This document shows, piece by piece, positions 1-64,000 of a DNA stretch of 64,000 nt. Position numbers and translations under genes: made by a program. How positions within the stretch are numbered: position 1 is the first letter of the stretch; each line of letters opens with the position of its first letter. The stretch is from Phreatobacter sp. (lineage in GTDB: Bacteria; Pseudomonadota; Alphaproteobacteria; Rhizobiales; Phreatobacteraceae). The stretch spans positions 1 through 64,000 of the forward strand of contig NZ_JALHMP010000008.1 of the NCBI RefSeq assembly GCF_022843985.1, written 5' to 3'. The notes beneath the pieces are model-generated. The model saw only the letters and a program-made list of their open reading frames with translations. It did not search any database and was not told the DNA's origin.

Positions 1-2
1 AT

Positions 3-446
3 CTGGTCATCACCACTGACCGTCGCATCTACATGATCGAGCTGCGCTCGGGCGAACGCCCCTATATGCCGGCCGTCGCCTGGGCCTATCCGCAGCCGCC
101 CGCCTCGCAGAGACAGGCAGTACCCGCCACGCCAGTGATCCCGGCCGTTGCGGCACGGAACTATCGCTACGGCCTCACCGGCGACACGCCGCCGTGGCGG
201 CCAATCTCGGTCTACGACGACGGGCGCCGCGTCTATGTCGAGTTCCCGCGCGGGATCGTTCAGGGCGAGATGCCCCCGCTCTTCGTCATCGGCGCAGATG
301 GCGAACCGCAGATCGCCAACAGCCGGATCCACCAGAACATCCTGATCGTCGACCGCCTGTTCGGCGCCGCCGAGCTCCGTCTCGGCAGTGGCGAGCGCCA
401 GCAGACGGTCCGGATCGTTCGCACCGATGGGAGGCCCGCGTCATGA
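3..446 (+). CDS. trbG: conjugal transfer protein TrbG (VirB9 family), C-terminal part
   Basis: The reading frame is open from the first bases of the window, so this is the C-terminal 147 residues of a longer protein. TrbG/VirB9 is a periplasmic and outer-membrane part of the type IV secretion core complex, where it packs against VirB10/TrbI. The visible part has the VirB9 beta-sandwich pattern: LVITTDRRIYMIELRS, then an NYRYGLTGD stretch, a VYVEFPRG strand and a final ILIVDRLFGAAELRLG strand. Its stop overlaps the next gene's start in an ATGA, so translation is probably coupled to trbI. Confidence 0.88.
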   Translation: MVITTDRRIYMIELRSGERPYMPAVAWAYPQPPASQRQAVPATPVIPAVAARNYRYGLTGDTPPWRPISVYDDGRRVYVEFPRGIVQGEMPPLFVIGADGEPQIANSRIHQNILIVDRLFGAAELRLGSGERQQTVRIVRTDGRPAS

Positions 447-1642
447 GCGAGCGCGACACGCCCAACGAAGCCGACGCACCGCTGGTCGGCACACAGCCTG
501 GCGACGCTGCTGCGCCAATGCGGCTGCGCGCCGAACCGCCCCGGGTCACCCGACTGTCGCGAAAGGTGCTGGGCGGTATCAGTCTCATCGCCGCCCTTGG
601 GGTCGGTGGTGCGCTCATCTATGCGCTTCAGACGCGCAGTATCGGCCCTGGCAGTGAGGAGCTTTACTCGACGCAAAATCGGCGAACCGCGGACGGGCTC
701 GCCGGCCTGCCACGCGACTACACCGGTCCGGTGCTTGGGCCTCCGCTGCCCGGGGATCTGGGGCGACCCATCCTCGATGCGCAGAATCGTGGCCAGCCCG
801 TCACGCCGCCGATGGCAGCAGCGCCCACCGTCGATCCAGTCGAGCAACGCAGGCGCGCGGAAGAAGAAGCTGCCCGAACGAGCCGCGTCTTCTTCCAGAC
901 GGAGGCGCGCGTCGCAGCTCCGATTGCGACAGTTGGTGGACCAGGCAGTCCGAGCCTCTCTGGGCTAGGTCTTCCGGGCCAGCCAGGTGCAGCGACGGCG
1001 CAGGATCGCCAGCTCGCGTTCCTGAATGCGGGCGTGGACCGCCGCACGGTCTCGCCAGATCGCGTGATGGGTCCGGCATCGCCCTATGTGCTTCAGACCG
1101 GCGCCGTCATCGCCGCGGCGCTCATCACCGGCATCCGATCCGACCTGCCGGGCCAGATCACCGCGCAGGTCACGGAGCATGTCTACGACAGCCCGACCGG
1201 GCGCATCCTGCTCGTCCCCCAAGGCACGCGGCTGATCGGCGAGTACAGCAACGATGTCGGCTTCGGTCAGCGCCGGGTGCTGCTCGTCTGGAAGCGGCTC
1301 ATCCTTCCGAATGGCCGTTCGATCGTCCTGGAACGTCAACCCGGAGCCGACGCGCAAGGCTATGCGGGTCTTCAGGATGGCGTCGACTATCACTGGTGGG
1401 ATCTCGCCAAGGCTGCCGGCCTGTCGACACTGCTGTCGGTCGGCGCCGAACTCGCCGTTGACGATCAGGATCGGCTGCTCCGGGCGATCCGCAATGGCGG
1501 ACAGGACACCATCAACGACGCAGGCCAGCAGATCATCCGTCGGCAACTCAATGTCGCGCCGACCCTCACGATCAGACCGGGGTTCCCTGTGCGCGTCATC
1601 GTCACCCGCGACCTCGTGCTCGAACCTTATGGAGGGTTGTGA
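443..1642 (+). CDS. trbI: conjugal transfer protein TrbI (VirB10 family)
   Basis: This 399-aa protein is the VirB10-type bridge of the conjugation machine: a cytosolic tail, one inner-membrane helix at about residues 43-62, a Pro/Arg-rich periplasmic linker, and a C-terminal beta-barrel domain from about residue 200. The family pattern ALITGIRSDLPGQITAQV, then LLVPQGTRLIGEY and a DYHWWDL segment, is clear. The frame stays open upstream, but ATG 443 is the natural start because it overlaps the trbG stop. The stop overlaps the next start by one base. Length is normal for plasmid and ICE TrbI. Confidence 0.93.
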   Translation: MSERDTPNEADAPLVGTQPGDAAAPMRLRAEPPRVTRLSRKVLGGISLIAALGVGGALIYALQTRSIGPGSEELYSTQNRRTADGLAGLPRDYTGPVLGPPLPGDLGRPILDAQNRGQPVTPPMAAAPTVDPVEQRRRAEEEAARTSRVFFQTEARVAAPIATVGGPGSPSLSGLGLPGQPGAATAQDRQLAFLNAGVDRRTVSPDRVMGPASPYVLQTGAVIAAALITGIRSDLPGQITAQVTEHVYDSPTGRILLVPQGTRLIGEYSNDVGFGQRRVLLVWKRLILPNGRSIVLERQPGADAQGYAGLQDGVDYHWWDLAKAAGLSTLLSVGAELAVDDQDRLLRAIRNGGQDTINDAGQQIIRRQLNVAPTLTIRPGFPVRVIVTRDLVLEPYGGL

Positions 1643-1896
1643 TGACCAAGCTGAAGCTCGGCCCGATCATCGACGACAAGCCGGTGAAGGTGACGATTGA
1701 ACTCCCTGCGCCGCTGCATCGGGACCTCGTCGCCTACGCCGCAGCACTCGGCCGCGAACAAGGCCAGACCATCGGCGACCCGACCAAGCTGATTGTGCCC
1801 ATGCTCGAGCGCTTCATTGCAACCGATCGGGGGTTCGCCCGCGCGCGCCGCGATGGCAGTCAACGTGCGGCACGCGCCGATGCTCAGGGCGCATGA
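1642..1896 (+). CDS. DUF2274 small protein of the trb operon
   Basis: An 84-aa protein that I recognise as the DUF2274 family usually found directly after trbI in alphaproteobacterial elements. It opens with TKLKLGPIIDDKPVKVTIEL and then a helical LHRDLVAYAAALG segment. The function is unknown; from its position it is presumably an accessory or regulator of transfer. ATG 1642 overlaps the trbI stop and has GGAGGG 5 bases upstream; an in-frame GTG directly before it is less likely. Its last 83 bases are also coding on the other strand, as the tail of the LysR gene. Confidence 0.85.
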   Translation: MTKLKLGPIIDDKPVKVTIELPAPLHRDLVAYAAALGREQGQTIGDPTKLIVPMLERFIATDRGFARARRDGSQRAARADAQGA

Positions 1897-2812
1897 GCCG
1901 TTGCCGGGCGAACCAAGCGTCATCTCGCTCCGAGAAAGACTTTGCCAGCGCCAGCAGGCGCTCGAGGTTCCGATGGAGCGCCCCTCGCGGGTGGACAGCA
2001 CCATAGCGGAGAACAGCATCCTCGATCAGGCGAAAAGCAATGCCTGGCAGACCGTGACGGACATGCGCGCTGCCTGCGATGGTGACGCCGTCCCCATGCG
2101 CGACGATCTGCATCAGAGATTCCCGAGTGACGGACAATTGCTCGATCTGGAGGTCTCCGGGCGAAGTCTGGAGGTTTCGCATCAGGTAACCCTTCGCGAA
2201 ATCGCCGGTCGGTAAATCAGTCACCACAAAGTGCCGATCACGCAGGTCATCCCACCGGAGCGCCTTCTGATCGGCGAGTGGGTCGCCGTCCGGCAATGCC
2301 GCGTACACGGGCTCGGCCCACAAATGCGTCACGTCAAAGCCCTTCCCGGGCGATGCTTCGGCGACGACACCGACATCAAGCTGCCCCCGCCGCACCGCCG
2401 CGATAAGTTCGGGACAGCTGCCCTCGCTGAAACGCAGCTTGACCCCCGGGCGATCACCCCGAAAGGCCCCGAAGAGCTCAGACAGAAAGCCCATGGTCAG
2501 AGGCCCGAACACGCCGATCCGAAGATGCCGTCCTCTGTTCGCCACCGTTCTTGCGCCGTCGAGCGCCGATCCGATCTGGCGAGCCCCAGGGGCGGCCTGA
2601 TTCAGGAATTGTTTGCCGATGTCCGTCAGGTCGACGCCGGCAGGATGACGGCGGAACAGCTGTGCGCCGATCTCATCCTCGACATCCCGGATGCGGCGGC
2701 TGATCGCCGACTGCTCGACGCCGAGATCTTGCGCCGCGCGCCGGAAGCTGCCGCTTTCCGCAGCGGCGATGATGTAACGCACATGGCGTAGCTCGATCTT
2801 CGATCTCGGCAC
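1814..2812 (-). CDS. LysR-family transcriptional regulator of the element
   Basis: A 332-aa LysR-type regulator. The N-terminal winged helix-turn-helix (about residues 6-66) reads RHVRYIIAAAESGSFRRAA, then EQSAISRRIRDVEDEIGAQL. A LysR substrate-binding domain follows from about residue 95 (LRIGVFGPLTMGFLSELFG). The start is a GTG preceded by GGGGAA at suitable spacing. It faces the trb operon, and its last 83 bases overlap the DUF2274 gene in tail-to-tail orientation, so the final 27 residues are antisense to that gene and unlikely to be conserved for their own sake. Ligand and targets are unknown; control of transfer genes is inferred from position. Confidence 0.9.
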   Translation of the reverse strand: MPRSKIELRHVRYIIAAAESGSFRRAAQDLGVEQSAISRRIRDVEDEIGAQLFRRHPAGVDLTDIGKQFLNQAAPGARQIGSALDGARTVANRGRHLRIGVFGPLTMGFLSELFGAFRGDRPGVKLRFSEGSCPELIAAVRRGQLDVGVVAEASPGKGFDVTHLWAEPVYAALPDGDPLADQKALRWDDLRDRHFVVTDLPTGDFAKGYLMRNLQTSPGDLQIEQLSVTRESLMQIVAHGDGVTIAGSAHVRHGLPGIAFRLIEDAVLRYGAVHPRGALHRNLERLLALAKSFSERDDAWFARQRLMRPEHRRVPHVDCHRGARGRTPDRLQ

Positions 2813-3224
2813 GATGGTTCCCCATGATGCAAAGGTCTTTGCAAACGTAGCCCCGTCAGCCCCCGAGAACTGTTCCGATCAGATTATGGTTCTTCTCCGT
2901 CTCCTCGCTACCGCCGCCCACGAAATCCTTAAGTGTCACACATTCGACTGTTGTTACGTCGCTAGCGGACTTCCGGATCGCATCTCGCCGGTGCAAGCAG
3001 TAAATGGTGCGTGATCTGAACAGCGCAATTATGGCGCGGAACGGGTGCGGCGAGTCGTGCAGATTCTGTGGGCTGACGGATGTCCGGCCGCGCTGTCAGG
3101 ACTGAAAATGACCCGCCGATTTCTACGCCAGAGCCCGAAATTGCCGCACGCCACTCGGGAGGGACTTCCGGCATCGGCACCTATCGTTCTCAATCGCCAG
3201 CGACAGCCGCTAAGGAGATTGGGT
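2813..3224. other. intergenic region between the LysR and AlpA-like genes
   Basis: About 410 bases lie between two divergent genes. Short open frames exist but none shows a recognisable domain or a good ribosome binding site. The stretch should carry the promoters of the leftward LysR gene and the rightward alpA-like gene. I see no clear operator or RNA element in it. Confidence 0.5.
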
Positions 3225-3497
3225 ATGGGTCAGAGCGAGCCTTTGGAGATCAGGAAGACCATCCGGCGGCACCAACTGCGCGAGATGGTGCCCCTGGCCG
3301 ACAGCACAATCTACGAGATGGAGCAGCGCGGCGAATTCCCACGCCGCTTCGCGCTGTCGCCGCGCTGCATCGTCTGGGACCTCGCCGAGGTCCACGCCTG
3401 GTTGCTGGCGCGGCGCGCGAAGCCAATCCCTCGCGCACAGCATCCCGACGTCACCAAGCGCAAGTCCCGCCCAGTCAAAGGGCAGGATCGAGCGTGA
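3225..3497 (+). CDS. AlpA-family excisionase/regulator
   Basis: A 90-aa DNA-binding protein of the AlpA (MerR-like winged helix) family. The signature is LREMVPLADSTIYEMEQRG, followed by FPRRFALSPRCIVWDLAEVH and WLLARR. AlpA-like proteins of integrative elements act as excisionases or activate integrase expression (family knowledge). ATG 3225 is chosen because AAGGAG stands 7 bases before it and the domain starts soon after; the open frame extends further upstream without similarity. The gene converges on the integrase and their last 23 bases overlap tail to tail. Confidence 0.88.
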   Translation: MGQSEPLEIRKTIRRHQLREMVPLADSTIYEMEQRGEFPRRFALSPRCIVWDLAEVHAWLLARRAKPIPRAQHPDVTKRKSRPVKGQDRA

Positions 3498-4731
3498 TAG
3501 ACGGCATGACTGTCGGCAGCAGCGTCGGAACATACTTCCGCCCCTCGACCCAGGCATCGACAGTGTCGGCCCATTCCTGCATCATGTGGCGACGCTGAAC
3601 CTCGTATTCGGCCTTGTTGTAGACGCCGCGTGATGAACGCCCGTCCTCGTGCGCCAGGCACTTTTCGATCCAGTCGCGGTTGAAGCCCAGCTCATTGAGC
3701 AGCGTCGAGCCCGTGCGGCGCAGGTCATGCACGGTGAACGGCTCCAGCGGCAGCCCCTCCTTCTTGGCCTGTTCGACGACAGCGTAAGTGACCCGGTTGA
3801 AGGTCGCCCGCGACATCGGCGCATCCGCATCGTAGCGGGAAGGCAGCAGATACCGGGAATTACCGGCGCAGGTCTTGAGCGCGATCATGATGTCGAGGGT
3901 CTGCCGGCACAGGTAGACATTGTGCGGCTTCGATCGCTTCATGCGCTCCTTCGGGATCGTCCAGACGGCGTTTTCGAAATCGACTTCATCCCAGACCGCG
4001 TCCTGTAGTTCGCTCTTCCGGACCATGGTGAGGAGGTAGAGCTTCATGCCGAGCCGGATCGTCGGCAGCGTCGCGACATGCTCCAGTTGCTTGAGCATGA
4101 TGCGGATCTCGGTCGGCGAAAGCGCCCGGTCCTTGGGCGTGAACGTGGCAATCGAAGCCGGACCAACGTCATCGGCCGGGTTCGCGACCTTCTCGCCGTG
4201 GAGGATGGCGAAGGCGTAGATCTGCTTCAGGATATCCCGCACATGGATGGCCGTCGCGGGCGCGCCCCGTTCCACGATCTTGGCGCAGTGGGCGCGCAGG
4301 TCATCAGGCGTGATTTCGGTCAGCAAACGGTTCTGCCAGACCGGCTTGAGTTCACGCTCGAATATGGCGCGGCGCATGGCGCGCGTGCTGTCCGCCATGG
4401 GCGCGCCCGTCAGCCACTTCTCGCCGAACTCGCCGAAGCTCTTGGCCTCCTTGATCCGGCGCTTCTCCCGCTGCTTCTCGATGGCGGGGGACCGCCCCTC
4501 GGCGATCATGCGTTTCGCGTCCAGGCACAATTCCCGCGCCCGGGCGAGCGAGATCCCATCTCGGGCGTACTTGCCGAGATGGACGGTCTCCCGCCTGCCG
4601 TTCAGCCGATAGTCGAGCCTGAACGAGATGCCGCCTGTCGGCGCGACACGCACATACATGCCGTCACGATCGGTCACCTTGTACATTTTGGCTTTTGGTT
4701 TCAGGCACTTGAGTGCCGCATCCGTCAACAT
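3475..4731 (-). CDS. int: P4-type tyrosine integrase (DUF4102 N-terminus)
   Basis: A 418-aa site-specific recombinase. The N-terminal arm-binding DUF4102 domain covers about residues 3-85, a core-binding SAM-like domain about 98-185, and the catalytic domain about 205-390. Catalytic residues are visible: Arg238 in TMVRKSEL, His335 and Arg338 in VHDLRRTG, His361 in CLAHED and the nucleophile Tyr371 in RGVYNKAEY. It looks intact. It is the terminal gene of the element and reads away from guaA, which fits an integrase using the guaA 3' end as attachment site. Confidence 0.95.
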   Translation of the reverse strand: MLTDAALKCLKPKAKMYKVTDRDGMYVRVAPTGGISFRLDYRLNGRRETVHLGKYARDGISLARARELCLDAKRMIAEGRSPAIEKQREKRRIKEAKSFGEFGEKWLTGAPMADSTRAMRRAIFERELKPVWQNRLLTEITPDDLRAHCAKIVERGAPATAIHVRDILKQIYAFAILHGEKVANPADDVGPASIATFTPKDRALSPTEIRIMLKQLEHVATLPTIRLGMKLYLLTMVRKSELQDAVWDEVDFENAVWTIPKERMKRSKPHNVYLCRQTLDIMIALKTCAGNSRYLLPSRYDADAPMSRATFNRVTYAVVEQAKKEGLPLEPFTVHDLRRTGSTLLNELGFNRDWIEKCLAHEDGRSSRGVYNKAEYEVQRRHMMQEWADTVDAWVEGRKYVPTLLPTVMPSITLDPAL

Positions 4732-4748
4732 TCTGGGCCTCCTCGCGG

Positions 4749-4862
4749 AAAAGTACCGTCACGCGGTTTTTTGGAGGCTTTTCACGGTAATATCTGTTTA
4801 TTTTCAGCGTGTTAGCCTGAAAAAAGTACCGTCATTAGCCTCGGTCGCTATGACGGTACTTT
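4749..4862. repeat. TACCGT-core repeats upstream of the integrase
   Basis: A perfect 13-base inverted repeat (AAAGTACCGTCAT at 4823-4835 and its complement at 4850-4862, 14-base spacer) is joined by a direct copy of AAAAGTACCGTCA at 4749-4761 and an ACGGTA half at 4784-4789. Four TACCGT cores therefore lie within 110 bases, between the integrase start and the end of the element. Likely roles are integrase arm-binding sites or a regulator/excisionase operator. The repeats are seen directly; the role is inferred. Confidence 0.7.
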
Positions 4863-5020
4863 CGATTTTCCGGATGATCAACGGGGGCAGGGTCCGTCAG
4901 CGGGCACGACAGACGCGTTTGATGCCCACCGATAGCTCTCGATAGGTCTCGGCTGGAATATTTTTGTTTTTCAGGTGGTTACGTCGTATTCTGGCGTAGT
5001 TTCGGATACCCTCGGATGGG

Positions 5021-5045
5021 CAAAAATTATTCCCACTCGATGGTC
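5021..5045. other. probable attachment site at the 3' end of guaA
   Basis: The junction between element and chromosome must lie at or just past the last codons of guaA (stop at 5027-5029). Elements of this class usually recreate the gene end on insertion, so a copy of these bases is expected at the far end of the element, outside the window. The exact core cannot be fixed from one side. Confidence 0.4.
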
Positions 5046-6580
5046 CCCGGCGGCTTCGAGGTGACGTCATAAACGACCCGGTTAATGCCGCGCACCTCGT
5101 TGATGATGCGGGTGGCAGTGCGGCCGAGGACATTCATGTCGAAGGGGTAGAAGTCGGCGGTCATGCCGTCGACCGAGGTGACGGCGCGCAGCGCGCAGAC
5201 ATGATCATAGGTGCGCCCGTCGCCCATGACGCCGACAGTGCGCACGGGCAACAGCACCGCGAAGGCCTGCCAGATGATGTCGTAGAGACCGGCCTTCCTG
5301 ATCTCGTCGAGATAGATGGCATCGGCCTGCCGCAGAATGTCGAGCTTCTCGCGGGTGATCGCGCCGGGAATGCGGATGGCGAGGCCCGGTCCCGGGAAGG
5401 GATGGCGGCCGACGAAACTGTCGGGCAGACCGAGTTCGCGGCCCAGCGCCCGCACCTCGTCCTTGAACAGTTCGCGCAACGGCTCGACGAGCTTCATGTT
5501 CATGCGCTCGGGCAGGCCGCCGACATTGTGGTGGCTCTTGATCGTGACCGAGGGGCCGCCGGAAAAGGAAATGCTCTCGATCACATCGGGATAGAGCGTG
5601 CCCTGGGCAAGGAATTCCGCGCCGCCGACCGCCTTGGCCTCCTTCTCGAAGACCTCGATGAAGAGCCGGCCGATGGTCTTGCGCTTGGTTTCCGGGTCGA
5701 TGACGCCGGCGAGTTCGCCGAGGAAGAGGTCGGCGGCATCCACATGGACCAGCGGGATGTTGTAATGGCCGCGGAAGAGGTCGACGACCTCCTTGGCCTC
5801 GTTCTGCCGCATGAGGCCATGGTCGACGAAGACGCAGGTGAGCTGCGACCCGATGGCCTCGTGGATCAGCACCGCGGCGACGGAGGAATCGACACCGCCG
5901 GACAGGCCGCAGATGACGCGGCCCTTGCCGACCTGGGCTCGGATCTTGGCGATCATCTCCTGGCGATAGGCGGACATCGACCAGTCGGCCTTGGCACCGG
6001 CGATCCTGTGGACGAAGTTCTGGATCAGCTTGGCGCCATCCGGCGTATGGACCACCTCGGGGTGGAACTGCACGGCGTAATAGTTGCGCGCCTCGTCGGC
6101 GATGGCGGCATAGGGCGCGTTGTCGGAGGTGGCGACGACCTCGAAACCCTCGGGCAGACGGGTGACGCGGTCGCCGTGGCTCATCCAGACCTGGTGGCGG
6201 GAGCCGGGCTCCCAGACTCCCTCGAACAGCTTCGAGGATTTCTTCACGTCAAGGAAGGCACGGCCGAACTCGCGGTGATGGCCGGCCTCGACCTTGCCGC
6301 CGAGCTGCTCGGCCATGGTCTGCTCGCCATAACAGATGCCGAAGACGGGAAGCTTCTCGTCGAAGATCAGCTGCGGGGCACGCGGCGAGAAGTCCTCGGT
6401 CACCGAGGCCGGCCCGCCCGACAGGATGACCCCTTTCGGCCTCAGCTTGCGATAGGCCGCTTCCGCCGACTGGAAGGGATGGATCTCGCAATAGACCCCC
6501 GCCTCGCGCACGCGGCGCGCGATCAGCTGGGTCACCTGCGAGCCGAAATCGATGATGAGGATGGTGTCGTGCTGGTTCAT
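5027..6580 (-). CDS. guaA: GMP synthase (glutamine-hydrolysing)
   Basis: A 517-aa bifunctional enzyme that converts XMP, ATP and glutamine to GMP, the last step of guanine nucleotide synthesis. The class I amidotransferase domain is N-terminal, with nucleophile Cys83 in FGICYGEQ and His173/Glu175 in QFHPEVVHT. The ATP pyrophosphatase domain follows with the PP-loop SGGVDSS at 227-233, and the dimerisation domain ends in PPGTIEWE. It is full length despite the mobile element at its 3' end, which means insertion preserved or recreated the C-terminus. guaB lies about 4.5 kb further on, on the same strand. Confidence 0.98.
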
Positions 6581-6698
6581 TTTTCTGCGTTACGACCATG
6601 CCGGGCACGGCGCAAGCCCAAGCACCGCGCCATCAACACAGAGATGGCAGCAGGGCGTCAGCGGGCGGGCGGGAAACCCGCCGCGGCGCGGCCCCAGG

Positions 6699-8003
6699 TC
6701 ACCGGCGCCGCCGCATGACGGCGAGGTAGAACCCGTCCGTCCCCGTCCTGAGCGGCGAGAGCTGCAGCCCGAGGCCGGCCGGCGAGACGAGGTCGTCGCG
6801 CTCGGACAGGGTGTCGGGGGCGAGCGCCAGAACCTCGCGCGGGTCGACGGCGGTAAAATCCCGGTGTGCCTTCAGGAAGGCGGCGACCCGCGCATCGTTC
6901 TCGCGTGGGATGACCGAGCAGGTGATGTAGGCGATGCGTCCGCCCGGCTTCACCAGCCGCTCGGCACGGGCGAGGACGAGGTCCTGGTCCTTCATGCGCT
7001 CGTCGAGGGCGCCGGGGCGCACGCGCCACTTGGTGTCGGGATTGCGCCGCCAGGTGCCGATGCCGGTGCAGGGCGCATCGACGACGACGAGGTCGATCCT
7101 GCCGGCGAGATCGGCCAGTGGCTCGTCGCCCCTGCCCTTCGGCGTGCGGACCTGGACGTTGCGGACGCCGGCCCGCGCCAGCCGGTCGTGGATGGGCGCC
7201 AGACGCCGGGCATCCGAATCCGTGGCGTAGATCTGGCCGGAATTGTCCATCAACGCCGCGAGTTCGAGCGTCTTCCCACCACCACCGGCGCAGAGATCGA
7301 CCACCTGCATGTCGGGGCCAGCGCCGGTCATGGCGGCGACGAGTTGCGAGCCCTCGTCCTGGATCTCGAACAGGCCCCTGAGGAATTCCGGCGTCACCTG
7401 CAGCGTCGGACCGCGGCCATCCTCGCCATGGCCGAAACGCAGCCCGGTCGGCGCATGGGGCGTGAGTTGGGGGCCGAGATGGGCCAGATCAGGTATCAGC
7501 CGCATGCGCTCGGTCTTCAGCGTGTTGACGCGGATGTCGATAGGGGCGCGGTCGGCAAGGGCCGCCATTTCTCTGACGACCGCATCGCCGAAGGCAGCGG
7601 ACAGGTCCTCGGCCAGCCAGTCGGGGAAGTCGCCGGCGACGGCCGGCGGGGCGTCGGAGAGATCGAGCCGGTCAAGGGCCGCGGCTTCGGCCGGCATCAA
7701 CGGTGCGGGAGCGAAGCGCTCGCCGCTGCACTGGGCGACGATCTCGGCCCGCGACAGGCCGCGCGCCAGGGCCAGCGCCCCGAGCAGGATGGCGCGCGGC
7801 GAGGCCTCCCCCATCACATGGGCGCTGGAGGCGCGGCGGCGCAGCGCGTCATAGACGAGGCTGGCAATCGCGGCTCGGTCCTTCGACCCGGCGAAGCGGT
7901 GCGCGAGGCCCCAATCCTTCAAGGCATCGGGCGCCGGACGCCGGCGCGCCTCGATATCGGCGAGAACCTCGATGGCGGCGGACAGGCGGGCTGAAGGGGT
8001 CAC
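6699..8003 (-). CDS. RsmB/NOP-family 16S rRNA cytosine-C5 methyltransferase
   Basis: A 434-aa S-adenosylmethionine-dependent RNA methyltransferase. An NusB-like RNA-binding region occupies roughly residues 1-150. The Rossmann methyltransferase domain follows, with the SAM loop VVDLCAGGGGKT (235-245), VDAPCTGIGTWRRNPD holding Cys312, and ITCSVIPREND holding Cys362. The two cysteines are the nucleophile and release residues typical of m5C enzymes. RsmB in E. coli modifies 16S C967; exact target here is inferred. It lies upstream of guaA on the same strand with a gap of about 120 bases. Confidence 0.93.
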   Translation of the reverse strand: MTPSARLSAAIEVLADIEARRRPAPDALKDWGLAHRFAGSKDRAAIASLVYDALRRRASSAHVMGEASPRAILLGALALARGLSRAEIVAQCSGERFAPAPLMPAEAAALDRLDLSDAPPAVAGDFPDWLAEDLSAAFGDAVVREMAALADRAPIDIRVNTLKTERMRLIPDLAHLGPQLTPHAPTGLRFGHGEDGRGPTLQVTPEFLRGLFEIQDEGSQLVAAMTGAGPDMQVVDLCAGGGGKTLELAALMDNSGQIYATDSDARRLAPIHDRLARAGVRNVQVRTPKGRGDEPLADLAGRIDLVVVDAPCTGIGTWRRNPDTKWRVRPGALDERMKDQDLVLARAERLVKPGGRIAYITCSVIPRENDARVAAFLKAHRDFTAVDPREVLALAPDTLSERDDLVSPAGLGLQLSPLRTGTDGFYLAVMRRRR

Positions 8004-8084
8004 GGCGGCTCCGGGGCGGGTCTTCGCCCGCCAGAGCCCGTGGTGTTAGCCGCTGACGGGCCTCCGCCGCAAGGACAACGGCGT

Positions 8085-9338
8085 TCAGGCGGCGTCCGGC
8101 ACGCCCTTGGCCGCTGCCGGCTGACGCCGGGTGTGCAGGCCGGGAAGGGCAGCGCGGACGCGGTTGCGACCGGCCTGCTTGGCCACGTAGAGCGCGGCAT
8201 CCGCGTCGGCGATCGTACGGTTGAGGCCGTCGACCTGCGCCGGCTCCGCGATCGCCACGCCGATGCTGACGGTGACGATTCCGGCTTCTGAAGCGGCATG
8301 CGGGAGGGCGAGCGATTCCACGCTGGCGCGGATGCGCTCCGCGGCCCGCAGGGCTTCCTCGGGTTCCGTGCCCGGCAGAAGGACGAGGAATTCCTCGCCA
8401 CCGTAGCGACCGGCAAGGTCCACGCCGTCGCGCACCGATCCGCGGATGCCGCGCGCCACCTCGACAAGGCACTGGTCTCCCGCCGGATGTCCGTAGCAGT
8501 CGTTGAAGGGCTTGAACCGATCCACGTCGATCATCAGAACGGCGACGCTGGCTTTGGGACCTGCCGCAGCCGCCGCAATGCCTTCGGCGCGGGCATCGAT
8601 GCCGCGGCGGTTGGCGAGGCCAGTCAGCGGATCAACCAAAGACATGCGATGGAGGTCGGCGGCAGCGCGCTGGAGATCGCTGGCGGCAAGGCTTTCGGAC
8701 AGCCGCAGCAGGAAGATGCGGCGCAGGTCCCGCTCGATCGACGCGTTGTTGAGGAGCGAGACATAGGTGGCAACGACCAGGCAGCTCGCGGCTGCGATCG
8801 CGATAATGGGATCGATGCCGGGATGCAGGGCCAGGGCGACTGTATGTGCGGCAAGGGCGAGGGTTGAGCACAGCACCACATGCCGGAAGCTCGGCCTCAG
8901 CGTGGCGTTCGCATAGATCAGCGCCATGATGACGAAGTACTGGTAATGCTCCGCATAGGGCGCACGAGAAGCCGAGAAGACGACAATGATCCCCGCGACC
9001 ATCGAGATGGGAATACTGGCGACCAGGTAGTGCCGCAAGGCCGCCACCTCGGTGCGTCCGATGAGGACCGTCGCGGCGATCATCCAAGGCGTGACGATCG
9101 TCAGATGGACGATCACCGCCAGGCCGAAAACGTCCGGGACGAGAAAATAGTCACCCACCAGGAACAGATTGTAGATGACGATCGTCCGCGGCATGACCTT
9201 CCGCATGATCCGCGCGCGCCGCGACTCGATCTCGTGCTCGAAAAGGGCCTCGATCGGCTCCGGAAAGGTCAGGTCCCAGCGACGGGCTTGCCTCGCCCTC
9301 GCAATGTCCTGCTCCGTGATCGCGGTTTCATGAGCCAT
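8085..9338 (-). CDS. membrane-bound diguanylate cyclase (GGDEF)
   Basis: A 417-aa protein predicted to make the second messenger cyclic di-GMP. The N-terminal half has several hydrophobic segments that form a membrane sensor region of a type I cannot name. The GGDEF domain follows, with SLVDPLTGLANRRGID at its start and the catalytic motif RYGGEEF near residue 313. The usual inhibitory RxxD site five residues before the motif is absent, so product feedback may be missing. The start is set at ATG 9338, where the amphipathic MAHETAITEQD begins; the frame is open upstream without similarity. Confidence 0.93.
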   Translation of the reverse strand: MAHETAITEQDIARARQARRWDLTFPEPIEALFEHEIESRRARIMRKVMPRTIVIYNLFLVGDYFLVPDVFGLAVIVHLTIVTPWMIAATVLIGRTEVAALRHYLVASIPISMVAGIIVVFSASRAPYAEHYQYFVIMALIYANATLRPSFRHVVLCSTLALAAHTVALALHPGIDPIIAIAAASCLVVATYVSLLNNASIERDLRRIFLLRLSESLAASDLQRAAADLHRMSLVDPLTGLANRRGIDARAEGIAAAAAGPKASVAVLMIDVDRFKPFNDCYGHPAGDQCLVEVARGIRGSVRDGVDLAGRYGGEEFLVLLPGTEPEEALRAAERIRASVESLALPHAASEAGIVTVSIGVAIAEPAQVDGLNRTIADADAALYVAKQAGRNRVRAALPGLHTRRQPAAAKGVPDAA

Positions 9339-9568
9339 GTCTTGCCAAGGTTGGGCATTCAGAGTGCGGGAAGGATGCGCGCTGGCGCTGAACAGGCCCT
9401 TAACCTGGCGTAGATATTTCGCGCAAAGGTAGCAATGGCCGCACTGCAGATGGCCGGGGGCCGCGCAGGCCCCGCCGAGATTTTTCCATGAACCTTTCAG
9501 GGCGCCGGGGACACCCATGGTGGAAGGGCGGCTTCCTCCCTCGAACCCCAGCTCAAGGATCGACGATC

Positions 9569-9916
9569 ATGTTCTCTCTCAAGACGATGGCGCTCGCGGG
9601 CGCAGCCGTTGCCGGCCTCAGCTTCTACGCCACGGCCGAAGCCGAAGCCCGTGGCCATCGCGGCGGCGGTGGCGGTGGCGGCTTCCATCGCGGCGGCGGT
9701 GGCGGCATGCATTTCGGCGGCGGTCGTCACTTCGGCGGCCGTCATCTCGGCTTCCATCGGCATCACGGCCATCGTGGCCGGCACGGTGCCTGGCGCCACG
9801 GCGTATGGGTCGGCGGGCTCGGCATCGCGACGGTCGGGGCGAGTTGCTACCGCTACCGCCTGGTCGATACGCCCTATGGCCTGCAGCGCCGCATGATCAA
9901 CGTCTGCGGCTGGTGA
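9569..9916 (+). CDS. small Gly/His-rich exported protein
   Basis: A 115-aa protein with a signal peptide (about residues 1-27, FSLKTMALAGAAVAGLSF) and a central run of Gly and His. It ends in a two-cysteine motif, CYRYRLVDTPYGLQRRMINVC. The same pattern (Cys, basic, VDTPxG, Arg, VC) closes the exported protein at 10595, so the two are probably related. Function is unknown; His-rich tracts can bind metals. A strong hairpin follows the stop. Confidence 0.75.
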   Translation: MFSLKTMALAGAAVAGLSFYATAEAEARGHRGGGGGGGFHRGGGGGMHFGGGRHFGGRHLGFHRHHGHRGRHGAWRHGVWVGGLGIATVGASCYRYRLVDTPYGLQRRMINVCGW

Positions 9917-9951
9917 GCCGCAGCCGATTCCTCTCCCGTTCCTGACCTCGG

Positions 9952-9977
9952 CCCCGGTCGCGAGACCGGGGTCCCTT
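9952..9977. terminator. bidirectional hairpin between convergent genes
   Basis: CCCCGGTC and GACCGGGG form a perfect 8-base stem around a GCGA tetraloop, followed by a short C/T-rich run. It sits between two genes that converge, so it can end both transcripts. Confidence 0.7.
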
Positions 9978-9980
9978 TCG

Positions 9981-10409
9981 TCAGAGGGCTGCGATCAAGA
10001 CACCGATCAGCATCGCGATGAGGGCGATGCAGCCGACGAGAAAGACAAGCGGCCTGATGCGGAGATCGTTCGACCCGATATGGACATAGGCGTGGACGAT
10101 CCGCGTGGCGACGAAGAGCCAGGCGAATGCGGTCATCAGCCAGCCCGTCGCGCCGACATGGATCGCCATGATCGCCAGCACGTAGAACAGGATCGGCGTC
10201 TCGAACTGGTTGGTGAAATTGTTGGCGGCCTGCTTGGCCCTGGTCGGCCAGGTGTCACCCGACAAGGCAATATCCTTCAGCCGCACCTCGCGTGAACTGA
10301 GAGCCTGGCGGCGAAAATAGCCGAGGACAAAGAGAACGACGATGGTCAGCGCGACCTGTGCAAGAACGGGCCAGACCAGTGAGAGGCTACCGGCATTCAT
10401 CGAACCCAT
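9981..10409 (-). CDS. MAPEG-family membrane protein
   Basis: A 142-aa integral membrane protein with four hydrophobic helices. It shows the MAPEG-family features (membrane-associated eicosanoid and glutathione metabolism, in a broad sense): an NNFTNQFETPILFYVL stretch and ATRIVHAYVHIGSND after the third helix. The bacterial members' substrates are mostly unknown. ATG 10409 is preferred because GGAAGG precedes it by 6 bases; the frame also has ATGs at 10430 and 10400. Confidence 0.88.
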   Translation of the reverse strand: MGSMNAGSLSLVWPVLAQVALTIVVLFVLGYFRRQALSSREVRLKDIALSGDTWPTRAKQAANNFTNQFETPILFYVLAIMAIHVGATGWLMTAFAWLFVATRIVHAYVHIGSNDLRIRPLVFLVGCIALIAMLIGVLIAAL

Positions 10410-10594
10410 CAAAAACCTTCCATCCGCCACTGCGATGCGGTGCGCAGGCTTGCCAGCGACGTGGAACCGAGCATGCTGTGTCGAGTTCGGTCAAGAGACA
10501 ATCGGCTTTGACCGATCAGATGGGTGGAGGTGCGACCCATCGCTTCAGCACCGGCGGGGGGGGCAGCCCGCCGCGCATTCGGGGAGACGTCATC

Positions 10595-11023
10595 ATGCGT
10601 CAGATTTCCTTCAGGAGCCTTGCGCTCTCGGCTGCCATCGGCGCGATCGCGCTCGGCGGCGCAGTCCTCAGCCCCTCTACGGCATCGGCAGCGCCGCCCG
10701 CCGAGCGGTCGGCCATCGGCGCCACGCTCGGTCATGGCCAGCCGATCGAGATGCAGCGCCGCGGCGGTGGCTTTCGTGGCGGCGGATTCCGCGGCGGTCC
10801 GCGTTCCGCCGGACGGCCGGGCTTCCGTCCCGGCCACGGTCCCTATCGCGGCCGTGGCTGGCGCGGTCCGGGTCCCTGGGTCGGAGCCGGCGCTGCGGCA
10901 CTCATCATCGGCGGCGCCGCGGCGGCAGCGGCGTCCCAGCCCTACCGCGAATGCTGGTCCGAGCGCCGCTGGGTCGACACGCCCTGGGGCCCGGAGGTCC
11001 GGCGCGTGCGCGTCTGCGACTGA
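10595..11023 (+). CDS. Gly/Arg-rich exported protein with paired-cysteine C-terminus
   Basis: A 142-aa protein with a clear signal peptide ending near ASA-AP, a repetitive RGGGFRGGGFRGG stretch, a hydrophobic AALIIGGAAAAAA segment that may insert in a membrane, and a final CWSERRWVDTPWGPEVRRVRVC motif shared with the exported protein at 9569. ATG 10595 follows GGGGAG at 8 bases. The function is unknown. It ends just before a strong terminator shared with guaB on the other strand. Confidence 0.78.
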   Translation: MRQISFRSLALSAAIGAIALGGAVLSPSTASAAPPAERSAIGATLGHGQPIEMQRRGGGFRGGGFRGGPRSAGRPGFRPGHGPYRGRGWRGPGPWVGAGAAALIIGGAAAAAASQPYRECWSERRWVDTPWGPEVRRVRVCD

Positions 11024-11043
11024 TCGGGCGCCATGCAAGACAC

Positions 11044-11070
11044 AAAAGGCGGCCACGAGGCCGCCTTTTT
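11044..11070. terminator. bidirectional Rho-independent terminator
   Basis: AAAAGGCGGCC and GGCCGCCTTTT pair in an 11-base stem around ACGA and run into five T residues on the plus strand, with A residues on the left serving the minus strand. It separates the convergent exported-protein gene and guaB. Confidence 0.9.
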
Positions 11071-11110
11071 CGATTCCGGCCGCTTGCAATGGGCGGCCGT
11101 GCGACACGGC

Positions 11111-13377
<2,267 letters not shown>

Positions 13378-13443
13378 CGCCACGGCCACCCTTCCGGAAC
13401 CCGGCGGGATGCCCTATGTGACCGCGTGTCGGATGGGGGCATC

Positions 13444-14598
13444 ATGGTCACACGCGAAGAAATTGCGCGGGCACTCGAACAGGTGAAGCTCCCTGCGAGC
13501 GGCCAGTCGCTGACCGCCTCGGGTCGCCTTTCGGACATTCTCGTGAACGGCGACAAGGTGATGGTGACCATCGCCATTGACGCCACCGAAGCGGCTGCCA
13601 TGGAGCCGGTCCGCGCCGCGGCACAGTCGGCGATCGGCGGCGTGCCAGGCGTCGGCCAGGCCCTGGTCTCTCTGACCGCCGACCGTCCAAGCGCCCCGGG
13701 CCCCGGCGCGGGCGGGATGCGGCCGCCGCCGTCCACCCAGCCCCATGTCGCTGCCGGCCGTCCCTCGCAGGCGCCCTCCCCGAAGGTCGCGACGATCCCC
13801 GGCGTCAGGCACGTCATCGCGGTCGCTTCCGGCAAGGGCGGCGTCGGCAAGTCCACCACCGCCTGCAACCTTGCCCTGGCGCTCGCGGCCAACGGCCTGC
13901 GGGTCGGCATCCTCGATGCGGACATCTATGGTCCGTCGCTGCCCAAGCTGTTCGGCCTGCACGGCAAGCCGCGGGTGGTGAGCGGCCGAACCCTCGCGCC
14001 GCTGGAGGGCTATGGCGTCAAGGTCATGTCCATCGGCTTCATGGTCGAGGAAGAGACGCCGATGATCTGGCGCGGGCCGATGGTCATGAGCGCCATCACC
14101 CAGATGCTGCGGGAAGTCGCCTGGGGCGAACTCGACGTGCTCGTGGTCGACATGCCCCCCGGGACGGGCGACGCCCAGCTCACCATGGCGCAGGCGACGC
14201 CGCTGGCCGGCGCGGTCATCGTGTCGACACCGCAGGATCTCGCCCTGATCGATGCCCGGCGTGGGGTCGCCATGTTCCGCAAGACCGAGGTGCCGATTCT
14301 CGGCATCGTCGAGAACATGAGCTATTTCATCGCGCCCGACACCGGCAACCGCTACGACATCTTCGGCCATGGCGGTGCGCGCAAGGAAGCGGCGCGTCTC
14401 GGCGTCCCGTTCCTCGGCGAGGTGCCGCTGGACATGGCCCTGCGCGAAAGGTCCGATTCGGGTCGGCCGATCGTCGCCACTGATCCGTCCAGCCCGCATT
14501 CTCTGGTGTATCGCGATATCGCGAGGCAGGTCTGGGCAAGCCTGTCCGGCACCGGCGACGTCACCATCAAGCCGCCACCGGCCATCGTGATCGAATAG
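13444..14598 (+). CDS. Mrp/ApbC-family iron-sulfur cluster carrier ATPase
   Basis: A 384-aa protein of the Mrp/NBP35 P-loop family, which carries Fe-S clusters to target enzymes in the cytosol. An N-terminal MIP18-like (DUF59) domain covers about residues 1-80, and then a Pro-rich linker leads to the ATPase with the deviant Walker A GKGGVGKST, DADIYGPSLPKL and VVDMPPGTGDAQL. At the place where many homologues carry the cluster-binding CPxC, this protein reads IAPDTG, so both cysteines are missing. ATG 13444 is preferred over an in-frame GTG at 13426 because of the GGGGG just upstream. Confidence 0.93.
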   Translation: MVTREEIARALEQVKLPASGQSLTASGRLSDILVNGDKVMVTIAIDATEAAAMEPVRAAAQSAIGGVPGVGQALVSLTADRPSAPGPGAGGMRPPPSTQPHVAAGRPSQAPSPKVATIPGVRHVIAVASGKGGVGKSTTACNLALALAANGLRVGILDADIYGPSLPKLFGLHGKPRVVSGRTLAPLEGYGVKVMSIGFMVEEETPMIWRGPMVMSAITQMLREVAWGELDVLVVDMPPGTGDAQLTMAQATPLAGAVIVSTPQDLALIDARRGVAMFRKTEVPILGIVENMSYFIAPDTGNRYDIFGHGGARKEAARLGVPFLGEVPLDMALRERSDSGRPIVATDPSSPHSLVYRDIARQVWASLSGTGDVTIKPPPAIVIE

Positions 14599-14685
14599 CG
14601 CGGGCCGCGACGCCACGACGCTTGAACGGTTCCAGACGCATGATAAAATGCGCGACGAAACAAGAGCTTCCTAGAGGGGAACGTC

Positions 14686-14883
14686 ATGAAAGCCATCATG
14701 CTCGCATTCGCTGTCGCCATCGTCATGGCGGTCGGAGCCGGCTACCTTCTCAACACGACCTACCAGCAGACGGCCGATGCGCGCTTCGTCGGCTCGGGCG
14801 CGCAGCTGCGCGGCACCGAGGCCGGTTACAATCTCGTCGGCAAGTCCTGGGACGGCATGGGCGCGCCCTCCGCGACGCGCTGA
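14686..14883 (+). CDS. small exported or membrane-anchored protein
   Basis: A 65-aa protein whose first 25 residues are hydrophobic (AIMLAFAVAIVMAVGAGYLL), followed by a short polar tail (TYQQTADARF, then NLVGKSWDG). It is preceded by AGAGGGGA at good spacing. I recognise it only as a conserved hypothetical type of alphaproteobacteria. It lies 9 bases before the TusA-like gene and is probably co-transcribed with it. Confidence 0.65.
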   Translation: MKAIMLAFAVAIVMAVGAGYLLNTTYQQTADARFVGSGAQLRGTEAGYNLVGKSWDGMGAPSATR

Positions 14884-14892
14884 CGGCGCGCC

Positions 14893-15162
14893 GTGACCAG
14901 CCCCGTCCAGGGCCTCACCGATCGGGGCGTCGCCCCGGCTGACGCGGTTCTGCTCGACCTCAAGGGGCTGAAATGCCCCCTGCCCGCCCTCAAGACGCGG
15001 AAAGCGCTCAGCCGGATCGCCTCCGGCGAGCGCCTTTCTGTCGTCTGTACCGACCCGATGGCCGGCATCGACATCCCCAATCTCCTCAGGGAGACCGGAG
15101 ATGTGCTGGAGGATCAGCAGAAGGGTGACGGCACGCTGACCTTCCTCGTCCGCAAGGCGTGA
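14893..15162 (+). CDS. TusA-like sulfur carrier protein
   Basis: An 89-aa member of the TusA/SirA family. The fold's hallmark LDLKGLKCPLPALKTRKAL is present, with the CPxP cysteine that carries sulfur as a persulfide. TusA family members relay sulfur for tRNA thiolation, molybdenum cofactor or Fe-S assembly; which of these applies is not shown by context, although an Mrp-family carrier lies just upstream. The start is a GTG. Confidence 0.9.
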   Translation: MTSPVQGLTDRGVAPADAVLLDLKGLKCPLPALKTRKALSRIASGERLSVVCTDPMAGIDIPNLLRETGDVLEDQQKGDGTLTFLVRKA

Positions 15163-15168
15163 GACGCG

Positions 15169-15462
15169 TCAGACGGCGCCCTGCAGGACGCGGTGCCGGT
15201 TGAACTGGCAGGTGAAGGGGCGGTTGCCGAACCGGCCGTGGGCGGCGAGGCCGCGGATCTCGTAACGTCCGCCGGCAGTGCGGACGACTTGGCGCTCAAG
15301 GACAACGGCGCGGCGGCTGAGGCCCATCATCTGGGCCGCGTCGGCACGACACCAGCCATGCATGTCCCGCCCGCGATGGCGGGCTTCGGCGCTGGTTGAG
15401 GTTGCGACGACCAGGACCATCGCGGCCATGAGTGCGACCACCGGAATCTTGAGCATGTCCAT
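15169..15462 (-). CDS. small exported basic protein
   Basis: A 97-aa protein with a signal peptide (KIPVVALMAAMVLVVATSTS, cleavage near AEA) and a short mature region with two cysteines (GWCRADAAQMMG and FTCQFNRHR). The frame extends upstream but only this part has a signal sequence, so the start is placed at ATG 15462 (ATG 15456 is equally possible). The family is not recognised. It converges on the TusA-like gene with only 6 bases between stops. Confidence 0.6.
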   Translation of the reverse strand: MDMLKIPVVALMAAMVLVVATSTSAEARHRGRDMHGWCRADAAQMMGLSRRAVVLERQVVRTAGGRYEIRGLAAHGRFGNRPFTCQFNRHRVLQGAV

Positions 15463-15619
15463 CCATCCCTGCCATGGAGCCGAAACCGGCCCGCCCTGAG
15501 TCGGCACCATCAAACCACGACTTGGCCCTCCTGCCGAGCCCCGGCGACCCGACCCATCGCGGACCTTTACCTGGCGGCGGTCAGGTCCCATCCTCGCAGT
15601 TTCAACCGAGATCAGTCGC

Positions 15620-16141
15620 ATGAGCCTCATTGCCGCCGTCACCTACGGCCCCGACGACGATTGCGACGCCCTGCTCGCCGTGTTTGCCCATGAGCGCGAG
15701 GCGGCAGGCGTCAAGGTCGCCGGGCTCATCCAGATCAATGCGGGCGCCGGCTGCGCGGAGCTCGACATGGAGCTCGAGGCACTGGGGACCGGCCGGCGGA
15801 TCAACATCTGCCAGGACCTCGGCCCGGGGAGCGCCAATGCCTGCCGGCTGGATCCGGCAGGGCTGGCGGAGGCAGCGGCCGCGCTGCGGCAGGCCCTGGA
15901 GCGGCCGGCCGATCTCGTTGTCGTCAACAAGTTCGGGCGGATGGAAGCGGAAGGTGGCGGCCTGATCGCCGAGATCGGCGCTGCGGTGGCAGCCGAGATG
16001 CCGCTGGTGATCGGTGTTCCCCTGCGCTTCCTGCCGGCATGGGACGCTTTCGCCGACGGCATGGACGTCAAGCTGCCCTGCACGCGCACAGCGCTCGACG
16101 GCTGGTGGTCAGGGCTCGCCCTGCCGGCAGCCGCCGAGTAA
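15620..16141 (+). CDS. DUF2478 domain protein
   Basis: A 173-aa cytosolic protein of the DUF2478 family, which resembles P-loop nucleotide-binding proteins and is often found near molybdenum transport and cofactor genes (family knowledge). The conserved DLVVVNKFGRMEAEGGG segment and an N-terminal AAVTYGP strand are present. No molybdenum genes are visible nearby. Its start region overlaps the upstream extension of the divergent exported-protein frame, which is one reason that frame was shortened. Confidence 0.85.
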   Translation: MSLIAAVTYGPDDDCDALLAVFAHEREAAGVKVAGLIQINAGAGCAELDMELEALGTGRRINICQDLGPGSANACRLDPAGLAEAAAALRQALERPADLVVVNKFGRMEAEGGGLIAEIGAAVAAEMPLVIGVPLRFLPAWDAFADGMDVKLPCTRTALDGWWSGLALPAAAE

Positions 16142-16168
16142 AGGCCGCCCCGGCCCGCCCCACGTTGC

Positions 16169-17314
16169 TCAACCGGCGACGAGGCCCGGCCTCAGGGTGT
16201 CGAACAGCCGCAGATAGAGCCGGGTGCGTGGCACCAGGCAGGACACGAGCAGATGCTCGTGGTGAGTATGGGGGCCGTCGCCGATCACCCCGAGGCCGTC
16301 GAGGGTCGGCACCCCGAGCGCGCCGGTGAAATTGCCGTCCGATCCGCCGCCGGCGACGCGCTCGCCGGCGAGCGCAAAACCGAGTTCGCCGGCGAGCGCG
16401 GCGGCATGGTCGTAGAGCGCCTGGATGGACGGCGTCTTGCGGTAAGGCGGGCGGAAGAGGCCGAGCGTGACGTCCAGCTTCACGTCGGGATCGTGCGGCG
16501 TCAGTGCCAGGAGCCTGGCACGCACCTCGGCCTCGGCCTCGGCCGTCGGCACCAGCACATAGACGCAGGCCTCGGCATGGATCGGCACCATGTTCTCGTG
16601 GGTGCCGCCCGCCATGGTCCCGACATTCAGCGTGATGGTGCGGCCATAGTCGGTCATCGCCTCGACGGCGAGGATCTGGCGGGCCATCTCGCGGATCGCG
16701 CTGCGGCCCTTGGCGTGATAGGCGCCGGCATGGGCGGGAATGCCGGTCGTCTTGAGGTGGTAGCGGGCGATGCCGTGGCGGGCGACGGTCAGCCGGCCGC
16801 CCTCCCCCGAGGGTTCGGCCACCAGCACGATGGCGTGGCGGCGCGCCTCGGCCTCGATGCGGGCGCGCGAGGACGGGCTGCCGGCCTCCTCGTCGGGAAT
16901 GAACATGACCGTGACCGGCATGTGCGGCCGCCGACCGCCGGCATGGAGATGGGCAAGCGCCGCCATGGCGATCGCGTTGCCGCCCTTCATGTCGTAGATG
17001 CCGGGGCCATAGGCGCGGTCGCCGTCGATGCGCCAGGGCAGCTCCGCCGCCAGTGTGCCGACCGGGTGGACCGTGTCGATATGGCCGAGCAGCAGGATTC
17101 CGGGACCCTCGGTCTCGCCGGCGATGCGGCCGATCAGGATGTCGGCATAGCCCATCGTTCCGGGAATGCGCTCGATCCGCGCACCGGCGGCCCTCAGAAG
17201 GCCCTCGGCATGGTCCGCCATGCGGTTGACCGCCGCCACGTCCTGGGTCGGGCTTTCGATGGCCACCCAGCGGCGGACGGCCTCGAGAAGCGCTTCGGGG
17301 GTCAGGTCCTGCAT
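16169..17314 (-). CDS. M20-family metallopeptidase (glutamate carboxypeptidase-like)
   Basis: A 381-aa zinc hydrolase of the M20/ArgE/CPG2 family, cleaving terminal amino acids or acyl groups from small peptides or amides. Metal and catalytic motifs are in order: LLLGHIDTVHP, GIYDMKGGN, the catalytic glutamate pair in FIPDEEAGS, VAEPSG and the C-terminal HTHHE. A dimerisation (lid) domain lies between about residues 170 and 285. Substrate is not predictable from context. It appears complete and normal in length. Confidence 0.92.
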   Translation of the reverse strand: MQDLTPEALLEAVRRWVAIESPTQDVAAVNRMADHAEGLLRAAGARIERIPGTMGYADILIGRIAGETEGPGILLLGHIDTVHPVGTLAAELPWRIDGDRAYGPGIYDMKGGNAIAMAALAHLHAGGRRPHMPVTVMFIPDEEAGSPSSRARIEAEARRHAIVLVAEPSGEGGRLTVARHGIARYHLKTTGIPAHAGAYHAKGRSAIREMARQILAVEAMTDYGRTITLNVGTMAGGTHENMVPIHAEACVYVLVPTAEAEAEVRARLLALTPHDPDVKLDVTLGLFRPPYRKTPSIQALYDHAAALAGELGFALAGERVAGGGSDGNFTGALGVPTLDGLGVIGDGPHTHHEHLLVSCLVPRTRLYLRLFDTLRPGLVAG

Positions 17315-17413
17315 GTCCGTCTCGTTCGCTGCGTCGCGTGGCGGGCGACAGTCAGCGGCGGAAGGCGGCAGCCTTGCAAGGCCGGCCGACCATGGGAGCC
17401 ATGCAGGGGCCGG

Positions 17414-17602
17414 TCAGGCCGCCTTGATCTCGTATTCGCGCACGGCGCGCTCGTAGGACTCCGAGCGGCTCTTGATCCGATAGGCCGGATCGGCGGAATC
17501 GGAGGGTAGCAGGCGGATCACCTCGAAGGGGCCTTCCGGCATCTTGATGAAGGAGCGGCCGAGCGTGACGACGTCGCCGACCTTGAACCTGTGCTGGGCC
17601 AT
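17414..17602 (-). CDS. conserved hypothetical small protein
   Basis: A 62-aa protein beginning AQHRFKVGDVVTLGRSF and ending in ERAVREYEI, an SH3-like pattern I have seen as a conserved hypothetical protein in Hyphomicrobiales. ATG 17602 starts the conserved part and has AGGTGA a few bases upstream. Function unknown. It is the last of three small same-strand genes that follow the flavoenzyme gene at 18229. Confidence 0.7.
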   Translation of the reverse strand: MAQHRFKVGDVVTLGRSFIKMPEGPFEVIRLLPSDSADPAYRIKSRSESYERAVREYEIKAA

Positions 17603-17678
17603 GTTCTGTTCACCTGTTGTCTTGGAGGTGGCACGCAAGGCCGATGGGCCGGTGCCGGGATGACCATGCGGGGACCGG

Positions 17679-17903
17679 CTAGCGATCCCTGTCGGCAGTT
17701 GCGATGCGCTCGGCGATGACCTTGGTCGTCTCCGAGGAATGGACGGTGGTGCCCCCCTCCATGACGATCAGGGACGTGCCGGTGGGCGATGTCTGGATGG
17801 CGATGACCCGGTCGGGGCGGATGAAATTGACGCCGCCCATGCTGCGCACCTCGACGAGAGCCGCGACGCCGGCGGGCGCGGGCGCGATCTGGGGATGGGT
17901 CAT
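17679..17903 (-). CDS. small hypothetical protein, weakly FlbD-like
   Basis: A 74-aa protein with the pattern GGVNFIRPDRVIAIQTSPTG, then LIVMEGGTTVHSSET. This faintly resembles the small flagellar protein FlbD, but no flagellar gene is near and the similarity is too weak for a functional name. It starts within the stop of the upstream gene (ATGA), so the two are translationally coupled. Confidence 0.65.
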   Translation of the reverse strand: MTHPQIAPAPAGVAALVEVRSMGGVNFIRPDRVIAIQTSPTGTSLIVMEGGTTVHSSETTKVIAERIATADRDR

Positions 17904-18160
17904 GAGGCTTGCCGAAGCGCCTTTCGCTCAAGGGGATAGGCGGTATCGTCGTAGAGCGTGCGGATCGCAGCGCCCGAGACGTCGTCGTTTTCGGTGCGGA
18001 TGTTGATGCCGTTGAGATCGGCACCCAGTTCCTCGACCGCGAACTGAACCGCCAGCGCGAGGCTGTCGAAGCGCTTGTATTTGAGCGGGACGCGGGAGCG
18101 GAATGACTTTCGCTTGTTGGCGAAGAGCTCCGCTGCAGCGGTGAAATCGGTCTGAGACAT
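17900..18160 (-). CDS. conserved hypothetical small protein
   Basis: An 86-aa protein with a KYKRFDSLALAVQFAVEEL helix and a final IRTLYDDTAYPLERK segment. I recognise the pattern as a conserved hypothetical protein of Hyphomicrobiales. ATG 18160 begins the conserved part; the frame extends five codons further. It lies about 70 bases after the flavoenzyme gene and overlaps the next small gene by 4 bases. Confidence 0.7.
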   Translation of the reverse strand: MSQTDFTAAAELFANKRKSFRSRVPLKYKRFDSLALAVQFAVEELGADLNGINIRTENDDVSGAAIRTLYDDTAYPLERKALRQAS

Positions 18161-18228
18161 AGGACACGGTAGCACTTTGCCGCAGCCGAGTCCGATTTAT
18201 TCCGCGCGGTTTTCCGCGCAGCAGCCGA

Positions 18229-19623
18229 TCAGGCCGGCAGCACCTTGCCAGGATTGAAGATGCCCTTGGGGTCGAGGGCGTTCTTGATCAGGCGCATGAC
18301 GTCGAGTGCCTCGCCGTGTTCCTCGCGCATGAACTTCATCTTGCCGATGCCGACGCCGTGCTCGCCGGTGCAGGTGCCGCCGAGCGCGATGGCATGTTTG
18401 ACCATCCGGTCGTTGATCTCGTTGGCCTTGGCCCATTCGGCCGGATCGTCCGGGTCGATCTGCATGCCGAGATGGAAATTGCCGTCGCCGACATGGCCGA
18501 CGAGGGTGGTGCCGAAGCTCTGCTGCGAGGTCTCCTTGCGCACCTCGCGGATGACCTCGGCCAGCGCCGAGATCGGCACGCAGACGTCGGTGCCCCAGCC
18601 CTTGGCACCCGGACGTAGGGCCCGGATGGCCCAGTGGATGTCGTGGCGGGCCTGCCAGAGCTTTGCCCGTTCATCGGCATCGGTGGACCAGCGCCAGTTG
18701 CTGGCGCCCTCCCCCTTGGCGAGGTCCTCGACGATGGACGCCTGTTCCTCGACGCCCGACTGGCTGCCGGCGAATTCGAAGAAGAGGGTCGGCGTCACCG
18801 GCAGGGTGAGCTTGGAATAGGCGTTGACGGCCTCGATGGCTCGGTCGTCCAGCAATTCGACCCGGGAGATGGGGATGCCCATCTGGATCGTCTGGATCAC
18901 CGTGTCGACCGCGGCATCGACGCTGGGGAACGAACAGGTCGCCGCGGCCATGACCTCGGGAATGCCATAGAGCCGGACGGTGACCTCGGTGATGATGCCG
19001 AGCGTGCCCTCCTGACCGACGAAGAGACCGGTCAGGTCGTAACCGGCTGACGACTTCTTCGCCCGCGAACGGGTGCGGATGATGCGTCCGTCGGAAAGGA
19101 CCACGGTGAGGTTGACGACGTTCTCGCGCATCGTGCCGTAGCGCACTGCATTGGTGCCGGAGGCCCGCGTCGCGGCCATGCCGCCGATGGTAGCGTCGGC
19201 GCCGGGATCGACGGGGAAGAACAGGCCGGTGTCGCGCAGATGGGCATTGAGCTGCTTGCGCGTCACGCCGGCTTGCACCGTCGCATCAAGGTCTTCGGCG
19301 CGGACGCTGAGGATCTGATTCATGCCGGTGAGGTCGAGGGACACCCCGCCCTTGACCGGGATCAGGGCGCCCTCCAGCGACGATCCCGCGCCATAGGCGA
19401 CGATCGGCGTGTCGTGGGCGGCGCAGAGCCGGACGATGGCCGCGACCTCTTCCGTCGTCACTGCGCGGCACACCGCATCGGGAAGGCGGGCGGCATGGCG
19501 CGACTCGTCGCGGCCGTGCTGGGCGCGGTCCGACTCGGAGGTCGAGACGCGGCTGCCGAGGAGCGCGCGCAGGCCGTCCAGCAGGACGGGGTCGATCGCA
19601 GAGGCCGCGAGGGGAGCGTTCAT
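18229..19623 (-). CDS. FAD-binding D-lactate dehydrogenase/glycolate oxidase-type enzyme
   Basis: A 464-aa flavoprotein of the GlcD/DLD family that oxidises a D-2-hydroxy acid (D-lactate is the commonest substrate) and passes electrons to the respiratory chain. The FAD-binding PCMH domain is N-terminal (IVAYGAGSSLEGALIP, then VDPGADATIGGMAATRASG). The C-terminal FAD-oxidase domain has GHVGDGNFHLG and GTCTGEHGVGIGKM. ATG 19623 begins the usual N-terminus; longer open sequence upstream lacks similarity. Confidence 0.92.
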   Translation of the reverse strand: MNAPLAASAIDPVLLDGLRALLGSRVSTSESDRAQHGRDESRHAARLPDAVCRAVTTEEVAAIVRLCAAHDTPIVAYGAGSSLEGALIPVKGGVSLDLTGMNQILSVRAEDLDATVQAGVTRKQLNAHLRDTGLFFPVDPGADATIGGMAATRASGTNAVRYGTMRENVVNLTVVLSDGRIIRTRSRAKKSSAGYDLTGLFVGQEGTLGIITEVTVRLYGIPEVMAAATCSFPSVDAAVDTVIQTIQMGIPISRVELLDDRAIEAVNAYSKLTLPVTPTLFFEFAGSQSGVEEQASIVEDLAKGEGASNWRWSTDADERAKLWQARHDIHWAIRALRPGAKGWGTDVCVPISALAEVIREVRKETSQQSFGTTLVGHVGDGNFHLGMQIDPDDPAEWAKANEINDRMVKHAIALGGTCTGEHGVGIGKMKFMREEHGEALDVMRLIKNALDPKGIFNPGKVLPA

Positions 19624-19719
19624 GGGTCTCAACCGGGTTGGGCGGGACGCGGGGGCCGTCATCAAGAGCATCAAGCCGCGCCGATGCCAACCGGCTTAAC
19701 GCAGGGGGCGGTTGCGAAA

Positions 19720-20553
19720 TCAGGAGAGTGTCCGGCGCTCCAGGCGCCAGGAGAGGTCCGGTGCCACATGGATCAGGCTGAAGCCGGCGGCATCGTCGCC
19801 ATGCTTGCCGGCCGCCGAGGCCGACGGCGCACCGGCGAGCGTGATCGTGCCCGTCGCCCCTGTCCAGACCGTGTCGCAGGCGCGGTGGAGGTGGCCATGC
19901 AACACCAGGGGGCAGCCGTGGCGGGCGAGCAGCGCCATGAGCGCCGCGCCGTCGCGCAGCCGCTTCAGCCGCGACAGTCCCGGTGCGTGGGGCGGATGAT
20001 GGACCGCGAGAACCGGCAGGTGGGCCCTGCGGTCGAGGCCGGCGAGCAGGGCGTCGAGGCGGGCGAGCTGGGCGGCACCGAGTTCGCCCTCGGCCGAGAA
20101 GAGCCAGGTCGGGGTGCCGGAGCAGAGCGTGACGATCGCGGCGCGACCCGCCAGCGCCAGACGCGGGAAACAGGCGCGCAGATCACCCTCGCCTGTCGGT
20201 GCCGCCAGCCAGGCGGGAAGGACCGCCCGAAGCCTCGCCTCGGCGCGTCGCGTGTAGACATCGTGGTTGCCCGGGGCCCAGGAGACATGCTCGGGATCGC
20301 CGAGTTCGCCGAGGACGGCACCGGCGGCGGCAAATTCCGACGGCAGGCCAAGTTCGATGAGATCGCCGGTCAGCGCCACGTGATCGGGCCGCGCAGCGCG
20401 CAATGCGGCGATCACCCGCGCGGCGATGGCGCCGTCATGGGCACCGGGCTTGCGCGCCCAGTTGATCCAGCCGAGCGCGGGCTTCAGGCCCTCGCCGAGG
20501 GGAAAGGGCACTGGCGTCAGGTGCAGGTCCGAGACATGGGCGATGACGGTCAC
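19720..20553 (-). CDS. metallophosphoesterase (3',5'-cyclic nucleotide phosphodiesterase-like)
   Basis: A 277-aa calcineurin-like phosphoesterase. All metal-binding motifs are visible in order: HVSDLHL, TGDLIELG, APGNHDVY, VHHPPH and LHGHLHR. Such enzymes hydrolyse phosphodiesters or phosphomonoesters, including cyclic nucleotides; the substrate cannot be told. The domain begins at VTVIAHVSD, so the start is placed at GTG 20553 rather than at the distant ATG of the open frame. Confidence 0.88.
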   Translation of the reverse strand: MTVIAHVSDLHLTPVPFPLGEGLKPALGWINWARKPGAHDGAIAARVIAALRAARPDHVALTGDLIELGLPSEFAAAGAVLGELGDPEHVSWAPGNHDVYTRRAEARLRAVLPAWLAAPTGEGDLRACFPRLALAGRAAIVTLCSGTPTWLFSAEGELGAAQLARLDALLAGLDRRAHLPVLAVHHPPHAPGLSRLKRLRDGAALMALLARHGCPLVLHGHLHRACDTVWTGATGTITLAGAPSASAAGKHGDDAAGFSLIHVAPDLSWRLERRTLS

Positions 20554-20704
20554 GCCCGCTGACCTCGCATGGATGGGCGGCGATTCCAAGGGCGGGAGAT
20601 CGCCACCGCCATGTCGCCAAGGCCAGCGCTTTCCGTCGTGCCGGCGTTTGGCCTGGCCACAACGAGAGGTACGCGACAACGGCTGGAGCGCCGCCGCCTC
20701 CCCG

Positions 20705-21481
20705 TCAGGTCAACATCTGCATGTCACCGCAGATGGAGAGCGCCTGGCCGGAGATGGTTTTGCCCTTCGGCGAGCACAGGAAGAGCATCTGGTCGGCGAG
20801 CTGGCGCGCGGTAACGAAGGTCTTCAGCGAGGTATAGGACGAGGCCTGCTGCTCGATCTCGCGGAAGGAGACGCCACGCGACTGGGCCTTGGCCTCCAGC
20901 ACCCGCCGGATTCGGTCGCCCTCGACCAGGCCGGGCAGGATGGCGTTGACGCGGATGCCGAACTCGCCGAGCTCAATGGCCAGCGACTTGGTGAAGCCGA
21001 CGACGCCCCATTTCGCCGCCGCATAGGGCGTGCGCAGGGCGAAACCGAAGCGGCCGGCGACGGATGCCAGGTTGATGATCGAGGCGTTGGTGCTCGCCTT
21101 CAGATGCGGCACGGCGAGGCGGGCGCAGTTGAACTGGCTGGTGAGGCAGACCTCGATGCAGCGGTCCCAGTCTTCCGGATTGATCTCCTCGACGCGCCCC
21201 GTGGGGCCGGCGATGCCGGCATTGTTGACGAGGACGTCGAGCCCGCCGAGCCGGTCGATGGTTGTGGCGAAGAGGTCGGCGACCTGGCTGCGGTCGGCCA
21301 CGTCGCAGAAGGAGGAGGAGATCGCCGGATCGGTGCGCGCGAGCTCGGCAATGGCCTCGCGGTCGACATCGCAGACATGGACCCGCGCGCCCTCCTCCAC
21401 GAAGGCGCGTGCCACCTCGCGGCCGATGCCGCCCGCGCCCGCCGTGACGAGGACGCGCAGGCCCTTGATGCCGAGATCCAT
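20705..21481 (-). CDS. SDR-family NAD(P)-dependent oxidoreductase
   Basis: A 258-aa classical short-chain dehydrogenase. It has the cofactor loop VTAGAGGIGREV, the NNAG motif, the catalytic Ser in NLASVAG and the YAAAK active site. ATG 21481 begins the Rossmann fold. It lies 28 bases downstream of the GntR regulator on the same strand and is probably co-transcribed with it; the divergent transporter suggests that it oxidises or reduces the imported compound or a product of it. The substrate is not known. Confidence 0.9.
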   Translation of the reverse strand: MDLGIKGLRVLVTAGAGGIGREVARAFVEEGARVHVCDVDREAIAELARTDPAISSSFCDVADRSQVADLFATTIDRLGGLDVLVNNAGIAGPTGRVEEINPEDWDRCIEVCLTSQFNCARLAVPHLKASTNASIINLASVAGRFGFALRTPYAAAKWGVVGFTKSLAIELGEFGIRVNAILPGLVEGDRIRRVLEAKAQSRGVSFREIEQQASSYTSLKTFVTARQLADQMLFLCSPKGKTISGQALSICGDMQMLT

Positions 21482-21509
21482 CGAACCGTCTCCCTGATGT
21501 CTTTGGTGT

Positions 21510-22211
21510 CTAGGCCGCGGCGAGACCGCCCCGGGCGATGATGAAGTCGGCGGCGCCACGGATATCCGCGGCGATGGCGGCGCGGGCGGCGGGCCCGTCG
21601 CCGGCGCGGATCGCCGCCAGGGCATCGGCATGGAAGCGCACGGCGCCCCCGGTGGCGAGCCGGTCGGGATTGGCGCCGAGGTCGAGATTGAGAACGGGAC
21701 CGGCCTTCAGCCAGAGGGCGCCGATGATCTCGGCGAGGGTTGGCAGGCCGGTGGCCTCGTAAATGGCGAAGTGAAGGTCCTTGTTGAGCCGGACGGCTTC
21801 GGCCAGATCGGGACGGACCAGCAGGCTGAGGGCGCGGAACGCGGATTCCAGCGTCGCGATCCGCGCGATATCGTCTGCGGACGCTGCCGTGGCCGCCCTT
21901 TGGGCTGCGAACCCTTCGATCTCGATGCGCACCGTCGTGAGTTCGCGGAACTGGCTGACCGTCATGATCGGCACCCGCACGGCCCGGTTCGGTGCGACCT
22001 CGAGGGCGCGATCGGCGACGAGCCGGCTGACGGCCTCGCGTACCGGCATCATGCTGACACCCATGACCTCGGCCGTGCCGCGCAGGGACAGCTTGTCGCC
22101 GGGAGCCAGACGCCCGGCCATGAGCAGTTCACGCAGGTGACCATAGACACGGTCGCCGAGCGTCTCCCGCTCGAGCGGTCTGATGGTGGTGAGGGCTATT
22201 GCGACGCTCAT
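21510..22211 (-). CDS. GntR-family (FadR/FCD) transcriptional regulator
   Basis: A 233-aa regulator with an N-terminal winged helix (LGDRVYGHLRELLMAGRLAP, then GTAEVMGVSMMPVREAVSRL) and a C-terminal all-helical FCD ligand-binding domain from about residue 85. Members usually repress adjacent catabolic genes until a carboxylic-acid ligand binds. It is divergent from the ABC importer and heads the SDR gene, so it most likely controls the whole 20.7-29.8 kb locus. A palindrome at 22322 is a candidate operator. Confidence 0.92.
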   Translation of the reverse strand: MSVAIALTTIRPLERETLGDRVYGHLRELLMAGRLAPGDKLSLRGTAEVMGVSMMPVREAVSRLVADRALEVAPNRAVRVPIMTVSQFRELTTVRIEIEGFAAQRAATAASADDIARIATLESAFRALSLLVRPDLAEAVRLNKDLHFAIYEATGLPTLAEIIGALWLKAGPVLNLDLGANPDRLATGGAVRFHADALAAIRAGDGPAARAAIAADIRGAADFIIARGGLAAA

Positions 22212-22321
22212 GGCGCGTCACTCATGACAAGCGTTCCGTTCAAACCCGACCGCGTTCCCTGCGATCGCGCTCCAGTGTCGCGAAGGGGGCTGGACAAATC
22301 CAGTCATATGAGAAACCATAA

Positions 22322-22333
22322 CTGTGATCACAG
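22322..22333. promoter_or_regulatory. perfect 12-base palindrome, candidate GntR operator
   Basis: CTGTGATCACAG is a perfect palindrome between the regulator and the importer gene, about 110 bases from each start. FCD-type GntR regulators often bind short palindromes with TGT/ACA ends. The palindrome is seen directly; its use as an operator is inferred. Confidence 0.45.
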
Positions 22334-22426
22334 ATCACGGCAACCCGTCGGCTGCCGTCAGCGAGGGGCGGTCAACGCCTCCGCTTGGGTGAATAGGGCC
22401 TGGAACCACTGCCAAGGAGACGTCCG

Positions 22427-23680
22427 ATGCCGCTCGACAAGAGCCTGTCACGCCGCACCCTCATCAAGGCCTCCGCGGGCGCCGCCGCGCTCGGGACGCT
22501 GGGTGCCCCCGCCATCAGCTATGCGCAGGCCGACGCGATCAAGATCGGCCATATCACGCCACGCACCGGCTTCCTCGGCCCGCTGGGCGAATTTGCCGCA
22601 CAGGCCGCCCAGCTCGCGGCGGAGGAAATCAATGCCGCCGGCGGCATCATGGGCCGCAGGCTTGAGCTCATCCTCGACGACAGCCCGAATCCGCAGCAGG
22701 CCTCCGCCAAGGCGGAGCGCCTTGTCCAGCGCGACAAGATCGTCGCCCTGCTTGGCGAGATCTCGTCGGCCTCGGCGCTGGCCATCGCCCAGGTCGTCCA
22801 GCGCGAGAAGGTGCTGTTCATCAACACCGGCGCCAATTCGGACGCGCTGCGCGGCTCGGACTGCCAGCGCTTCATGTTCCACATCGAGGCGCAGAACTCG
22901 ATGTATGTGAAGGCGGTGGGCCGGTCGCTCATCCGTGACGGTCTGGTCTCCGGCAAGAAATGGTACTCGCTGACGGCCGACTACGCCTTCGGCCACGACC
23001 TCCTCAACGTCGCCAAGCGCTACATGGCGGCCAATGGCGGCAACCATGCCGGCGACGACCTGATCCCGACCGATCTGGCCGACTTCTCGCCGTTCCTGCT
23101 GAAGATCCGCCAGGCGCGCCCCGACGTCGTCTGCCTCAACCTTGCCGGCACGCAGATCACCAACTTCCTCAAGCAATATGCCGAATTCGGCCTGACTTTC
23201 CCGGTCGCGGGCTTCGGCTTCGACACCGCGCTGGCCTGGGGCGCCGGCCGGGGGAATTTCGGCGGCACCTGGCCGGTGGTCTGGCACCATCTCATCGACA
23301 CGCCCGGTTCCAAAGCCTTCGTCGCCGGTTTCCAGAAGAAGTGGAACCGCATGCCGGAGAACCAGGCCTGGGGCGACTATTGCTCGATGAAGATCGTGGC
23401 CCAGGCCATTGCCGAGACCAAGTCGACCGATGGCATGAAGATCGTCGAACATTTCGAGAAGGGGGCCAAGTTCGACCTCCTGAAGACCCGCGAAGGCTAT
23501 TTCCGGGCCAAGGACCATCAGATGATGATGGAAATGTACGCGATCACCGCCCTGCCGGCGGCGCAGATCAAGAACCAGTACGACATCTTCACCTCGTCGC
23601 CGCCGGTTCCGGCCGCCAACGAGAGCCTCGAGGTGATCGCGGCGACCGACGACGAGAACAAGTGCACGTTCCGCGCGTGA
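22427..23680 (+). CDS. ABC transporter solute-binding protein, branched-chain amino acid (LivK) type
   Basis: A 417-aa periplasmic receptor of the Liv family (peripla_BP_6). It has a twin-arginine-like signal (LSRRTLIKASAGAAALGTLG) and then IKIGHITPRTGFLGPLGE, typical of the first lobe. Receptors of this class take amino acids, amides, aromatic acids and other small carboxylates, so the fold does not fix the substrate. AAGGAG precedes ATG 22427. A strong hairpin follows the stop, probably lowering read-through to the permease gene so that the receptor is made in excess. Confidence 0.93.
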   Translation: MPLDKSLSRRTLIKASAGAAALGTLGAPAISYAQADAIKIGHITPRTGFLGPLGEFAAQAAQLAAEEINAAGGIMGRRLELILDDSPNPQQASAKAERLVQRDKIVALLGEISSASALAIAQVVQREKVLFINTGANSDALRGSDCQRFMFHIEAQNSMYVKAVGRSLIRDGLVSGKKWYSLTADYAFGHDLLNVAKRYMAANGGNHAGDDLIPTDLADFSPFLLKIRQARPDVVCLNLAGTQITNFLKQYAEFGLTFPVAGFGFDTALAWGAGRGNFGGTWPVVWHHLIDTPGSKAFVAGFQKKWNRMPENQAWGDYCSMKIVAQAIAETKSTDGMKIVEHFEKGAKFDLLKTREGYFRAKDHQMMMEMYAITALPAAQIKNQYDIFTSSPPVPAANESLEVIAATDDENKCTFRA

Positions 23681-23703
23681 GACGCTCCGGAAGACCGGAG
23701 CGT
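23680..23703 (+). terminator. hairpin between receptor and permease genes
   Basis: GACGCTCCGG and CCGGAGCGTC form a perfect 10-base stem around AAGA, directly at the receptor stop codon. There is no T run, so it may be a partial terminator or an mRNA-stabilising end rather than a full stop. Confidence 0.6.
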
Positions 23704-23865
23704 CCACCGCGCTCCGGTCGCCCTGCCCTCTGACATGTGCCCTGCGGGGTGCAGTCTGACGTCTGGCGGACCCGAAAGGCGTCCGCTGTCGCTCTCGCCA
23801 TGCCCCGCAGGACGCCCTCTCGCCATGCCGGCCACCCATGCCATCCCGCAATCCGGACGGATCCC

Positions 23866-24744
23866 GTGCCTGACCTGATCCCGCTGCTCTCGCAGATCCT
23901 GAACGGCCTGCTTGCCGGGTCCTATTACCTGATGATCGCGCTCGGGCTGTCGATGATCTTCTCGCTCGGCGGGATCGTGAACCTTGCCCACGGCGCCTTC
24001 TATGCGATCGGCGCCTATCTTGCCGTGACGCTCGCCGAACGCATCGGTTTCGGCGGTGCGCTGGTCGCCTCGCCGCTGATCGTGGCGCTGATCGGCATGG
24101 TGGTGGAACGCTTCCTGCTGCGGCGATTCTACAATGCCGATCCGATCCTCGGCCTTCTCCTCACCTTCGGCCTCGCGATGGTGACGGAACAGACGCTGCG
24201 CATTCTCTATGGCGCGGCGCCCATCCCCTTCTCGATCCCGCAAGAGCTGCGCGGTCAGGTGTTCCTCGGCGACTTCGTCTATTCGCGCTACCGGCTGATC
24301 ACCCTGGGGATCACCGCGCTGGCCGTCCTCGGCCTGTGGATCCTCCTGACCAAAACCGCCTTCGGCAAGGTGGTGCGCGCCGGCGTGCAGAACCCGGACA
24401 TGGTCGGCGCGCTGGGTATCTCGCTGAAGCCCTACATGACGGCGGTGGTGATGATCGGCGTCGGCCTCGCCGCCCTTGCCGGCGTGCTCATCGCACCCAT
24501 CGCCGGCGTCCATCCGGCCATGGGCCAGGAGATCATCACCTTCGCCTTCGTCGTCGTGGTGATCGGCGGCCTCGGCTCCTTCTGGGGGGTGGTGGCCGCG
24601 GCCGCCATCGTCGGCATGACCCGCGGCGTCGCCGCGCATTTCTACCCCGCCGCCACGGAAGCCTCGGTCTATCTGCTGATGGTGCTCGTGCTGCTCACCC
24701 GCCCCCGCGGCCTCTTCGGCGAACGCATCCAGAAATTCGAGTGA
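23866..24744 (+). CDS. branched-chain-type ABC transporter permease (LivH)
   Basis: A 292-aa integral membrane permease with about eight hydrophobic segments. The LivH hallmarks are LLAGSYYLMIALGLSMIFSL, GIVNLAHGAFYAIGAYL and, near the end, GLGSFWGVVAAAAIVG. The start is set at GTG 23866, directly before PDLIPLLSQ; the open frame upstream is hydrophilic and unrelated. It stops 4 bases before the fused permease-ATPase gene. Confidence 0.92.
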   Translation: MPDLIPLLSQILNGLLAGSYYLMIALGLSMIFSLGGIVNLAHGAFYAIGAYLAVTLAERIGFGGALVASPLIVALIGMVVERFLLRRFYNADPILGLLLTFGLAMVTEQTLRILYGAAPIPFSIPQELRGQVFLGDFVYSRYRLITLGITALAVLGLWILLTKTAFGKVVRAGVQNPDMVGALGISLKPYMTAVVMIGVGLAALAGVLIAPIAGVHPAMGQEIITFAFVVVVIGGLGSFWGVVAAAAIVGMTRGVAAHFYPAATEASVYLLMVLVLLTRPRGLFGERIQKFE

Positions 24745-24748
24745 TCCG

Positions 24749-27271
24749 ATGACCCCGACCTTCCGCACCCTTCTGGCGGCCATCGCGGCGCTCGTCGTTC
24801 TGCCCGTCTTCATGCTGTCGATCGGCCTGACGCTGACCTCGGCGACCGACGTCGTGATCTTCGCCATCGCAGCCCTGGCGCTGAACATCCTGGTCGGCCA
24901 TACCGGCCTCGTCTCCTTCGGCCACGGCGCCTTCTTCGGCATCGGCGCCTATGCGGCCGTGCTGGCGCAGCGCCATTTCTTTCCCGGACAGATCCTGCTG
25001 CCTGCCGGCTTTTCCATTCTGTTCGTCGGCGTGGTCTCCACCCTTCTCGGGCTGCTGATCCTCCGCCGTCGCGGGGTCTATTTCTCGCTGCTCACCCTCG
25101 CCATGACGGCGGTCGCCTATACCGTCTCCTTCCGCTGGACCGAACTCACCGGCGGCGAGAACGGCCTCGGCGGCGTTGTCCGGCCGGATTGGGGCATCGC
25201 CGATCTCAACAATCCCTGGGCCTTCTACATCCTCGTCGCGGTCATTGGCTTTGCCGTGGTCTTCCTGCTGCAGCGGTTCCACCGCTCCCCGGTCGGCAGC
25301 GTCTTGGTGGCGGTGCGCGAGAACGAGGTGCGCGCCCGCTTCGTCGGCTACGATACCGACCGCTACAAGCTGATCGCCTTCACCATTTCGGCGACGCTGA
25401 CCGGCTTTGCCGGCGTCCTCTCGGCCTTCCACCATCGCTTCACCTCCGCCGACACGATCGCCATCCAGTTCTCGGGCGAGTTGCTGGCGATGGTGGTGAT
25501 CGGCGGCATGCGCAGCTTCATGGGGCCGGCGCTGGGCGCGCTGTTCTTCATGCTGTTCCGCGAATATCTCTCGCTCTTCACCTCGAGCTGGCTCCTGTTC
25601 TTCGGCCTGCTCTTCGTCGGCTTCATCGTCTTCTCGCCCACCGGCCTGATCGGCGTCGCCGAGCGCGTGCTCGCCCCCTTCCGCAAACGCATCGAGACCG
25701 ATGCCGCCATGGCGGCGCGGCGCGTCGAGGCGGTGGGCCCCGTGCCGCCCCAGTTCGTGCGCGAAGGCCGGCAGGGCGACGGCGCGGTCATGGTGGTCGA
25801 CGACATTGCCAAGAGCTTCGGCGGCATCAAGGCGGTGCGCGGCATCAGCTTCGCGGTAAGGGACCGCACGCTGCATGCGATGATCGGACCCAATGGCGCC
25901 GGCAAGACGACAGCCTTCAACCTCCTGTCGGGCATGTTCCCGCCCGACCGCGGCACGGTGAAGCTGGATGGCCGCGAGGTCGGCGGCCTCTCACCCCAGG
26001 CGATCACCCAGGCCGGGGTCGGCCGCTCGTTCCAGATCACCAACCTCTTTCCCGGTCTCACCATCCACGAGAACGTCCGGCTCGCGGTCCAGGCACGCCA
26101 TGCCGGCCGGTTCGGTGTCTGGGCGGAGGCCGGTGCCCTGCCCGGCCTCGCCGCAGATACCGATACGCTCATCCGCTATCTCGGCCTCGGCGGCATCGAA
26201 CAGGCGGAGGCGGGCGCGCTCTCCTATGGCGGCCAACGCCTCGTCGACATGGCCCTGGCGCTGGCGACGCGGCCGCGCATCCTCCTGCTCGACGAACCGC
26301 TGGCGGGCCTCGCCGCGGCCGAACGCAAGCGCGTCGGCGACATTATCAAGACCATTTCGGGCGACATCCCGGTGCTGCTGGTCGAGCATGACATCGACCG
26401 CGTCTTCCAGATCGCCGACCACGTGACGGTGATGAATGACGGCGACGTGCTGGTGGACGGCACGGTCGAGGAGGCCCGGTCGTCGGAACGCGTCCAGGCG
26501 GTCTATCTCGGCTCGGGCGCCCATGCGGTGGCGGCGAAGGAACGCGCCTCGGCGGCGACGCCTGAGACGCTGCTCACCCTGGACAGGGTCAACACCTTCT
26601 ACGGCAAGAGCCACATCCTCAACGATGTCTCCTTCGATGTGAAAACGGGTGAGATCATCGCCCTGCTCGGCCGCAACGGGGCCGGCAAGTCGACGGTGCT
26701 GAAGACCATCACCGGCATCGCGCCGCCGGCGACCGGCACTGTGGCGCTGGCCGGCGACGTGCTGTCCGGCCTGCCTGCCGACAAGGTTGCGCGACTCGGG
26801 GTCGGCTATGTGCCGCAGGGACGCGGTCTCTTCGCCGGGCTGTCGGTGAAGGACAACCTGATGCTCGGCCGGCTGCGACGTCGGACCGGGGCCGGACGCC
26901 ACTGGGACGAGGACCGGGTCCTCGCCTTCTTCCCGCGGCTGAAGGAGCGCTGGTCGACCTCGGCCGATTTCCTCTCGGGCGGCGAACAGCAGATGGTGGC
27001 TGTCGCCCGGGCCCTGGTGGGCGACACGCGGCTTCTGCTGCTCGACGAGCCCTTCGAGGGGCTGTCGCCGGCGATCACCGAGGAACTCTTCGAGGCCTTT
27101 GACAAGTTGCGGCACGAGGTGTCGATCATCATCGTCGACCATCACCTCGATCTGGCACTGGCGATCTCCGACCGCACGGTGGCGCTGGAACGCGGCGCGG
27201 TCACCTGGCACGGCGCATCGAAGGAGTTGCGCGAGGATCAGGAGCTGCGGCGCAAGGTGCTGTGGCTGTGA
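24749..27271 (+). CDS. fused LivM-LivG-LivF: ABC permease with two ATPase domains
   Basis: An 840-aa protein that joins three normally separate subunits. Residues 1-310 are a LivM permease (HTGLVSFGHGAFFGIGAYAA at 51-70). Residues about 347-590 are a LivG-type ATPase with Walker A GPNGAGKT at 380, signature LSYGGQ at 491 and Walker B ILLLDEP at 511. Residues about 607-840 are a LivF-type ATPase with GRNGAGKS at 641, LSGGEQ at 742 and LLLLDEP at 762. All catalytic motifs look intact and there is no internal stop. With LivH and the receptor it makes a complete importer. Confidence 0.95.
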   Translation: MTPTFRTLLAAIAALVVLPVFMLSIGLTLTSATDVVIFAIAALALNILVGHTGLVSFGHGAFFGIGAYAAVLAQRHFFPGQILLPAGFSILFVGVVSTLLGLLILRRRGVYFSLLTLAMTAVAYTVSFRWTELTGGENGLGGVVRPDWGIADLNNPWAFYILVAVIGFAVVFLLQRFHRSPVGSVLVAVRENEVRARFVGYDTDRYKLIAFTISATLTGFAGVLSAFHHRFTSADTIAIQFSGELLAMVVIGGMRSFMGPALGALFFMLFREYLSLFTSSWLLFFGLLFVGFIVFSPTGLIGVAERVLAPFRKRIETDAAMAARRVEAVGPVPPQFVREGRQGDGAVMVVDDIAKSFGGIKAVRGISFAVRDRTLHAMIGPNGAGKTTAFNLLSGMFPPDRGTVKLDGREVGGLSPQAITQAGVGRSFQITNLFPGLTIHENVRLAVQARHAGRFGVWAEAGALPGLAADTDTLIRYLGLGGIEQAEAGALSYGGQRLVDMALALATRPRILLLDEPLAGLAAAERKRVGDIIKTISGDIPVLLVEHDIDRVFQIADHVTVMNDGDVLVDGTVEEARSSERVQAVYLGSGAHAVAAKERASAATPETLLTLDRVNTFYGKSHILNDVSFDVKTGEIIALLGRNGAGKSTVLKTITGIAPPATGTVALAGDVLSGLPADKVARLGVGYVPQGRGLFAGLSVKDNLMLGRLRRRTGAGRHWDEDRVLAFFPRLKERWSTSADFLSGGEQQMVAVARALVGDTRLLLLDEPFEGLSPAITEELFEAFDKLRHEVSIIIVDHHLDLALAISDRTVALERGAVTWHGASKELREDQELRRKVLWL

Positions 27272-27309
27272 GGCGCAGCGGTAAGCTTCGGGCCGGAGCG
27301 TTCATGCCT

Positions 27310-27353
27310 CCCACCCCTGCCCCCTCCCCTCCGCAAGCGGGGGGAGGGGAAAG
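27310..27353 (+). repeat. palindromic REP-like repeat, copy 1
   Basis: A C-rich then G-rich unit with core CCTCCGCAAGCGGGGGGAGG and flanks CCCACCCCTG on the left and GGGGAAAG on the right. It can fold back on itself around GCAAGC. Copies 2 (inverted) and 3 (same orientation) follow within 520 bases. Confidence 0.85.
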
Positions 27354-27408
27354 GCCCCCTCTCTCGGCCGCGGCAGCAGACTTGCTCTCCGTCCCAAGCA
27401 GTGGCTCC

Positions 27409-27454
27409 ATTCCCCTCCCCCCGCTTGCGGAAGGGAGGGGTCAGGGGTGGGGGG
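27409..27454 (-). repeat. palindromic REP-like repeat, copy 2 (inverted)
   Basis: The reverse complement of the unit at 27310, with a few mismatches (CCGCTTGCGG core). It ends 6 bases before the start codon of the DUF559 gene. Confidence 0.85.
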
Positions 27455-27459
27455 CCGCG

Positions 27460-27945
27460 ATGGACAGACGCCGCGATCGCCGCATTCCCATCGCCCGCCG
27501 GCTGAGGCGGGAAGCGACCTTTCAGGATCGGCTGATCTGGAATACCATCCGGCAGTTGGACATTCCCGGCTTCCATCCGCGGCGGCAGGCGCCGATCGGA
27601 CCGTACATCGTGGATTTCGCATGCCACGGACTGAAGTTGGTCATCGAGATCGACGTGGATCACCATGGATATGGCGCGCAGGCGCGGAAGGATCAGAGGC
27701 GTGACGCCGATCTCGCCGCACACGGCTATGCGGTGGTGCGGGTCACCAACCAGCACATTGCCGAAAGCCTCGACGGCGCGGTCGAGACCATCCTGGCTGC
27801 CTGCCTGAGGCGTGCCGCTTCCTTACCCCCCACCCCTGCCCCCTCCCCTCCGCAAGCGGGAGGAGGGGAAAGCGCCACATCCGCCGACGCTCCCGGGAAT
27901 CCATGCGCTTGGCGCCCGATGACAAACACGACACGAGGTTCCTGA
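27460..27945 (+). CDS. DUF559 (Vsr-like PD-(D/E)XK) endonuclease domain protein
   Basis: A 161-aa protein of the DUF559 family, related to very-short-patch-repair and other PD-(D/E)XK endonucleases. It has the family order: ARRLRREATFQDRLIWNTIR, then APIGPYIVDFACHGLKLVIE and IDVDHHG where homologues mostly show a Gly-Gly-Gln-His variant. The last 40 or so residues are not DUF559: they are the translation of repeat copy 3 (PPTPAPSPPQAGGGE) and the stretch after it. The stop is one base before the next ATG. Function in the cell is unknown; the repeat setting suggests a repeat-linked mobile or domesticated unit. Confidence 0.82.
   Translation: MDRRRDRRIPIARRLRREATFQDRLIWNTIRQLDIPGFHPRRQAPIGPYIVDFACHGLKLVIEIDVDHHGYGAQARKDQRRDADLAAHGYAVVRVTNQHIAESLDGAVETILAACLRRAASLPPTPAPSPPQAGGGESATSADAPGNPCAWRPMTNTTRGS
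27826..27872 (+). repeat. palindromic REP-like repeat, copy 3, inside the DUF559 frame
   Basis: Almost identical to copy 1 and in the same orientation. It lies within the 3' part of the DUF559 open frame and would encode PPTPAPSPPQAGGGE, the same peptide that copy 1 would give. Confidence 0.85.
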
Positions 27946-27946
27946 C

Positions 27947-28873
27947 ATGCCCACCATCGCCATCGTCGGATCGGGCCTGATCGGCCGCGCCTGGGCTACG
28001 GTCTTCTGCAGCCACGGCTGGACAACCGCGCTTTATGACCCGGTACCCGGCGTTGCCGAAGCCGCGAAAGCGCATATCGCCAAGAACCTGAAGGAACTGG
28101 CGGACCTGGATCTGGTGAAGGACGCGAAAGGCTCCGCTGGCAATCTCGTCGCCTGCGCCACTCTCGCCGACGCCCTCAAAGGCTGTGCCTTCGTGCAGGA
28201 GAACGGACCGGAAAAGGTCGAGGACAAGATCGCCATCCACAAGGCGATCGACGCACTCGCCCCGCCCTCCGCGATCGTCGTCTCCTCGACCTCCTTCATG
28301 TTCTCCTCGCTCTGGGCCAAGGACCTGAAGCACCGCTCCCGCGTGCTCGTCGCCCATCCGGTGAACCCCCCTCATCTCGTGCCCATCGTCGAGCTCTGCC
28401 CGGCGCCGTGGACCGATCCAAAGGTGGTCGAGAAGGCCCGTTCCATCTACGAGAAGGTCGGCCAGGTGCCGATCACCGTGAAAAAGGAGATCGACGGCTT
28501 CGTGCTCAACCGCCTTCAGGCGGTGCTGATGGCGGAAGCCTTCGATCTCGTCGGCTCGGGCGTGGTGTCTCCGGAAGACCTCGACAAGACGATCCGGGAC
28601 GGGCTCGGCTTGCGCTGGAGCTTCATGGGACCCTTCGAGACCATCGAACTGAACGCCCCCGGCGGCATTCCCGACTACAACCAGCGCTACGGGCCAAGCC
28701 TCACCCGCCTCACCGGCCGCAAGGTCTTCACCCAGGCGAACGAGACCGCGATCATGGCGGAATGGCCGGGCGAGCAGTCGCCCGAACGCATAGCCCGCCT
28801 GTCGAAATGGCGCGACGGCCGATTGGCGGCCTTGAAGGCGCACAAGCGCGGCGCGAAGAAGAAACCGATCTGA
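27947..28873 (+). CDS. 3-hydroxyacyl-CoA/L-carnitine dehydrogenase-type oxidoreductase
   Basis: A 308-aa NAD-dependent dehydrogenase of the 3-hydroxyacyl-CoA dehydrogenase fold, closest in look to L-carnitine dehydrogenase, L-gulonate dehydrogenase and lambda-crystallin. The NAD loop IAIVGSGLIGRAW is at the N-terminus, VSSTSFMFSS follows, and the catalytic His is in VAHPVNPPHLVPIVE. The C-terminal helical domain starts near residue 185 (DGFVLNRLQAVL). It stands directly before a BKACE gene, a pair known from carnitine breakdown, where the ketone made here is the cleavage substrate. That substrate is inferred, not shown. Confidence 0.88.
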   Translation: MPTIAIVGSGLIGRAWATVFCSHGWTTALYDPVPGVAEAAKAHIAKNLKELADLDLVKDAKGSAGNLVACATLADALKGCAFVQENGPEKVEDKIAIHKAIDALAPPSAIVVSSTSFMFSSLWAKDLKHRSRVLVAHPVNPPHLVPIVELCPAPWTDPKVVEKARSIYEKVGQVPITVKKEIDGFVLNRLQAVLMAEAFDLVGSGVVSPEDLDKTIRDGLGLRWSFMGPFETIELNAPGGIPDYNQRYGPSLTRLTGRKVFTQANETAIMAEWPGEQSPERIARLSKWRDGRLAALKAHKRGAKKKPI

Positions 28874-28910
28874 TCCTCATTTCTCCCGCAGTCCGACGAA
28901 GGAGCCCACC

Positions 28911-29843
28911 ATGGCGAAGTCGAAGAAAGTCATCATCACCTGCGCCATCACCGGCTCCATCCACACCCCGTCCATGTCGGAGCATCTGCCGATCACGGCC
29001 CAGGAGATCGCCGACAACGCAATTGCGGCGGCGGAAGCGGGCGCCGCCATCGTCCACCTGCACGCGCGCGACCCCAAGGACGGGCGCCCCGACCAGTCGA
29101 TCGAGGCTTATGCCCCATTCCTGAAGGTCATCAAGCAAAGCTCGAACGTCGCCATCAACATCACCAGCGGCGGGTCGCAGACCATGACCGTCGAGGAGCG
29201 CGTCAAGCCGGCGGCCCATTACGCGCCGGAGGTGGCGAGCCTCAACATGGGGACGATGAATTTCGGCCTCTACCCCATGCTCGACCGCTTCAAGGAGTTC
29301 AAATACGACTGGGAGAAGCCCTATCTCGAGGGCTCCCGCGCCGGCATGTTCAAGAACACCCTGGCCGATATCGAGTATATCCTCACCACCTGCGCCAATA
29401 ACGGCACGCGTTTCGAGGTCGAGTGCTACGATATCGGCCACCTCTACACGCTCAGGCATTTCGCCGACCGCGGCGTGATCAAACCCCCGTTCTTCATCCA
29501 ATCGGTCTTCGGCATCCTCGGCGGCATCGGCGGGCACTACGAGGACGTGGTGATGATGAAGCGCACGGCCGACCGGCTCTTCGGCGACGAGTACCAGTGG
29601 TCGGTGCTGGGCGCCGGACGCAACCAGATGCCGATCGCCGCGATGTCGCTCGCCATGGGCGGCAACGTGCGCGTCGGCCTCGAGGACTCGCTGTGGATCG
29701 GCCCCGGCAAGCTGGCGAAGAACAATGCCGAGCAGGTGACCAAGGTGCGCCAGATCATCGAGGGCATGGGCCTGGAGATCGCCACGCCCGACGATGCCCG
29801 CGAGATCCTCGACCTGAAGGGCGGCGACAAGGTCAATTTCTGA
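28911..29843 (+). CDS. BKACE family beta-keto acid cleavage enzyme
   Basis: A 310-aa metal-dependent enzyme of the BKACE (DUF849) family, which transfers acetyl-CoA onto a beta-keto acid to give acetoacetate and a new CoA ester. Zinc ligands are visible in AAIVHLHARDP and in the late glutamate of RVGLEDSLW; VIITCAITGS opens the barrel. Known classes cleave 3-keto-5-aminohexanoate, dehydrocarnitine and others. With the upstream dehydrogenase a dehydrocarnitine-like substrate is the best guess. It has a ribosome site (GAAGGAG) and ends before a terminator. Confidence 0.93.
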   Translation: MAKSKKVIITCAITGSIHTPSMSEHLPITAQEIADNAIAAAEAGAAIVHLHARDPKDGRPDQSIEAYAPFLKVIKQSSNVAINITSGGSQTMTVEERVKPAAHYAPEVASLNMGTMNFGLYPMLDRFKEFKYDWEKPYLEGSRAGMFKNTLADIEYILTTCANNGTRFEVECYDIGHLYTLRHFADRGVIKPPFFIQSVFGILGGIGGHYEDVVMMKRTADRLFGDEYQWSVLGAGRNQMPIAAMSLAMGGNVRVGLEDSLWIGPGKLAKNNAEQVTKVRQIIEGMGLEIATPDDAREILDLKGGDKVNF

Positions 29844-29890
29844 GCGCAGGCTGCCGGGTTCCGGCTTCATCATCGGCGAAGACCAAAGGC

Positions 29891-29920
29891 AAAGGGCGCA
29901 GCCGAGGCCGCGCCCTTCTT
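29891..29920. terminator. bidirectional terminator between BKACE and heme genes
   Basis: AAGGGCGC (29892-29899) pairs with GCGCCCTT (29910-29917) around a 10-base loop and continues into a T/C-rich end. It lies between the converging BKACE gene and the heme-utilisation operon. Confidence 0.75.
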
Positions 29921-29941
29921 CATCCGCTCGGTTCACCGTCT

Positions 29942-30472
29942 TCAGGCGTATGTCGCCCTGAGCGCCTCGAACTTCACGATCTGGTCGGGCAGCAGGGCCC
30001 GCTCCCTGTCGCGGCGGACGAAGATCTTGAACATGGCCTCGCCGGCGGCGTTGTAGAACTGGATCGACAGCGAACGGCGGCCGTGGAAGACGCGGTCGAC
30101 GAAACAGATCTCGCTGCAGTTCGACGCCTTGATGTGACCGCCGATCGGGCTGTCTCCATGGACATTGAACCAGCCGTGGCCGGCCGAACCCGCCACCAGA
30201 GGGCCATGGCACTCCAGCACGATGTCCGGCGTGTTGACGATGAACAGGACCTCGCCCCAGCCGGTGACGTCAGTCCAGATCGCCTCGAAGGCCGCCGCGG
30301 GCGCGGCAATGCTCTCGCCGGGGGGGAGCATGGCCAGCACCTGGCGGGGCGAGAGGCCGTGCTCGCGCGCGACATTCTCGATGACGCCGTCCGGCTTGGC
30401 GGCCAGTGCGGCCCGCGCGGCCGCCAGACGGTCCTCGGGCGCGGTCAGTTCCGCAGACATTTGCACTGCCAT
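29942..30472 (-). CDS. hutX: heme utilisation carrier protein HutX/ChuX type
   Basis: A 176-aa cytosolic protein of the HutX/ChuX family, which binds imported heme and passes it on. Family features include VAREHGLSPRQVLAMLP near the N-terminus, then GEVLFIVNTPDIVLECHG and GWFNVHGD. ATG 30472 is 4 bases from the stop of the heme monooxygenase gene; the frame is open further upstream but would overlap that gene. It is the last gene of the receptor-tonB-hmuD-hutX operon. Confidence 0.88.
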   Translation of the reverse strand: MAVQMSAELTAPEDRLAAARAALAAKPDGVIENVAREHGLSPRQVLAMLPPGESIAAPAAAFEAIWTDVTGWGEVLFIVNTPDIVLECHGPLVAGSAGHGWFNVHGDSPIGGHIKASNCSEICFVDRVFHGRRSLSIQFYNAAGEAMFKIFVRRDRERALLPDQIVKFEALRATYA

Positions 30473-30476
30473 GGCA

Positions 30477-30824
30477 TCACTCGGCAGCGAGGGAGGGCTT
30501 GCCACGGTTATCGTCGACCAGCACAGCCTCGAAGCCCTCGAACTCGGGATGGCCGAGGGAGGTGGGTTTTGCATCGGCCATGCCGGCACGGGCATGCGAC
30601 TTGCGGAACTGCTCGGACTTGGTCCAGGCCTCGAAATCGGCCTTGCTCTGCCACACGGTATGCGAGGCGTAGAGCGTGTGGTCGTCGCGGACCGGGCCCT
30701 TGAGCAGGGCGAACTCGACGAAGCCCTTGAGCTCGTTGAGATAGGACTGGCGGGTCCGCCAGATGGTCTCGAAATCGGCCTCGGCGCCCTTGATGACCTT
30801 GAAACGGTTCATGGCGATATACAT
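30477..30824 (-). CDS. hmuD: heme-degrading monooxygenase (HmuD/HmuQ, IsdG-like)
   Basis: A 115-aa antibiotic-biosynthesis-monooxygenase-fold protein that I recognise as the rhizobial HmuD/HmuQ type, which opens the heme ring to release iron. The pattern is YIAMNRFKVIKGAEADFE, KGFVEFALLKGP, DHTLYASHTVW and LGHPEFEGFEAVL. The start at ATG 30824 begins this domain; the longer frame adds unrelated residues. Its place inside the heme receptor operon supports the call. Confidence 0.9.
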   Translation of the reverse strand: MYIAMNRFKVIKGAEADFETIWRTRQSYLNELKGFVEFALLKGPVRDDHTLYASHTVWQSKADFEAWTKSEQFRKSHARAGMADAKPTSLGHPEFEGFEAVLVDDNRGKPSLAAE

Positions 30825-30865
30825 GGCAGGTCTTCCTTCTGGCTCGTCCCGCGGACTGGCTGGCA

Positions 30866-32425
30866 TCAATACAGACTGTAGTTTATTCCCGCCGTGAAGC
30901 TGGCGGAACCTCCGGCCGGATTCGGCGGGAAGGGCTGGGCGCGACGCACCATGGTGAGCGTCGCCTGATCGAGAATGGCCGCCCCCGACGAGGAGGCGAT
31001 CGACACGGAGGCCACCGTTCCATTGCCCGTGAGCGTGAAGGCGACGCCGGTACGGCCGCGGATTCCGCGCTCGCGCGCCTGTTCCGGATAGACCCTGTAG
31101 CGGGCGAGATGGGCGAGGACGCGCTGGCGCCAGGCGGCGACGGCGGCGACATTGGACGCCCCGGATGGCCCCGTCGCGTTCGACTGCTGACGGTTGCGCT
31201 GGCCGATCCCCTGGCCGCGCTCCGCGAGGCTGGCGCGGGACTCGGCCTGCGGGGCGGCGCGGGCCGGGTGTTCCGGTTGCGCGTTTGCGGCAACCTGGCG
31301 CGTCGGGCGGCGGCGCTCCTGCGTCGTCGGCGCCTCGCGGCGGGTCGGTGGCGGGCGGGTCGCCTCGCGGCGAACCGGTGGCGCAGGGGGCGTCTCGCTC
31401 TGCTGGACGGCAGGCGGCGGCGGGGGAGACTGCGGGGCTGTCTCCGGGACGACCGGCGGCGGCTCGGCCGGCCGCGGTTCGACCGTGGCCTGAACCTCGG
31501 CAGGCTCCGGCGTGTCGATCATCTGTGCGGCTTCGGGCAGCGTCGAGGGCTGCGGCGGCGCGTCCTGGGGCGCGGGCGGGGGCGGAAGCGCGGCCGCCAC
31601 CGGAGGCTGCTCGAGAGCAGGTGCTGCAGGCGCCATGGGTGGAGGCGCCGGCGCCTCTGTCACGGGCTCGGCCTGGGCCTCCGCCAGGACCGGGCCGGCA
31701 GGCCGGTCGTCAATCGGCAGGAGCTCGGGCATGGGCGGCAGCGGCAGCTGGTCGAGAATGCGCTCGGCCGTGGTCAGCGGATCTGGCTGGGCGACGGGCG
31801 GCTCCTCGGAGGCCGTCTCGACGGGATCGCTTGCGGATGGCGCGGGCGGCGGCTCGACGGGCGGGGCCTCGACCTGCTGCGCTGCCTGACTGTCGGTCGT
31901 GGAGTCTCCCGACTCGTGCCGGCCGCTCGCCGCATCCTGCTGCGCGGCAGCGCCGGTGTCGGAGGCGACGACGAGTTCCACCGGGATGCCCTCCTCGCCG
32001 GCCGAGATCGGCAGCGGCGCGGCCCAACTCAACCAGACGATCGCCGCGGCGGCGCCGACATGCATCACAAGGGAGGCGATGACCGACAGCAAGATGCGCC
32101 CGGCGGCGGCAGACGTGCGCGCCGGGGCAGCGGGAGCGTCGGCTGCATGGGCGATCTGCGGGATGTCGGCCTGGCCCGTGACCGGTGGCGCCAGCTGGAT
32201 CTCGGGCACCTCGGCACGCGGGTCCGACTGGCTCGCCACCATCACGGCCGGAGCGGCATCGCCGTCATCGGCCGCGGTTGGCGGGATGGCCAGCATCATG
32301 ACGTCTCTGACAGGCCCCGCCCGTCCCAAGGCCGGAGGCGTTTCGACAGCGCTTCGGCTCCGGGAGCGGCTGGCATGGGCCCTTGCCTGTTCCGGTGTCC
32401 TGCGCGCGGTCGAAGGGAACGCCAT
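30866..32425 (-). CDS. tonB: TonB-family energy transducer
   Basis: A 519-aa inner-membrane protein that passes proton-motive force to outer-membrane receptors. The single membrane helix is near residues 110-135 (ILLSVIASLVMHVGAAAAIV), unusually far in, leaving a cytosolic tail of about 108 residues. A long Pro/Ala/Glu-rich periplasmic spacer follows, and the C-terminal TonB domain is clear (YRVYPEQARERGIRGRTGVA, then RRAQPFPPNPAGG). ATG 32425 has GAGG 5 bases upstream; a later ATG near 32299 would shorten the tail. It begins 7 bases after the receptor gene, so it is a dedicated partner. Confidence 0.9.
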   Translation of the reverse strand: MAFPSTARRTPEQARAHASRSRSRSAVETPPALGRAGPVRDVMMLAIPPTAADDGDAAPAVMVASQSDPRAEVPEIQLAPPVTGQADIPQIAHAADAPAAPARTSAAAGRILLSVIASLVMHVGAAAAIVWLSWAAPLPISAGEEGIPVELVVASDTGAAAQQDAASGRHESGDSTTDSQAAQQVEAPPVEPPPAPSASDPVETASEEPPVAQPDPLTTAERILDQLPLPPMPELLPIDDRPAGPVLAEAQAEPVTEAPAPPPMAPAAPALEQPPVAAALPPPPAPQDAPPQPSTLPEAAQMIDTPEPAEVQATVEPRPAEPPPVVPETAPQSPPPPPAVQQSETPPAPPVRREATRPPPTRREAPTTQERRRPTRQVAANAQPEHPARAAPQAESRASLAERGQGIGQRNRQQSNATGPSGASNVAAVAAWRQRVLAHLARYRVYPEQARERGIRGRTGVAFTLTGNGTVASVSIASSSGAAILDQATLTMVRRAQPFPPNPAGGSASFTAGINYSLY

Positions 32426-32432
32426 GCTGACC

Positions 32433-34715
32433 TCAGAACCTGGCGGACAGGCTCGCCGACACCGAACGACCGGGAGCCCGGAAGAGCTCAAGATTGGGAT
32501 TGGTGGATGCGAGGCCGCGAACGTCGATGGCGTTGAAATACCGGGCGTTGAAGATGTTGAAGATCCCGGCCCGCAGCGTCACGTTCGGTGAGATCTGGTA
32601 GGCGCCGATCAGATCGAAAACCGCATAGGCGCCCGGCTTCAGGGCGGGCTGGGGCGCGCCACCTGTGGTCGGGATCGGATCGATGACCTCGGTCTTCGCA
32701 GCCACGAACTTGGCGCGGCCCTCGATCATCCAGTTCTGCGGACTGGCATAGCGCAGGCTCGCTGTCGCGGTGAAGGGATCGACCGATTCGATCGGCTGGT
32801 TCAGGGTGAGGTTGCGACCGTTGGCATAGGCCAGCGCACCCGTCAGCGTCCATTCCGGCGTCATCCGCCACTCGCCGCGCGCCTCAAATCCAAAGATGCG
32901 GGCCGAAGGGATATTCTGGAACTGGAACTGCGAGATCGGCAAGCCCGGCACGCCGCTCGGACGCGTTCCGATGGTCACCTGGTCGATGAAGTCGCGGTAA
33001 TGGTTGTAGAAGGCCGTCAGCTGGAAGCTGGACCCATCAGCGAAGCGCCCCCTCAAGCCACCCTCAAAACTGTCGCTCGTCTCCGGGCGCAGATTGAAGT
33101 TGGGAAGAACCTCGTAAAACGAGACGAGATTGGTGAAGGCGAAGTTCGCGTTGTCATAGGGCGGGGCGCGGAAACCCCGGGCATATTGGGCGAAGACGCG
33201 CAGGTTCTCGTTCAGGTCATAGGTCGCGCCAAGCTTCGGGGAGACGGAGAAGGCTGACTTGCTGCCGATGGCGAAGCCGCCGGAATTGGAGTTGAAGAAG
33301 GCCGCGTCGGGATGCGGCGTCAGATGATAGAAATCGAGTCGGAGCGCCGGAATGAGGCGGAACGCACCGAAGCGGATCGTGTCCTGCACAAAGGCGGCCG
33401 CCTGGATCGTCGACGAATCGGGGAAGTTCTTGTTGGGGAAGACTTCGCCGGCCACGACCGGGACGGTGACGTTGGTCACGAGATTGGTCTCGGTCGCCGT
33501 GCGCGGCCGGGACGTCTTCGTGAAATCGACGTTCACGCCATAGACAAAGCGGTGCTCCCAGCCACCGTAGTCACGCAAGGCCGAAAACTGGATGTCGGTG
33601 CCAAAGATCTGCTGGCGAAAATCGTAATCGGCAATGCGCCGACGGTTGGCGGGCGCCGGATCGGGAGCCGCCGGCGTGCGCCGGAGCTGCTGGCGATGCT
33701 CCTGACGATCGAAATCGGTCGCATAGAGCAGAACCTTGACCTCGTCGGCCAGGGCCCAGGACAGTTGCTGCGTCCAGTCCAGGCTGACCCGGAAACGGCG
33801 GTTGATGTCGTGGGCGATCGACGAGGCGATGAGGTTGGCGTTCGGCGTCGGGGGGCCGCCTCCCGGTGACCTGCCGACGCGGTCGGACAGGAGGTTGATG
33901 CCCGCGGTGCGGTTGAAGGATTCGACCGTCAGACGCCAGCGGCCGGAATCGGGCGTCTCGTAGATCAGCTTCGCAAGAAAGTTGTTGACCTGGAAGTTCT
34001 GCGGATTGGCCCGGCGGGTGGCGGAGTTGATCTGCGTCTCGGAGCCGTCGCGGCGGGTATACTGGAACAGCGCTTCCCAGGGACCGCGCCGCGCTGCGCC
34101 CGTATATGTCTGGGAGAACGAGCGGTCGACGCTGTTGTAGGAGAGGTTCGTCCCTGCGTACCAGTCGCGGCCCACTTCGCGGAGGTAGTCGCCGGGATCC
34201 TTGGTGACGAAGGCGACGACCCCACCGATCGCATCTGACCCGTAGAGGGCCGAAGCCGGCCCCCGGATGATCTCGATGCGCTTGAGGCTGTCGAAGTCGA
34301 CGAGGTCGCGGGTGTAGAGGCCTGGAGTGAGGTTGGTACCCGGATATTCCGGAATGCGGACTCCATCGATCTCCATGCGCACGCGGTTTTCGCCGATGCC
34401 GCGAATGTTGAAGCCGCCGGTGCCGGCCCTCAGCGGCGAATTGCCCACCGCAAGCCCCGGCTCGTTGCGGACGAGATCACGGGGGCCCTGGATCAGGTTC
34501 TCCTGGATCTGCCGCTCGTTGATGACCGTCACCGTGCCGGGCGAGTTGAACACGGTGGAGGGCGTGCGTTCGGCGGAGACGGTGATCTCGTCCTGGGCGG
34601 AGGGCGTGCGACCATCGGCCGGCCGCGCCTCGCTCTGCGCAAGACCGGGGCTGGTGGTGAGGACCAGAAGGGAAACCGACGCCATGAGCGCCTGACGAGC
34701 GTGACGGAGGAACAT
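32433..34715 (-). CDS. hmuR: TonB-dependent heme/hemoglobin receptor
   Basis: A 760-aa outer-membrane receptor with a signal peptide (ALMASVSLLVLTTSPGLAQ), a TonB box-like DEITVSAERT, a plug domain (PRDLVRNEPGLAVG, then NFNIRGIGENRVRMEIDG and IEIIRGPASALYGSDAIGG), and a 22-strand barrel ending in Phe. The heme-receptor motifs FRAPPYDNANF and PNFNLRPE are visible, the usual FRAP and NPNL regions. It heads the leftward heme operon and diverges from hemP-hmuTUV. The length is normal for the family. Confidence 0.93.
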   Translation of the reverse strand: MFLRHARQALMASVSLLVLTTSPGLAQSEARPADGRTPSAQDEITVSAERTPSTVFNSPGTVTVINERQIQENLIQGPRDLVRNEPGLAVGNSPLRAGTGGFNIRGIGENRVRMEIDGVRIPEYPGTNLTPGLYTRDLVDFDSLKRIEIIRGPASALYGSDAIGGVVAFVTKDPGDYLREVGRDWYAGTNLSYNSVDRSFSQTYTGAARRGPWEALFQYTRRDGSETQINSATRRANPQNFQVNNFLAKLIYETPDSGRWRLTVESFNRTAGINLLSDRVGRSPGGGPPTPNANLIASSIAHDINRRFRVSLDWTQQLSWALADEVKVLLYATDFDRQEHRQQLRRTPAAPDPAPANRRRIADYDFRQQIFGTDIQFSALRDYGGWEHRFVYGVNVDFTKTSRPRTATETNLVTNVTVPVVAGEVFPNKNFPDSSTIQAAAFVQDTIRFGAFRLIPALRLDFYHLTPHPDAAFFNSNSGGFAIGSKSAFSVSPKLGATYDLNENLRVFAQYARGFRAPPYDNANFAFTNLVSFYEVLPNFNLRPETSDSFEGGLRGRFADGSSFQLTAFYNHYRDFIDQVTIGTRPSGVPGLPISQFQFQNIPSARIFGFEARGEWRMTPEWTLTGALAYANGRNLTLNQPIESVDPFTATASLRYASPQNWMIEGRAKFVAAKTEVIDPIPTTGGAPQPALKPGAYAVFDLIGAYQISPNVTLRAGIFNIFNARYFNAIDVRGLASTNPNLELFRAPGRSVSASLSARF

Positions 34716-34843
34716 GTTCGAGACCGCGAGCCTGAAGAGGTTTCATGAGGCTGGCTGGCTCGACGCAAGGGGCGTCCGGCTGGCTGGCATGGGCGCCGTC
34801 CGGTCATGCCCGACGCGACGCTGTTGACGATTGCTAATTATGC

Positions 34844-34858
34844 TGACTATCAATGTCA
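34844..34858. promoter_or_regulatory. candidate iron-responsive operator (TGA-N9-TCA)
   Basis: TGACTATCAATGTCA lies in the AT-rich 223-base region between the divergent receptor and hemP genes. It matches the TGA-N9-TCA form described for RirA targets in rhizobia. A TTCTAAA half, as in Irr boxes, occurs at the 34919-34926 area. Such short matches can arise by chance, so this is a candidate only. Confidence 0.4.
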
Positions 34859-34938
34859 ACAATCAGAGACAGAGAAGCACTTTTTAATGTTTCCAGAGAG
34901 ATCTGATCGATTGTTATCATTCTAAACTGGGCCATCCG

Positions 34939-35136
34939 ATGATCCCCTCCCCCTCCAGCTATCCTCCCGACGATCGCATGGACCTGCTCACAGCGACCGG
35001 CAGCAGCGTCGCGACGGTTCCTGTGGTCGAGGTCGGAGCCATCCTCGGGACGGGGCGCGAGGCGGTCATCCTCCACAAGGGGGAGCGCTACCGGCTTCGC
35101 GTCACCGCCAACGACAAACTGATCCTGACCAAATGA
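34939..35136 (+). CDS. hemP: hemin uptake protein HemP
   Basis: A 65-aa protein of the HemP/HmuP family. The conserved end, LHKGERYRLRVTANDKLILTK, identifies it. HmuP acts as a co-activator of heme transport genes in Bradyrhizobium and related bacteria (family knowledge). It heads the rightward heme operon, and its stop overlaps the hmuT start by 4 bases. No strong ribosome site precedes ATG 34939; an in-frame ATG at 34978 would also keep the whole domain. Confidence 0.9.
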   Translation: MIPSPSSYPPDDRMDLLTATGSSVATVPVVEVGAILGTGREAVILHKGERYRLRVTANDKLILTK

Positions 35137-36017
35137 CCCGGCCCGTCCTTTTCGCCGCCCGGGGGCCGTCGCGCCGGACGCTCCTCACCGCCGCGGTCGG
35201 CCTCATGGTCGGCGCCCGCCCGGGATCGTCCGCCGAGCGCCGTATCGTTGCCGCAGGCGGTGTGATCACCGAGATTCTCTATGCGCTCGGCCGCCAAGAC
35301 CTGCTGGTCGGCGTCGATACCACGAGCCTTCATCCTGCCGAGGCCATGCGCGAAAAGGCCAATGTCGGCTATGTCCGGGCACTCTCCGCCGAGGGCGTGC
35401 TGTCGCTGCGCCCGACCGACCTCCTTGCCGTCGAAGGCGCCGGCCCGCCCGACACAATCAAACTCATCGCCGAAGCGGGGGTGAACGTCGTCCGGATTTC
35501 GGAGGACACGTCCGAGGCCGGCGTCGCCGCCCGCATCCGCACCATCGGCCGCATCGCCGATGCCACGGACCGGGCCGAGGCGCTGGCGGCCCGGGTCGAG
35601 GCCGGCTTTGCCGCACTCAAACAGCAGCGCGACGCCCTCGCCGCGCGCAAGCGGGTGCTTTTCGTGCTGTCGCTGCAGAATGGCCGCGTCATGGTCGGCG
35701 GTGCCCGCAGCAGCGCGGATGCGATCATCCGCCTCGCCGGTGCGGTCAATGCCGCCGAGACGGTGGAGGGCTACAAGCCGCTCACCGATGAGGGACTGAT
35801 CGCCGCGGCGCCCGACGTGGTGCTGATGATGAAGCATAACGCCCATGCGGCATCCCCCGAGCAGGTCTTCAGCCAGGCGGCGCTGTCGGCGACCCCGGCC
35901 GCCCGAACCCGGTCCCTGGTCGCCATGGACGGGCTTTATCTGCTCGGCTTCGGCCCGCGCACGCCGGAAGCGGCGCGCGACCTGATGGCAGCGGTCTACG
36001 CAGGCGCGCGGCCGTGA
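35133..36017 (+). CDS. hmuT: heme ABC transporter substrate-binding protein
   Basis: A 294-aa periplasmic heme receptor of the HmuT/BhuT family (cluster A-II fold). An N-terminal Tat- or Sec-like signal (SRRTLLTAAVGLMVG) is followed by RIVAAGGVITEILYALGRQD and two lobes joined by a helix. The heme-ligand region LVGVDTTSLHPAEA is typical. The start overlaps the hemP stop (ATGA) and the stop overlaps the hmuU start, so the four genes are tightly coupled. Confidence 0.93.
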   Translation: MTRPVLFAARGPSRRTLLTAAVGLMVGARPGSSAERRIVAAGGVITEILYALGRQDLLVGVDTTSLHPAEAMREKANVGYVRALSAEGVLSLRPTDLLAVEGAGPPDTIKLIAEAGVNVVRISEDTSEAGVAARIRTIGRIADATDRAEALAARVEAGFAALKQQRDALAARKRVLFVLSLQNGRVMVGGARSSADAIIRLAGAVNAAETVEGYKPLTDEGLIAAAPDVVLMMKHNAHAASPEQVFSQAALSATPAARTRSLVAMDGLYLLGFGPRTPEAARDLMAAVYAGARP

Positions 36018-37105
36018 CGATCGCCGCCGAAGCGCCTTCCGTCGCGGGACTCTTCGCCTCGCGGCGGCGGCGGCTGGCCATCGGTGTCGGCGTCTTTGTC
36101 GCCCTCCTCGTGCTGCTGGCTGTGCTGTCTCTCGGCAGCGGCGCGGTGAAGATCGCACCCGGGCAGGTCGTGCGGGTGATGACGGCCTGGGCCACCGGCG
36201 ACAGCGATGGGCTCGCCGGGCGCGATGCCCTGATCATCCTGTCGATCCGGGTGCCGCGGCTCGTCCTGGCCTGCCTCATCGGCGCGGCCCTGGCCGTCTC
36301 CGGCGCGCTGATGCAGGGCCTGTTCCGCAATCCGCTCGCCGATCCCGGCCTTGTCGGCGTGTCGTCAGGGGCCGCGCTTGCAGCGGGTTTCACCATCGTG
36401 CTCGGCGACCACCTTTTTGGCACGGTCGCCGCGCAGCTGCCCTTCGTGCTGCTGCCGTTCGGCGCCTTCCTTGGCGGCCTGGCCGCGACCCTGATCCTCT
36501 ATGCCGTTGCCACCCGCCACGGGCGGACCTCGGTGGCGATCATGCTGCTGGCGGGCGTCGCCCTCGGTGCCTTCGCCGGGGCGCTGACCGGTCTTCTCGC
36601 CTTCGTCAGCGACGATCGCCAGTTGCGCGACCTGACCTTCTGGTCGCTCGGCTCGCTGTCCGGAGCGAGTTGGACAAAGGTAGCGACGGTGACGCCGCTG
36701 ATCCTGCCGATCCTCCTCGCCGTGCCCTTCCTGGCGCGGGGTCTCAACGCGCTGCTGCTCGGCGAGGCCGAGGCCTATCACCTCGGCATCCCAGTGCAGG
36801 CGGTGAAGCGCGCCGCGATCCTGATGGTGGCGGTCGCGGTCGGCGCCGGCGTCGCGGCAGCCGGGGTCATCGGCTTCGTCGGCATCGTCGTGCCGCATCT
36901 CATCCGGCTGCTCTTCGGCCCGGATCACCGGGTGCTGCTGCCTCTGTCCGCCCTGCTCGGCGCCATCCTCCTGACCGGAGCCGATCTCCTGGCGCGGACG
37001 ATGGTCGCCCCGGCGGAACTGCCGATCGGCATCCTCACGGCGGCAATCGGCGCGCCCTTCTTCCTGTGGCTGCTGCTGCGCCGCGACCGGACGCTCGATG
37101 CATGA
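36014..37105 (+). CDS. hmuU: heme ABC transporter permease
   Basis: A 363-aa FecCD/BtuC-type permease with about ten membrane helices. Hallmarks are LVLACLIGAALAVSGALMQG, FRNPLADPGLVGVSSGAALA and, near the end, GFVGIVVPHLIRLLFGPDH, which contacts the ATPase. The start is a GTG inside the hmuT stop codon (GTGA); its stop overlaps the hmuV start. Confidence 0.95.
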   Translation: MTIAAEAPSVAGLFASRRRRLAIGVGVFVALLVLLAVLSLGSGAVKIAPGQVVRVMTAWATGDSDGLAGRDALIILSIRVPRLVLACLIGAALAVSGALMQGLFRNPLADPGLVGVSSGAALAAGFTIVLGDHLFGTVAAQLPFVLLPFGAFLGGLAATLILYAVATRHGRTSVAIMLLAGVALGAFAGALTGLLAFVSDDRQLRDLTFWSLGSLSGASWTKVATVTPLILPILLAVPFLARGLNALLLGEAEAYHLGIPVQAVKRAAILMVAVAVGAGVAAAGVIGFVGIVVPHLIRLLFGPDHRVLLPLSALLGAILLTGADLLARTMVAPAELPIGILTAAIGAPFFLWLLLRRDRTLDA

Positions 37106-37929
37106 ACACCCTGCTTGAGGCCGACCGCATCGGTGTCGCCTATGGCCGGCACAAACCCGTAGACGCGATATCGCTGAGCGTCGCGGCCGGCGAGATCCTG
37201 GTCGTGGTCGGCCCGAACGGCGCCGGCAAGACCACGCTGATGAAGCTGCTGACCGGCGAACTGGCGCCATCGGCCGGAACCATCCGGCTGGAAGGCGTCC
37301 CCCTTGCCACGATTCCCGCCTGGAAGCTCGCCTCGCAGCGCGCGGTGATGGCGCAGGCGAGCCGACTCGCCTTTCCCTTCACGGTGGCCGAAGTGGTGCG
37401 GATCGGCATCGACAGCGTCGGGCGCGCCCTGGCAAGGCCGTTGCGCGAGCGAATCATCGCCGACGCGCTGGATGCCGCCGACATCGCCCACCTGGCAGCC
37501 CGCAGCTACCAGACACTTTCGGGCGGCGAGCAGCAGCGGGTCCAGTTCGCCCGTACCTTCGCGCAACTTCAGGCGGGCCGGCAGACCAGCACGCGGCAGG
37601 TCCTCTTCCTCGACGAGCCGGTGGCCAATCTCGACCTTTCCCACCAGATCGCGCTGATGGAGAGCGCCACGGGCCTTGCGCGCGCGGGCGTTGCAGTCAT
37701 CGCCGTCCTGCATGACCTGAACCTCGCGGCGACCTTCGCCGACCGGATCCTGGTGATGAGCGGCGGCCGGCTGCATGCGCTCGGCGCGCCGGGGGCGGTG
37801 ATCACGCGGGCGGCGGTGCGCGAGGTGTTCGGCGTGGACCTCTGCCGCGAGGCGGACGGCACTGGCGGTCTGCCGGTGGTCCTGCCGCAGCACTATGCCG
37901 GGATGCGGCTCGCCCGCGGCGCTGCCTGA
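37102..37929 (+). CDS. hmuV: heme ABC transporter ATP-binding protein
   Basis: A 275-aa ATPase of the FecE/BtuD type that drives heme import. It has Walker A VGPNGAGKTTL, the signature LSGGEQQRVQFAR, Walker B VLFLDEP and the switch histidine in VLHDLN. ATG 37102 overlaps the hmuU stop. Its last 37 bases overlap the tail of the Rrf2 regulator gene on the other strand. Confidence 0.95.
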   Translation: MNTLLEADRIGVAYGRHKPVDAISLSVAAGEILVVVGPNGAGKTTLMKLLTGELAPSAGTIRLEGVPLATIPAWKLASQRAVMAQASRLAFPFTVAEVVRIGIDSVGRALARPLRERIIADALDAADIAHLAARSYQTLSGGEQQRVQFARTFAQLQAGRQTSTRQVLFLDEPVANLDLSHQIALMESATGLARAGVAVIAVLHDLNLAATFADRILVMSGGRLHALGAPGAVITRAAVREVFGVDLCREADGTGGLPVVLPQHYAGMRLARGAA

Positions 37930-38330
37930 CCATCCTTGCGGGCGATGGCGCGGGGCTCGATATCGGCGAGCGTCGTCTCTTCCAGCGGCTGGAAGAAGCC
38001 GCGATGGGCGCGGAACATCAGCGTCGATACGGGGTCACGCGTCTGATCGGCGTCGAGGAAATTGACCGGGCAGTCCGCCGGCTCGAAGGCGCGGACGATC
38101 TCGGCCACCTTCATCTCGTCGGCGGCCCGCACCAGCCTGAGACCGCCGTAGCGGCCGCGCTCGGCCTCCAGCAGTCCGGCGCGCGACAGGGCATGGGCCG
38201 TCTTCTGGACATTGAGGAAGGTGATGCCGGTGATGGCCGCCAGTTCGGCCGCCTTGACCGCATGGGGCCAGCGGGCCGACAGCTCTGCCATCAGCCTGAT
38301 TGCGTCGACGGTTCGCTGGTTCAGCCACAT
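37893..38330 (-). CDS. Rrf2-family transcriptional regulator
   Basis: A 145-aa winged-helix regulator. The Rrf2 pattern is seen in TVDAIRLMAELSARWPHAVK, AAITGITFLNVQKTAHALS and the wing ERGRYGGLRLVRAADE. Members such as IscR, NsrR and RirA bind Fe-S clusters through three cysteines, but only one Cys is present here (PADCPVNF), so classical cluster binding is unlikely. Its position beside the heme operon suggests a link to iron or heme, which is inference. Its 3' end overlaps hmuV tail to tail by 37 bases. Confidence 0.88.
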   Translation of the reverse strand: MWLNQRTVDAIRLMAELSARWPHAVKAAELAAITGITFLNVQKTAHALSRAGLLEAERGRYGGLRLVRAADEMKVAEIVRAFEPADCPVNFLDADQTRDPVSTLMFRAHRGFFQPLEETTLADIEPRAIARKDGQAAPRASRIPA

Positions 38331-38474
38331 GCAGCGTGTGTAGCCGAAGATCTTGTCCGATCAAAGGCCTGACCGGGATCACCAAGGCCACCCTTCTCAC
38401 CGCCATGCGTGAACCTTTCCCCCGCGCCGAACGACGGATGGGGAGCGCACCCGGCGCCCGCGAGGAAAGCTGTC

Positions 38475-39590
38475 ATGTCCCGGACATTCCATTCACGCAT
38501 TGCATCCGTCGTCTCGACGCTCGCGCTGGCCATGAGCCTGTCGATCGGCCAGGCCCTTGCCACCGCCCCCGGCACGGGGTCGCCTCCGCCACCGCCCGAG
38601 GAGGGCAGCCCGGGTGCCGCCATCCAGCAGCGGATGCCAAGCCCGATGGATGCCTTCCGCGCCACTCTGCAGCAGTTCGGCGACTTCCACGCCCACCCGC
38701 TCTATGGCGAGGTGTGGAAACCGTCCGAGCGGATCGCCATGCCGGGCTGGTCGCCCTATCCGCGCTGCCACTGGCAGTTCGACCGCGAGCAACGGACCTG
38801 GGTGTTCAACGATCCGACGCCCTGGGGCGCCATCGTCCACCGTCACGGCCGCTGGGCCAATGATCCCCAGCATGGTTGGATCTGGGCGGCCGACGCCAAT
38901 TTCGGCCCCGGCTGGGTGGTCTGGCGCGCCGAGCCGCATCAGGTGAGCTGGGCGCCGATGCTGCCCGAGCAGCATGGCAACCAGCCGCCACGTGACGGCT
39001 GGCAGACACAGGACCAGGCCGCATTCAACCAGGGCTGCCGCACCGCCGCCCCGCCGGCGCCCGTGGCACGCTATGCCCCGCCCCGCATGGCGCCCTCGGG
39101 TCCGGTCCTCGCCCATGGCGGCCCGGAGATCATCCCCGTCGGCCCCGCCTTCATTCCCGGCGGCGGGATCGTCATCATCGACCGTTGCCGTCGCCATCCC
39201 TGGGCCTTCGGCTGCCGTCCCGGTCATGTCGGACTGCCGCCGTCATGCGCGACAGGCATCCGCCCGTCCTGGTGCAGCCCGCGATGCGCAACCCGGCCGT
39301 TTGCACCCGGATGCCGCCGTCCCGGTCCCTTCGCCGGCAGTGTCCAGCTTCCCGCCGGTGCAACGTCCGGCCCGCTCGGCAGCATCTGCGCCCGTAACCC
39401 CGGCCATCCGGCCTGCCGCCAGGTGCGCCTGCTGCGACCCGCGCCTTTCGTCGCCCGCCCGGGCCCGCGCCCGGGTCCCGTCGTCGGCCGGCCCGGCCCG
39501 CGCCCGGGTCCGTTCATGGGCCGTCCGGGACCCCGTCCGGGCTTTGCGATGGGTGGGCGCGGTCACGGCGGCCGGTTCGCACGCCGCTAG
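38475..39590 (+). CDS. exported DUF6600-like protein with GPRPGP repeats
   Basis: A 371-aa secreted protein. After a signal peptide (SVVSTLALAMSLSIGQALA) comes a Trp-rich section, WVFNDPTPWGAIVHRHGRW, then GWIWAADANFGPGWVVWRAE and VSWAPMLP, which resembles the repeat pattern of DUF6600. A Cys-rich section follows (CRRHPWAFGCRPG) and then three tandem copies of an 11-residue RPGPRPGPxxG unit before a Gly/Arg tail. Function unknown; possibly cell-surface. ATG 38475 starts the signal peptide. Confidence 0.75.
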   Translation: MSRTFHSRIASVVSTLALAMSLSIGQALATAPGTGSPPPPPEEGSPGAAIQQRMPSPMDAFRATLQQFGDFHAHPLYGEVWKPSERIAMPGWSPYPRCHWQFDREQRTWVFNDPTPWGAIVHRHGRWANDPQHGWIWAADANFGPGWVVWRAEPHQVSWAPMLPEQHGNQPPRDGWQTQDQAAFNQGCRTAAPPAPVARYAPPRMAPSGPVLAHGGPEIIPVGPAFIPGGGIVIIDRCRRHPWAFGCRPGHVGLPPSCATGIRPSWCSPRCATRPFAPGCRRPGPFAGSVQLPAGATSGPLGSICARNPGHPACRQVRLLRPAPFVARPGPRPGPVVGRPGPRPGPFMGRPGPRPGFAMGGRGHGGRFARR

Positions 39591-39654
39591 CGCCCGCGCC
39601 CTTCACCGCTGGCGAAGGCCCCGGATCCGTCCGGGGTCTTCCGCTGCGGCGCGA

Positions 39655-40896
39655 TCAGCGCGTCAGGCGCAGCCGCGTCAACTGGCCGCCAATATCCGTC
39701 AGCGTTGTCAGGAGTTGCGTCGGGTTGGTCATCAGGGTGAACTTGTCGCTGCTACTGGCGCAGGCTCTGAGCACTGCCGAAGTGGGATCGCCTCCGGTAT
39801 TGACCTGAATGGTGAAGAGCGTCACCCCGGCAGCCTTGACCGCATGGCACAGCAGGGCTTGTCGCGCGTCGATCTCGCTCTGACGGCTGGAGTGCCGGCT
39901 TTCCGTATTCAAACCGTCGGAAATGAGGATGATCGCTCTTTTGAAGGTGAACTTCGGATCCTCGACGGGGGCGTGCATCGGCGATCCCTGCGTCAGGGTC
40001 TGCCAGGCCCAGGCGAGGCCGATGACCTGATTGGTGTTCCCCTGTGGCCGCATCTGCGCCACCGTCGAACGCAACTGGCCCCAGTTCGACGTCAGAGGCT
40101 GGATCGCCACAGGCGTGCCGCCGGTGTAGCTCTCGTGCATTGCCGGAAAATAGGTCGACGAGCCGATCGGCGTGGCATTGGTAATGTCATTGTTCCTGTC
40201 GCGATCCTGGATCGCACCGCTCCAGGTCGTCGAACATCCCCACCATGTGCAGACCGTCGCATCCGCCATGCGGATCCAGGGCGCATTGCGATGGGCCGTG
40301 CCGACATTGACCACCTTGGCGAAGGGGACGATGGAGACCAGGACGTCACCGTCGTTGCGGGCATTGGCCTGCAACTGGGAAAGCAGGCTCAGCGTCGCGG
40401 ATTTGAGGGCGTCCATCTTGCCGGCACTCGCCATCGAGCCGGTATTGTCGAGCGCCAGGGCCACCCTCAGGCGGGTGATGCCCCAGGCGGTTTTGGCGAC
40501 GGCGCCCACTCCGACCGAATCGATCCCGATGACGGGCAGGAAGCTCGCCGGCATCTGGAACGTGGCTGTCAGTTCGAGCGTCGAATCCGTTACGGTGGCG
40601 ACGACCTGAGGTGTCGGTATGCCCGGTTCCCTGAACTGGGCGGCGAAATAGGTCAGTGCATCCGCCCGGATCTCGTCTGCGGTCTTGCCCGAGGCGCGGG
40701 ACGAGGCCGCGACTGCCGCCGCGTCGAGTGCGGACTGGAGTTTGGCCTGGAGGCGCGAGGCGCGCGAATAGTCGACCGCAGAACCGATGAATCCGAAGAT
40801 CGCAATCAGGCAAATGGCAAAGATGATCGCAACGCTTCCACGCGTATCGCGGCGAAATCGCCGAACGAGACTGTGCAAAAAAAGAAGATAAAACAT
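39655..40896 (-). CDS. TadG-like protein with von Willebrand factor A domain
   Basis: A 413-aa protein with the TadE/TadG-type N-terminus: RRDTRGSVAIIFAICLIAIF forms a membrane anchor, followed by DYSRASRLQAKLQSALDAAA. The rest is a VWA domain with an altered metal site LALDNTGSM, where the usual DxSxS is DNTGS, and later IILISDGLNT. Such proteins belong to tight-adherence pilus systems, but no other tad gene is in the window, so it is an orphan here. The 5' side is unusually AT-rich for this DNA. Confidence 0.88.
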   Translation of the reverse strand: MFYLLFLHSLVRRFRRDTRGSVAIIFAICLIAIFGFIGSAVDYSRASRLQAKLQSALDAAAVAASSRASGKTADEIRADALTYFAAQFREPGIPTPQVVATVTDSTLELTATFQMPASFLPVIGIDSVGVGAVAKTAWGITRLRVALALDNTGSMASAGKMDALKSATLSLLSQLQANARNDGDVLVSIVPFAKVVNVGTAHRNAPWIRMADATVCTWWGCSTTWSGAIQDRDRNNDITNATPIGSSTYFPAMHESYTGGTPVAIQPLTSNWGQLRSTVAQMRPQGNTNQVIGLAWAWQTLTQGSPMHAPVEDPKFTFKRAIILISDGLNTESRHSSRQSEIDARQALLCHAVKAAGVTLFTIQVNTGGDPTSAVLRACASSSDKFTLMTNPTQLLTTLTDIGGQLTRLRLTR

Positions 40897-41078
40897 GCGA
40901 AATACCGGAAAAATAACGTAAATATCATTCGTATTTTGTCTCTCTTTCTCTTGCTGAATCGCTAACGTCCCGGTTCGACAGCTCCGAGGGCCAGGACTTG
41001 CTGCATGATCGGATGTTGGCGCGCGACAGCGCTGCTCCCAAGCGGAGCGTCAGCGGCACGCAGCCGGCGTGGCTCGCC

Positions 41079-41384
41079 TCAGCGCAGGAAGGCGTCGAGC
41101 ACGTCGTCGAGGCGCCTGGTCGGCGTGCGCTGGCACTCGGTCGTGACGCGCGCGAGGACCTGCGTATAGGTCATGTTGCGCAGGATATCCTTGTTCTTGT
41201 GGAAGGCCGACGCCGAAAGGTAGCCCAGCATCCACTCGCGATATTCGGCCGCCTGCGGGGTGGTGCGCACGCGCAGCCAGACCGAGCAGGCATCGGTCCC
41301 ATGACCGAGGATGCGGACGGCCTGGGCCTCGCCTGCCGCGAGCGCGGTGAGTGCAACGACGGCAACGAGGGCGATACGGCGCAT
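41079..41384 (-). CDS. small two-cysteine exported protein
   Basis: A 101-aa protein with a signal peptide (RIALVAVVALTALAAGEAQA) and a helical mature part with two cysteines (DACSVWLRVR and TTECQRTP) and a WMLGYLSASAF segment. This resembles small periplasmic proteins of the HdeA or Rap1a type, though I cannot place it firmly. ATG 41384 begins the signal peptide; the longer frame is unrelated. Confidence 0.65.
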   Translation of the reverse strand: MRRIALVAVVALTALAAGEAQAVRILGHGTDACSVWLRVRTTPQAAEYREWMLGYLSASAFHKNKDILRNMTYTQVLARVTTECQRTPTRRLDDVLDAFLR

Positions 41385-41679
41385 GGTCGATTCTCCGGGC
41401 GCCGGGATCCCGCGTTGAGTCCCCCTGCGCGTCGCGGAGCCTAGCCACGCCGGGAGTTTTCGCAAGCGCGATGCGGCTGCCCGTCGGGTGCCCCACCGGC
41501 GCCAGGATGCCCCTGGACCGATCATCCTGCTTCTGGCAAGGCCCCGGGATGGCCGGCTTGGCTGGAATCGCCGCTGTCCTCGACAGTGCGTCTTGCCATT
41601 GGCTGCCACCCGTCCTTGGATGTGCCCCCGGCCGCGAAGAGCCGATCATCCCTGTCGAAACGCCCAACACGAGATGCCC

Positions 41680-43416
41680 ATGACCCGCCGCAAGACCCCT
41701 GCGGATCTCCGCAGCGCCCGCTGGTTCGCCCCCGACGACCTGAGGTCCTTCGGACACCGCTCGCGCTGGATGCAGATGGGCTACGCGCCGGAGGACTGGG
41801 TCGGCAAGCCGATGATCGCCATCCTCAACACGTGGTCCGACGCCCAGCCCTGCCACGCCCATTTCAAGGACCGCGTCGCCGACGTGAAGCGCGGCATCTT
41901 CCAGGCCGGCGGCTTTCCCATCGAACTGCCGGCGCTGTCGCTGTCCGAGAGCAACGTCAAGCCGACGACCATGCTCTACCGCAACCTGCTCGCCATGGAA
42001 GCGGAGGAACTGATCCGCTCCCATTCGGTCGATGGCGCCGTGCTGATGGGCGGCTGCGACAAGACCACACCGGCCCTGCTGATGGGCGCGACCTCGGCCG
42101 GCCTGCCGATGATCTACGTGCCGGCCGGCCCCATGCTGCGCGGCAACTGGAAGGGCCACACGCTGGGCTCAGGCTCGGATGCCTGGAAATACTGGGACGA
42201 GCGCCGCGCCGGCAACATTTCCGACCGCGACTGGACCGATGTCGAGGGCGGCATCGCCCGCTCCTACGGCGTCTGCATGACCATGGGCACCGCCTCGACC
42301 ATGACGGCCATCGCCGAGGCCATCGGCATCACACTGCCCGGCGCCTCCGCCATTCCGGCGCCGGACGCCAACCACAAGCGCATGTGCGCGGCCTCTGGCC
42401 GGCGCATCGTCGACATGGTCTGGGACGACCTCAAGCCGACCGACATCCTCTCCCGCAAGGCCTTCGAGAACGGCATCACGGTGGCGATGGCCATGGGCTG
42501 CTCGACCAATGCCATCATCCACGTCATCGCCATGGCGCGGCGGGCCGGCGTCGACATCAGCCTCGCCGATTTCGACAAGGCCAGCCGCAAGGTGCCGGTC
42601 CTCGCCAATGTGAGGCCGAGCGGCGATACCTATCTGATGGAGGACTTCTACTATGCCGGGGGTCTGCCGGCGCTGATGACGCGGCTGACCGGCCACCTTC
42701 ATCTCGATGCCATCACCGTGACCGGCGGGCCGCTGGCGGAGAATCTGGCCGGTGCCGAAGTCCACAATGACGATGTCATCCGGACGATCGAGAACCCGAT
42801 CTATGCGGAAGGCGCGCTGGCCGTGCTGAAGGGCAACCTCTCCCCCGACGGCTGCGTCATCAAGCCGAGCGCCTGCGCGCCGCGCTTCCTCAAGCATAGC
42901 GGCCCCGCCCTCGTCTTCGACGATTATCCCAGCATGAAGGCGGCGATCGACCGCGACGATCTCGACGTCACCGCCGATACGGTTCTGGTCCTGCGCAATG
43001 CCGGGCCGCATGGCGGGCCGGGCATGCCGGAATGGGGCATGCTGCCGATTCCGAAGAAGCTGGTGAAACAGGGCATCCGCGACATGGTCCGCATCTCCGA
43101 TGCGCGCATGTCCGGCACCAGCTACGGCGCCTGCATCCTGCACGTCTCACCGGAGGCCCATATCGGCGGGCCGCTGGCGCTGCTGCAGACCGGCGACATC
43201 ATCGATCTCGATGTCGACGGGCGCACGCTGAACATGCGGGTCACGGACGAGGAACTTGCACGCCGCCAGGCCGCATGGCAGCCGCCGAAAGCCCATTACG
43301 AGCGCGGCTACGGCTGGATCTTCACCAAGCACATCAAGCAGGCCCATGAGGGCTGCGACTTCGACTTCCTTGAGGAGAGCTTCGGCGGGCCGGTGGCCGA
43401 GCCGGTGATCTTCTGA
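41680..43416 (+). CDS. IlvD/Edd-family sugar-acid dehydratase (L-arabinonate dehydratase-like)
   Basis: A 578-aa Fe-S dehydratase of the IlvD/Edd superfamily. The family motifs are LNTWSDAQPCHAHFKDRV, LMGGCDKTTPALLMGA and AMGCSTNAIIH, which supply the cluster cysteines, and late RISDARMSGTSYGA. The start LRSARWFAPDDLRSFGHRSR is typical of the sugar-acid (arabinonate/xylonate-type) branch rather than of IlvD in valine synthesis. No pentose genes are adjacent, so the substrate is inferred from family alone. ATG 41674, two codons earlier, is an equally possible start. Confidence 0.9.
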   Translation: MTRRKTPADLRSARWFAPDDLRSFGHRSRWMQMGYAPEDWVGKPMIAILNTWSDAQPCHAHFKDRVADVKRGIFQAGGFPIELPALSLSESNVKPTTMLYRNLLAMEAEELIRSHSVDGAVLMGGCDKTTPALLMGATSAGLPMIYVPAGPMLRGNWKGHTLGSGSDAWKYWDERRAGNISDRDWTDVEGGIARSYGVCMTMGTASTMTAIAEAIGITLPGASAIPAPDANHKRMCAASGRRIVDMVWDDLKPTDILSRKAFENGITVAMAMGCSTNAIIHVIAMARRAGVDISLADFDKASRKVPVLANVRPSGDTYLMEDFYYAGGLPALMTRLTGHLHLDAITVTGGPLAENLAGAEVHNDDVIRTIENPIYAEGALAVLKGNLSPDGCVIKPSACAPRFLKHSGPALVFDDYPSMKAAIDRDDLDVTADTVLVLRNAGPHGGPGMPEWGMLPIPKKLVKQGIRDMVRISDARMSGTSYGACILHVSPEAHIGGPLALLQTGDIIDLDVDGRTLNMRVTDEELARRQAAWQPPKAHYERGYGWIFTKHIKQAHEGCDFDFLEESFGGPVAEPVIF

Positions 43417-43539
43417 GCGCCGGAATCCGGCGAGACATGCCGGTGATGCACGGTGCATGGCTGCCGGACCGGGCGCCGGTCGCGGAACGATGGCCTGTGA
43501 CGGGCGTTGTCCTGACGCGTCACCCCGGAGGCCACCACG

Positions 43540-43719
43540 ATGATGCAGAACTCGCCCATCCTTCTCGGTACATGCTATTTCGGCACTCCGCAGCCGCCCA
43601 TGCCCGAGCCCTTCCCCCAACCAGGCCCGCCGCCTGTCCCGCCCCAGCCCGACCAGCCGGAGCCGGTTCCCATTCCGCCGCAACCGGAAGATCCGATCCA
43701 GACACCCGACACGATGTGA
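43540..43719 (+). CDS. small proline-rich protein
   Basis: A 59-residue frame beginning MMQNSPILLGTCYFGTPQPP and continuing as an almost pure Pro/Gln/Glu/Asp tail. GGAGG stands 8 bases before the first ATG (11 before the second). The composition bias and good ribosome site suggest a real gene. The function is unknown. It follows the dehydratase by about 120 bases on the same strand. Confidence 0.55.
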   Translation: MMQNSPILLGTCYFGTPQPPMPEPFPQPGPPPVPPQPDQPEPVPIPPQPEDPIQTPDTM

Positions 43720-43792
43720 GCTCCCCAAACGCAGAGGCCCGCCATCCTGAGACGGCGGACCTCGTGTCCTTGGCCGGGCGACCGGCGCATCG

Positions 43793-44041
43793 TCACCAGT
43801 CATAGCGGCGGCGGCGCCACATCCGACAGCGGCGCGACATCCGGCGGCGCCAGCCCCACTGCATCTCCTCCGGTGAGGCGACCGAGATGGCGGTGGTGGC
43901 GGGGGCCGTCACCGGGGCGATGGACGGCAAGGGCTGCGCGGCGGCGGGAGCGAGCCCGGCGGTCACCATCACGGCGGCGGCGCCCGGCGTAGTGGCGAGC
44001 AGCGCCCGGCGGTTCACCATGCCGGAGTCTGGCATGATCAT
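43793..44041 (-). CDS. small exported Arg/Trp-rich protein
   Basis: An 82-aa protein with a signal-like N-terminus (NRRALLATTPGAAAVMVTAG, cleavage near AAAQP), an Ala/Pro/Thr-rich middle and a final block of Arg, Trp and Met (WGWRRRMSRRCRMWRRRRYDW is too basic to be a normal fold). AGGAGG lies 12 bases upstream of ATG 44041. It looks like a type of hypothetical protein common in Hyphomicrobiales. Function unknown. Confidence 0.55.
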   Translation of the reverse strand: MIMPDSGMVNRRALLATTPGAAAVMVTAGLAPAAAQPLPSIAPVTAPATTAISVASPEEMQWGWRRRMSRRCRMWRRRRYDW

Positions 44042-44188
44042 GGCGATGCGTTTCCTCCTTGTGGCTGACCAGACGATGACTTGCGGCACGTCTTGAATGC
44101 GGGTGAACCGGAGGGCACCGCCAGCGTTCAGGTGGGCGGTGCCCGGCTTGATTCCCGCCACCGAACCAGCCTTGATCACACGACCCTC

Positions 44189-45256
44189 ATGGACCCACCT
44201 CCTCACGCCTCCCTTGCTACCGGAACCCGTCCCGCCGCAGCCGCGTCACCGCGGCCGCGACGCGTCCTGCTGTTCGGCGCAACCGGCACGATCGGCCAGG
44301 CAACCGCGGCGGCCCTCGTCGCACGCGGACATGCCGTGACGTGCCTGGTCAGGCCGCGCGCCGGGGTCGGCGGGCGTCTGGACGGGGAGCAGATCGCGCG
44401 CCTCCTGGCGGGCGCGACGATCCGTTTCGGCGACATCACCGATCCCGGCCCCCTCCTCGCTCCGGACGACCGCTTCGATGTGGTCGTCTCGTGCCTCGCA
44501 TCGCGAACCGGGGCGCCGGACGATGCCTGGGCCATCGACCATGCGGCACAGATGAACGTTCTCGCCATCGCCCGGCAGGCGGGCGCCGGCCAGATGGTCC
44601 TGCTCTCGGCGATCTGCGTGCAGAAGCCGCTCCTCGCCTTCCAGCAGGCCAAGCTCGCCTTCGAGACGGCGCTGATCGACTCTGGGCTGACCTATTCAAT
44701 CGTCCGCCCCACCGCCTTCTTCAAGTCGCTGTCTGGTCAGATCGCCCGGGTGCAGGCCGGCAAGCCCTTTCTGATGTTCGGCGACGGGACCCTGACGGCC
44801 TGCAAGCCGATCAGTGACGCCGATCTCGCCGCCTTCCTCTGCGATTGCCTCGACGACCCGGACAAGCACGACGCCATCCTGCCGATCGGCGGGCCCGGGC
44901 CGGCCCTTACCCCCCACGACCAGGGTGAGGCGCTCTTCGCCCTCACCGGACGCCCGCAGCGCTACCGGCGGGTACCGATCGGCGTCCTCGACACCGTCAT
45001 CGCGGCCCTCGCACTGCTCGGGCGTGTCGTGCCGTCCCTGGCTGCCAAGGCTGAACTGGCGCGGATCGGTCGCTACTATGCCACCGAATCCATGCTGGTC
45101 TGGGATCCCGTGAACGGGCGTTATGATGACGATGCGACCCCCTCGACCGGCGCCGACAGGCTGGTCGACTTCTACGCCAGCGTCATCCGCGGCGAGGCGC
45201 GGGTCGAACGCGGCGACCACGCGGTGTTCGGCGCCGACGCCGACAGGTCCGGATAG
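44189..45256 (+). CDS. bciA: divinyl (proto)chlorophyllide 8-vinyl reductase, BciA type
   Basis: A 355-aa NmrA/SDR-like protein. It starts with RVLLFGATGTIGQATAAALV and continues with VSCLASRTGAPDDAWAIDHA, LLSAICVQKPLLAFQQAKL and YSIVRPTAFFKSLSGQ, which I recognise as the BciA family that reduces the 8-vinyl group in (bacterio)chlorophyll synthesis with NADPH. The final ARIGRYYATESMLVWDP is also characteristic. No other pigment gene is in the window; bciA often stands apart from the main photosynthesis cluster. ATG 44189 gives the usual N-terminus. Confidence 0.9.
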   Translation: MDPPPHASLATGTRPAAAASPRPRRVLLFGATGTIGQATAAALVARGHAVTCLVRPRAGVGGRLDGEQIARLLAGATIRFGDITDPGPLLAPDDRFDVVVSCLASRTGAPDDAWAIDHAAQMNVLAIARQAGAGQMVLLSAICVQKPLLAFQQAKLAFETALIDSGLTYSIVRPTAFFKSLSGQIARVQAGKPFLMFGDGTLTACKPISDADLAAFLCDCLDDPDKHDAILPIGGPGPALTPHDQGEALFALTGRPQRYRRVPIGVLDTVIAALALLGRVVPSLAAKAELARIGRYYATESMLVWDPVNGRYDDDATPSTGADRLVDFYASVIRGEARVERGDHAVFGADADRSG

Positions 45257-45354
45257 GACAAGGTCCGCGCCGGCGCGGCCCGAGCGGCCGGCGTCATGTG
45301 CCTGACGTCTTCCTCACGGCCTCATGGCCCAGCCCCCTCCCCAATGCGACCCTG

Positions 45355-46071
45355 ATGGGCAAGAACCGTTTTCCCGTCTGGCGGCTCATTCAAAGCGAAC
45401 TGGAAGCGGAGATCCGCTCCGGCCTGATCGGTCCTGGCGACCAGTTGCCCTCGGAGAACGACCTCGCCGAGCGGTTCGCCGTGAACCGCCACACGGTGCG
45501 GACGGCTCTCGCCAATCTCGCCATGGTGGGCATGGTGCGGGCGCGGCGCGGGCGCGGCGTCTTCGTCGAGGACCGGCCGCCGGAATATCGCATCAACCGC
45601 GATTCCAAATGGAGCGAGATCGAGCGGCAGATGAATGCGGCGCCATCGGCACGCGTGATCGATGCCAGCGAGCGGGCGGCGAGTTCCTCCGTCGGCGGGC
45701 TGCTGGGACTGGCCGAGGGAACGCCCCTTCTGCTCGTCGAGAGCGTGCGCGGCGCTGCCCCTGCCCTCCTGATCTATTCCTACCACGTGCTGGAACATGT
45801 CCGCTTTGCCGGGATCGACGCGGCGGTGCGCCGGACAGGCAGCTTCACCGAGGCGCTGGCAGAATTCGGCGTCGACCAGTTCTTCCGCACCTCGACGTGG
45901 ATCGACTGCCGGATGCCCCGGCCGCGCGAGGCGGAAGCGCTGGCCATCCCGCTCGATGCCCCGGTTCTGGTGATGATGTATGTCGACAGCGACGCCGAAA
46001 GCCGGCCGCTGCTCTATGGCAATGCCGTCATCCCCAGCGGCAGCCTCATCCTGCGCATCGACACTCTCTGA
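45355..46071 (+). CDS. GntR-family regulator, HutC/PhnF subfamily
   Basis: A 238-aa regulator with a winged helix (FPVWRLIQSELEAEIRSGLI, then SENDLAERFAVNRHTVRTAL) and a UTRA ligand-binding domain from about residue 80, ending in GNAVIPSGSLILRID. It resembles PhnF, which controls phosphonate genes, and it is followed by an operon that includes phnDEC, which supports that reading. ATG 45355 gives a PhnF-like length; a GTG at 45298 would add 19 residues. A perfect inverted repeat between this gene and the next is a candidate operator. Confidence 0.9.
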   Translation: MGKNRFPVWRLIQSELEAEIRSGLIGPGDQLPSENDLAERFAVNRHTVRTALANLAMVGMVRARRGRGVFVEDRPPEYRINRDSKWSEIERQMNAAPSARVIDASERAASSSVGGLLGLAEGTPLLLVESVRGAAPALLIYSYHVLEHVRFAGIDAAVRRTGSFTEALAEFGVDQFFRTSTWIDCRMPRPREAEALAIPLDAPVLVMMYVDSDAESRPLLYGNAVIPSGSLILRIDTL

Positions 46072-46121
46072 AGCGCTTCGCCGCACTGCGGCATTTCCGG
46101 CGAACCGTCACACGCCCGTTA

Positions 46122-46146
46122 ACTTGTCGGCTTAAAGGCGACAAGT
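46122..46146. promoter_or_regulatory. inverted repeat, candidate operator of the transport operon
   Basis: ACTTGTCG (46122-46129) and CGACAAGT (46139-46146) form a perfect 8-base inverted repeat with a 9-base spacer, 33 bases before the first transporter gene and just after the regulator gene. The position fits an operator for the HutC/PhnF-type regulator; this role is inferred. Confidence 0.5.
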
Positions 46147-46178
46147 GAAGCCGTCGCCTCGACGGCGGAGGCGGGACG

Positions 46179-47366
46179 ATGGCCGGCATATCGCTTCGGA
46201 ACATCCGGAAGAGCTTCAAGGACGCGCAGATCCTGCACGGCGTCTCGCTCGACATCGCCGATGGCGAATTCCTGACGCTGGTGGGTCCCTCGGGCTGCGG
46301 CAAGACCACGCTGCTGCGCATCATCGCCGGCCTCGAGACCCAGGATTCCGGCGATGTCCTCATCGGCGACCGCATGGTCGACGACCTGCCGCCGAAGGCC
46401 CGCGACGTCGCCATGGTGTTCCAGTCCTATGCCCTCTACCCCTATATGACGGTGGCGGAGAACATCGCCCTGCCTTTGGAGATGCGGCGCCTGTCGGCAC
46501 TCCAGCGTCTGCCCCTGGCGGGACGTTTCATGCCAGGGGCGCGGGCAGCCCGTGCCGGCATCGACCGGGACGTCAAGGCCGTGGCCGATGGGCTCGGCAT
46601 CGGCCATCTCGCCGCCCGCAAGCCGGCCCAGCTCTCCGGCGGCCAGCGCCAGCGCGTGGCGCTCGCCCGCGCCATGGTGCGGCGGCCCAAGGCCTTCCTC
46701 ATGGACGAGCCGCTGTCCAACCTCGACGCCAAGATGCGCGTCCAGGCGCGCACCGAGATTTCCGAACTTCACCGCTCGCTCGGCGCCACCTTCGTCTACG
46801 TCACCCACGACCAGGCCGAGGCGATGACCATGTCGGACCGGGTGGCTGTCATGATGGGGGGCCACCTTCTGCAGGTCGCCCCGCCGCAGGTCATCTATGA
46901 CGATCCGCAGGATCTCGCCGTCGCCACGTTCATCGGGACGCCGGAGATCAACACGCTGCCGGGCCGGATCGGCGCCGACGGACGCGTCGAGGTGATCGGG
47001 ACGCCCTGGCCGGTCACGGTCGAGGGCCAGCCGGGTGCCGAAGTGACGGTTGCCATCCGCCCCGAGGCGCTGATGGTGACGCGCGGGGCCGCCAGTGACG
47101 CCATCGCCCTCGTCGGCACGATCCGTCATGTCGAGATGCTCGGCGCCGAGACGCTGGTCCATGTCGTCGCCAGCCCGCTGACCCGGCCTCTCGTCACGCG
47201 GATCGAACCGTCGGCGGCAGCGGCCTTGAAAAAGGGCGACCCGGTCGCGCTGTCGACCGACCCGCGCCGGGTCCTGGTCTTCGGCAAGGACGGAAAGCGG
47301 ATCGCGGTCCGCCAGTCCACCCCGGCTCTGACGCCGGCCGCGCGGGGGGTGACGGTCCATGTCTGA
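46179..47366 (+). CDS. sugar/glycerol-phosphate-type ABC transporter ATPase (UgpC/MalK family)
   Basis: A 395-aa ATPase with Walker A VGPSGCGKTTLL, signature LSGGQRQRVALARAM, Walker B FLMDEP and the switch His in VYVTHDQAEAMT. The extended C-terminal TOBE regulatory region (from about residue 250) marks the MalK/UgpC branch of carbohydrate importers. GGAGG lies a few bases before ATG 46179. A somewhat long insert (LQRLPLAGRFMPGARAARAG) lies in the helical domain. Its stop overlaps the next start. Confidence 0.93.
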   Translation: MAGISLRNIRKSFKDAQILHGVSLDIADGEFLTLVGPSGCGKTTLLRIIAGLETQDSGDVLIGDRMVDDLPPKARDVAMVFQSYALYPYMTVAENIALPLEMRRLSALQRLPLAGRFMPGARAARAGIDRDVKAVADGLGIGHLAARKPAQLSGGQRQRVALARAMVRRPKAFLMDEPLSNLDAKMRVQARTEISELHRSLGATFVYVTHDQAEAMTMSDRVAVMMGGHLLQVAPPQVIYDDPQDLAVATFIGTPEINTLPGRIGADGRVEVIGTPWPVTVEGQPGAEVTVAIRPEALMVTRGAASDAIALVGTIRHVEMLGAETLVHVVASPLTRPLVTRIEPSAAAALKKGDPVALSTDPRRVLVFGKDGKRIAVRQSTPALTPAARGVTVHV

Positions 47367-48294
47367 CCTCGCCCTCGCCGCACCGACACGCCTCGACCAT
47401 CGCGCGCACGCGCGGGCGGGCGAGACGGCCGAGCAGCTCGCCGCCTGGGTGCTGGCGGGACCGGCCTTCGCGCTGATCTGGATCCTGCTGCTGGGGCCGA
47501 CGGTCGCCGTCTTCGTGCTGTCCTTCACCGACTGGACCTTCGGCATGCCGGAGATCGCCTGGGCGGGGCTCGAAAACTACCGCGAGATGGCCGGCGACGC
47601 GGTGTTCTGGAAGACCCTGCGCAACACCCTGACCTATGTGGCCTTCGTGGTGCCGCTCTCGGTCTTTCTCGGGCTCGGCGCCGCCATCCTGATCGAGGCG
47701 GGAGAGAGCCTCAGAGGCTTCTACCGCGCCGCCTTCTTCCTGCCGGTGGTCTCGACCCTGCTCGCCATGGCCCTGGTCTTCCAGTTCGCCTTCCATCCGA
47801 CGGTCGGAGCCATCAACAGGACCCTCGCCCTGGTCGGCATTCCCACGACCGACTGGCTGAAGAACCCGGACACTGCGCTCTTCGCCCTCGGCGTGATCGG
47901 CATCTGGCAGGCGATCGGCCTGTCGATGGTGCTCTTCATCGCCGGGCTGAAGGCGATCCCGAAGGATCTCTACGAGGCCGCCGCGGTGGACGGTGCCGAC
48001 GGCCCCTTCGAGCGCTTCCGCCGGGTGACATGGCCGATGCTCGGCCCGGCCATGCTTTTCGTCGTCACCATCACCGCGATCCGCGCCTTCCAGGTCTTCG
48101 ACACGGTGCAGGTGCTGACCGACGGCGGCCCGAACAAGGCGACCAACGTGCTGCTGTTCCAGATGTACCAGGAGGGCTTCTCCTTCCTGCGCTCGGCCTA
48201 TGCGGCGGCCCTCACCGTCGTCTTCCTCGGCTTCGTCCTGCTGGTCACCGTCATCCAGGTGCGCCTCCAGGAACGCAACACCCATTACGGTTGA
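47359..48294 (+). CDS. carbohydrate-type ABC permease (UgpA/MalF family)
   Basis: A 311-aa membrane protein with six helices and the binding-protein-dependent transport EAA loop (YEAAAVDGADGPFERFRRVT). The N-terminal WVLAGPAFALIWILLLGPTV and VLSFTDWTFG segments are typical of UgpA-like permeases. It overlaps the ATPase gene by 8 bases and lies 8 bases before the second permease. Confidence 0.93.
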   Translation: MSDLALAAPTRLDHRAHARAGETAEQLAAWVLAGPAFALIWILLLGPTVAVFVLSFTDWTFGMPEIAWAGLENYREMAGDAVFWKTLRNTLTYVAFVVPLSVFLGLGAAILIEAGESLRGFYRAAFFLPVVSTLLAMALVFQFAFHPTVGAINRTLALVGIPTTDWLKNPDTALFALGVIGIWQAIGLSMVLFIAGLKAIPKDLYEAAAVDGADGPFERFRRVTWPMLGPAMLFVVTITAIRAFQVFDTVQVLTDGGPNKATNVLLFQMYQEGFSFLRSAYAAALTVVFLGFVLLVTVIQVRLQERNTHYG

Positions 48295-48302
48295 GGGGCC
48301 CC

Positions 48303-49148
48303 ATGCGCACGCGCTCCATCGCCGCGACCGGCCTCGGCTTCCAGCTCTTCCGCCATGCGGTGCTGGGCCTCGGCGCCTTCCTGATGCTGGCCCCCTTCGT
48401 CATCATGATCTCGGTCAGCCTGAAGCCGTCGGGCGAGATCTTCGCACCGGAATTCACGCTGCTGCCGAAACAGTGGCACGCCTGGCAGAACTATGCCGAT
48501 GCCTTCACCAAGCAGCCGCTTGCCCGCTACATCCTCAACGGCTTCATCGTCACCGGGTCCATCTTCGCCTGCCAGTTGCTGACGGCGCTGCCCTGTGCCT
48601 ATGCGCTGGCGAAGCTGCGCTGGCGCGGCCGCGAGACCATGTTCATGCTGGTCCTGCTCGGCCTGCTGATCCCGCCGCAGGTGACCGCCATCCCGCTCTA
48701 CATCCTGCTCTGGCAGGTCGGGCTGCTGAACACCTATGCCGCCATCATCCTGCCCTCGACCATCTCGGTCTTCGGCATCTTCCTGATGCGGCAGTTCTTC
48801 CTCACCGTGCCGGACGATCTCATCAACGCCGCCCGTCTCGACGGGCTCGGCGAGTTCGCCATCGTCTGGCGGATCATGATGCCGACGGCCATGCCAGCGG
48901 TGATCGCCTTCGGTGTCCTGTCGCTGGTGTGGAACTGGAACGAGTTCTTCTGGCCGCTCATCGTCGTGCAGTCCGAGCACCTCGCCACCCCGCCGCTCGG
49001 CGTCGTCTTCTTCGCCAATGCCGAGGCCGGCACGAATTACGGCCCGCTCATGGCGGCGGCCACCGCCATCACCGCCCCCCTCGTCATCGCCTTCCTCGCT
49101 GCCCAGCGCTGGTTCATCGACGGCGTCACCATGACCGCCGTCAAGTGA
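48303..49148 (+). CDS. carbohydrate-type ABC permease (UgpE/MalG family)
   Basis: A 281-aa permease with six helices. Hallmarks are FVIMISVSLKPSGEIFAPEF near the N-terminus and the EAA loop INAARLDGLGEFAIVWRIMM. It is the second permease partner of the gene before it. The matching solute receptor is not next, as is usual, but four genes downstream at 51698. Confidence 0.93.
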   Translation: MRTRSIAATGLGFQLFRHAVLGLGAFLMLAPFVIMISVSLKPSGEIFAPEFTLLPKQWHAWQNYADAFTKQPLARYILNGFIVTGSIFACQLLTALPCAYALAKLRWRGRETMFMLVLLGLLIPPQVTAIPLYILLWQVGLLNTYAAIILPSTISVFGIFLMRQFFLTVPDDLINAARLDGLGEFAIVWRIMMPTAMPAVIAFGVLSLVWNWNEFFWPLIVVQSEHLATPPLGVVFFANAEAGTNYGPLMAAATAITAPLVIAFLAAQRWFIDGVTMTAVK

Positions 49149-49173
49149 TCTCGACCCCCCAAGGAGACCTGTC

Positions 49174-50037
49174 ATGACCCTGATCGATCGCCGCATCCTT
49201 CTCGCCGCCGCAGGCGCCGCCATCGCCGCCCCCGCCCTTGCACAGGCCCGCCCGACGCTGAAGATCGGCCTCGGCCCGCAGCAGCCGACCCAGGCCGACA
49301 CCCGCCGCGTCTGGGAGCCGGTCTACAAGGCCATCGCCGACAAGGCGGGCTTCAACCTCGAACTGCAGGTGGCCAACGACTGGGCCGGCATCGCGACGGC
49401 GCTCGCCAACGAGCAGATCGACGTCGCGCAGATGGGCCCGTGGGGCTACATCCTCGCCAAGGTGCGCGGCGAGGCGCGCATCATCAACACGATGCTGGTC
49501 AACGGCATCCCCACCTACAAGGCCATCATCGTCGGCCGTCCCGGGCTCACCATCGCCAAATTCCCGGATGACGCCAGGGGCAAGTCGATGCAGATGCTCG
49601 ACGTCGGCTCGACCTCGGGCTGGCTCGTGCCGACCCATTTCCTCCGCTCGAAGGGCATCGAGCCGAAGACCTTCTTCGGTCGCTATGCGGAGGGTGCTTC
49701 CGCCGCCGCCGCCCAGATGGCGACCGTCAACGGCCAGGTCGACCTCGCCACTGGCTGGGACACCCATCGCAATACCATGATCCGCAACGGCACGATCCAG
49801 GCGACGTCCAACACGGTTGTTTGGGAATCCGATCCGCTGCCGAACGAGTGCGTGGTCGTGTCGAAGAGCTTCCCGCAGGCCCGCGCCGAGGTCCTGGCGG
49901 CGGCGCTCGCCGGTCTCTCCGACGAGGAGAAGAAGCTCCTGCCCTGGCCCTATACCGGCTTCGTGACCGCCACCCACGCACCCTACGAGGTCCTCGAGAA
50001 GATGGGCCGCGATCTCGGCGTCATCCGGACCTCCTGA
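49174..50037 (+). CDS. phnD: phosphonate-type ABC transporter substrate-binding protein (PhnD family)
   Basis: A 287-aa periplasmic receptor. After a signal peptide (RRILLAAAGAAIAAPALAQA) it reads LKIGLGPQQPTQADTRRVWE and has the oxyanion-binding loop LDVGSTSGWLVPTHF, where PhnD homologues hold the phosphonate group. AAGGAG precedes ATG 49174. It is followed at once by the PhnE and PhnC genes, which completes one importer inside the larger gene run. Confidence 0.92.
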   Translation: MTLIDRRILLAAAGAAIAAPALAQARPTLKIGLGPQQPTQADTRRVWEPVYKAIADKAGFNLELQVANDWAGIATALANEQIDVAQMGPWGYILAKVRGEARIINTMLVNGIPTYKAIIVGRPGLTIAKFPDDARGKSMQMLDVGSTSGWLVPTHFLRSKGIEPKTFFGRYAEGASAAAAQMATVNGQVDLATGWDTHRNTMIRNGTIQATSNTVVWESDPLPNECVVVSKSFPQARAEVLAAALAGLSDEEKKLLPWPYTGFVTATHAPYEVLEKMGRDLGVIRTS

Positions 50038-50039
50038 CC

Positions 50040-50867
50040 ATGACCCCTTCGGCGACCCCGACCCGGCGCACCGACGGCTCCTATGTGGAGCCGCCGGTCA
50101 CCTTATGGTCCCGCGCCTTCCTGGCGCGGGTGGCGGTCGGGATTGCCGTCGTCGCCTTCGTGGTGGCCTCAGTGCGGATCGCCGAGGTCGACCCCGCCAA
50201 GCTCGTGACCGGCCTGCCGCGGCTCTGGGCCTGGGCCTCGACGGCCTGGCCGCCCTATACGGGCGACTTCGACGCCTTCGTCTACCGCGCCCTGGAGACA
50301 GTGGCGATCGCGACGGTGGGGACGACGGTGGCGACGCTGCTGGCCTTTCCCCTGTCGATCTTCATCGCCCGCAACATGACGCCATCGCCGCTGCTGTCCG
50401 TTCCGGTGCGAGCGGTCGTCAACGCCTTCCGCGGCATCGACACCGTCGTGTTCGCTATCCTCTTCGTCGCGGCTGTCGGCCTCGGTCCCTTCGCCGGCGT
50501 GCTCGGGATGATCGTCCATTCGCTGGGAGTCATCGCCAAGCTCAATGCCGAGGCCATCGAGACCATTCCGCCGGCGCCTCTCGAGGCCGCGGCGCTGTCG
50601 GGCGCCAACCGCACCAAGATCGTCACCTATGCCATGTTGCCCTCGGTCCTGCCGAACCTCGCTTCGGTCTCCCTCTATGTCTGGGAGGCCAATGTCCGCA
50701 CCTCGACCATCCTCGGCATCGTCGGTGCCGGCGGCATCGGTATCGAGATCAAGGCGGCGATCGACCTGCTCGACTTCCAAAAGCTGCTGACGCTCTCGGT
50801 CATCGTGCTCGTCATGGTCACGGCCATCGACCAGTTCTCGGCTTGGCTCCGGCGGAGGCTCGTCTGA
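50040..50867 (+). CDS. phnE: phosphonate-type ABC transporter permease (PhnE family)
   Basis: A 275-aa membrane protein with about six helices and typical PhnE sequence: PLSIFIARNMTPSPLLSVPV, VVNAFRGIDTVVFAILFVAA and, late, GIVGAGGIGIEIKAAIDLLD. ATG 50040 lies 2 bases after the phnD stop. Its stop shares one base with the phnC start. Confidence 0.93.
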   Translation: MTPSATPTRRTDGSYVEPPVTLWSRAFLARVAVGIAVVAFVVASVRIAEVDPAKLVTGLPRLWAWASTAWPPYTGDFDAFVYRALETVAIATVGTTVATLLAFPLSIFIARNMTPSPLLSVPVRAVVNAFRGIDTVVFAILFVAAVGLGPFAGVLGMIVHSLGVIAKLNAEAIETIPPAPLEAAALSGANRTKIVTYAMLPSVLPNLASVSLYVWEANVRTSTILGIVGAGGIGIEIKAAIDLLDFQKLLTLSVIVLVMVTAIDQFSAWLRRRLV

Positions 50868-51670
50868 TGGCGGAGGTTCTCGCCCTTACCGGCGTCACCA
50901 AGACCTATGGGGCGACGACGGCGCTGGCCGACGTGTCGCTCGCCCTCCGGCCGGGCGAGGTCGTTGCCCTGGTCGGCCCGTCGGGTGCCGGCAAGTCGAC
51001 GGTCTTCCGCTGCGTGACGCGGCTCGTCGCCCCGGACAAGGGGACGGTCGAGGTCCTCGGACGCGATCTCGCCGGCCTCGGCGGCAGCGAACTGCGACGG
51101 GCGCGCCGCGACGTCGGCCTGATCTTCCAGCAATTCAACCTGATCGGCCGCATGTCGGCGATCGACAATGTGCTCGCCGGCCGCATGGGGCATGTCGCGA
51201 CATGGCGGGTCGTCACCCGCCTGTTCCCGCGTGAGGACCGCCAACTGGCGCTCGCCTGCCTCGATCGCGTCGGGCTCCTGGACAAGGCCTATCAGCGCGC
51301 CGATTCCCTCTCCGGTGGCCAGCAGCAACGGGTCGCCATCGCCCGGGTCCTGGCGCAGCGCTCACGCATCCTGCTCGCTGACGAGCCGGTCTCAAGCCTG
51401 GATCCGCAATCGGCGGACAATGTCCTGACGGTTCTGCGGACGGTGGCGCGCGAAAGCGGCATCGCGGTTCTCTGCGCGCTGCATCAGGTCGACCTCGCGC
51501 GCCGCTTTGCCGACCGCGTCGTCGCCCTGAGGGCCGGACGGGTCGTCCTCGACGGGCCAGCCAGCGCCTTCGACACCGCAGCCTTCACGACGATCTACGG
51601 GACGGCCGAGCATCCCCCGGCGGCCGCTCCGACGACCTGCGATGCCGGCCCCCGGCTCGCCCTTTCCTGA
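50867..51670 (+). CDS. phnC: phosphonate-type ABC transporter ATPase (PhnC family)
   Basis: A 267-aa ATPase with Walker A VGPSGAGKSTVFRCVTRLV, LIFQQFNLIGRMSAIDNVLA (a PhnC hallmark around the Q-loop), signature LSGGQQQRVAIARVLAQ, Walker B ILLADEP and the switch His in CALHQVDLA. It overlaps the phnE stop by one base. The carbohydrate-type receptor gene follows 27 bases after its stop. Confidence 0.94.
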   Translation: MAEVLALTGVTKTYGATTALADVSLALRPGEVVALVGPSGAGKSTVFRCVTRLVAPDKGTVEVLGRDLAGLGGSELRRARRDVGLIFQQFNLIGRMSAIDNVLAGRMGHVATWRVVTRLFPREDRQLALACLDRVGLLDKAYQRADSLSGGQQQRVAIARVLAQRSRILLADEPVSSLDPQSADNVLTVLRTVARESGIAVLCALHQVDLARRFADRVVALRAGRVVLDGPASAFDTAAFTTIYGTAEHPPAAAPTTCDAGPRLALS

Positions 51671-51697
51671 TGCATGCCTCTGACCCCTGGAGCGACC

Positions 51698-52981
51698 ATG
51701 ACCACGTCCCGCCGCACATTCATTGCCAGCGCCGCCGCTACGGTGGCCCTGCCCTCCTATCTGCGCGCCCAGTCCACGCCGGTGGAACTGCAGGTGCAGT
51801 ACTCCATTCCGGTCCTGTTCAAGGACCTGATGGAAAAGATCGTCGCCGACTTCCAGAAGGCCAACCCGACCATCAAGGTGACGCTGCGCGCGCCGGAGGT
51901 GGGCTATGAGGAAATCCTCCAGCGCAACCTGCGCGACGTCGTCACCAACACTTTGCCGGACATTGCCTTCCACGGCCTCAACCGTCAGCGCACCCTCGAC
52001 GAGCGCCGGATCCCTGTCGATCTCAAGCCCTTCATGGACGCCGATCCGGAGACTGCCTCGCTCGGCTTTTCGCCCTCGCTTCTGTCGCTCGGCCAGACCG
52101 GCAGCAAGCAGACCGGTATCGGCTTCGCCATGTCGACGCCGATCCTCTATTATAACGTCGACCTGCTGAAGGCCGCCGGTGGCGATCCGGACAAGCTGCC
52201 GACCACCTGGGACGAGGTCATCCGCCTTGCCGCCGCCATCCAGGCTCCGGCCCAGAACCGCACCGGCCTGTTCTATGACTGGACCATCACCGGCAACTGG
52301 GCCTGGCAGGCCCTTGTCATGTCGCATGGCGGAACGATGCTGAATGCCGACGAGAGCCGCGTCGCCTTCAGCGAAGAGCCGGGACAGAAGGCTATCCGCG
52401 TGCTGCGCAAGATGGTGGACGAGGGCAAGATGCCCGATATCCGCCCGGACACGGCCTTCCAGGACTTCTTCTCAGGCCGCCTCGGCATGTCGATGCAGTC
52501 CACCGCCCAGCTCGGCCGCTACAACCGCGAGATCGGCGGGCGCTTCAAGCTGGTCTGTGGCCGATTCCCGCTCTCGGCCGCCAATCCGCGCCTGCCCGCC
52601 GGCGGCAATGTCGCCATGATGTTCACCAAGGACCGCGCCCGCCAGGAAGCGGCCTGGAAGTTCATCAAATATGCCACCGGCCCGATCGGCGCGACGGCGA
52701 TGGTCAATGCCACCGGCTACATGCCGGGAACCACCATCCCGGCACAGCGCGAGGACATGCTCGGCAATTTCTATCGCAACAATCCGAACCACCTCGTCGC
52801 CATCCGCCAGCAGGACGTGATCAACGGCTGGTACGCCTTCCCGGGCCAGAACGCCCTGCGCATCACCGACGTCATCAACGATCATCTGCAGTCGGTGGTG
52901 AACAAGTCGAAGGGCGCCGACGAGGCGCTGACCGCCATGGCGGCCGCCGTGCAGCCCCTGCTGCCGCGCCGCGCCAGCTGA
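51698..52981 (+). CDS. carbohydrate-type ABC transporter solute-binding protein (UgpB-like)
   Basis: A 427-aa periplasmic receptor of the cluster-B (bacterial_SBP_1) fold with a twin-arginine signal (TSRRTFIASAAATVALPSYL) and LMEKIVADFQKANPTIKVTL at the start of the first lobe. It is presumably the receptor for the UgpA/UgpE-like permeases at 47359 and 48303, displaced by the phn genes. ATG 51698 is preferred to ATG 51674 because the Tat motif follows directly and GGAG lies just upstream. A strong hairpin follows the stop. Confidence 0.92.
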   Translation: MTTSRRTFIASAAATVALPSYLRAQSTPVELQVQYSIPVLFKDLMEKIVADFQKANPTIKVTLRAPEVGYEEILQRNLRDVVTNTLPDIAFHGLNRQRTLDERRIPVDLKPFMDADPETASLGFSPSLLSLGQTGSKQTGIGFAMSTPILYYNVDLLKAAGGDPDKLPTTWDEVIRLAAAIQAPAQNRTGLFYDWTITGNWAWQALVMSHGGTMLNADESRVAFSEEPGQKAIRVLRKMVDEGKMPDIRPDTAFQDFFSGRLGMSMQSTAQLGRYNREIGGRFKLVCGRFPLSAANPRLPAGGNVAMMFTKDRARQEAAWKFIKYATGPIGATAMVNATGYMPGTTIPAQREDMLGNFYRNNPNHLVAIRQQDVINGWYAFPGQNALRITDVINDHLQSVVNKSKGADEALTAMAAAVQPLLPRRAS

Positions 52982-52998
52982 TCTCCATCCACGCCATT

Positions 52999-53027
52999 GG
53001 CCCGTCCCGCCCCGGCGGGACGGGCCT
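52999..53027 (+). terminator. strong GC hairpin after the receptor gene
   Basis: GGCCCGTCCCGCC (52999-53011) and GGCGGGACGGGCC (53014-53026) are perfectly complementary, a 13-base arm pair, with only a weak T run after it. It stands in the 77-base gap before the phosphoesterase gene and may end or attenuate the transport operon. Confidence 0.65.
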
Positions 53028-53058
53028 TGCTCCGTCCCCTGCCCGTCGAGAACCGCCC

Positions 53059-53928
53059 ATGACCCGCGCCGCCCGCCTCTGCATCGTCACCGACATCCAC
53101 CACGGCAAGCCGTCCTTCTCGAAGGCGGGTCCGGCCGCACTCGGTCTGATGGAAGAGTTCCGACGCTTCGTCGCCGAAGCCGATCCCGACATTGTCCTCG
53201 ATCTCGGCGACCGCATCTCGGATGAGGCACGGGAGAGCGATCTCGTGCTGCAGAAGGAAGTGGCGGAGGCCTTCGCCCCCATCGCCCAGCGGCGCTTCCA
53301 TCTCGATGGCAACCACGACCGCGACCATCTGGAGGTCGCCGACAACGACGCCATTCTTGGCAGGCAGGTCGGCCATGAGACCATCGATATCGGCGCCTGG
53401 CGCATCGTCGTCTGGCGCGCCGACGCCAAGCTGCACCGGCCAGACGGCTTCGCGCTGCAGGATGCCGATCTCGCGTGGCTCGCCGCGACCATCGGCGCCG
53501 CCGACCGCCCGCTCGCCATTGTCAGCCACGTCCCGGTCTCCGGCCATTCGCAGGTCGGCAACCGCTGGTTCGAGAACAATGCGCGCTTCTCGACCTATCC
53601 GACGGCCGAGCGCGTCCGGGCGGCGCTGCGCCTTGCGAAGGTGCCGGTCGTCTGGATCTCCGGCCACGTCCACTGGAACACGCTGACCATGGTGGACGGC
53701 ATCGCCCATCTGACGCTGCAGTCGCTGACCGAAACCTTCGCGACGGCGGGCGAACCGGCGGGCGCATTCGCGCTGCTGGAGCTTTCGGATCAGGTGCTCT
53801 GGCGTGTCCATGGCCGCGACGACTTCACCTGGTCGACCCGCGCCGAAGCGCTGTCACGGCGCTGGCTCGCGCCGATGCCGGATTTCCGTGAGCTGGCCGG
53901 AACGAAGCTCCACGCGGCCGCCGAATAG
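53059..53928 (+). CDS. metallophosphoesterase of the organophosphorus locus
   Basis: A 289-aa calcineurin-like phosphoesterase with the metal motifs in order: CIVTDIHHGKPS, DLGDRIS, DGNHDRDH, VSHVPVSG and SGHVHWN. It resembles GpdQ-type phosphodiesterases. No signal peptide is seen, so it acts in the cytosol on an imported compound. Its place at the end of a run of glycerol-phosphate-type and phosphonate-type importers suggests that it releases phosphate from the imported substrate; this is inference. Confidence 0.9.
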   Translation: MTRAARLCIVTDIHHGKPSFSKAGPAALGLMEEFRRFVAEADPDIVLDLGDRISDEARESDLVLQKEVAEAFAPIAQRRFHLDGNHDRDHLEVADNDAILGRQVGHETIDIGAWRIVVWRADAKLHRPDGFALQDADLAWLAATIGAADRPLAIVSHVPVSGHSQVGNRWFENNARFSTYPTAERVRAALRLAKVPVVWISGHVHWNTLTMVDGIAHLTLQSLTETFATAGEPAGAFALLELSDQVLWRVHGRDDFTWSTRAEALSRRWLAPMPDFRELAGTKLHAAAE

Positions 53929-53980
53929 GCGGACGGCAGCCCTGGCATCCAGCGGACGACGCCCGTCGCCCGCGCTACCG

Positions 53981-54421
53981 TCACAACGGCCGCATGAGCG
54001 TCGCGAGCCGCTGCAGCGGCGCGAGCAGCGCTTCATATTCGGCCGGGCCGAGATGGTCGCGGACGCGATCGACATGGGCCTGTGCCATGGCGTGCAGGGT
54101 GGCGAGGAAGGTCTTTCCTTCATCCGTCAGTGTCAGATCCACGGATCGCCTGTCGCGGGCGGACGGCGTCCGCAGCACCAGGCCCCGCGCTTCCATCCGG
54201 CGGATCAGGGGCACGAAATTGGTCTTCTGGATGCCCAGCGTTTCGGCGACCTGCGAGGGTCCGGCGCCGGGATTGCTGTCGATGACGGTGAGCACCGCAT
54301 AGTCCGCCGGCGACATGCCGTGTGCAGCGAGCACCGCGCCGATATCGGCAAAGACGGCGAGCTGCGCCCGGCGCAGGAGGTAGCCGACATGGCCGTCGAG
54401 AGGCCCCAGATCGAGCGCCAT
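53981..54421 (-). CDS. MarR-family transcriptional regulator
   Basis: A 146-aa winged-helix regulator. The MarR pattern is clear: GYLLRRAQLAVFADIGAVLA, SPADYAVLTVIDSNPGAGPS, QKTNFVPLIRRMEARGLVLR and the wing DRRSVDLTLTDEGKTFL. Many relatives repress aromatic-acid genes and respond to an acyl-CoA. It is divergent from the crotonase and ligase genes, and overlapping inverted repeats lie between them. ATG 54421 has GAGG 5 bases upstream and gives the normal length. Confidence 0.92.
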   Translation of the reverse strand: MALDLGPLDGHVGYLLRRAQLAVFADIGAVLAAHGMSPADYAVLTVIDSNPGAGPSQVAETLGIQKTNFVPLIRRMEARGLVLRTPSARDRRSVDLTLTDEGKTFLATLHAMAQAHVDRVRDHLGPAEYEALLAPLQRLATLMRPL

Positions 54422-54506
54422 CACCACCTCGTGATCCCCGGTCGCGGCGCGACCGGGAGCGGTATAGGCCCTTTCCCCATTGACACAAGCCTCGCGCTGG
54501 AAAATA

Positions 54507-54532
54507 GTTATATCAAATAACCAATAATGGTT
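54507..54532. promoter_or_regulatory. overlapping inverted repeats, candidate MarR operator
   Basis: GTTAT-ATCAA-ATAAC (54507-54521) and AACCA-ATAA-TGGTT (54519-54532) are two perfect short inverted repeats in an AT-rich pocket between the divergent MarR and crotonase genes, just before the GTG start of the latter. This is where a MarR repressor would be expected to bind. Confidence 0.5.
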
Positions 54533-54549
54533 CCGTGGGAGCGGCGTCC

Positions 54550-55341
54550 GTGCCTGACCTTTCATCCTGCCCGGGTCTGAACGTCCAGACCGACGGAGCC
54601 ATCGCCGTCATCCGGCTGGCACGCCCCGCCAAGCGCAATGCCCTCAGCGAAGACATGGTGGCGGGCCTGTCGCGGGCTGTGTCCGGCCTGCCTGCGGCGA
54701 TCCGCGCGGTGGTCCTCCACGGCGAAGGCGACCATTTCTGCGCCGGCCTCGATCTGGGCGAGGTGGATGGCGAGCCTGACCTTGCCGCCGCCATCCATCA
54801 CTCGCTCGGCTGGCACCGCGCCTTCCAGGACATCCAGTTCGGCCGGGTGCCCGTCATCTCGGTTCTGCACGGCGCCGTGGTCGGCGGCGGGTTCGAACTG
54901 GCGGCTGCAACCCATATCCGCATCGCCGAGCAATCCGCCTTCTTCGCGCTGCCGGAAGGCCAGCGGGGCATCTTCCTCGGCGGCGGCGGCTCGGTCCGCA
55001 TCCCCCGGCTCATCGGAACCCCGCTGGTCCAGGACATGATGCTGACCGGACGCACGCTCTCCGCCGACGAGGCGAAGGCGGCCGGCGCCTGCCAGTACCG
55101 GGTCGCCGACGGCGCCGGACTGGCGCTTGCCATGGATCTCGCCCGCAAGGCGGCCGGAATTGCCGACATGACCCGTTTCGCGGTGATCCACGCCCTGCCG
55201 CGCATCGCCGAGGCCGACCCCCATATCGGCTACCTGACGGAAGCGCTGATGGCCTCGGCCGCCCAGACCATGCCCGAGGCCAAGGCCCGCGTCCGCGATT
55301 TCCTCGCCAAGCGGGCGGCCAAGGTCTCCCGGCCCGCCTGA
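54550..55341 (+). CDS. enoyl-CoA hydratase/crotonase-family protein
   Basis: A 263-aa crotonase-fold enzyme. It shows IAVIRLARPAKRNALSEDMV, the oxyanion loop FCAGLDLGEVDG and VVGGGFELAAATHIRIAE. The position beside a feruloyl-CoA-synthase-like ligase suggests hydration (and perhaps retro-aldol cleavage) of an aryl-acryloyl-CoA. Start chosen as GTG 54550, with GGGAG 8 bases upstream; GTG 54535 is also in frame. Confidence 0.9.
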   Translation: MPDLSSCPGLNVQTDGAIAVIRLARPAKRNALSEDMVAGLSRAVSGLPAAIRAVVLHGEGDHFCAGLDLGEVDGEPDLAAAIHHSLGWHRAFQDIQFGRVPVISVLHGAVVGGGFELAAATHIRIAEQSAFFALPEGQRGIFLGGGGSVRIPRLIGTPLVQDMMLTGRTLSADEAKAAGACQYRVADGAGLALAMDLARKAAGIADMTRFAVIHALPRIAEADPHIGYLTEALMASAAQTMPEAKARVRDFLAKRAAKVSRPA

Positions 55342-55432
55342 CGGGCGCCGCCGGGCCGCATGCTCCGGCACAGTGCATTCCGCATGTCCCCCAACGCCTC
55401 GCCAGCCACAGGCGGCACCCCCGGAGGCTTCG

Positions 55433-57316
55433 ATGTCGCGTGTCGCCCCCCGTCAGACGACTGATGCCGATGGTGACGGCTGGCACCGGCTCGGCCGCCT
55501 TGAGCCTGTCATCGAGGAGCGGGCCGACGGCGTCCGGTTCGTCTCGGTGCGCCAGACGATCGGCGCCTATCCGCGCGCGCTGCCAGACCGCCTGGTCCAC
55601 TGGGCGGCGGCGGCGCCCGACCGCACCTTTCTCGCCGAAAGAACAACCGAGGGCGCCTGGCGCAGCCTGACCTATGCCGAGACGTTGCGGCAGGTCCGGC
55701 GCCTCGCCGCCGGGCTCCTGCGCCACGACCTCTCGGCCGAGCGGCCGGTCGCGATTCTGTCGGGCAACGGCATCGACCATGCCCTGGTCGCCCTCGCCGC
55801 CATGATGGTCGGCGTGCCCTATGCGCCGATCTCGCCGCCCTACAGCCTGGTGGCGCGCGACTTCGGCAAGCTCGCCTATTGTCTCGACCTCCTCACACCC
55901 GGTCTTATCTTCGTCGCCGATGCCCATCCGTTCCGGGCGGCGCTGGCCGCCGTCGCGGGACAGGACCGGGTGCTGGTCGCCGCGCAGCGGTCGGAGACGG
56001 GCGGCGCCCTGCCGCTGACGGCGCTCGAAGGCGAGGCGGACGATGCCCGGGTCGACGCGGCCTTCGCGGCGATCGGTTCCGACACCATCGCCAAGTTCCT
56101 GCTGACCTCGGGTTCGACCGGCGAGCCGAAGGCGGTGATCAATACCCAGCGCATGCTGATGGCCAACCAGGCCATGCTGGAGCAATGCTTCCCCTTCCTC
56201 GCCACGACGCCGCCCGTCTTCGTCGACTGGCTGCCGTGGAACCACACCTTCGGCTCGAACCACAATTTCGGCATGGTCCTGACCCATGGCGGCACGCTGC
56301 ATATCGACGAGGGCAAGCCGGTGGCAGCGGGCATCCTGCCGACGGTCCGCAACCTCCGCGAGATCGCGCCGACCGCCTATTTCAACGTGCCCAAGGGCTA
56401 CGAGGCGCTGCTGCCGCACCTGCAGGAGGACCCTGCCTTCGCCCGCCACTTCTTCAGCCGCCTCGACATGCTGTTCTATGCCGGTGCCGGCCTTGCCCAG
56501 CCGGTCTGGGACGGCTACCGCGCCCTGGCGCGCGAGGCCGCCGGCCGCGACATTCCCTTCGTCACCGGGCTCGGGGCGACCGAAACCGCCCCCTCTGCCC
56601 TGATGAACCTGCGCACCACCGGCCAGGCCGGCGCCATCGGCCTGCCGATGGCCGGCGTGACGCTGAAACTCGTGCCGGTGGACACCAAGCTTGAGGCACG
56701 GGTCAAGGCCGAGACGGTGACGCCCGGCTATTGGCGCCGGCCGGACCTGACGGAAAAGGTCTTCGACGAGGAGGGCTTCTACCGGTTCGGCGATGCCGTC
56801 GCCTTCGCTGATCCGGCCGATCCGGCCCAGGGTTTCCTGTTCGACGGCCGCCTGTCGGAGGACTTCAAGCTCGCCACCGGCACCTGGGTCAGCGTCGGCC
56901 CTCTGCGGCACCTGATCTCTTCGAACCTCGACCCGCTGATCCGCGACACGGTCATCACCGGCCACGACCGCGATGAGGTGGGCGTGCTGCTGGTGCCGGA
57001 CCGCGAGGCCTGCGCCGCCTTCACCGGCCTGCCGCCTGGCGATGCCGGCCTCTACGCGCATGCGGGGCTGATTGCGGACATCACACAGCGTCTGGCCAGT
57101 CTGGCCGCGGCGGCCACGGGCTCGTCCAACCGGGTGGCGCGGGCGATGATCCTCACGGTACCGCCATCGCTGGAGGACGGCGAACTCACCGACAAGGGCT
57201 CGATCAACCAGCGCGCCGTGCTCACCCGCCGCGCCGATCTGGTCGCTGCCCTCCATGCCGAGCGGCCCCCGGCCAATGTCATCGTCTTGAAGTCCCGTGC
57301 AGGAGTTGCGCCATGA
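55433..57316 (+). CDS. feruloyl-CoA synthase-like AMP-binding ligase
   Basis: A 627-aa adenylate-forming enzyme. The ATP loop reads LLTSGSTGEPKAVINTQRML; later motifs are FDGRLSEDFKLATGTWVSVG and the C-terminal lysine region DKGSINQRAVL. The order and the SEDFKLxTGTW motif match feruloyl-CoA synthases (Fcs), which activate ferulate or related aryl-acrylates to CoA esters. GGAGG stands just before ATG 55433. Its stop overlaps the amidohydrolase start (ATGA). Substrate other than ferulate is possible. Confidence 0.88.
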   Translation: MSRVAPRQTTDADGDGWHRLGRLEPVIEERADGVRFVSVRQTIGAYPRALPDRLVHWAAAAPDRTFLAERTTEGAWRSLTYAETLRQVRRLAAGLLRHDLSAERPVAILSGNGIDHALVALAAMMVGVPYAPISPPYSLVARDFGKLAYCLDLLTPGLIFVADAHPFRAALAAVAGQDRVLVAAQRSETGGALPLTALEGEADDARVDAAFAAIGSDTIAKFLLTSGSTGEPKAVINTQRMLMANQAMLEQCFPFLATTPPVFVDWLPWNHTFGSNHNFGMVLTHGGTLHIDEGKPVAAGILPTVRNLREIAPTAYFNVPKGYEALLPHLQEDPAFARHFFSRLDMLFYAGAGLAQPVWDGYRALAREAAGRDIPFVTGLGATETAPSALMNLRTTGQAGAIGLPMAGVTLKLVPVDTKLEARVKAETVTPGYWRRPDLTEKVFDEEGFYRFGDAVAFADPADPAQGFLFDGRLSEDFKLATGTWVSVGPLRHLISSNLDPLIRDTVITGHDRDEVGVLLVPDREACAAFTGLPPGDAGLYAHAGLIADITQRLASLAAAATGSSNRVARAMILTVPPSLEDGELTDKGSINQRAVLTRRADLVAALHAERPPANVIVLKSRAGVAP

Positions 57317-58179
57317 AGGTCGACGACCTCGTCGCCATCGACATCCACACCCATGCCGAGGTCTCATGCCGGCAGGAGCCTGATCCCTACTGGGCGCCCT
57401 ATGAGGAAGCGGCGGGCAAATATTTCAAGGTCGGCAAGCGGCCGACCATCGCCGAGACCATCGCGCATTACCGTGCGCAGCGCATTGGCCTGGTGATGTT
57501 CACCGTCGATACCGAGACACAGATCGGCAACCGTCGCATTCCCAACGACGAGATCGCCGACGCTGCCCGCGACAATGCCGACATCATGATCGCCTTCGCC
57601 TCGATCGACCCACACAAGGGCCGGCTCGGGGCGCGCGAGGCGGAGGCCCTGATCAAGGGCGGTATCGTCAAGGGCTTCAAGTTCCACCCGACCTGCCAGG
57701 GTTTCTACCCCAATGACCGGATGGCCTATCAGCTCTATGAGGTCATCGCCCACTACAAGATGCCGGCGATCTTCCACACCGGCCATTCCGGCATCGGCAC
57801 CGGCATGCGTGGCGGCGGTGGCATGCGGCTCAAGTATTCGCAGCCCATCCACGTCGATGATGTCGCAGTCGACTTCCCGGATATGACGATTATCCTCGCT
57901 CATCCATCATGGCCCTGGACTGACGAAGCGCTCTCCATGGCTCTGCACAAGCCCAATGTCTACATCGACCTCTCGGGGTGGATGCCGAAGTATTTCCCAC
58001 CGCAGATCGTCCAATATGCCAATGCGCAGCTGCGGACGAAGATGCTGTTCGGGTCGGATTTCCCGCTGATCGCGCCGGAACGCTGGCTCGCCCAGTTCAC
58101 CGAGGTTGGCTTCAAGCCGGAGGTGCATGACCTGATCATGAAGAAGAACGCCATGAAGGTGCTCGGGCTCGGAGGCTGA
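57313..58179 (+). CDS. amidohydrolase-2 family metal-dependent hydrolase/decarboxylase
   Basis: A 288-aa TIM-barrel protein of the ACMSD/amidohydrolase-2 type. Metal ligands are seen in VAIDIHTHAEV, FHTGHSGIG, IILAHPSWPW and FGSDFPLI. Members hydrolyse or decarboxylate aromatic and related acids without redox cofactor. It is coupled to the ligase gene by a 4-base overlap, so it belongs to the same pathway; the exact reaction is unknown. Confidence 0.88.
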   Translation: MKVDDLVAIDIHTHAEVSCRQEPDPYWAPYEEAAGKYFKVGKRPTIAETIAHYRAQRIGLVMFTVDTETQIGNRRIPNDEIADAARDNADIMIAFASIDPHKGRLGAREAEALIKGGIVKGFKFHPTCQGFYPNDRMAYQLYEVIAHYKMPAIFHTGHSGIGTGMRGGGGMRLKYSQPIHVDDVAVDFPDMTIILAHPSWPWTDEALSMALHKPNVYIDLSGWMPKYFPPQIVQYANAQLRTKMLFGSDFPLIAPERWLAQFTEVGFKPEVHDLIMKKNAMKVLGLGG

Positions 58180-58270
58180 CCGCCGACCCCCGCACGAGGA
58201 GGCCGTGCAGACCAATCGCGGCGACCGGACCTGCAAGAACCGGCACCGCTTCACCAGAGAGAGGAACCCC

Positions 58271-59257
58271 ATGAAGACCATGAATCGCCGCCGCATGCTC
58301 GGCCTGTCAGCCGCAGCCCTGACCGCATCCACCCTGCCCGCTCCCGCCCAGCTCATCCGCGGTGTCGGCCGTCTCGTCGTCGGCTTCCCAGCGGGCGGGC
58401 CGACCGACACGCTGGCGCGGCGTCTCGCCGAAAGTCTGCGCGGAACGGTCGCCGAGAGCTTCGTCGTCGAGAACCGGCCCGGCGCCTCTGCCAGGATCGC
58501 CATCCAGGCGGTGATCGAGGCCCAGCCTGACGGCCGCACCATGCTGGTGAGCCCCGATGCCATGTTCACCATCTATCCGAGCGTCTACCGGCGGCTGGCC
58601 TACAATCCGGCGACCGACATCACCCCCGTCACACCGGCCACCTATGTCACCTTCGCCATGGCGGTCGGCCCGATGGTACCGGCCGAGGTCCGCGACGTCG
58701 CCACCTTCATCGCCTGGGCCAGGGCCAATCCCGACAAGGCGGCCTTCGGTTCGCCCGCCGCCGGCTCGTCGCCCCATTTCATGGGCGAATTGCTGATCGC
58801 CTCGGCGGGCCTCCAGCTCCGCCACGTGCCCTATCGCGGCTCGACCCCCGCCATCCAGGATCTGATCGGCGGCCATATCGCCTCGACCATCACGCCGATC
58901 GGCGACTACCTGCCCCATGTGGCCGGGGGCGTCCTGCGCGTCATCGCCGTCGCCGACCGGGAGCGCTCGGCCTTCCTGCCGAGTGTCGCGACCTTCGGCG
59001 AACAGGGCCATGCCAAGGTGGTTGCCCGGGACACGTTCGGCTGCTTCCTGCCGAGAGGGACAGCGCCGACCCTGGCGGCGCAGATCGCCGGCCTGATCGG
59101 CGAGGCCGTGAAGGCGCCGGCGACGCGCGATACGCTGCGCGCCGTGGGACAGGAGCCCTTTACCATGTCGCCGCCGGATTATGCGGCCTATCTCGAGCAG
59201 GCCCGGCGGAACTGGGAGCCGATCGTCAAGGCGTCCGGCTTCTCTCTGGACGAATGA
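58271..59257 (+). CDS. tripartite tricarboxylate-type solute-binding protein (Bug/TctC family)
   Basis: A 328-aa periplasmic receptor with a Tat-like signal (MNRRRMLGLSAAALTASTLP) and typical Bug sequence: RLVVGFPAGGPTDTLARRLA, VVENRPGASARIAIQAVIEA and LRHVPYRGSTPAIQDLIGGH. Bug receptors bind carboxylates including aromatic acids. No TctA/TctB permease is near, which is common for this expanded family. GAGAGGAA precedes ATG 58271. It closes the MarR-controlled run and is followed by a strong hairpin. Confidence 0.92.
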   Translation: MKTMNRRRMLGLSAAALTASTLPAPAQLIRGVGRLVVGFPAGGPTDTLARRLAESLRGTVAESFVVENRPGASARIAIQAVIEAQPDGRTMLVSPDAMFTIYPSVYRRLAYNPATDITPVTPATYVTFAMAVGPMVPAEVRDVATFIAWARANPDKAAFGSPAAGSSPHFMGELLIASAGLQLRHVPYRGSTPAIQDLIGGHIASTITPIGDYLPHVAGGVLRVIAVADRERSAFLPSVATFGEQGHAKVVARDTFGCFLPRGTAPTLAAQIAGLIGEAVKAPATRDTLRAVGQEPFTMSPPDYAAYLEQARRNWEPIVKASGFSLDE

Positions 59258-59263
59258 GTGCAG

Positions 59264-59298
59264 GCGAACGGGCCGGGCGGGGAGCCCGGCCCGTTCGC
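59264..59298 (+). terminator. strong hairpin after the Bug receptor gene
   Basis: GCGAACGGGCCGGGC and GCCCGGCCCGTTCGC form a perfect 15-base stem around a 5-base loop, directly after the stop codon. No T run follows. Confidence 0.7.
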
Positions 59299-59348
59299 GT
59301 CGAGGCCGGAATCCCCCGGCGCTCCGGCGCCGCGTGGCGGCCGGAGCC

Positions 59349-59550
59349 CACGTCAAGGCCTGCAGCCCGGAAATTCTCGACGCCGCCCAAAAGGCGGCCG
59401 ACAAGATCTATGCCTACCTTCGAAGACCAATGCCGACTTCAAGCGCCTCTACGAGCACATGCGCGCTTCCGCAACGAGGAATATCCGTGGTGGCAGGTGG
59501 CGGAGTATTCCCTGGATACGATGATGCAGCGCCGGCGCCAGCGCGGCTGA
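59349..59550 (+). pseudogene. decayed C-terminal end of a TRAP solute receptor (DctP family)
   Basis: Three frames together spell the tail of a DctP-type receptor: VKACSPEILDAAQKAADKIY, then KTNADFKRLYEHMR, then FRNEEYPWWQVAEYSLDTMM, ending at a TGA. Two single-base losses explain the frame changes, one near 59423 (CGAAGACC for expected CGAAAGACC) and one near 59467 (GCTTCC for expected GCCTTCC). Nothing of the first 250 or so residues is present. It is a remnant, not a gene. Confidence 0.8.
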
Positions 59551-60433
59551 GCCGGCCTGGGCTCACCTCGACAGCAAGCGTCGGTTCCGTTCGAGACCGG
59601 CGCCGATGTTTCAAGACTGACGGATCCGAACCCCTGCGGCCTGTGTCCGTCCCTACTGCCGTCGGATGCTGAGGGGGGCAGACGCCAGTCCTTTCGATCG
59701 TTCCTGGCATTGTCGCCGAGACCAAGGCCTTGGCCCGCGGCGGTCTCGCCGATCGCTCCCCCGAGATCGAAACCGGGCCGATCGACCGGGCTCCAGTGTT
59801 CCGGCTGCGGCCTGTAGGCCCTCACCGGACGCGCCTGCGTCCGACGTCTGACCGTCCGTCTCCTGTCTGCCGCTCCTCGCGCGGGGAGCAGCGACTGGCG
59901 GGATCGTCCTTGTATTCGCCGACCCGGACGCCCTTGCCATCGAGGCTCTGTCCGGGCCGCCGCTGCGCCTTGTCGCGATGGCCCACGATGTCGTCCTTCC
60001 TGACCTTCTCGTCGTCGCGTCCGGTCATCGTCCTGGTTCCGCTGCTCTGTCCTGCCGGCATCCTGCGTGCTCCCGTCTGCCCACAGGGCTTGCTGCGCTA
60101 CCCGAGAGACACGCCGGGTCGCTGCACGGCTTATGGCGGTGCCACGGCCTCGGCCCATGAAACGGCGGGATCGCGGTCATCTCGGCGATGGCCTGGATGC
60201 TTGAGCGACAGACACCTTCGGCGGATCGGTTTCCACAGGCCGGCGAGACGATACAGGTGGTTCGCCGCCGACTTATCGGCCCTCGCCAAGACGACCGCAA
60301 ACTTCCGCCGCGGATATACTGAAGCTTCTGCGTGAACGGTTGCGACACCGTGCCCCACGCAACCGAAAGTCCCGCTTAATGACTCGCGCGATAGAAATAT
60401 TCCCTAATTTACACTTCGTGAATGGAGAATAGA
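59551..60433. other. poorly coding region before the PAS gene
   Basis: Nearly 0.9 kb without a confident gene. Several long frames overlap on both strands but have no recognisable domain. The best small candidates, both on the minus strand, are at 59822-60061 (listed separately) and at 60131-60358 (a frame reading VYPRRKFAVVLARADKSAAN). The last 60 bases are AT-rich and probably carry the promoter of the PAS gene. With the receptor remnant beside it, this looks like a decayed or rearranged patch. Confidence 0.5.
59822..60061 (-). CDS. possible small hydrophilic protein
   Basis: A 79-codon frame whose middle (GRDDEKVRKDDIVGHRDKAQ, then GQSLDGKGVRVGEYKDDPAS) has the codon use and charged composition of a real small cytosolic protein. 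The C-terminal third looks random and may be frameshifted. I do not recognise a family and no ribosome site stands out. Confidence 0.35.
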   Translation of the reverse strand: MPAGQSSGTRTMTGRDDEKVRKDDIVGHRDKAQRRPGQSLDGKGVRVGEYKDDPASRCSPREERQTGDGRSDVGRRRVR

Positions 60434-62542
60434 ATGTTGCCCAAGGCCTTCCTTGCGCTGCTCAGTGCTGTTGATCAGTCCCAGGCCGTCATCGAATTCC
60501 GGCCTGACGGGACGATCGTCAAGGCCAACAGAAATTTCCTTAACGTCATGGGTTTCAGGCTCGACGAGATCCAGGGGCGTCACCATTCCATCTTCGTCGA
60601 CCCAAGCGAGCGGGACACCGACGCCTACCGCACCTTCTGGGCCGACCTCGCCGCCGGTCGCTTTCAGCAGGCCGAGTTCCGCCGCATTGCCCGTGATGGT
60701 CGCGACGTCTGGATCCAGGCCACCTACACGCCGATCAAGAACTGGCGCGGCCGCGTCGTCCGGATCGTGAAGTTCGCCACCGACATCACCGACCTGAAGC
60801 GGGCGCGTGCCGATGATGCCGGCAAGATCGCCGCGCTCGACCGTTCGCAGGCGGTGATCGAGTTCGCCCTCGACGGGACCATCCTCGCCGCCAACGCGAA
60901 TTTTGCCGCCACCGTCGGCTATGCGCCCGAGCTTCTCACCGGGCGGCATCACAGCATGTTCATGCCGTCAGACGTGGTTCATAGCGCCCCCTACCGCGCG
61001 TTCTGGCAGGCATTGGGTCGCGGCGAGTTCCAGTCCGGGGAGTTCCGCCGCCTGGCGAAGGACGGGCGCGAGATCTGGCTGCAGGCGACCTACAACCCCG
61101 TCTTCGGTCCAGATGGGAAGCCGGTCAAGATCGTCAAATTTGCATCCGATATCACCGCCGAGAAGATGCGGGGCCTCGATGCCGCGGGCAAACTGCGTGC
61201 GATCGACAGGTCCCAGGCGGTGATCGAGTTCGCACCGGATGGCACCATCCAGACCGCCAACGAGATCTTCCTCGCCTGTGTCGGCTATCGTCTCGACGAA
61301 ATCGTCGGCCGCCATCACCGGCTTTTCGTGGACGAGAGCGAGGGCAATAGCCCGGGCTATGCGGCCTTCTGGACGGCGCTCGGCCGTGGTGAATTCAAGT
61401 CGGGCGAGTTCGGCCGGCGCGGCAAGGACGGTCGCCGCATCTGGCTGCAGGCGACCTACAACCCGGTCCTCGGCCCGGATGGCAAGCCGATCAAGATCGT
61501 CAAGTTCGCCTCCGACATCTCTGCGGACGTGCGGCGACGCGAGCAGTTCCACCTGCTCTCCCTTGTCGCCAACGAGACATCGAACTCGGTCATCATCACC
61601 GACGCCGCAGGCATGATCGAATATGTCAATCCGGGCTTCGAACGCACGACCGGGTACAAGGCGGCTGACGTCAAGGGACGCAAGCCCGGAGACCTCCTCC
61701 AGGGGGCGGCCACGAGCGCCGAAACCCGCGCCGCCATCGCCGAGCATCTGCGCCGTCGGGAGCCCTACTACTGCGAAATCCTCAACTACAGCCGCGACGG
61801 CCAGCCGTTCTGGAACTCGCTGGCGATCAATCCGGTCTTCGACGCCAGCGGACAGATCGAGCGCTATGTGTCGATCCAGACCGACATTACCCCGACCAAG
61901 CAGGCCGCGCTTGCCAAGACCGCCCAGATCGACTCGATCAGCGCGAACAATGCCCTGGCCGAATGGTCCATCGGCGACGGACGGCTGATCATGGCCAACC
62001 GCTTTCTCGACGGCAAGGGCGTCACGTCCGGGTCGACCGTCGGCCTTTCGAACCTGCTCGCCGAAGCCGATCGCAGCCGGCTGTTGCGCGGCGAGGCCGT
62101 GCGGCGCGAACTGGCCTGGCCCGGGATCGGCAACGAGGCCGTCTGGCTGGAGGCCATCTTCTCCGTCCTCAACGACATCGAGGGCCGGCCGGAGCGCATC
62201 CTGATGTGTGCCGTCGACATCACGAACCGTCGCCGCGCCATGGAACAGACGAACCAGGCCCTGGCCGAGGTCCTCCATTCGGCCGATCAGATCGGCGCCA
62301 TCACCAGCGCTATCGAGACCATCGCCAAACAGACCAACCTGCTGGCGCTCAACGCGACCATCGAGGCGGCGCGCGCGGGCGAGGCTGGCAAAGGCTTCGC
62401 CGTCGTCGCCCAGGAGGTCAAGATGCTCGCCTCGCGCTCGTCGTCCTCGTCGTCCGAGATCTCCGCCTTGCTGGAGACCAGCCGCAACCGGATCGGGGTG
62501 CTGGCCGAGACCCTCGAGAGCCTGAACGTCCAGGCGGCCTGA
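60434..62542 (+). CDS. cytosolic multi-PAS chemoreceptor-like protein
   Basis: A 702-aa protein without signal or membrane segments (numbering here from ATG 60422). Three near-identical PAS/PAC units start at residues 18, 140 and 262 with an exact 122-residue period; a fourth, different PAS covers about 380-495 ([20 protein letters not shown]), and a degenerate fifth about 505-605. The C-terminus is only the tip of a methyl-accepting chemotaxis signalling domain ([35 protein letters not shown]) at 620-700, much shorter than usual. GGAG precedes ATG 60434 better than ATG 60422. It probably senses redox, light or a ligand through the PAS units and signals to a chemotaxis-type kinase. Confidence 0.9.
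60473..61570 (+). repeat. three tandem PAS-coding units of 366 bases
   Basis: Units begin at 60473, 60839 and 61205. Each starts with a codon run for D(Q/R)SQAVIEF and ends with IVKFA(S/T)DI plus a linker. The spacing is exactly 366 bases both times, which points to tandem duplication within the gene. Units 2 and 3 are more alike than unit 1. Confidence 0.85.
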
Positions 62543-62814
62543 CCTAAAGTCCGGCGAAATGCGGACGCATCCCGCCGGCGCGAACCTCGCGCGCCGGCTG
62601 TGGCGCCGGTGCGGGTGGAAAGCGCCCGGCGCCGATCCCGGTAGCGGCATAAGCGGGGGACGAAAGCCCCTATCCGGGGGTGACGAACAGTTCAAACACC
62701 CCGCGCCACATTCATCAGCGCGGGGCCGCGCCTCGCCATGGCGAAGCGGTGCTGGCGGAGGCGGGTGACGGCCGGCCAGCTGAGCGGCACCGGCCCGCCA
62801 ATGCGTCACTCCTG
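62543..62814. other. intergenic region between converging genes
   Basis: About 270 GC-rich bases with no convincing gene. A perfect 8-base stem (CCCCGCGC at 62699-62706 and GCGCGGGG at 62718-62725) could end one or both transcripts, although it lacks a T run. Confidence 0.5.
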
Positions 62815-63999
62815 TCAGCGGAAGACGAGCGTCGGCAGAGCCAGTGAGATCCAGGGCACGTAGGACAGCACCATCAGGCAGGCAAAGATCACGCCGATGA
62901 AGACCGGCAGGTACCGCATCATCTTGTCGATACTGGTGCCTGCCACCTGCGCGGCAGCAAAGAGGTTCACGCCGAACGGCGGCGTAATCATCCCCATGGC
63001 CAGGTTCACCACCATGACCGTGCCGAAGTGGACGCTGTCGATGCCCAGCCGCTGCGCCGCCTCCGCCAGGATCGGCGCCAGCACGATGATGGAGGCCGAG
63101 GTCTCCACGAACATGCCGATCACGAACAGGAACAGGTTCACGGCCATCAGATAGGAGTTCGCATCGTCGAAGGTCTTGACCAGCCATTCGGCTGCCATGT
63201 CCGGCACGCCCTGGCGGTTGAGCAGCCAGGAGAACAGCGTCGCGGCTGCGATGATGAACATGATGACCGCCGAGCTGATCACCGACTTCTTGAAGATCGG
63301 GTAGAGGTTGGGCAGCCGGATCTCACGGTGGATGAAGACGCCAACGATGATCGCGTAGACCACTGCGACCACCGAGGCTTCGGTTGGCGTGGTGATCCCG
63401 CCATAGATGCCACCCAACACCACCACCGGCATCAACAGCGCCCAGCCGGCCTGCTTCGTTGCCACCAGGAAGGGCAGCCGACCTTCGCCATCGTTCTTGC
63501 CCCAGCCCTTGATGCGGCACCAGATCAATACGGTCGCGACCAGCGCGCTGGAGATGAGGAGCCCAGGTCCGAAGCCCGCGATGAACAGCTCCGGGATGCT
63601 CGTCTGCGTGCTGACGCCGTAGAGGATCAACGGGATGGAGGGCGGTATGATCACGCCGAGTTCAGCGGCGGTTGCCTGCAGAGCCGCGGCGAAGGCCACG
63701 GGGTACCCTGCGCGGACCAGTGCCGGGATCATGATCGCGCCGATGGCGAAGGTGGTCGCGACCGACGAACCGCTGATGGCAGCGAAGATCATGCAGGTCA
63801 GGACGCAGGTCGCGGGAAGCCCGCCCTGGATGCCGCCCACGATCGACTTCGCGAAATCCACCAGCCGGCGGGAGATGCCGCCGACATCCATCAGGTTGCC
63901 GGCCAGGATGAAGAAGGGGATCGCCGCCAGCGGAAAGCGGTCGAGCCCGATGAAAAGCTGCTGCGCCGCCACGATCAGCGGGAAATTGGTGTAGCCGGT
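62815..63999 (-). CDS. dctM: TRAP transporter large permease (DctM family), N-terminus outside window
   Basis: At least 395 residues of a DctM/TRAP-T large subunit, with the frame still open at the window edge (GYTNFPLIV precedes AAQQLFIGLD). Hallmarks are FPLAAIPFFILAGNLMDVGG, SGSSVATTFAIGAIMIPALV, GVIIPPSIPLILYGVSTQTS and, late, MGMITPPFGVNLFAAAQVAG. TRAP systems import carboxylates with sodium. The small permease and the receptor should lie beyond the edge, upstream on the same strand. The receptor remnant at 59349 is in the opposite orientation, so it is not part of this operon. Confidence 0.93.
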   Translation of the reverse strand, partial: TGYTNFPLIVAAQQLFIGLDRFPLAAIPFFILAGNLMDVGGISRRLVDFAKSIVGGIQGGLPATCVLTCMIFAAISGSSVATTFAIGAIMIPALVRAGYPVAFAAALQATAAELGVIIPPSIPLILYGVSTQTSIPELFIAGFGPGLLISSALVATVLIWCRIKGWGKNDGEGRLPFLVATKQAGWALLMPVVVLGGIYGGITTPTEASVVAVVYAIIVGVFIHREIRLPNLYPIFKKSVISSAVIMFIIAAATLFSWLLNRQGVPDMAAEWLVKTFDDANSYLMAVNLFLFVIGMFVETSASIIVLAPILAEAAQRLGIDSVHFGTVMVVNLAMGMITPPFGVNLFAAAQVAGTSIDKMMRYLPVFIGVIFACLMVLSYVPWISLALPTLVFR

Positions 64000-64000
64000 G

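Follow-up and report, generated by a model that had tools for sequence, protein, structure and literature searches.

The locus lies on contig NZ_JALHMP010000008.1 of Phreatobacter sp. (GCF_022843985.1), within the window of 64,000 nt that constitutes the whole stretch of DNA analysed. It comprises nine genes, all on the + strand, in the order phnF-ugpC-ugpA-ugpE-phnD-phnE-phnC-ugpB-mpe, where mpe denotes a metallophosphoesterase gene; this is the order given in the initial annotation, with phnDEC placed between the ugp permease genes and the receptor gene. The genes phnF and ugpC are separated by 107 nt, ugpC and ugpA overlap by 8 nt, and the following spacers are 8 nt (ugpA-ugpE), 25 nt (ugpE-phnD) and 2 nt (phnD-phnE); phnE and phnC overlap by 1 nt, while phnC-ugpB and ugpB-mpe are spaced by 3 and 77 nt, respectively. 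The overlaps or tiny gaps described earlier as running throughout are therefore limited to ugpC-ugpB, because the gaps of 107 and 77 nt lie at the two ends. The coupling of junctions from ugpC to ugpB fits joint production of the two importers, short of demonstrating one transcript.

Four of the genes encode a Ugp-like importer of the CUT1 type, consisting of an ATPase of the MalK/UgpC type with a TOBE domain (ugpC, 46179..47366; PRK11650, 376.4 bits, cut-off 432), two PF00528 permeases (ugpA, 47359..48294, UgpA model 124.3 bits, cut-off 335; ugpE, 48303..49148, UgpE model 133.3 bits, cut-off 297) and a receptor (ugpB, 51674..52981; PF13416/PF01547; UgpB model 77 bits, cut-off 411). All four proteins stay below their curated NCBIfam Ugp cut-offs, and E. 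coli UgpB, used as a control, scored 944 bits against the same cut-off of 411; the Ugp names are family-level only. The best PDB match of the receptor is E. coli UgpB (E 4.7e-18), whose phosphate-coordinating residues Y42, S121, S247 and Y323 are kept as Y78, S154, S276 and Y349. As an identifier of the ligand this set was weakened by control sequences that keep the same residues: all four are present in 24 of 33 aligned sequences, in 8 more one Ser is replaced by Thr, and the set thus marks a clade rather than a ligand. Glu66 and Arg374, which contact the glycerol hydroxyls in the E. coli protein, are replaced by Leu and Thr in the window receptor and in 6/6 aligned genus orthologues; the third such residue, a Gly, is kept. 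Both columns of the two glycerol-clamping Trp match in the MAFFT alignment, and only one in the profile alignment with 9lff. With these Glu and Arg contacts gone, nothing points specifically to glycerophosphodiesters. A structure model of the receptor had a mean pLDDT of 39 and was set aside.

The second importer includes a permease (phnE, 50040..50867; TIGR01097, 254.9 bits, cut-off 216.7) and an ATPase (phnC, 50867..51670; TIGR02315, 306.3 bits, cut-off 266.1). Its receptor (phnD, 49174..50037; PF12974) falls by sequence within the HtxB branch and has an altered pocket. HtxB is the best PDB match (E 5.7e-59 by phmmer, 1.1e-97 by profile), with PtxB and PhnD far behind; the score against the TIGR03431 equivalog was 133 bits, below the cut-off of 261.1, and that against the broader subfamily TIGR01098 reached its cut-off (113.8 against 112.05 bits). 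According to extracts of PMC5700983, the hypophosphite selectivity of HtxB is tied to F158, W52 and N128, and R178 and D206 form a buried ion pair. Trp52 is shared by the window protein as Trp70 and kept in 16/16 sequences of the alignment, whereas N128, F158, R178 and D206 are replaced by Ser, Ala, Thr and Glu in 6/6 genus PhnD tested. Positions 128/158/178/206 thus read S/A/T/E here, N/F/R/D in HtxB and S/H/R/D in the other aligned members of the order; our guess is that the last correspond to the 'hybrid' receptor class mentioned in the same extracts.

The last gene, mpe (53059..53928; PF00149), encodes a calcineurin-like phosphoesterase whose metal ligands D12, H14, D51, N85, H157, H203 and H205 are invariant in 16/16 sequences. 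The folds nearest to its structure model (pLDDT 84.4) are 2nxf (Z 25.8), GpdQ (3d03; Z 22.8, rmsd 2.7, 228 aligned), Lmo2642 and Rv0805. As modelled, the protein resembles GpdQ in fold, its two-metal site is intact, and it is a predicted phosphodiesterase; it is taken as cytosolic because no signal peptide was seen by eye. Between ugpB and mpe, a stem-loop with a 12 bp stem, a 4 nt loop and no T-run (52999..53026, + strand) folds at -31.3 kcal/mol (z -2.05; equally stable in 6/200 shuffles), and an inverted repeat occupies this position in 8/8 aligned genus loci. A terminator consensus scan placed none at this hairpin. The genome has a single GDPD match, at C32:6816.

In total, 218 relatives of mpe were found, and the neighbourhoods of the best 80 of them, all named loci, were compared. 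Within 7.5 kb of mpe, SBP5 and DppB of a Dpp importer are present in 68 of these 80, a HAD-type phosphatase in 55/80, and ugpA with ugpE in 16/80. A phnD gene lies near mpe in four of the best 80; one of the four is outside the run, by its place the one in L155 (26% identity, ~7 kb away). Further BMP-type and CUT1 importers, with HAD, stand near mpe in plasmid records, and Ugp-like importers are separately linked to mpe in the lineages L127, L071 and L077 and in Dpp-mpe-mpe2-Ugp runs. These arrangements are consistent with a module in which the phosphodiesterase is constant and the importer can be exchanged. In 12 Phreatobacter genomes, a search run without a positive control recovered no relative of the L072 HAD; the chain of two enzymes that other mpe operons have is thus not seen there. 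The idea that phnF and HAD exclude each other in mpe operons was rejected, as 3 of the best 80 show both when weak GntR matches (E <= 1e-5) are counted.

The first gene, phnF (45355..46071), encodes a GntR/UTRA regulator (PF00392 and PF07702) that passes the equivalog cut-off of TIGR02325 (182.8 bits, cut-off 156.8). A longer start, GTG at 45298, is possible; orthologues have ATG at the position of 45355. In the phnF-ugpC gap, a block at 46106..46148, likely a promoter/operator region, is strongly kept in 9/9 aligned genus loci, and the remainder is variable. The block contains the palindrome ACTTGTC-N11-GACAAGT (46122..46146), exact in eight of the nine genus loci and with one substitution in the ninth (G003). 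Among 397 genomes of the order the full palindrome is exact in 8, each time in Phreatobacter, and the genome studied here has no second site at <=1 mismatch. For the short form, CTTGTC-N11-GACAAG, one other exact site was seen in this genome (C16:52416), which is about chance level. Outside the genus, the short form is exact at phnF/mpe in L071 and has one mismatch there in L153, and resampled gaps matched as well in 1/20000 (exact) and 6/20000 (<=1 mismatch) cases, respectively. In L220, which has the closest outside PhnF, the palindrome was not found at <=2 mismatches, and L077, L127 and L099 gave scattered 2-mismatch matches only. Relatives of PhnF with 54-60% identity are clustered with a phosphodiesterase gene in 3/3 other lineages seen, the gene being mpe in L071 and L153 and PF01663 in L220, a count in which L153 and L071 were also reached via mpe itself. 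The palindrome is likely the operator of PhnF. No Pho box (<=3 mismatches) was detected in the gap, and the whole window has 8 matches at this threshold against 2.9 expected; a consensus scan for a sigma-70-type promoter gave no match in the gap.

When the same gene order was sought in other genomes, as the initial annotation had proposed, it was found in six Phreatobacter genomes with near-identical junctions, and in a seventh the nine-gene locus is split over contigs. In all six complete phnDEC-bearing loci the order is kept, and the junctions nearly so, which is beyond chance; the outer neighbours differ among sub-groups of the genus. From two of the nine genus loci, in two species, phnDEC is missing while the Ugp-like importer and mpe remain, and the latter combination also occurs without phnDEC in outgroups. 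The two importers are therefore not obligate partners. Tree and parsimony suggest that phnDEC was inserted once into an older operon of a Ugp-like importer and mpe. Three of 12 genus genomes lack mpe, and the locus is likewise absent from 3/12.

The ugpBAECQ operon of E. coli, found in K-12 in the order ugpB-A-E-C-Q and serving uptake of glycerol-3-phosphate and glycerophosphodiesters, likewise combines, in one row, the genes for a CUT1 importer with one for a phosphodiesterase. However, UgpQ is of the GDPD type, whereas the enzyme here is a calcineurin-like metallophosphoesterase; in addition, the receptor is without Glu66 and Arg374, no Ugp cut-off is reached, a phnF gene stands in front and phnDEC is inserted. 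The agrocinopine acc operon of Agrobacterium includes, in extracts of PMC4526662, the receptor AccA, the phosphodiesterase AccF, the phosphatase AccG and the repressor AccR, whose effector is a phosphodiesterase product. Going by the description of the Acc proteins, the likeness would be one of plan only (importer, phosphodiesterase and repressor, with a phosphatase as in many mpe operons), and the HAD phosphatase is what the Phreatobacter search did not recover. The locus probably works like ugpBAECQ or the acc operon, as a counterpart and not as a shown member of either. Extracts of PMC12718374, on the glycerol-phosphate transporters GpxB and UgpB, show that a single bacterium can use a PhnD-type receptor (GpxB) as well as a UgpB-type receptor to take up organophosphates; its legends name the gpx and ugp neighbourhoods separately. 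Assuming equivalent positions, the Arg/Thr tail pair of GpxB would face Thr/Glu in the window protein. With the PhnF of C-P lyase systems the regulator shares TIGR02325, but its linkage to C-P lyase genes is absent. A literature search that covered a minority of subscription journals found no published description of the nine-gene layout.

We consider, with a probability of roughly 0.6, that the locus is an organophosphorus-ester scavenging operon. It combines a Ugp-like importer with a phosphoesterase of the binuclear-metal type, a gene for a PhnF-type regulator stands in front, and a complete PhnDEC was, by parsimony, inserted once. Organophosphorus uptake, as initially annotated, agrees with the mpe context, the GpdQ-like two-metal fold and the phosphate set of the receptor; its specific form, with glycerophosphodiesters, is not indicated, and PhnD is HtxB-like. 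In such an operon PhnF would bind the palindrome and be released by a phosphorylated pathway intermediate, and one transcript from the phnF-ugpC gap would yield both importers. The CUT1 receptor would deliver a phosphodiester or phosphonate monoester with an alcohol moiety other than plain glycerol, mpe would cleave the imported ester in the cytosol, and PhnDEC would import another phosphorus compound of smaller size, perhaps the same type of product where it occurs free outside the cell. The hairpin between ugpB and mpe may raise expression of the receptor over the enzyme, or lower read-through into mpe.

The absence of C-P lyase noted earlier holds within the window only, since the same genome has PhnJ at G000:C9:144197, with PhnL and PhnM close to it. 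The locus is on contig C8, and in the single-contig genome G007 it lies ~2 Mb from PhnJ. The substrates could be phosphonate esters, for example glyceryl phosphonates from phosphonolipids, which CUT1 would import and mpe would open, with PhnDEC taking free phosphonate and the remote C-P lyase breaking the C-P bond. GpdQ acts on phosphonate monoesters, and the fold of mpe is GpdQ-like; the regulator scores above the cut-off for PhnF, a C-P lyase regulator, PhnJ is present in 12/12 genus genomes, and the search without a positive control that recovered no HAD relative also agrees with this pathway. Yet PhnJ is present too in the three genomes without the locus, and C-P lyase seems to be separately served, as in G006 and G007 two other PhnDs are found at 5-7 kb from PhnJ, and a better-scoring PhnF lies together with one of the PhnDs on contig C36 of the genome studied here. 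Considering also the lack of a second full palindrome at <=1 mismatch in the genome and a PhnD closer to HtxB than to phosphonate PhnD, we regard this pathway as rather unlikely.

It is improbable that PhnDEC is a hypophosphite or phosphite importer merely sharing a promoter with the phosphoester system: HtxB is by far the best PDB match and the key Trp52 is kept, but the other four pocket residues are replaced throughout the genus PhnD tested. CUT1 receptors mostly bind sugars, and the importers might be unrelated, with CUT1 importing a sugar and phnDEC and mpe as passengers; the apparent single insertion of phnDEC and the genomes without the locus would suit this. Against it stand the separate linkage of Ugp-like importers and mpe elsewhere, the spacing kept over six species and the palindrome of similar form that other lineages have at phnF close to mpe, and we hold it to be improbable.

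Beyond the scavenging operon itself, a broader picture is possible, although doubtful in all its parts together. Across Alphaproteobacteria, the mpe family may be the core of an undescribed, importer-swapping system that assimilates phosphodiesters or phosphonate esters, and a sub-branch of PhnF would control it in three or more lineages through the operator CTTGTC-N11-GACAAG. PhnDEC of Phreatobacter, with a Trp/Ser/Ala/Thr/Glu pocket of its own type, would be the second importer where sister species have Dpp, and a single regulated operon would bring in both a phosphoester and the product of its cleavage in free form. It is incompletely known which organic phosphorus compounds enter bacteria intact and by what means they are then opened. 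As two receptors are tied here to one enzyme and one regulator, any one ligand measured would constrain the others, and the mpe family as a tag would allow the pathway to be read in many genomes whose receptors are now called 'sugar', 'peptide' or 'phosphonate' binding.

The nine plus-strand genes at 45355-53928 are conserved and probably form a co-regulated two-importer operon based on a phosphoesterase module. Domain and curated-model searches of the window proteins bore out the proposed order, phnF-ugpC-ugpA-ugpE-phnD-phnE-phnC-ugpB-mpe, where mpe encodes a calcineurin-like metallophosphoesterase. No published description of this layout was found in the literature searched, as judged by titles and abstract openings. 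PhnF, PhnE and PhnC score above curated equivalog cut-offs, PhnD is above cut-off solely for the broad phosphate/phosphite/phosphonate subfamily, and UgpC, UgpA, UgpE and UgpB are Ugp relatives, all four below every Ugp cut-off. The overlaps or tiny gaps that the initial annotation described throughout the run extend from ugpC to ugpB (genes overlap or are no more than 25 nt apart), but not to phnF-ugpC (107 nt) or ugpB-mpe (77 nt). Both importers would be made from one transcription unit and, with their predicted substrates, may have a joint physiology. A GC-rich stem-loop without a T-run (52999-53026) lies directly 3' of ugpB, at the same position in all eight genus loci aligned. The 3' neighbour of mpe is marR, on the opposite strand; at 53981-57316 this regulator gene is followed by genes for enoyl-CoA hydratase-like and acyl-CoA synthetase-like proteins, similar to a ferulate (ech/fcs) set, with gene names besides MarR assigned by eye.

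When the gene order was sought in other genomes, as had been proposed, the complete run was recovered in six of the 12 Phreatobacter genomes (the own genome, G009, G003, G007, G006 and G010), with nearly alike junctions and a phnF-ugpC gap of 79 to 112 nt. In G001 the run is split over contigs: one piece carries phnF through a partial phnD, another a phnD fragment through a partial ugpB, and mpe opens a third contig; together they would form one contiguous run. G008 and G002 carry phnF-ugpC-ugpA-ugpE-ugpB-mpe without phnDEC, and no PhnD of the window type was found in either at E <= 1e-40. In G004, G005 and G011 the sole UgpB relatives are paralogues (~42%); neither mpe (E <= 1e-20) nor PhnF of the window type (E <= 1e-45) was found in them. 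In a tree built from UgpC, UgpA, UgpE, UgpB and mpe, the six phnDEC genomes are set apart with 100% bootstrap from G008, G002 and the outgroup loci of R. terrae (L127) and G377 (L077, UgpE missing), and phnDEC is absent between ugpE and ugpB in both outgroups. On these sequences, a single phnDEC insertion would be the most economical history; loss in G008 and G002 is less simple because a prior gain is needed. A Dpp/SBP5 importer lies 3' of mpe on the same strand in G008 and G002. Scans of four phnDEC loci (G009, G007, G006 and G010) with the same seeds gave none in that place; the G003 contig stops after mpe. Therefore, an additional importer next to the Ugp-like one recurs, its type varying. 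In G007 (L036) and G001 (L112), another CUT1 importer, with a tandem pair of UgpB receptors (~42% to the window UgpB), lies near mpe, and its own-genome counterpart (L045) is on contig C5, apart from mpe.

The phnF-ugpC gap includes a strongly conserved block containing the palindrome ACTTGTC-N11-GACAAGT, a candidate operator that PhnF may bind; no Pho box was found in this gap. The palindrome is exact in eight of nine genus loci, with one substitution in G003, and among 397 genomes of the order the exact form occurs in the same eight Phreatobacter genomes. Outside the genus, the closest PhnF proteins in the order set are those of G214 (60%) and G336 (55%), and that of Mesorhizobium L-8-3, whose locus was reached via mpe, shows 54%. 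In G336, CTTGTC-N11-GACAAG is exact in the divergent phnF/mpe gap, with a second copy 5' of an SBP5/Dpp operon; in Mesorhizobium a one-mismatch copy lies between the divergent phnF and a DppB...mpe run. Markov resampling gave matches this good in 1/20000 cases for the G336 gap and 6/20000 for the Mesorhizobium gap. No good site was found in the other loci scanned (L220 of G214, L077, L127 and L099); the G214 phnF adjoins a PF01663 phosphodiesterase gene and Dpp genes. Among the sites listed for the own genome, one further exact copy of CTTGTC-N11-GACAAG is at C16:52416.

The reported lack of C-P lyase is true of the window but not of the genome, where PhnJ, PhnL and PhnM are on contig C9. PhnJ is present in all 12 Phreatobacter genomes, including G004, G005 and G011, which lack this locus. 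In addition, the own genome has further PhnD-family receptors on other contigs and a second PhnF above cut-off on contig C36. G003:C46, G006:C1:234061-241613 and G007:C1:2703255-2710714 each hold two PhnD genes separated by ~1 kb, at a distance of 5-7 kb from PhnJ.

The window PhnD falls in the HtxB branch. At HtxB positions 52/128/158/178/206 it has W/S/A/T/E, as do five other Phreatobacter proteins and G081; nine other order members aligned, including a second PhnD copy of the own genome, have W/S/H/R/D, and HtxB itself is W/N/F/R/D according to the available text of PMC5700983. Judged by these residues, the window pocket is a distinct, fixed type, its ligand not readable from known cases. 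Among relatives of the window phnDEC, HtxB-like phnDEC adjoins TIGR04283 and/or TIGR04282 'arsenosugar' glycosyltransferase genes in L100, L103 and L108 (L104 by eye), and L103 also has a calcineurin phosphoesterase-radical SAM fusion protein beside it (best NCBIfam match of the Rv1681 type, under its cut-off). For UgpB, the accessible part of PMC12718374 ties a Tyr/Ser/Ser/Tyr set to phosphate binding and names three residues for the glycerol hydroxyls. The window UgpB retains the former, all four columns being also kept in 24 of 33 aligned sequences, and is without Glu66 and Arg374, two of the latter three; the third, Gly, is present. The alignments disagree on two Trp columns (both Trp in MAFFT, one in the profile alignment with 9lff).

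The complete two-metal site is kept in a 16-member mpe alignment. The mpe structure model (pLDDT 84.4) best matches 2nxf, a dimetal phosphatase from zebrafish (Z 25.8), and GpdQ, a glycerophosphodiesterase (Z 22.8); Lmo2642, purple acid phosphatases and Rv0805 follow closely. Folds of this sort do not fix the substrate. At E <= 1e-20, mpe was found in 19 of the 397 genomes, 10 of them outside Phreatobacter. Among the best 80 of 218 mpe relatives from a pattern scan of genome contigs, a set with many cut contigs, biased to close relatives and including the genus itself (L110-L114), SBP5 and DppB lie within 7.5 kb of mpe in 68, a HAD-type phosphatase in 55, and ugpA with ugpE in 16, and phnDEC is inside the run in three, every one Phreatobacter. 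Four loci (L130, L133, L136 and L137) have Dpp-mpe-mpe2-ugpCAEB, all on one strand. By annotation and partly by Pfam, mpe and HAD genes lie near BMP-type importers on plasmids of Phyllobacterium and Rhizobium sullae (L197 and L198); in R. etli plasmid records their neighbours are CUT1 importers and another metallophosphoesterase. A MurR/RpiR regulator stands alongside mpe, HAD and the BMP-family importer in L197 and L198. What these loci share is an esterase, in many cases a phosphatase as well, and an importer that can be exchanged, the same plan as the esterase and importer of ugpBAECQ (the order observed in E. coli K-12) and, from the available text of PMC4526662, the esterase/phosphatase and importer of the acc operon.
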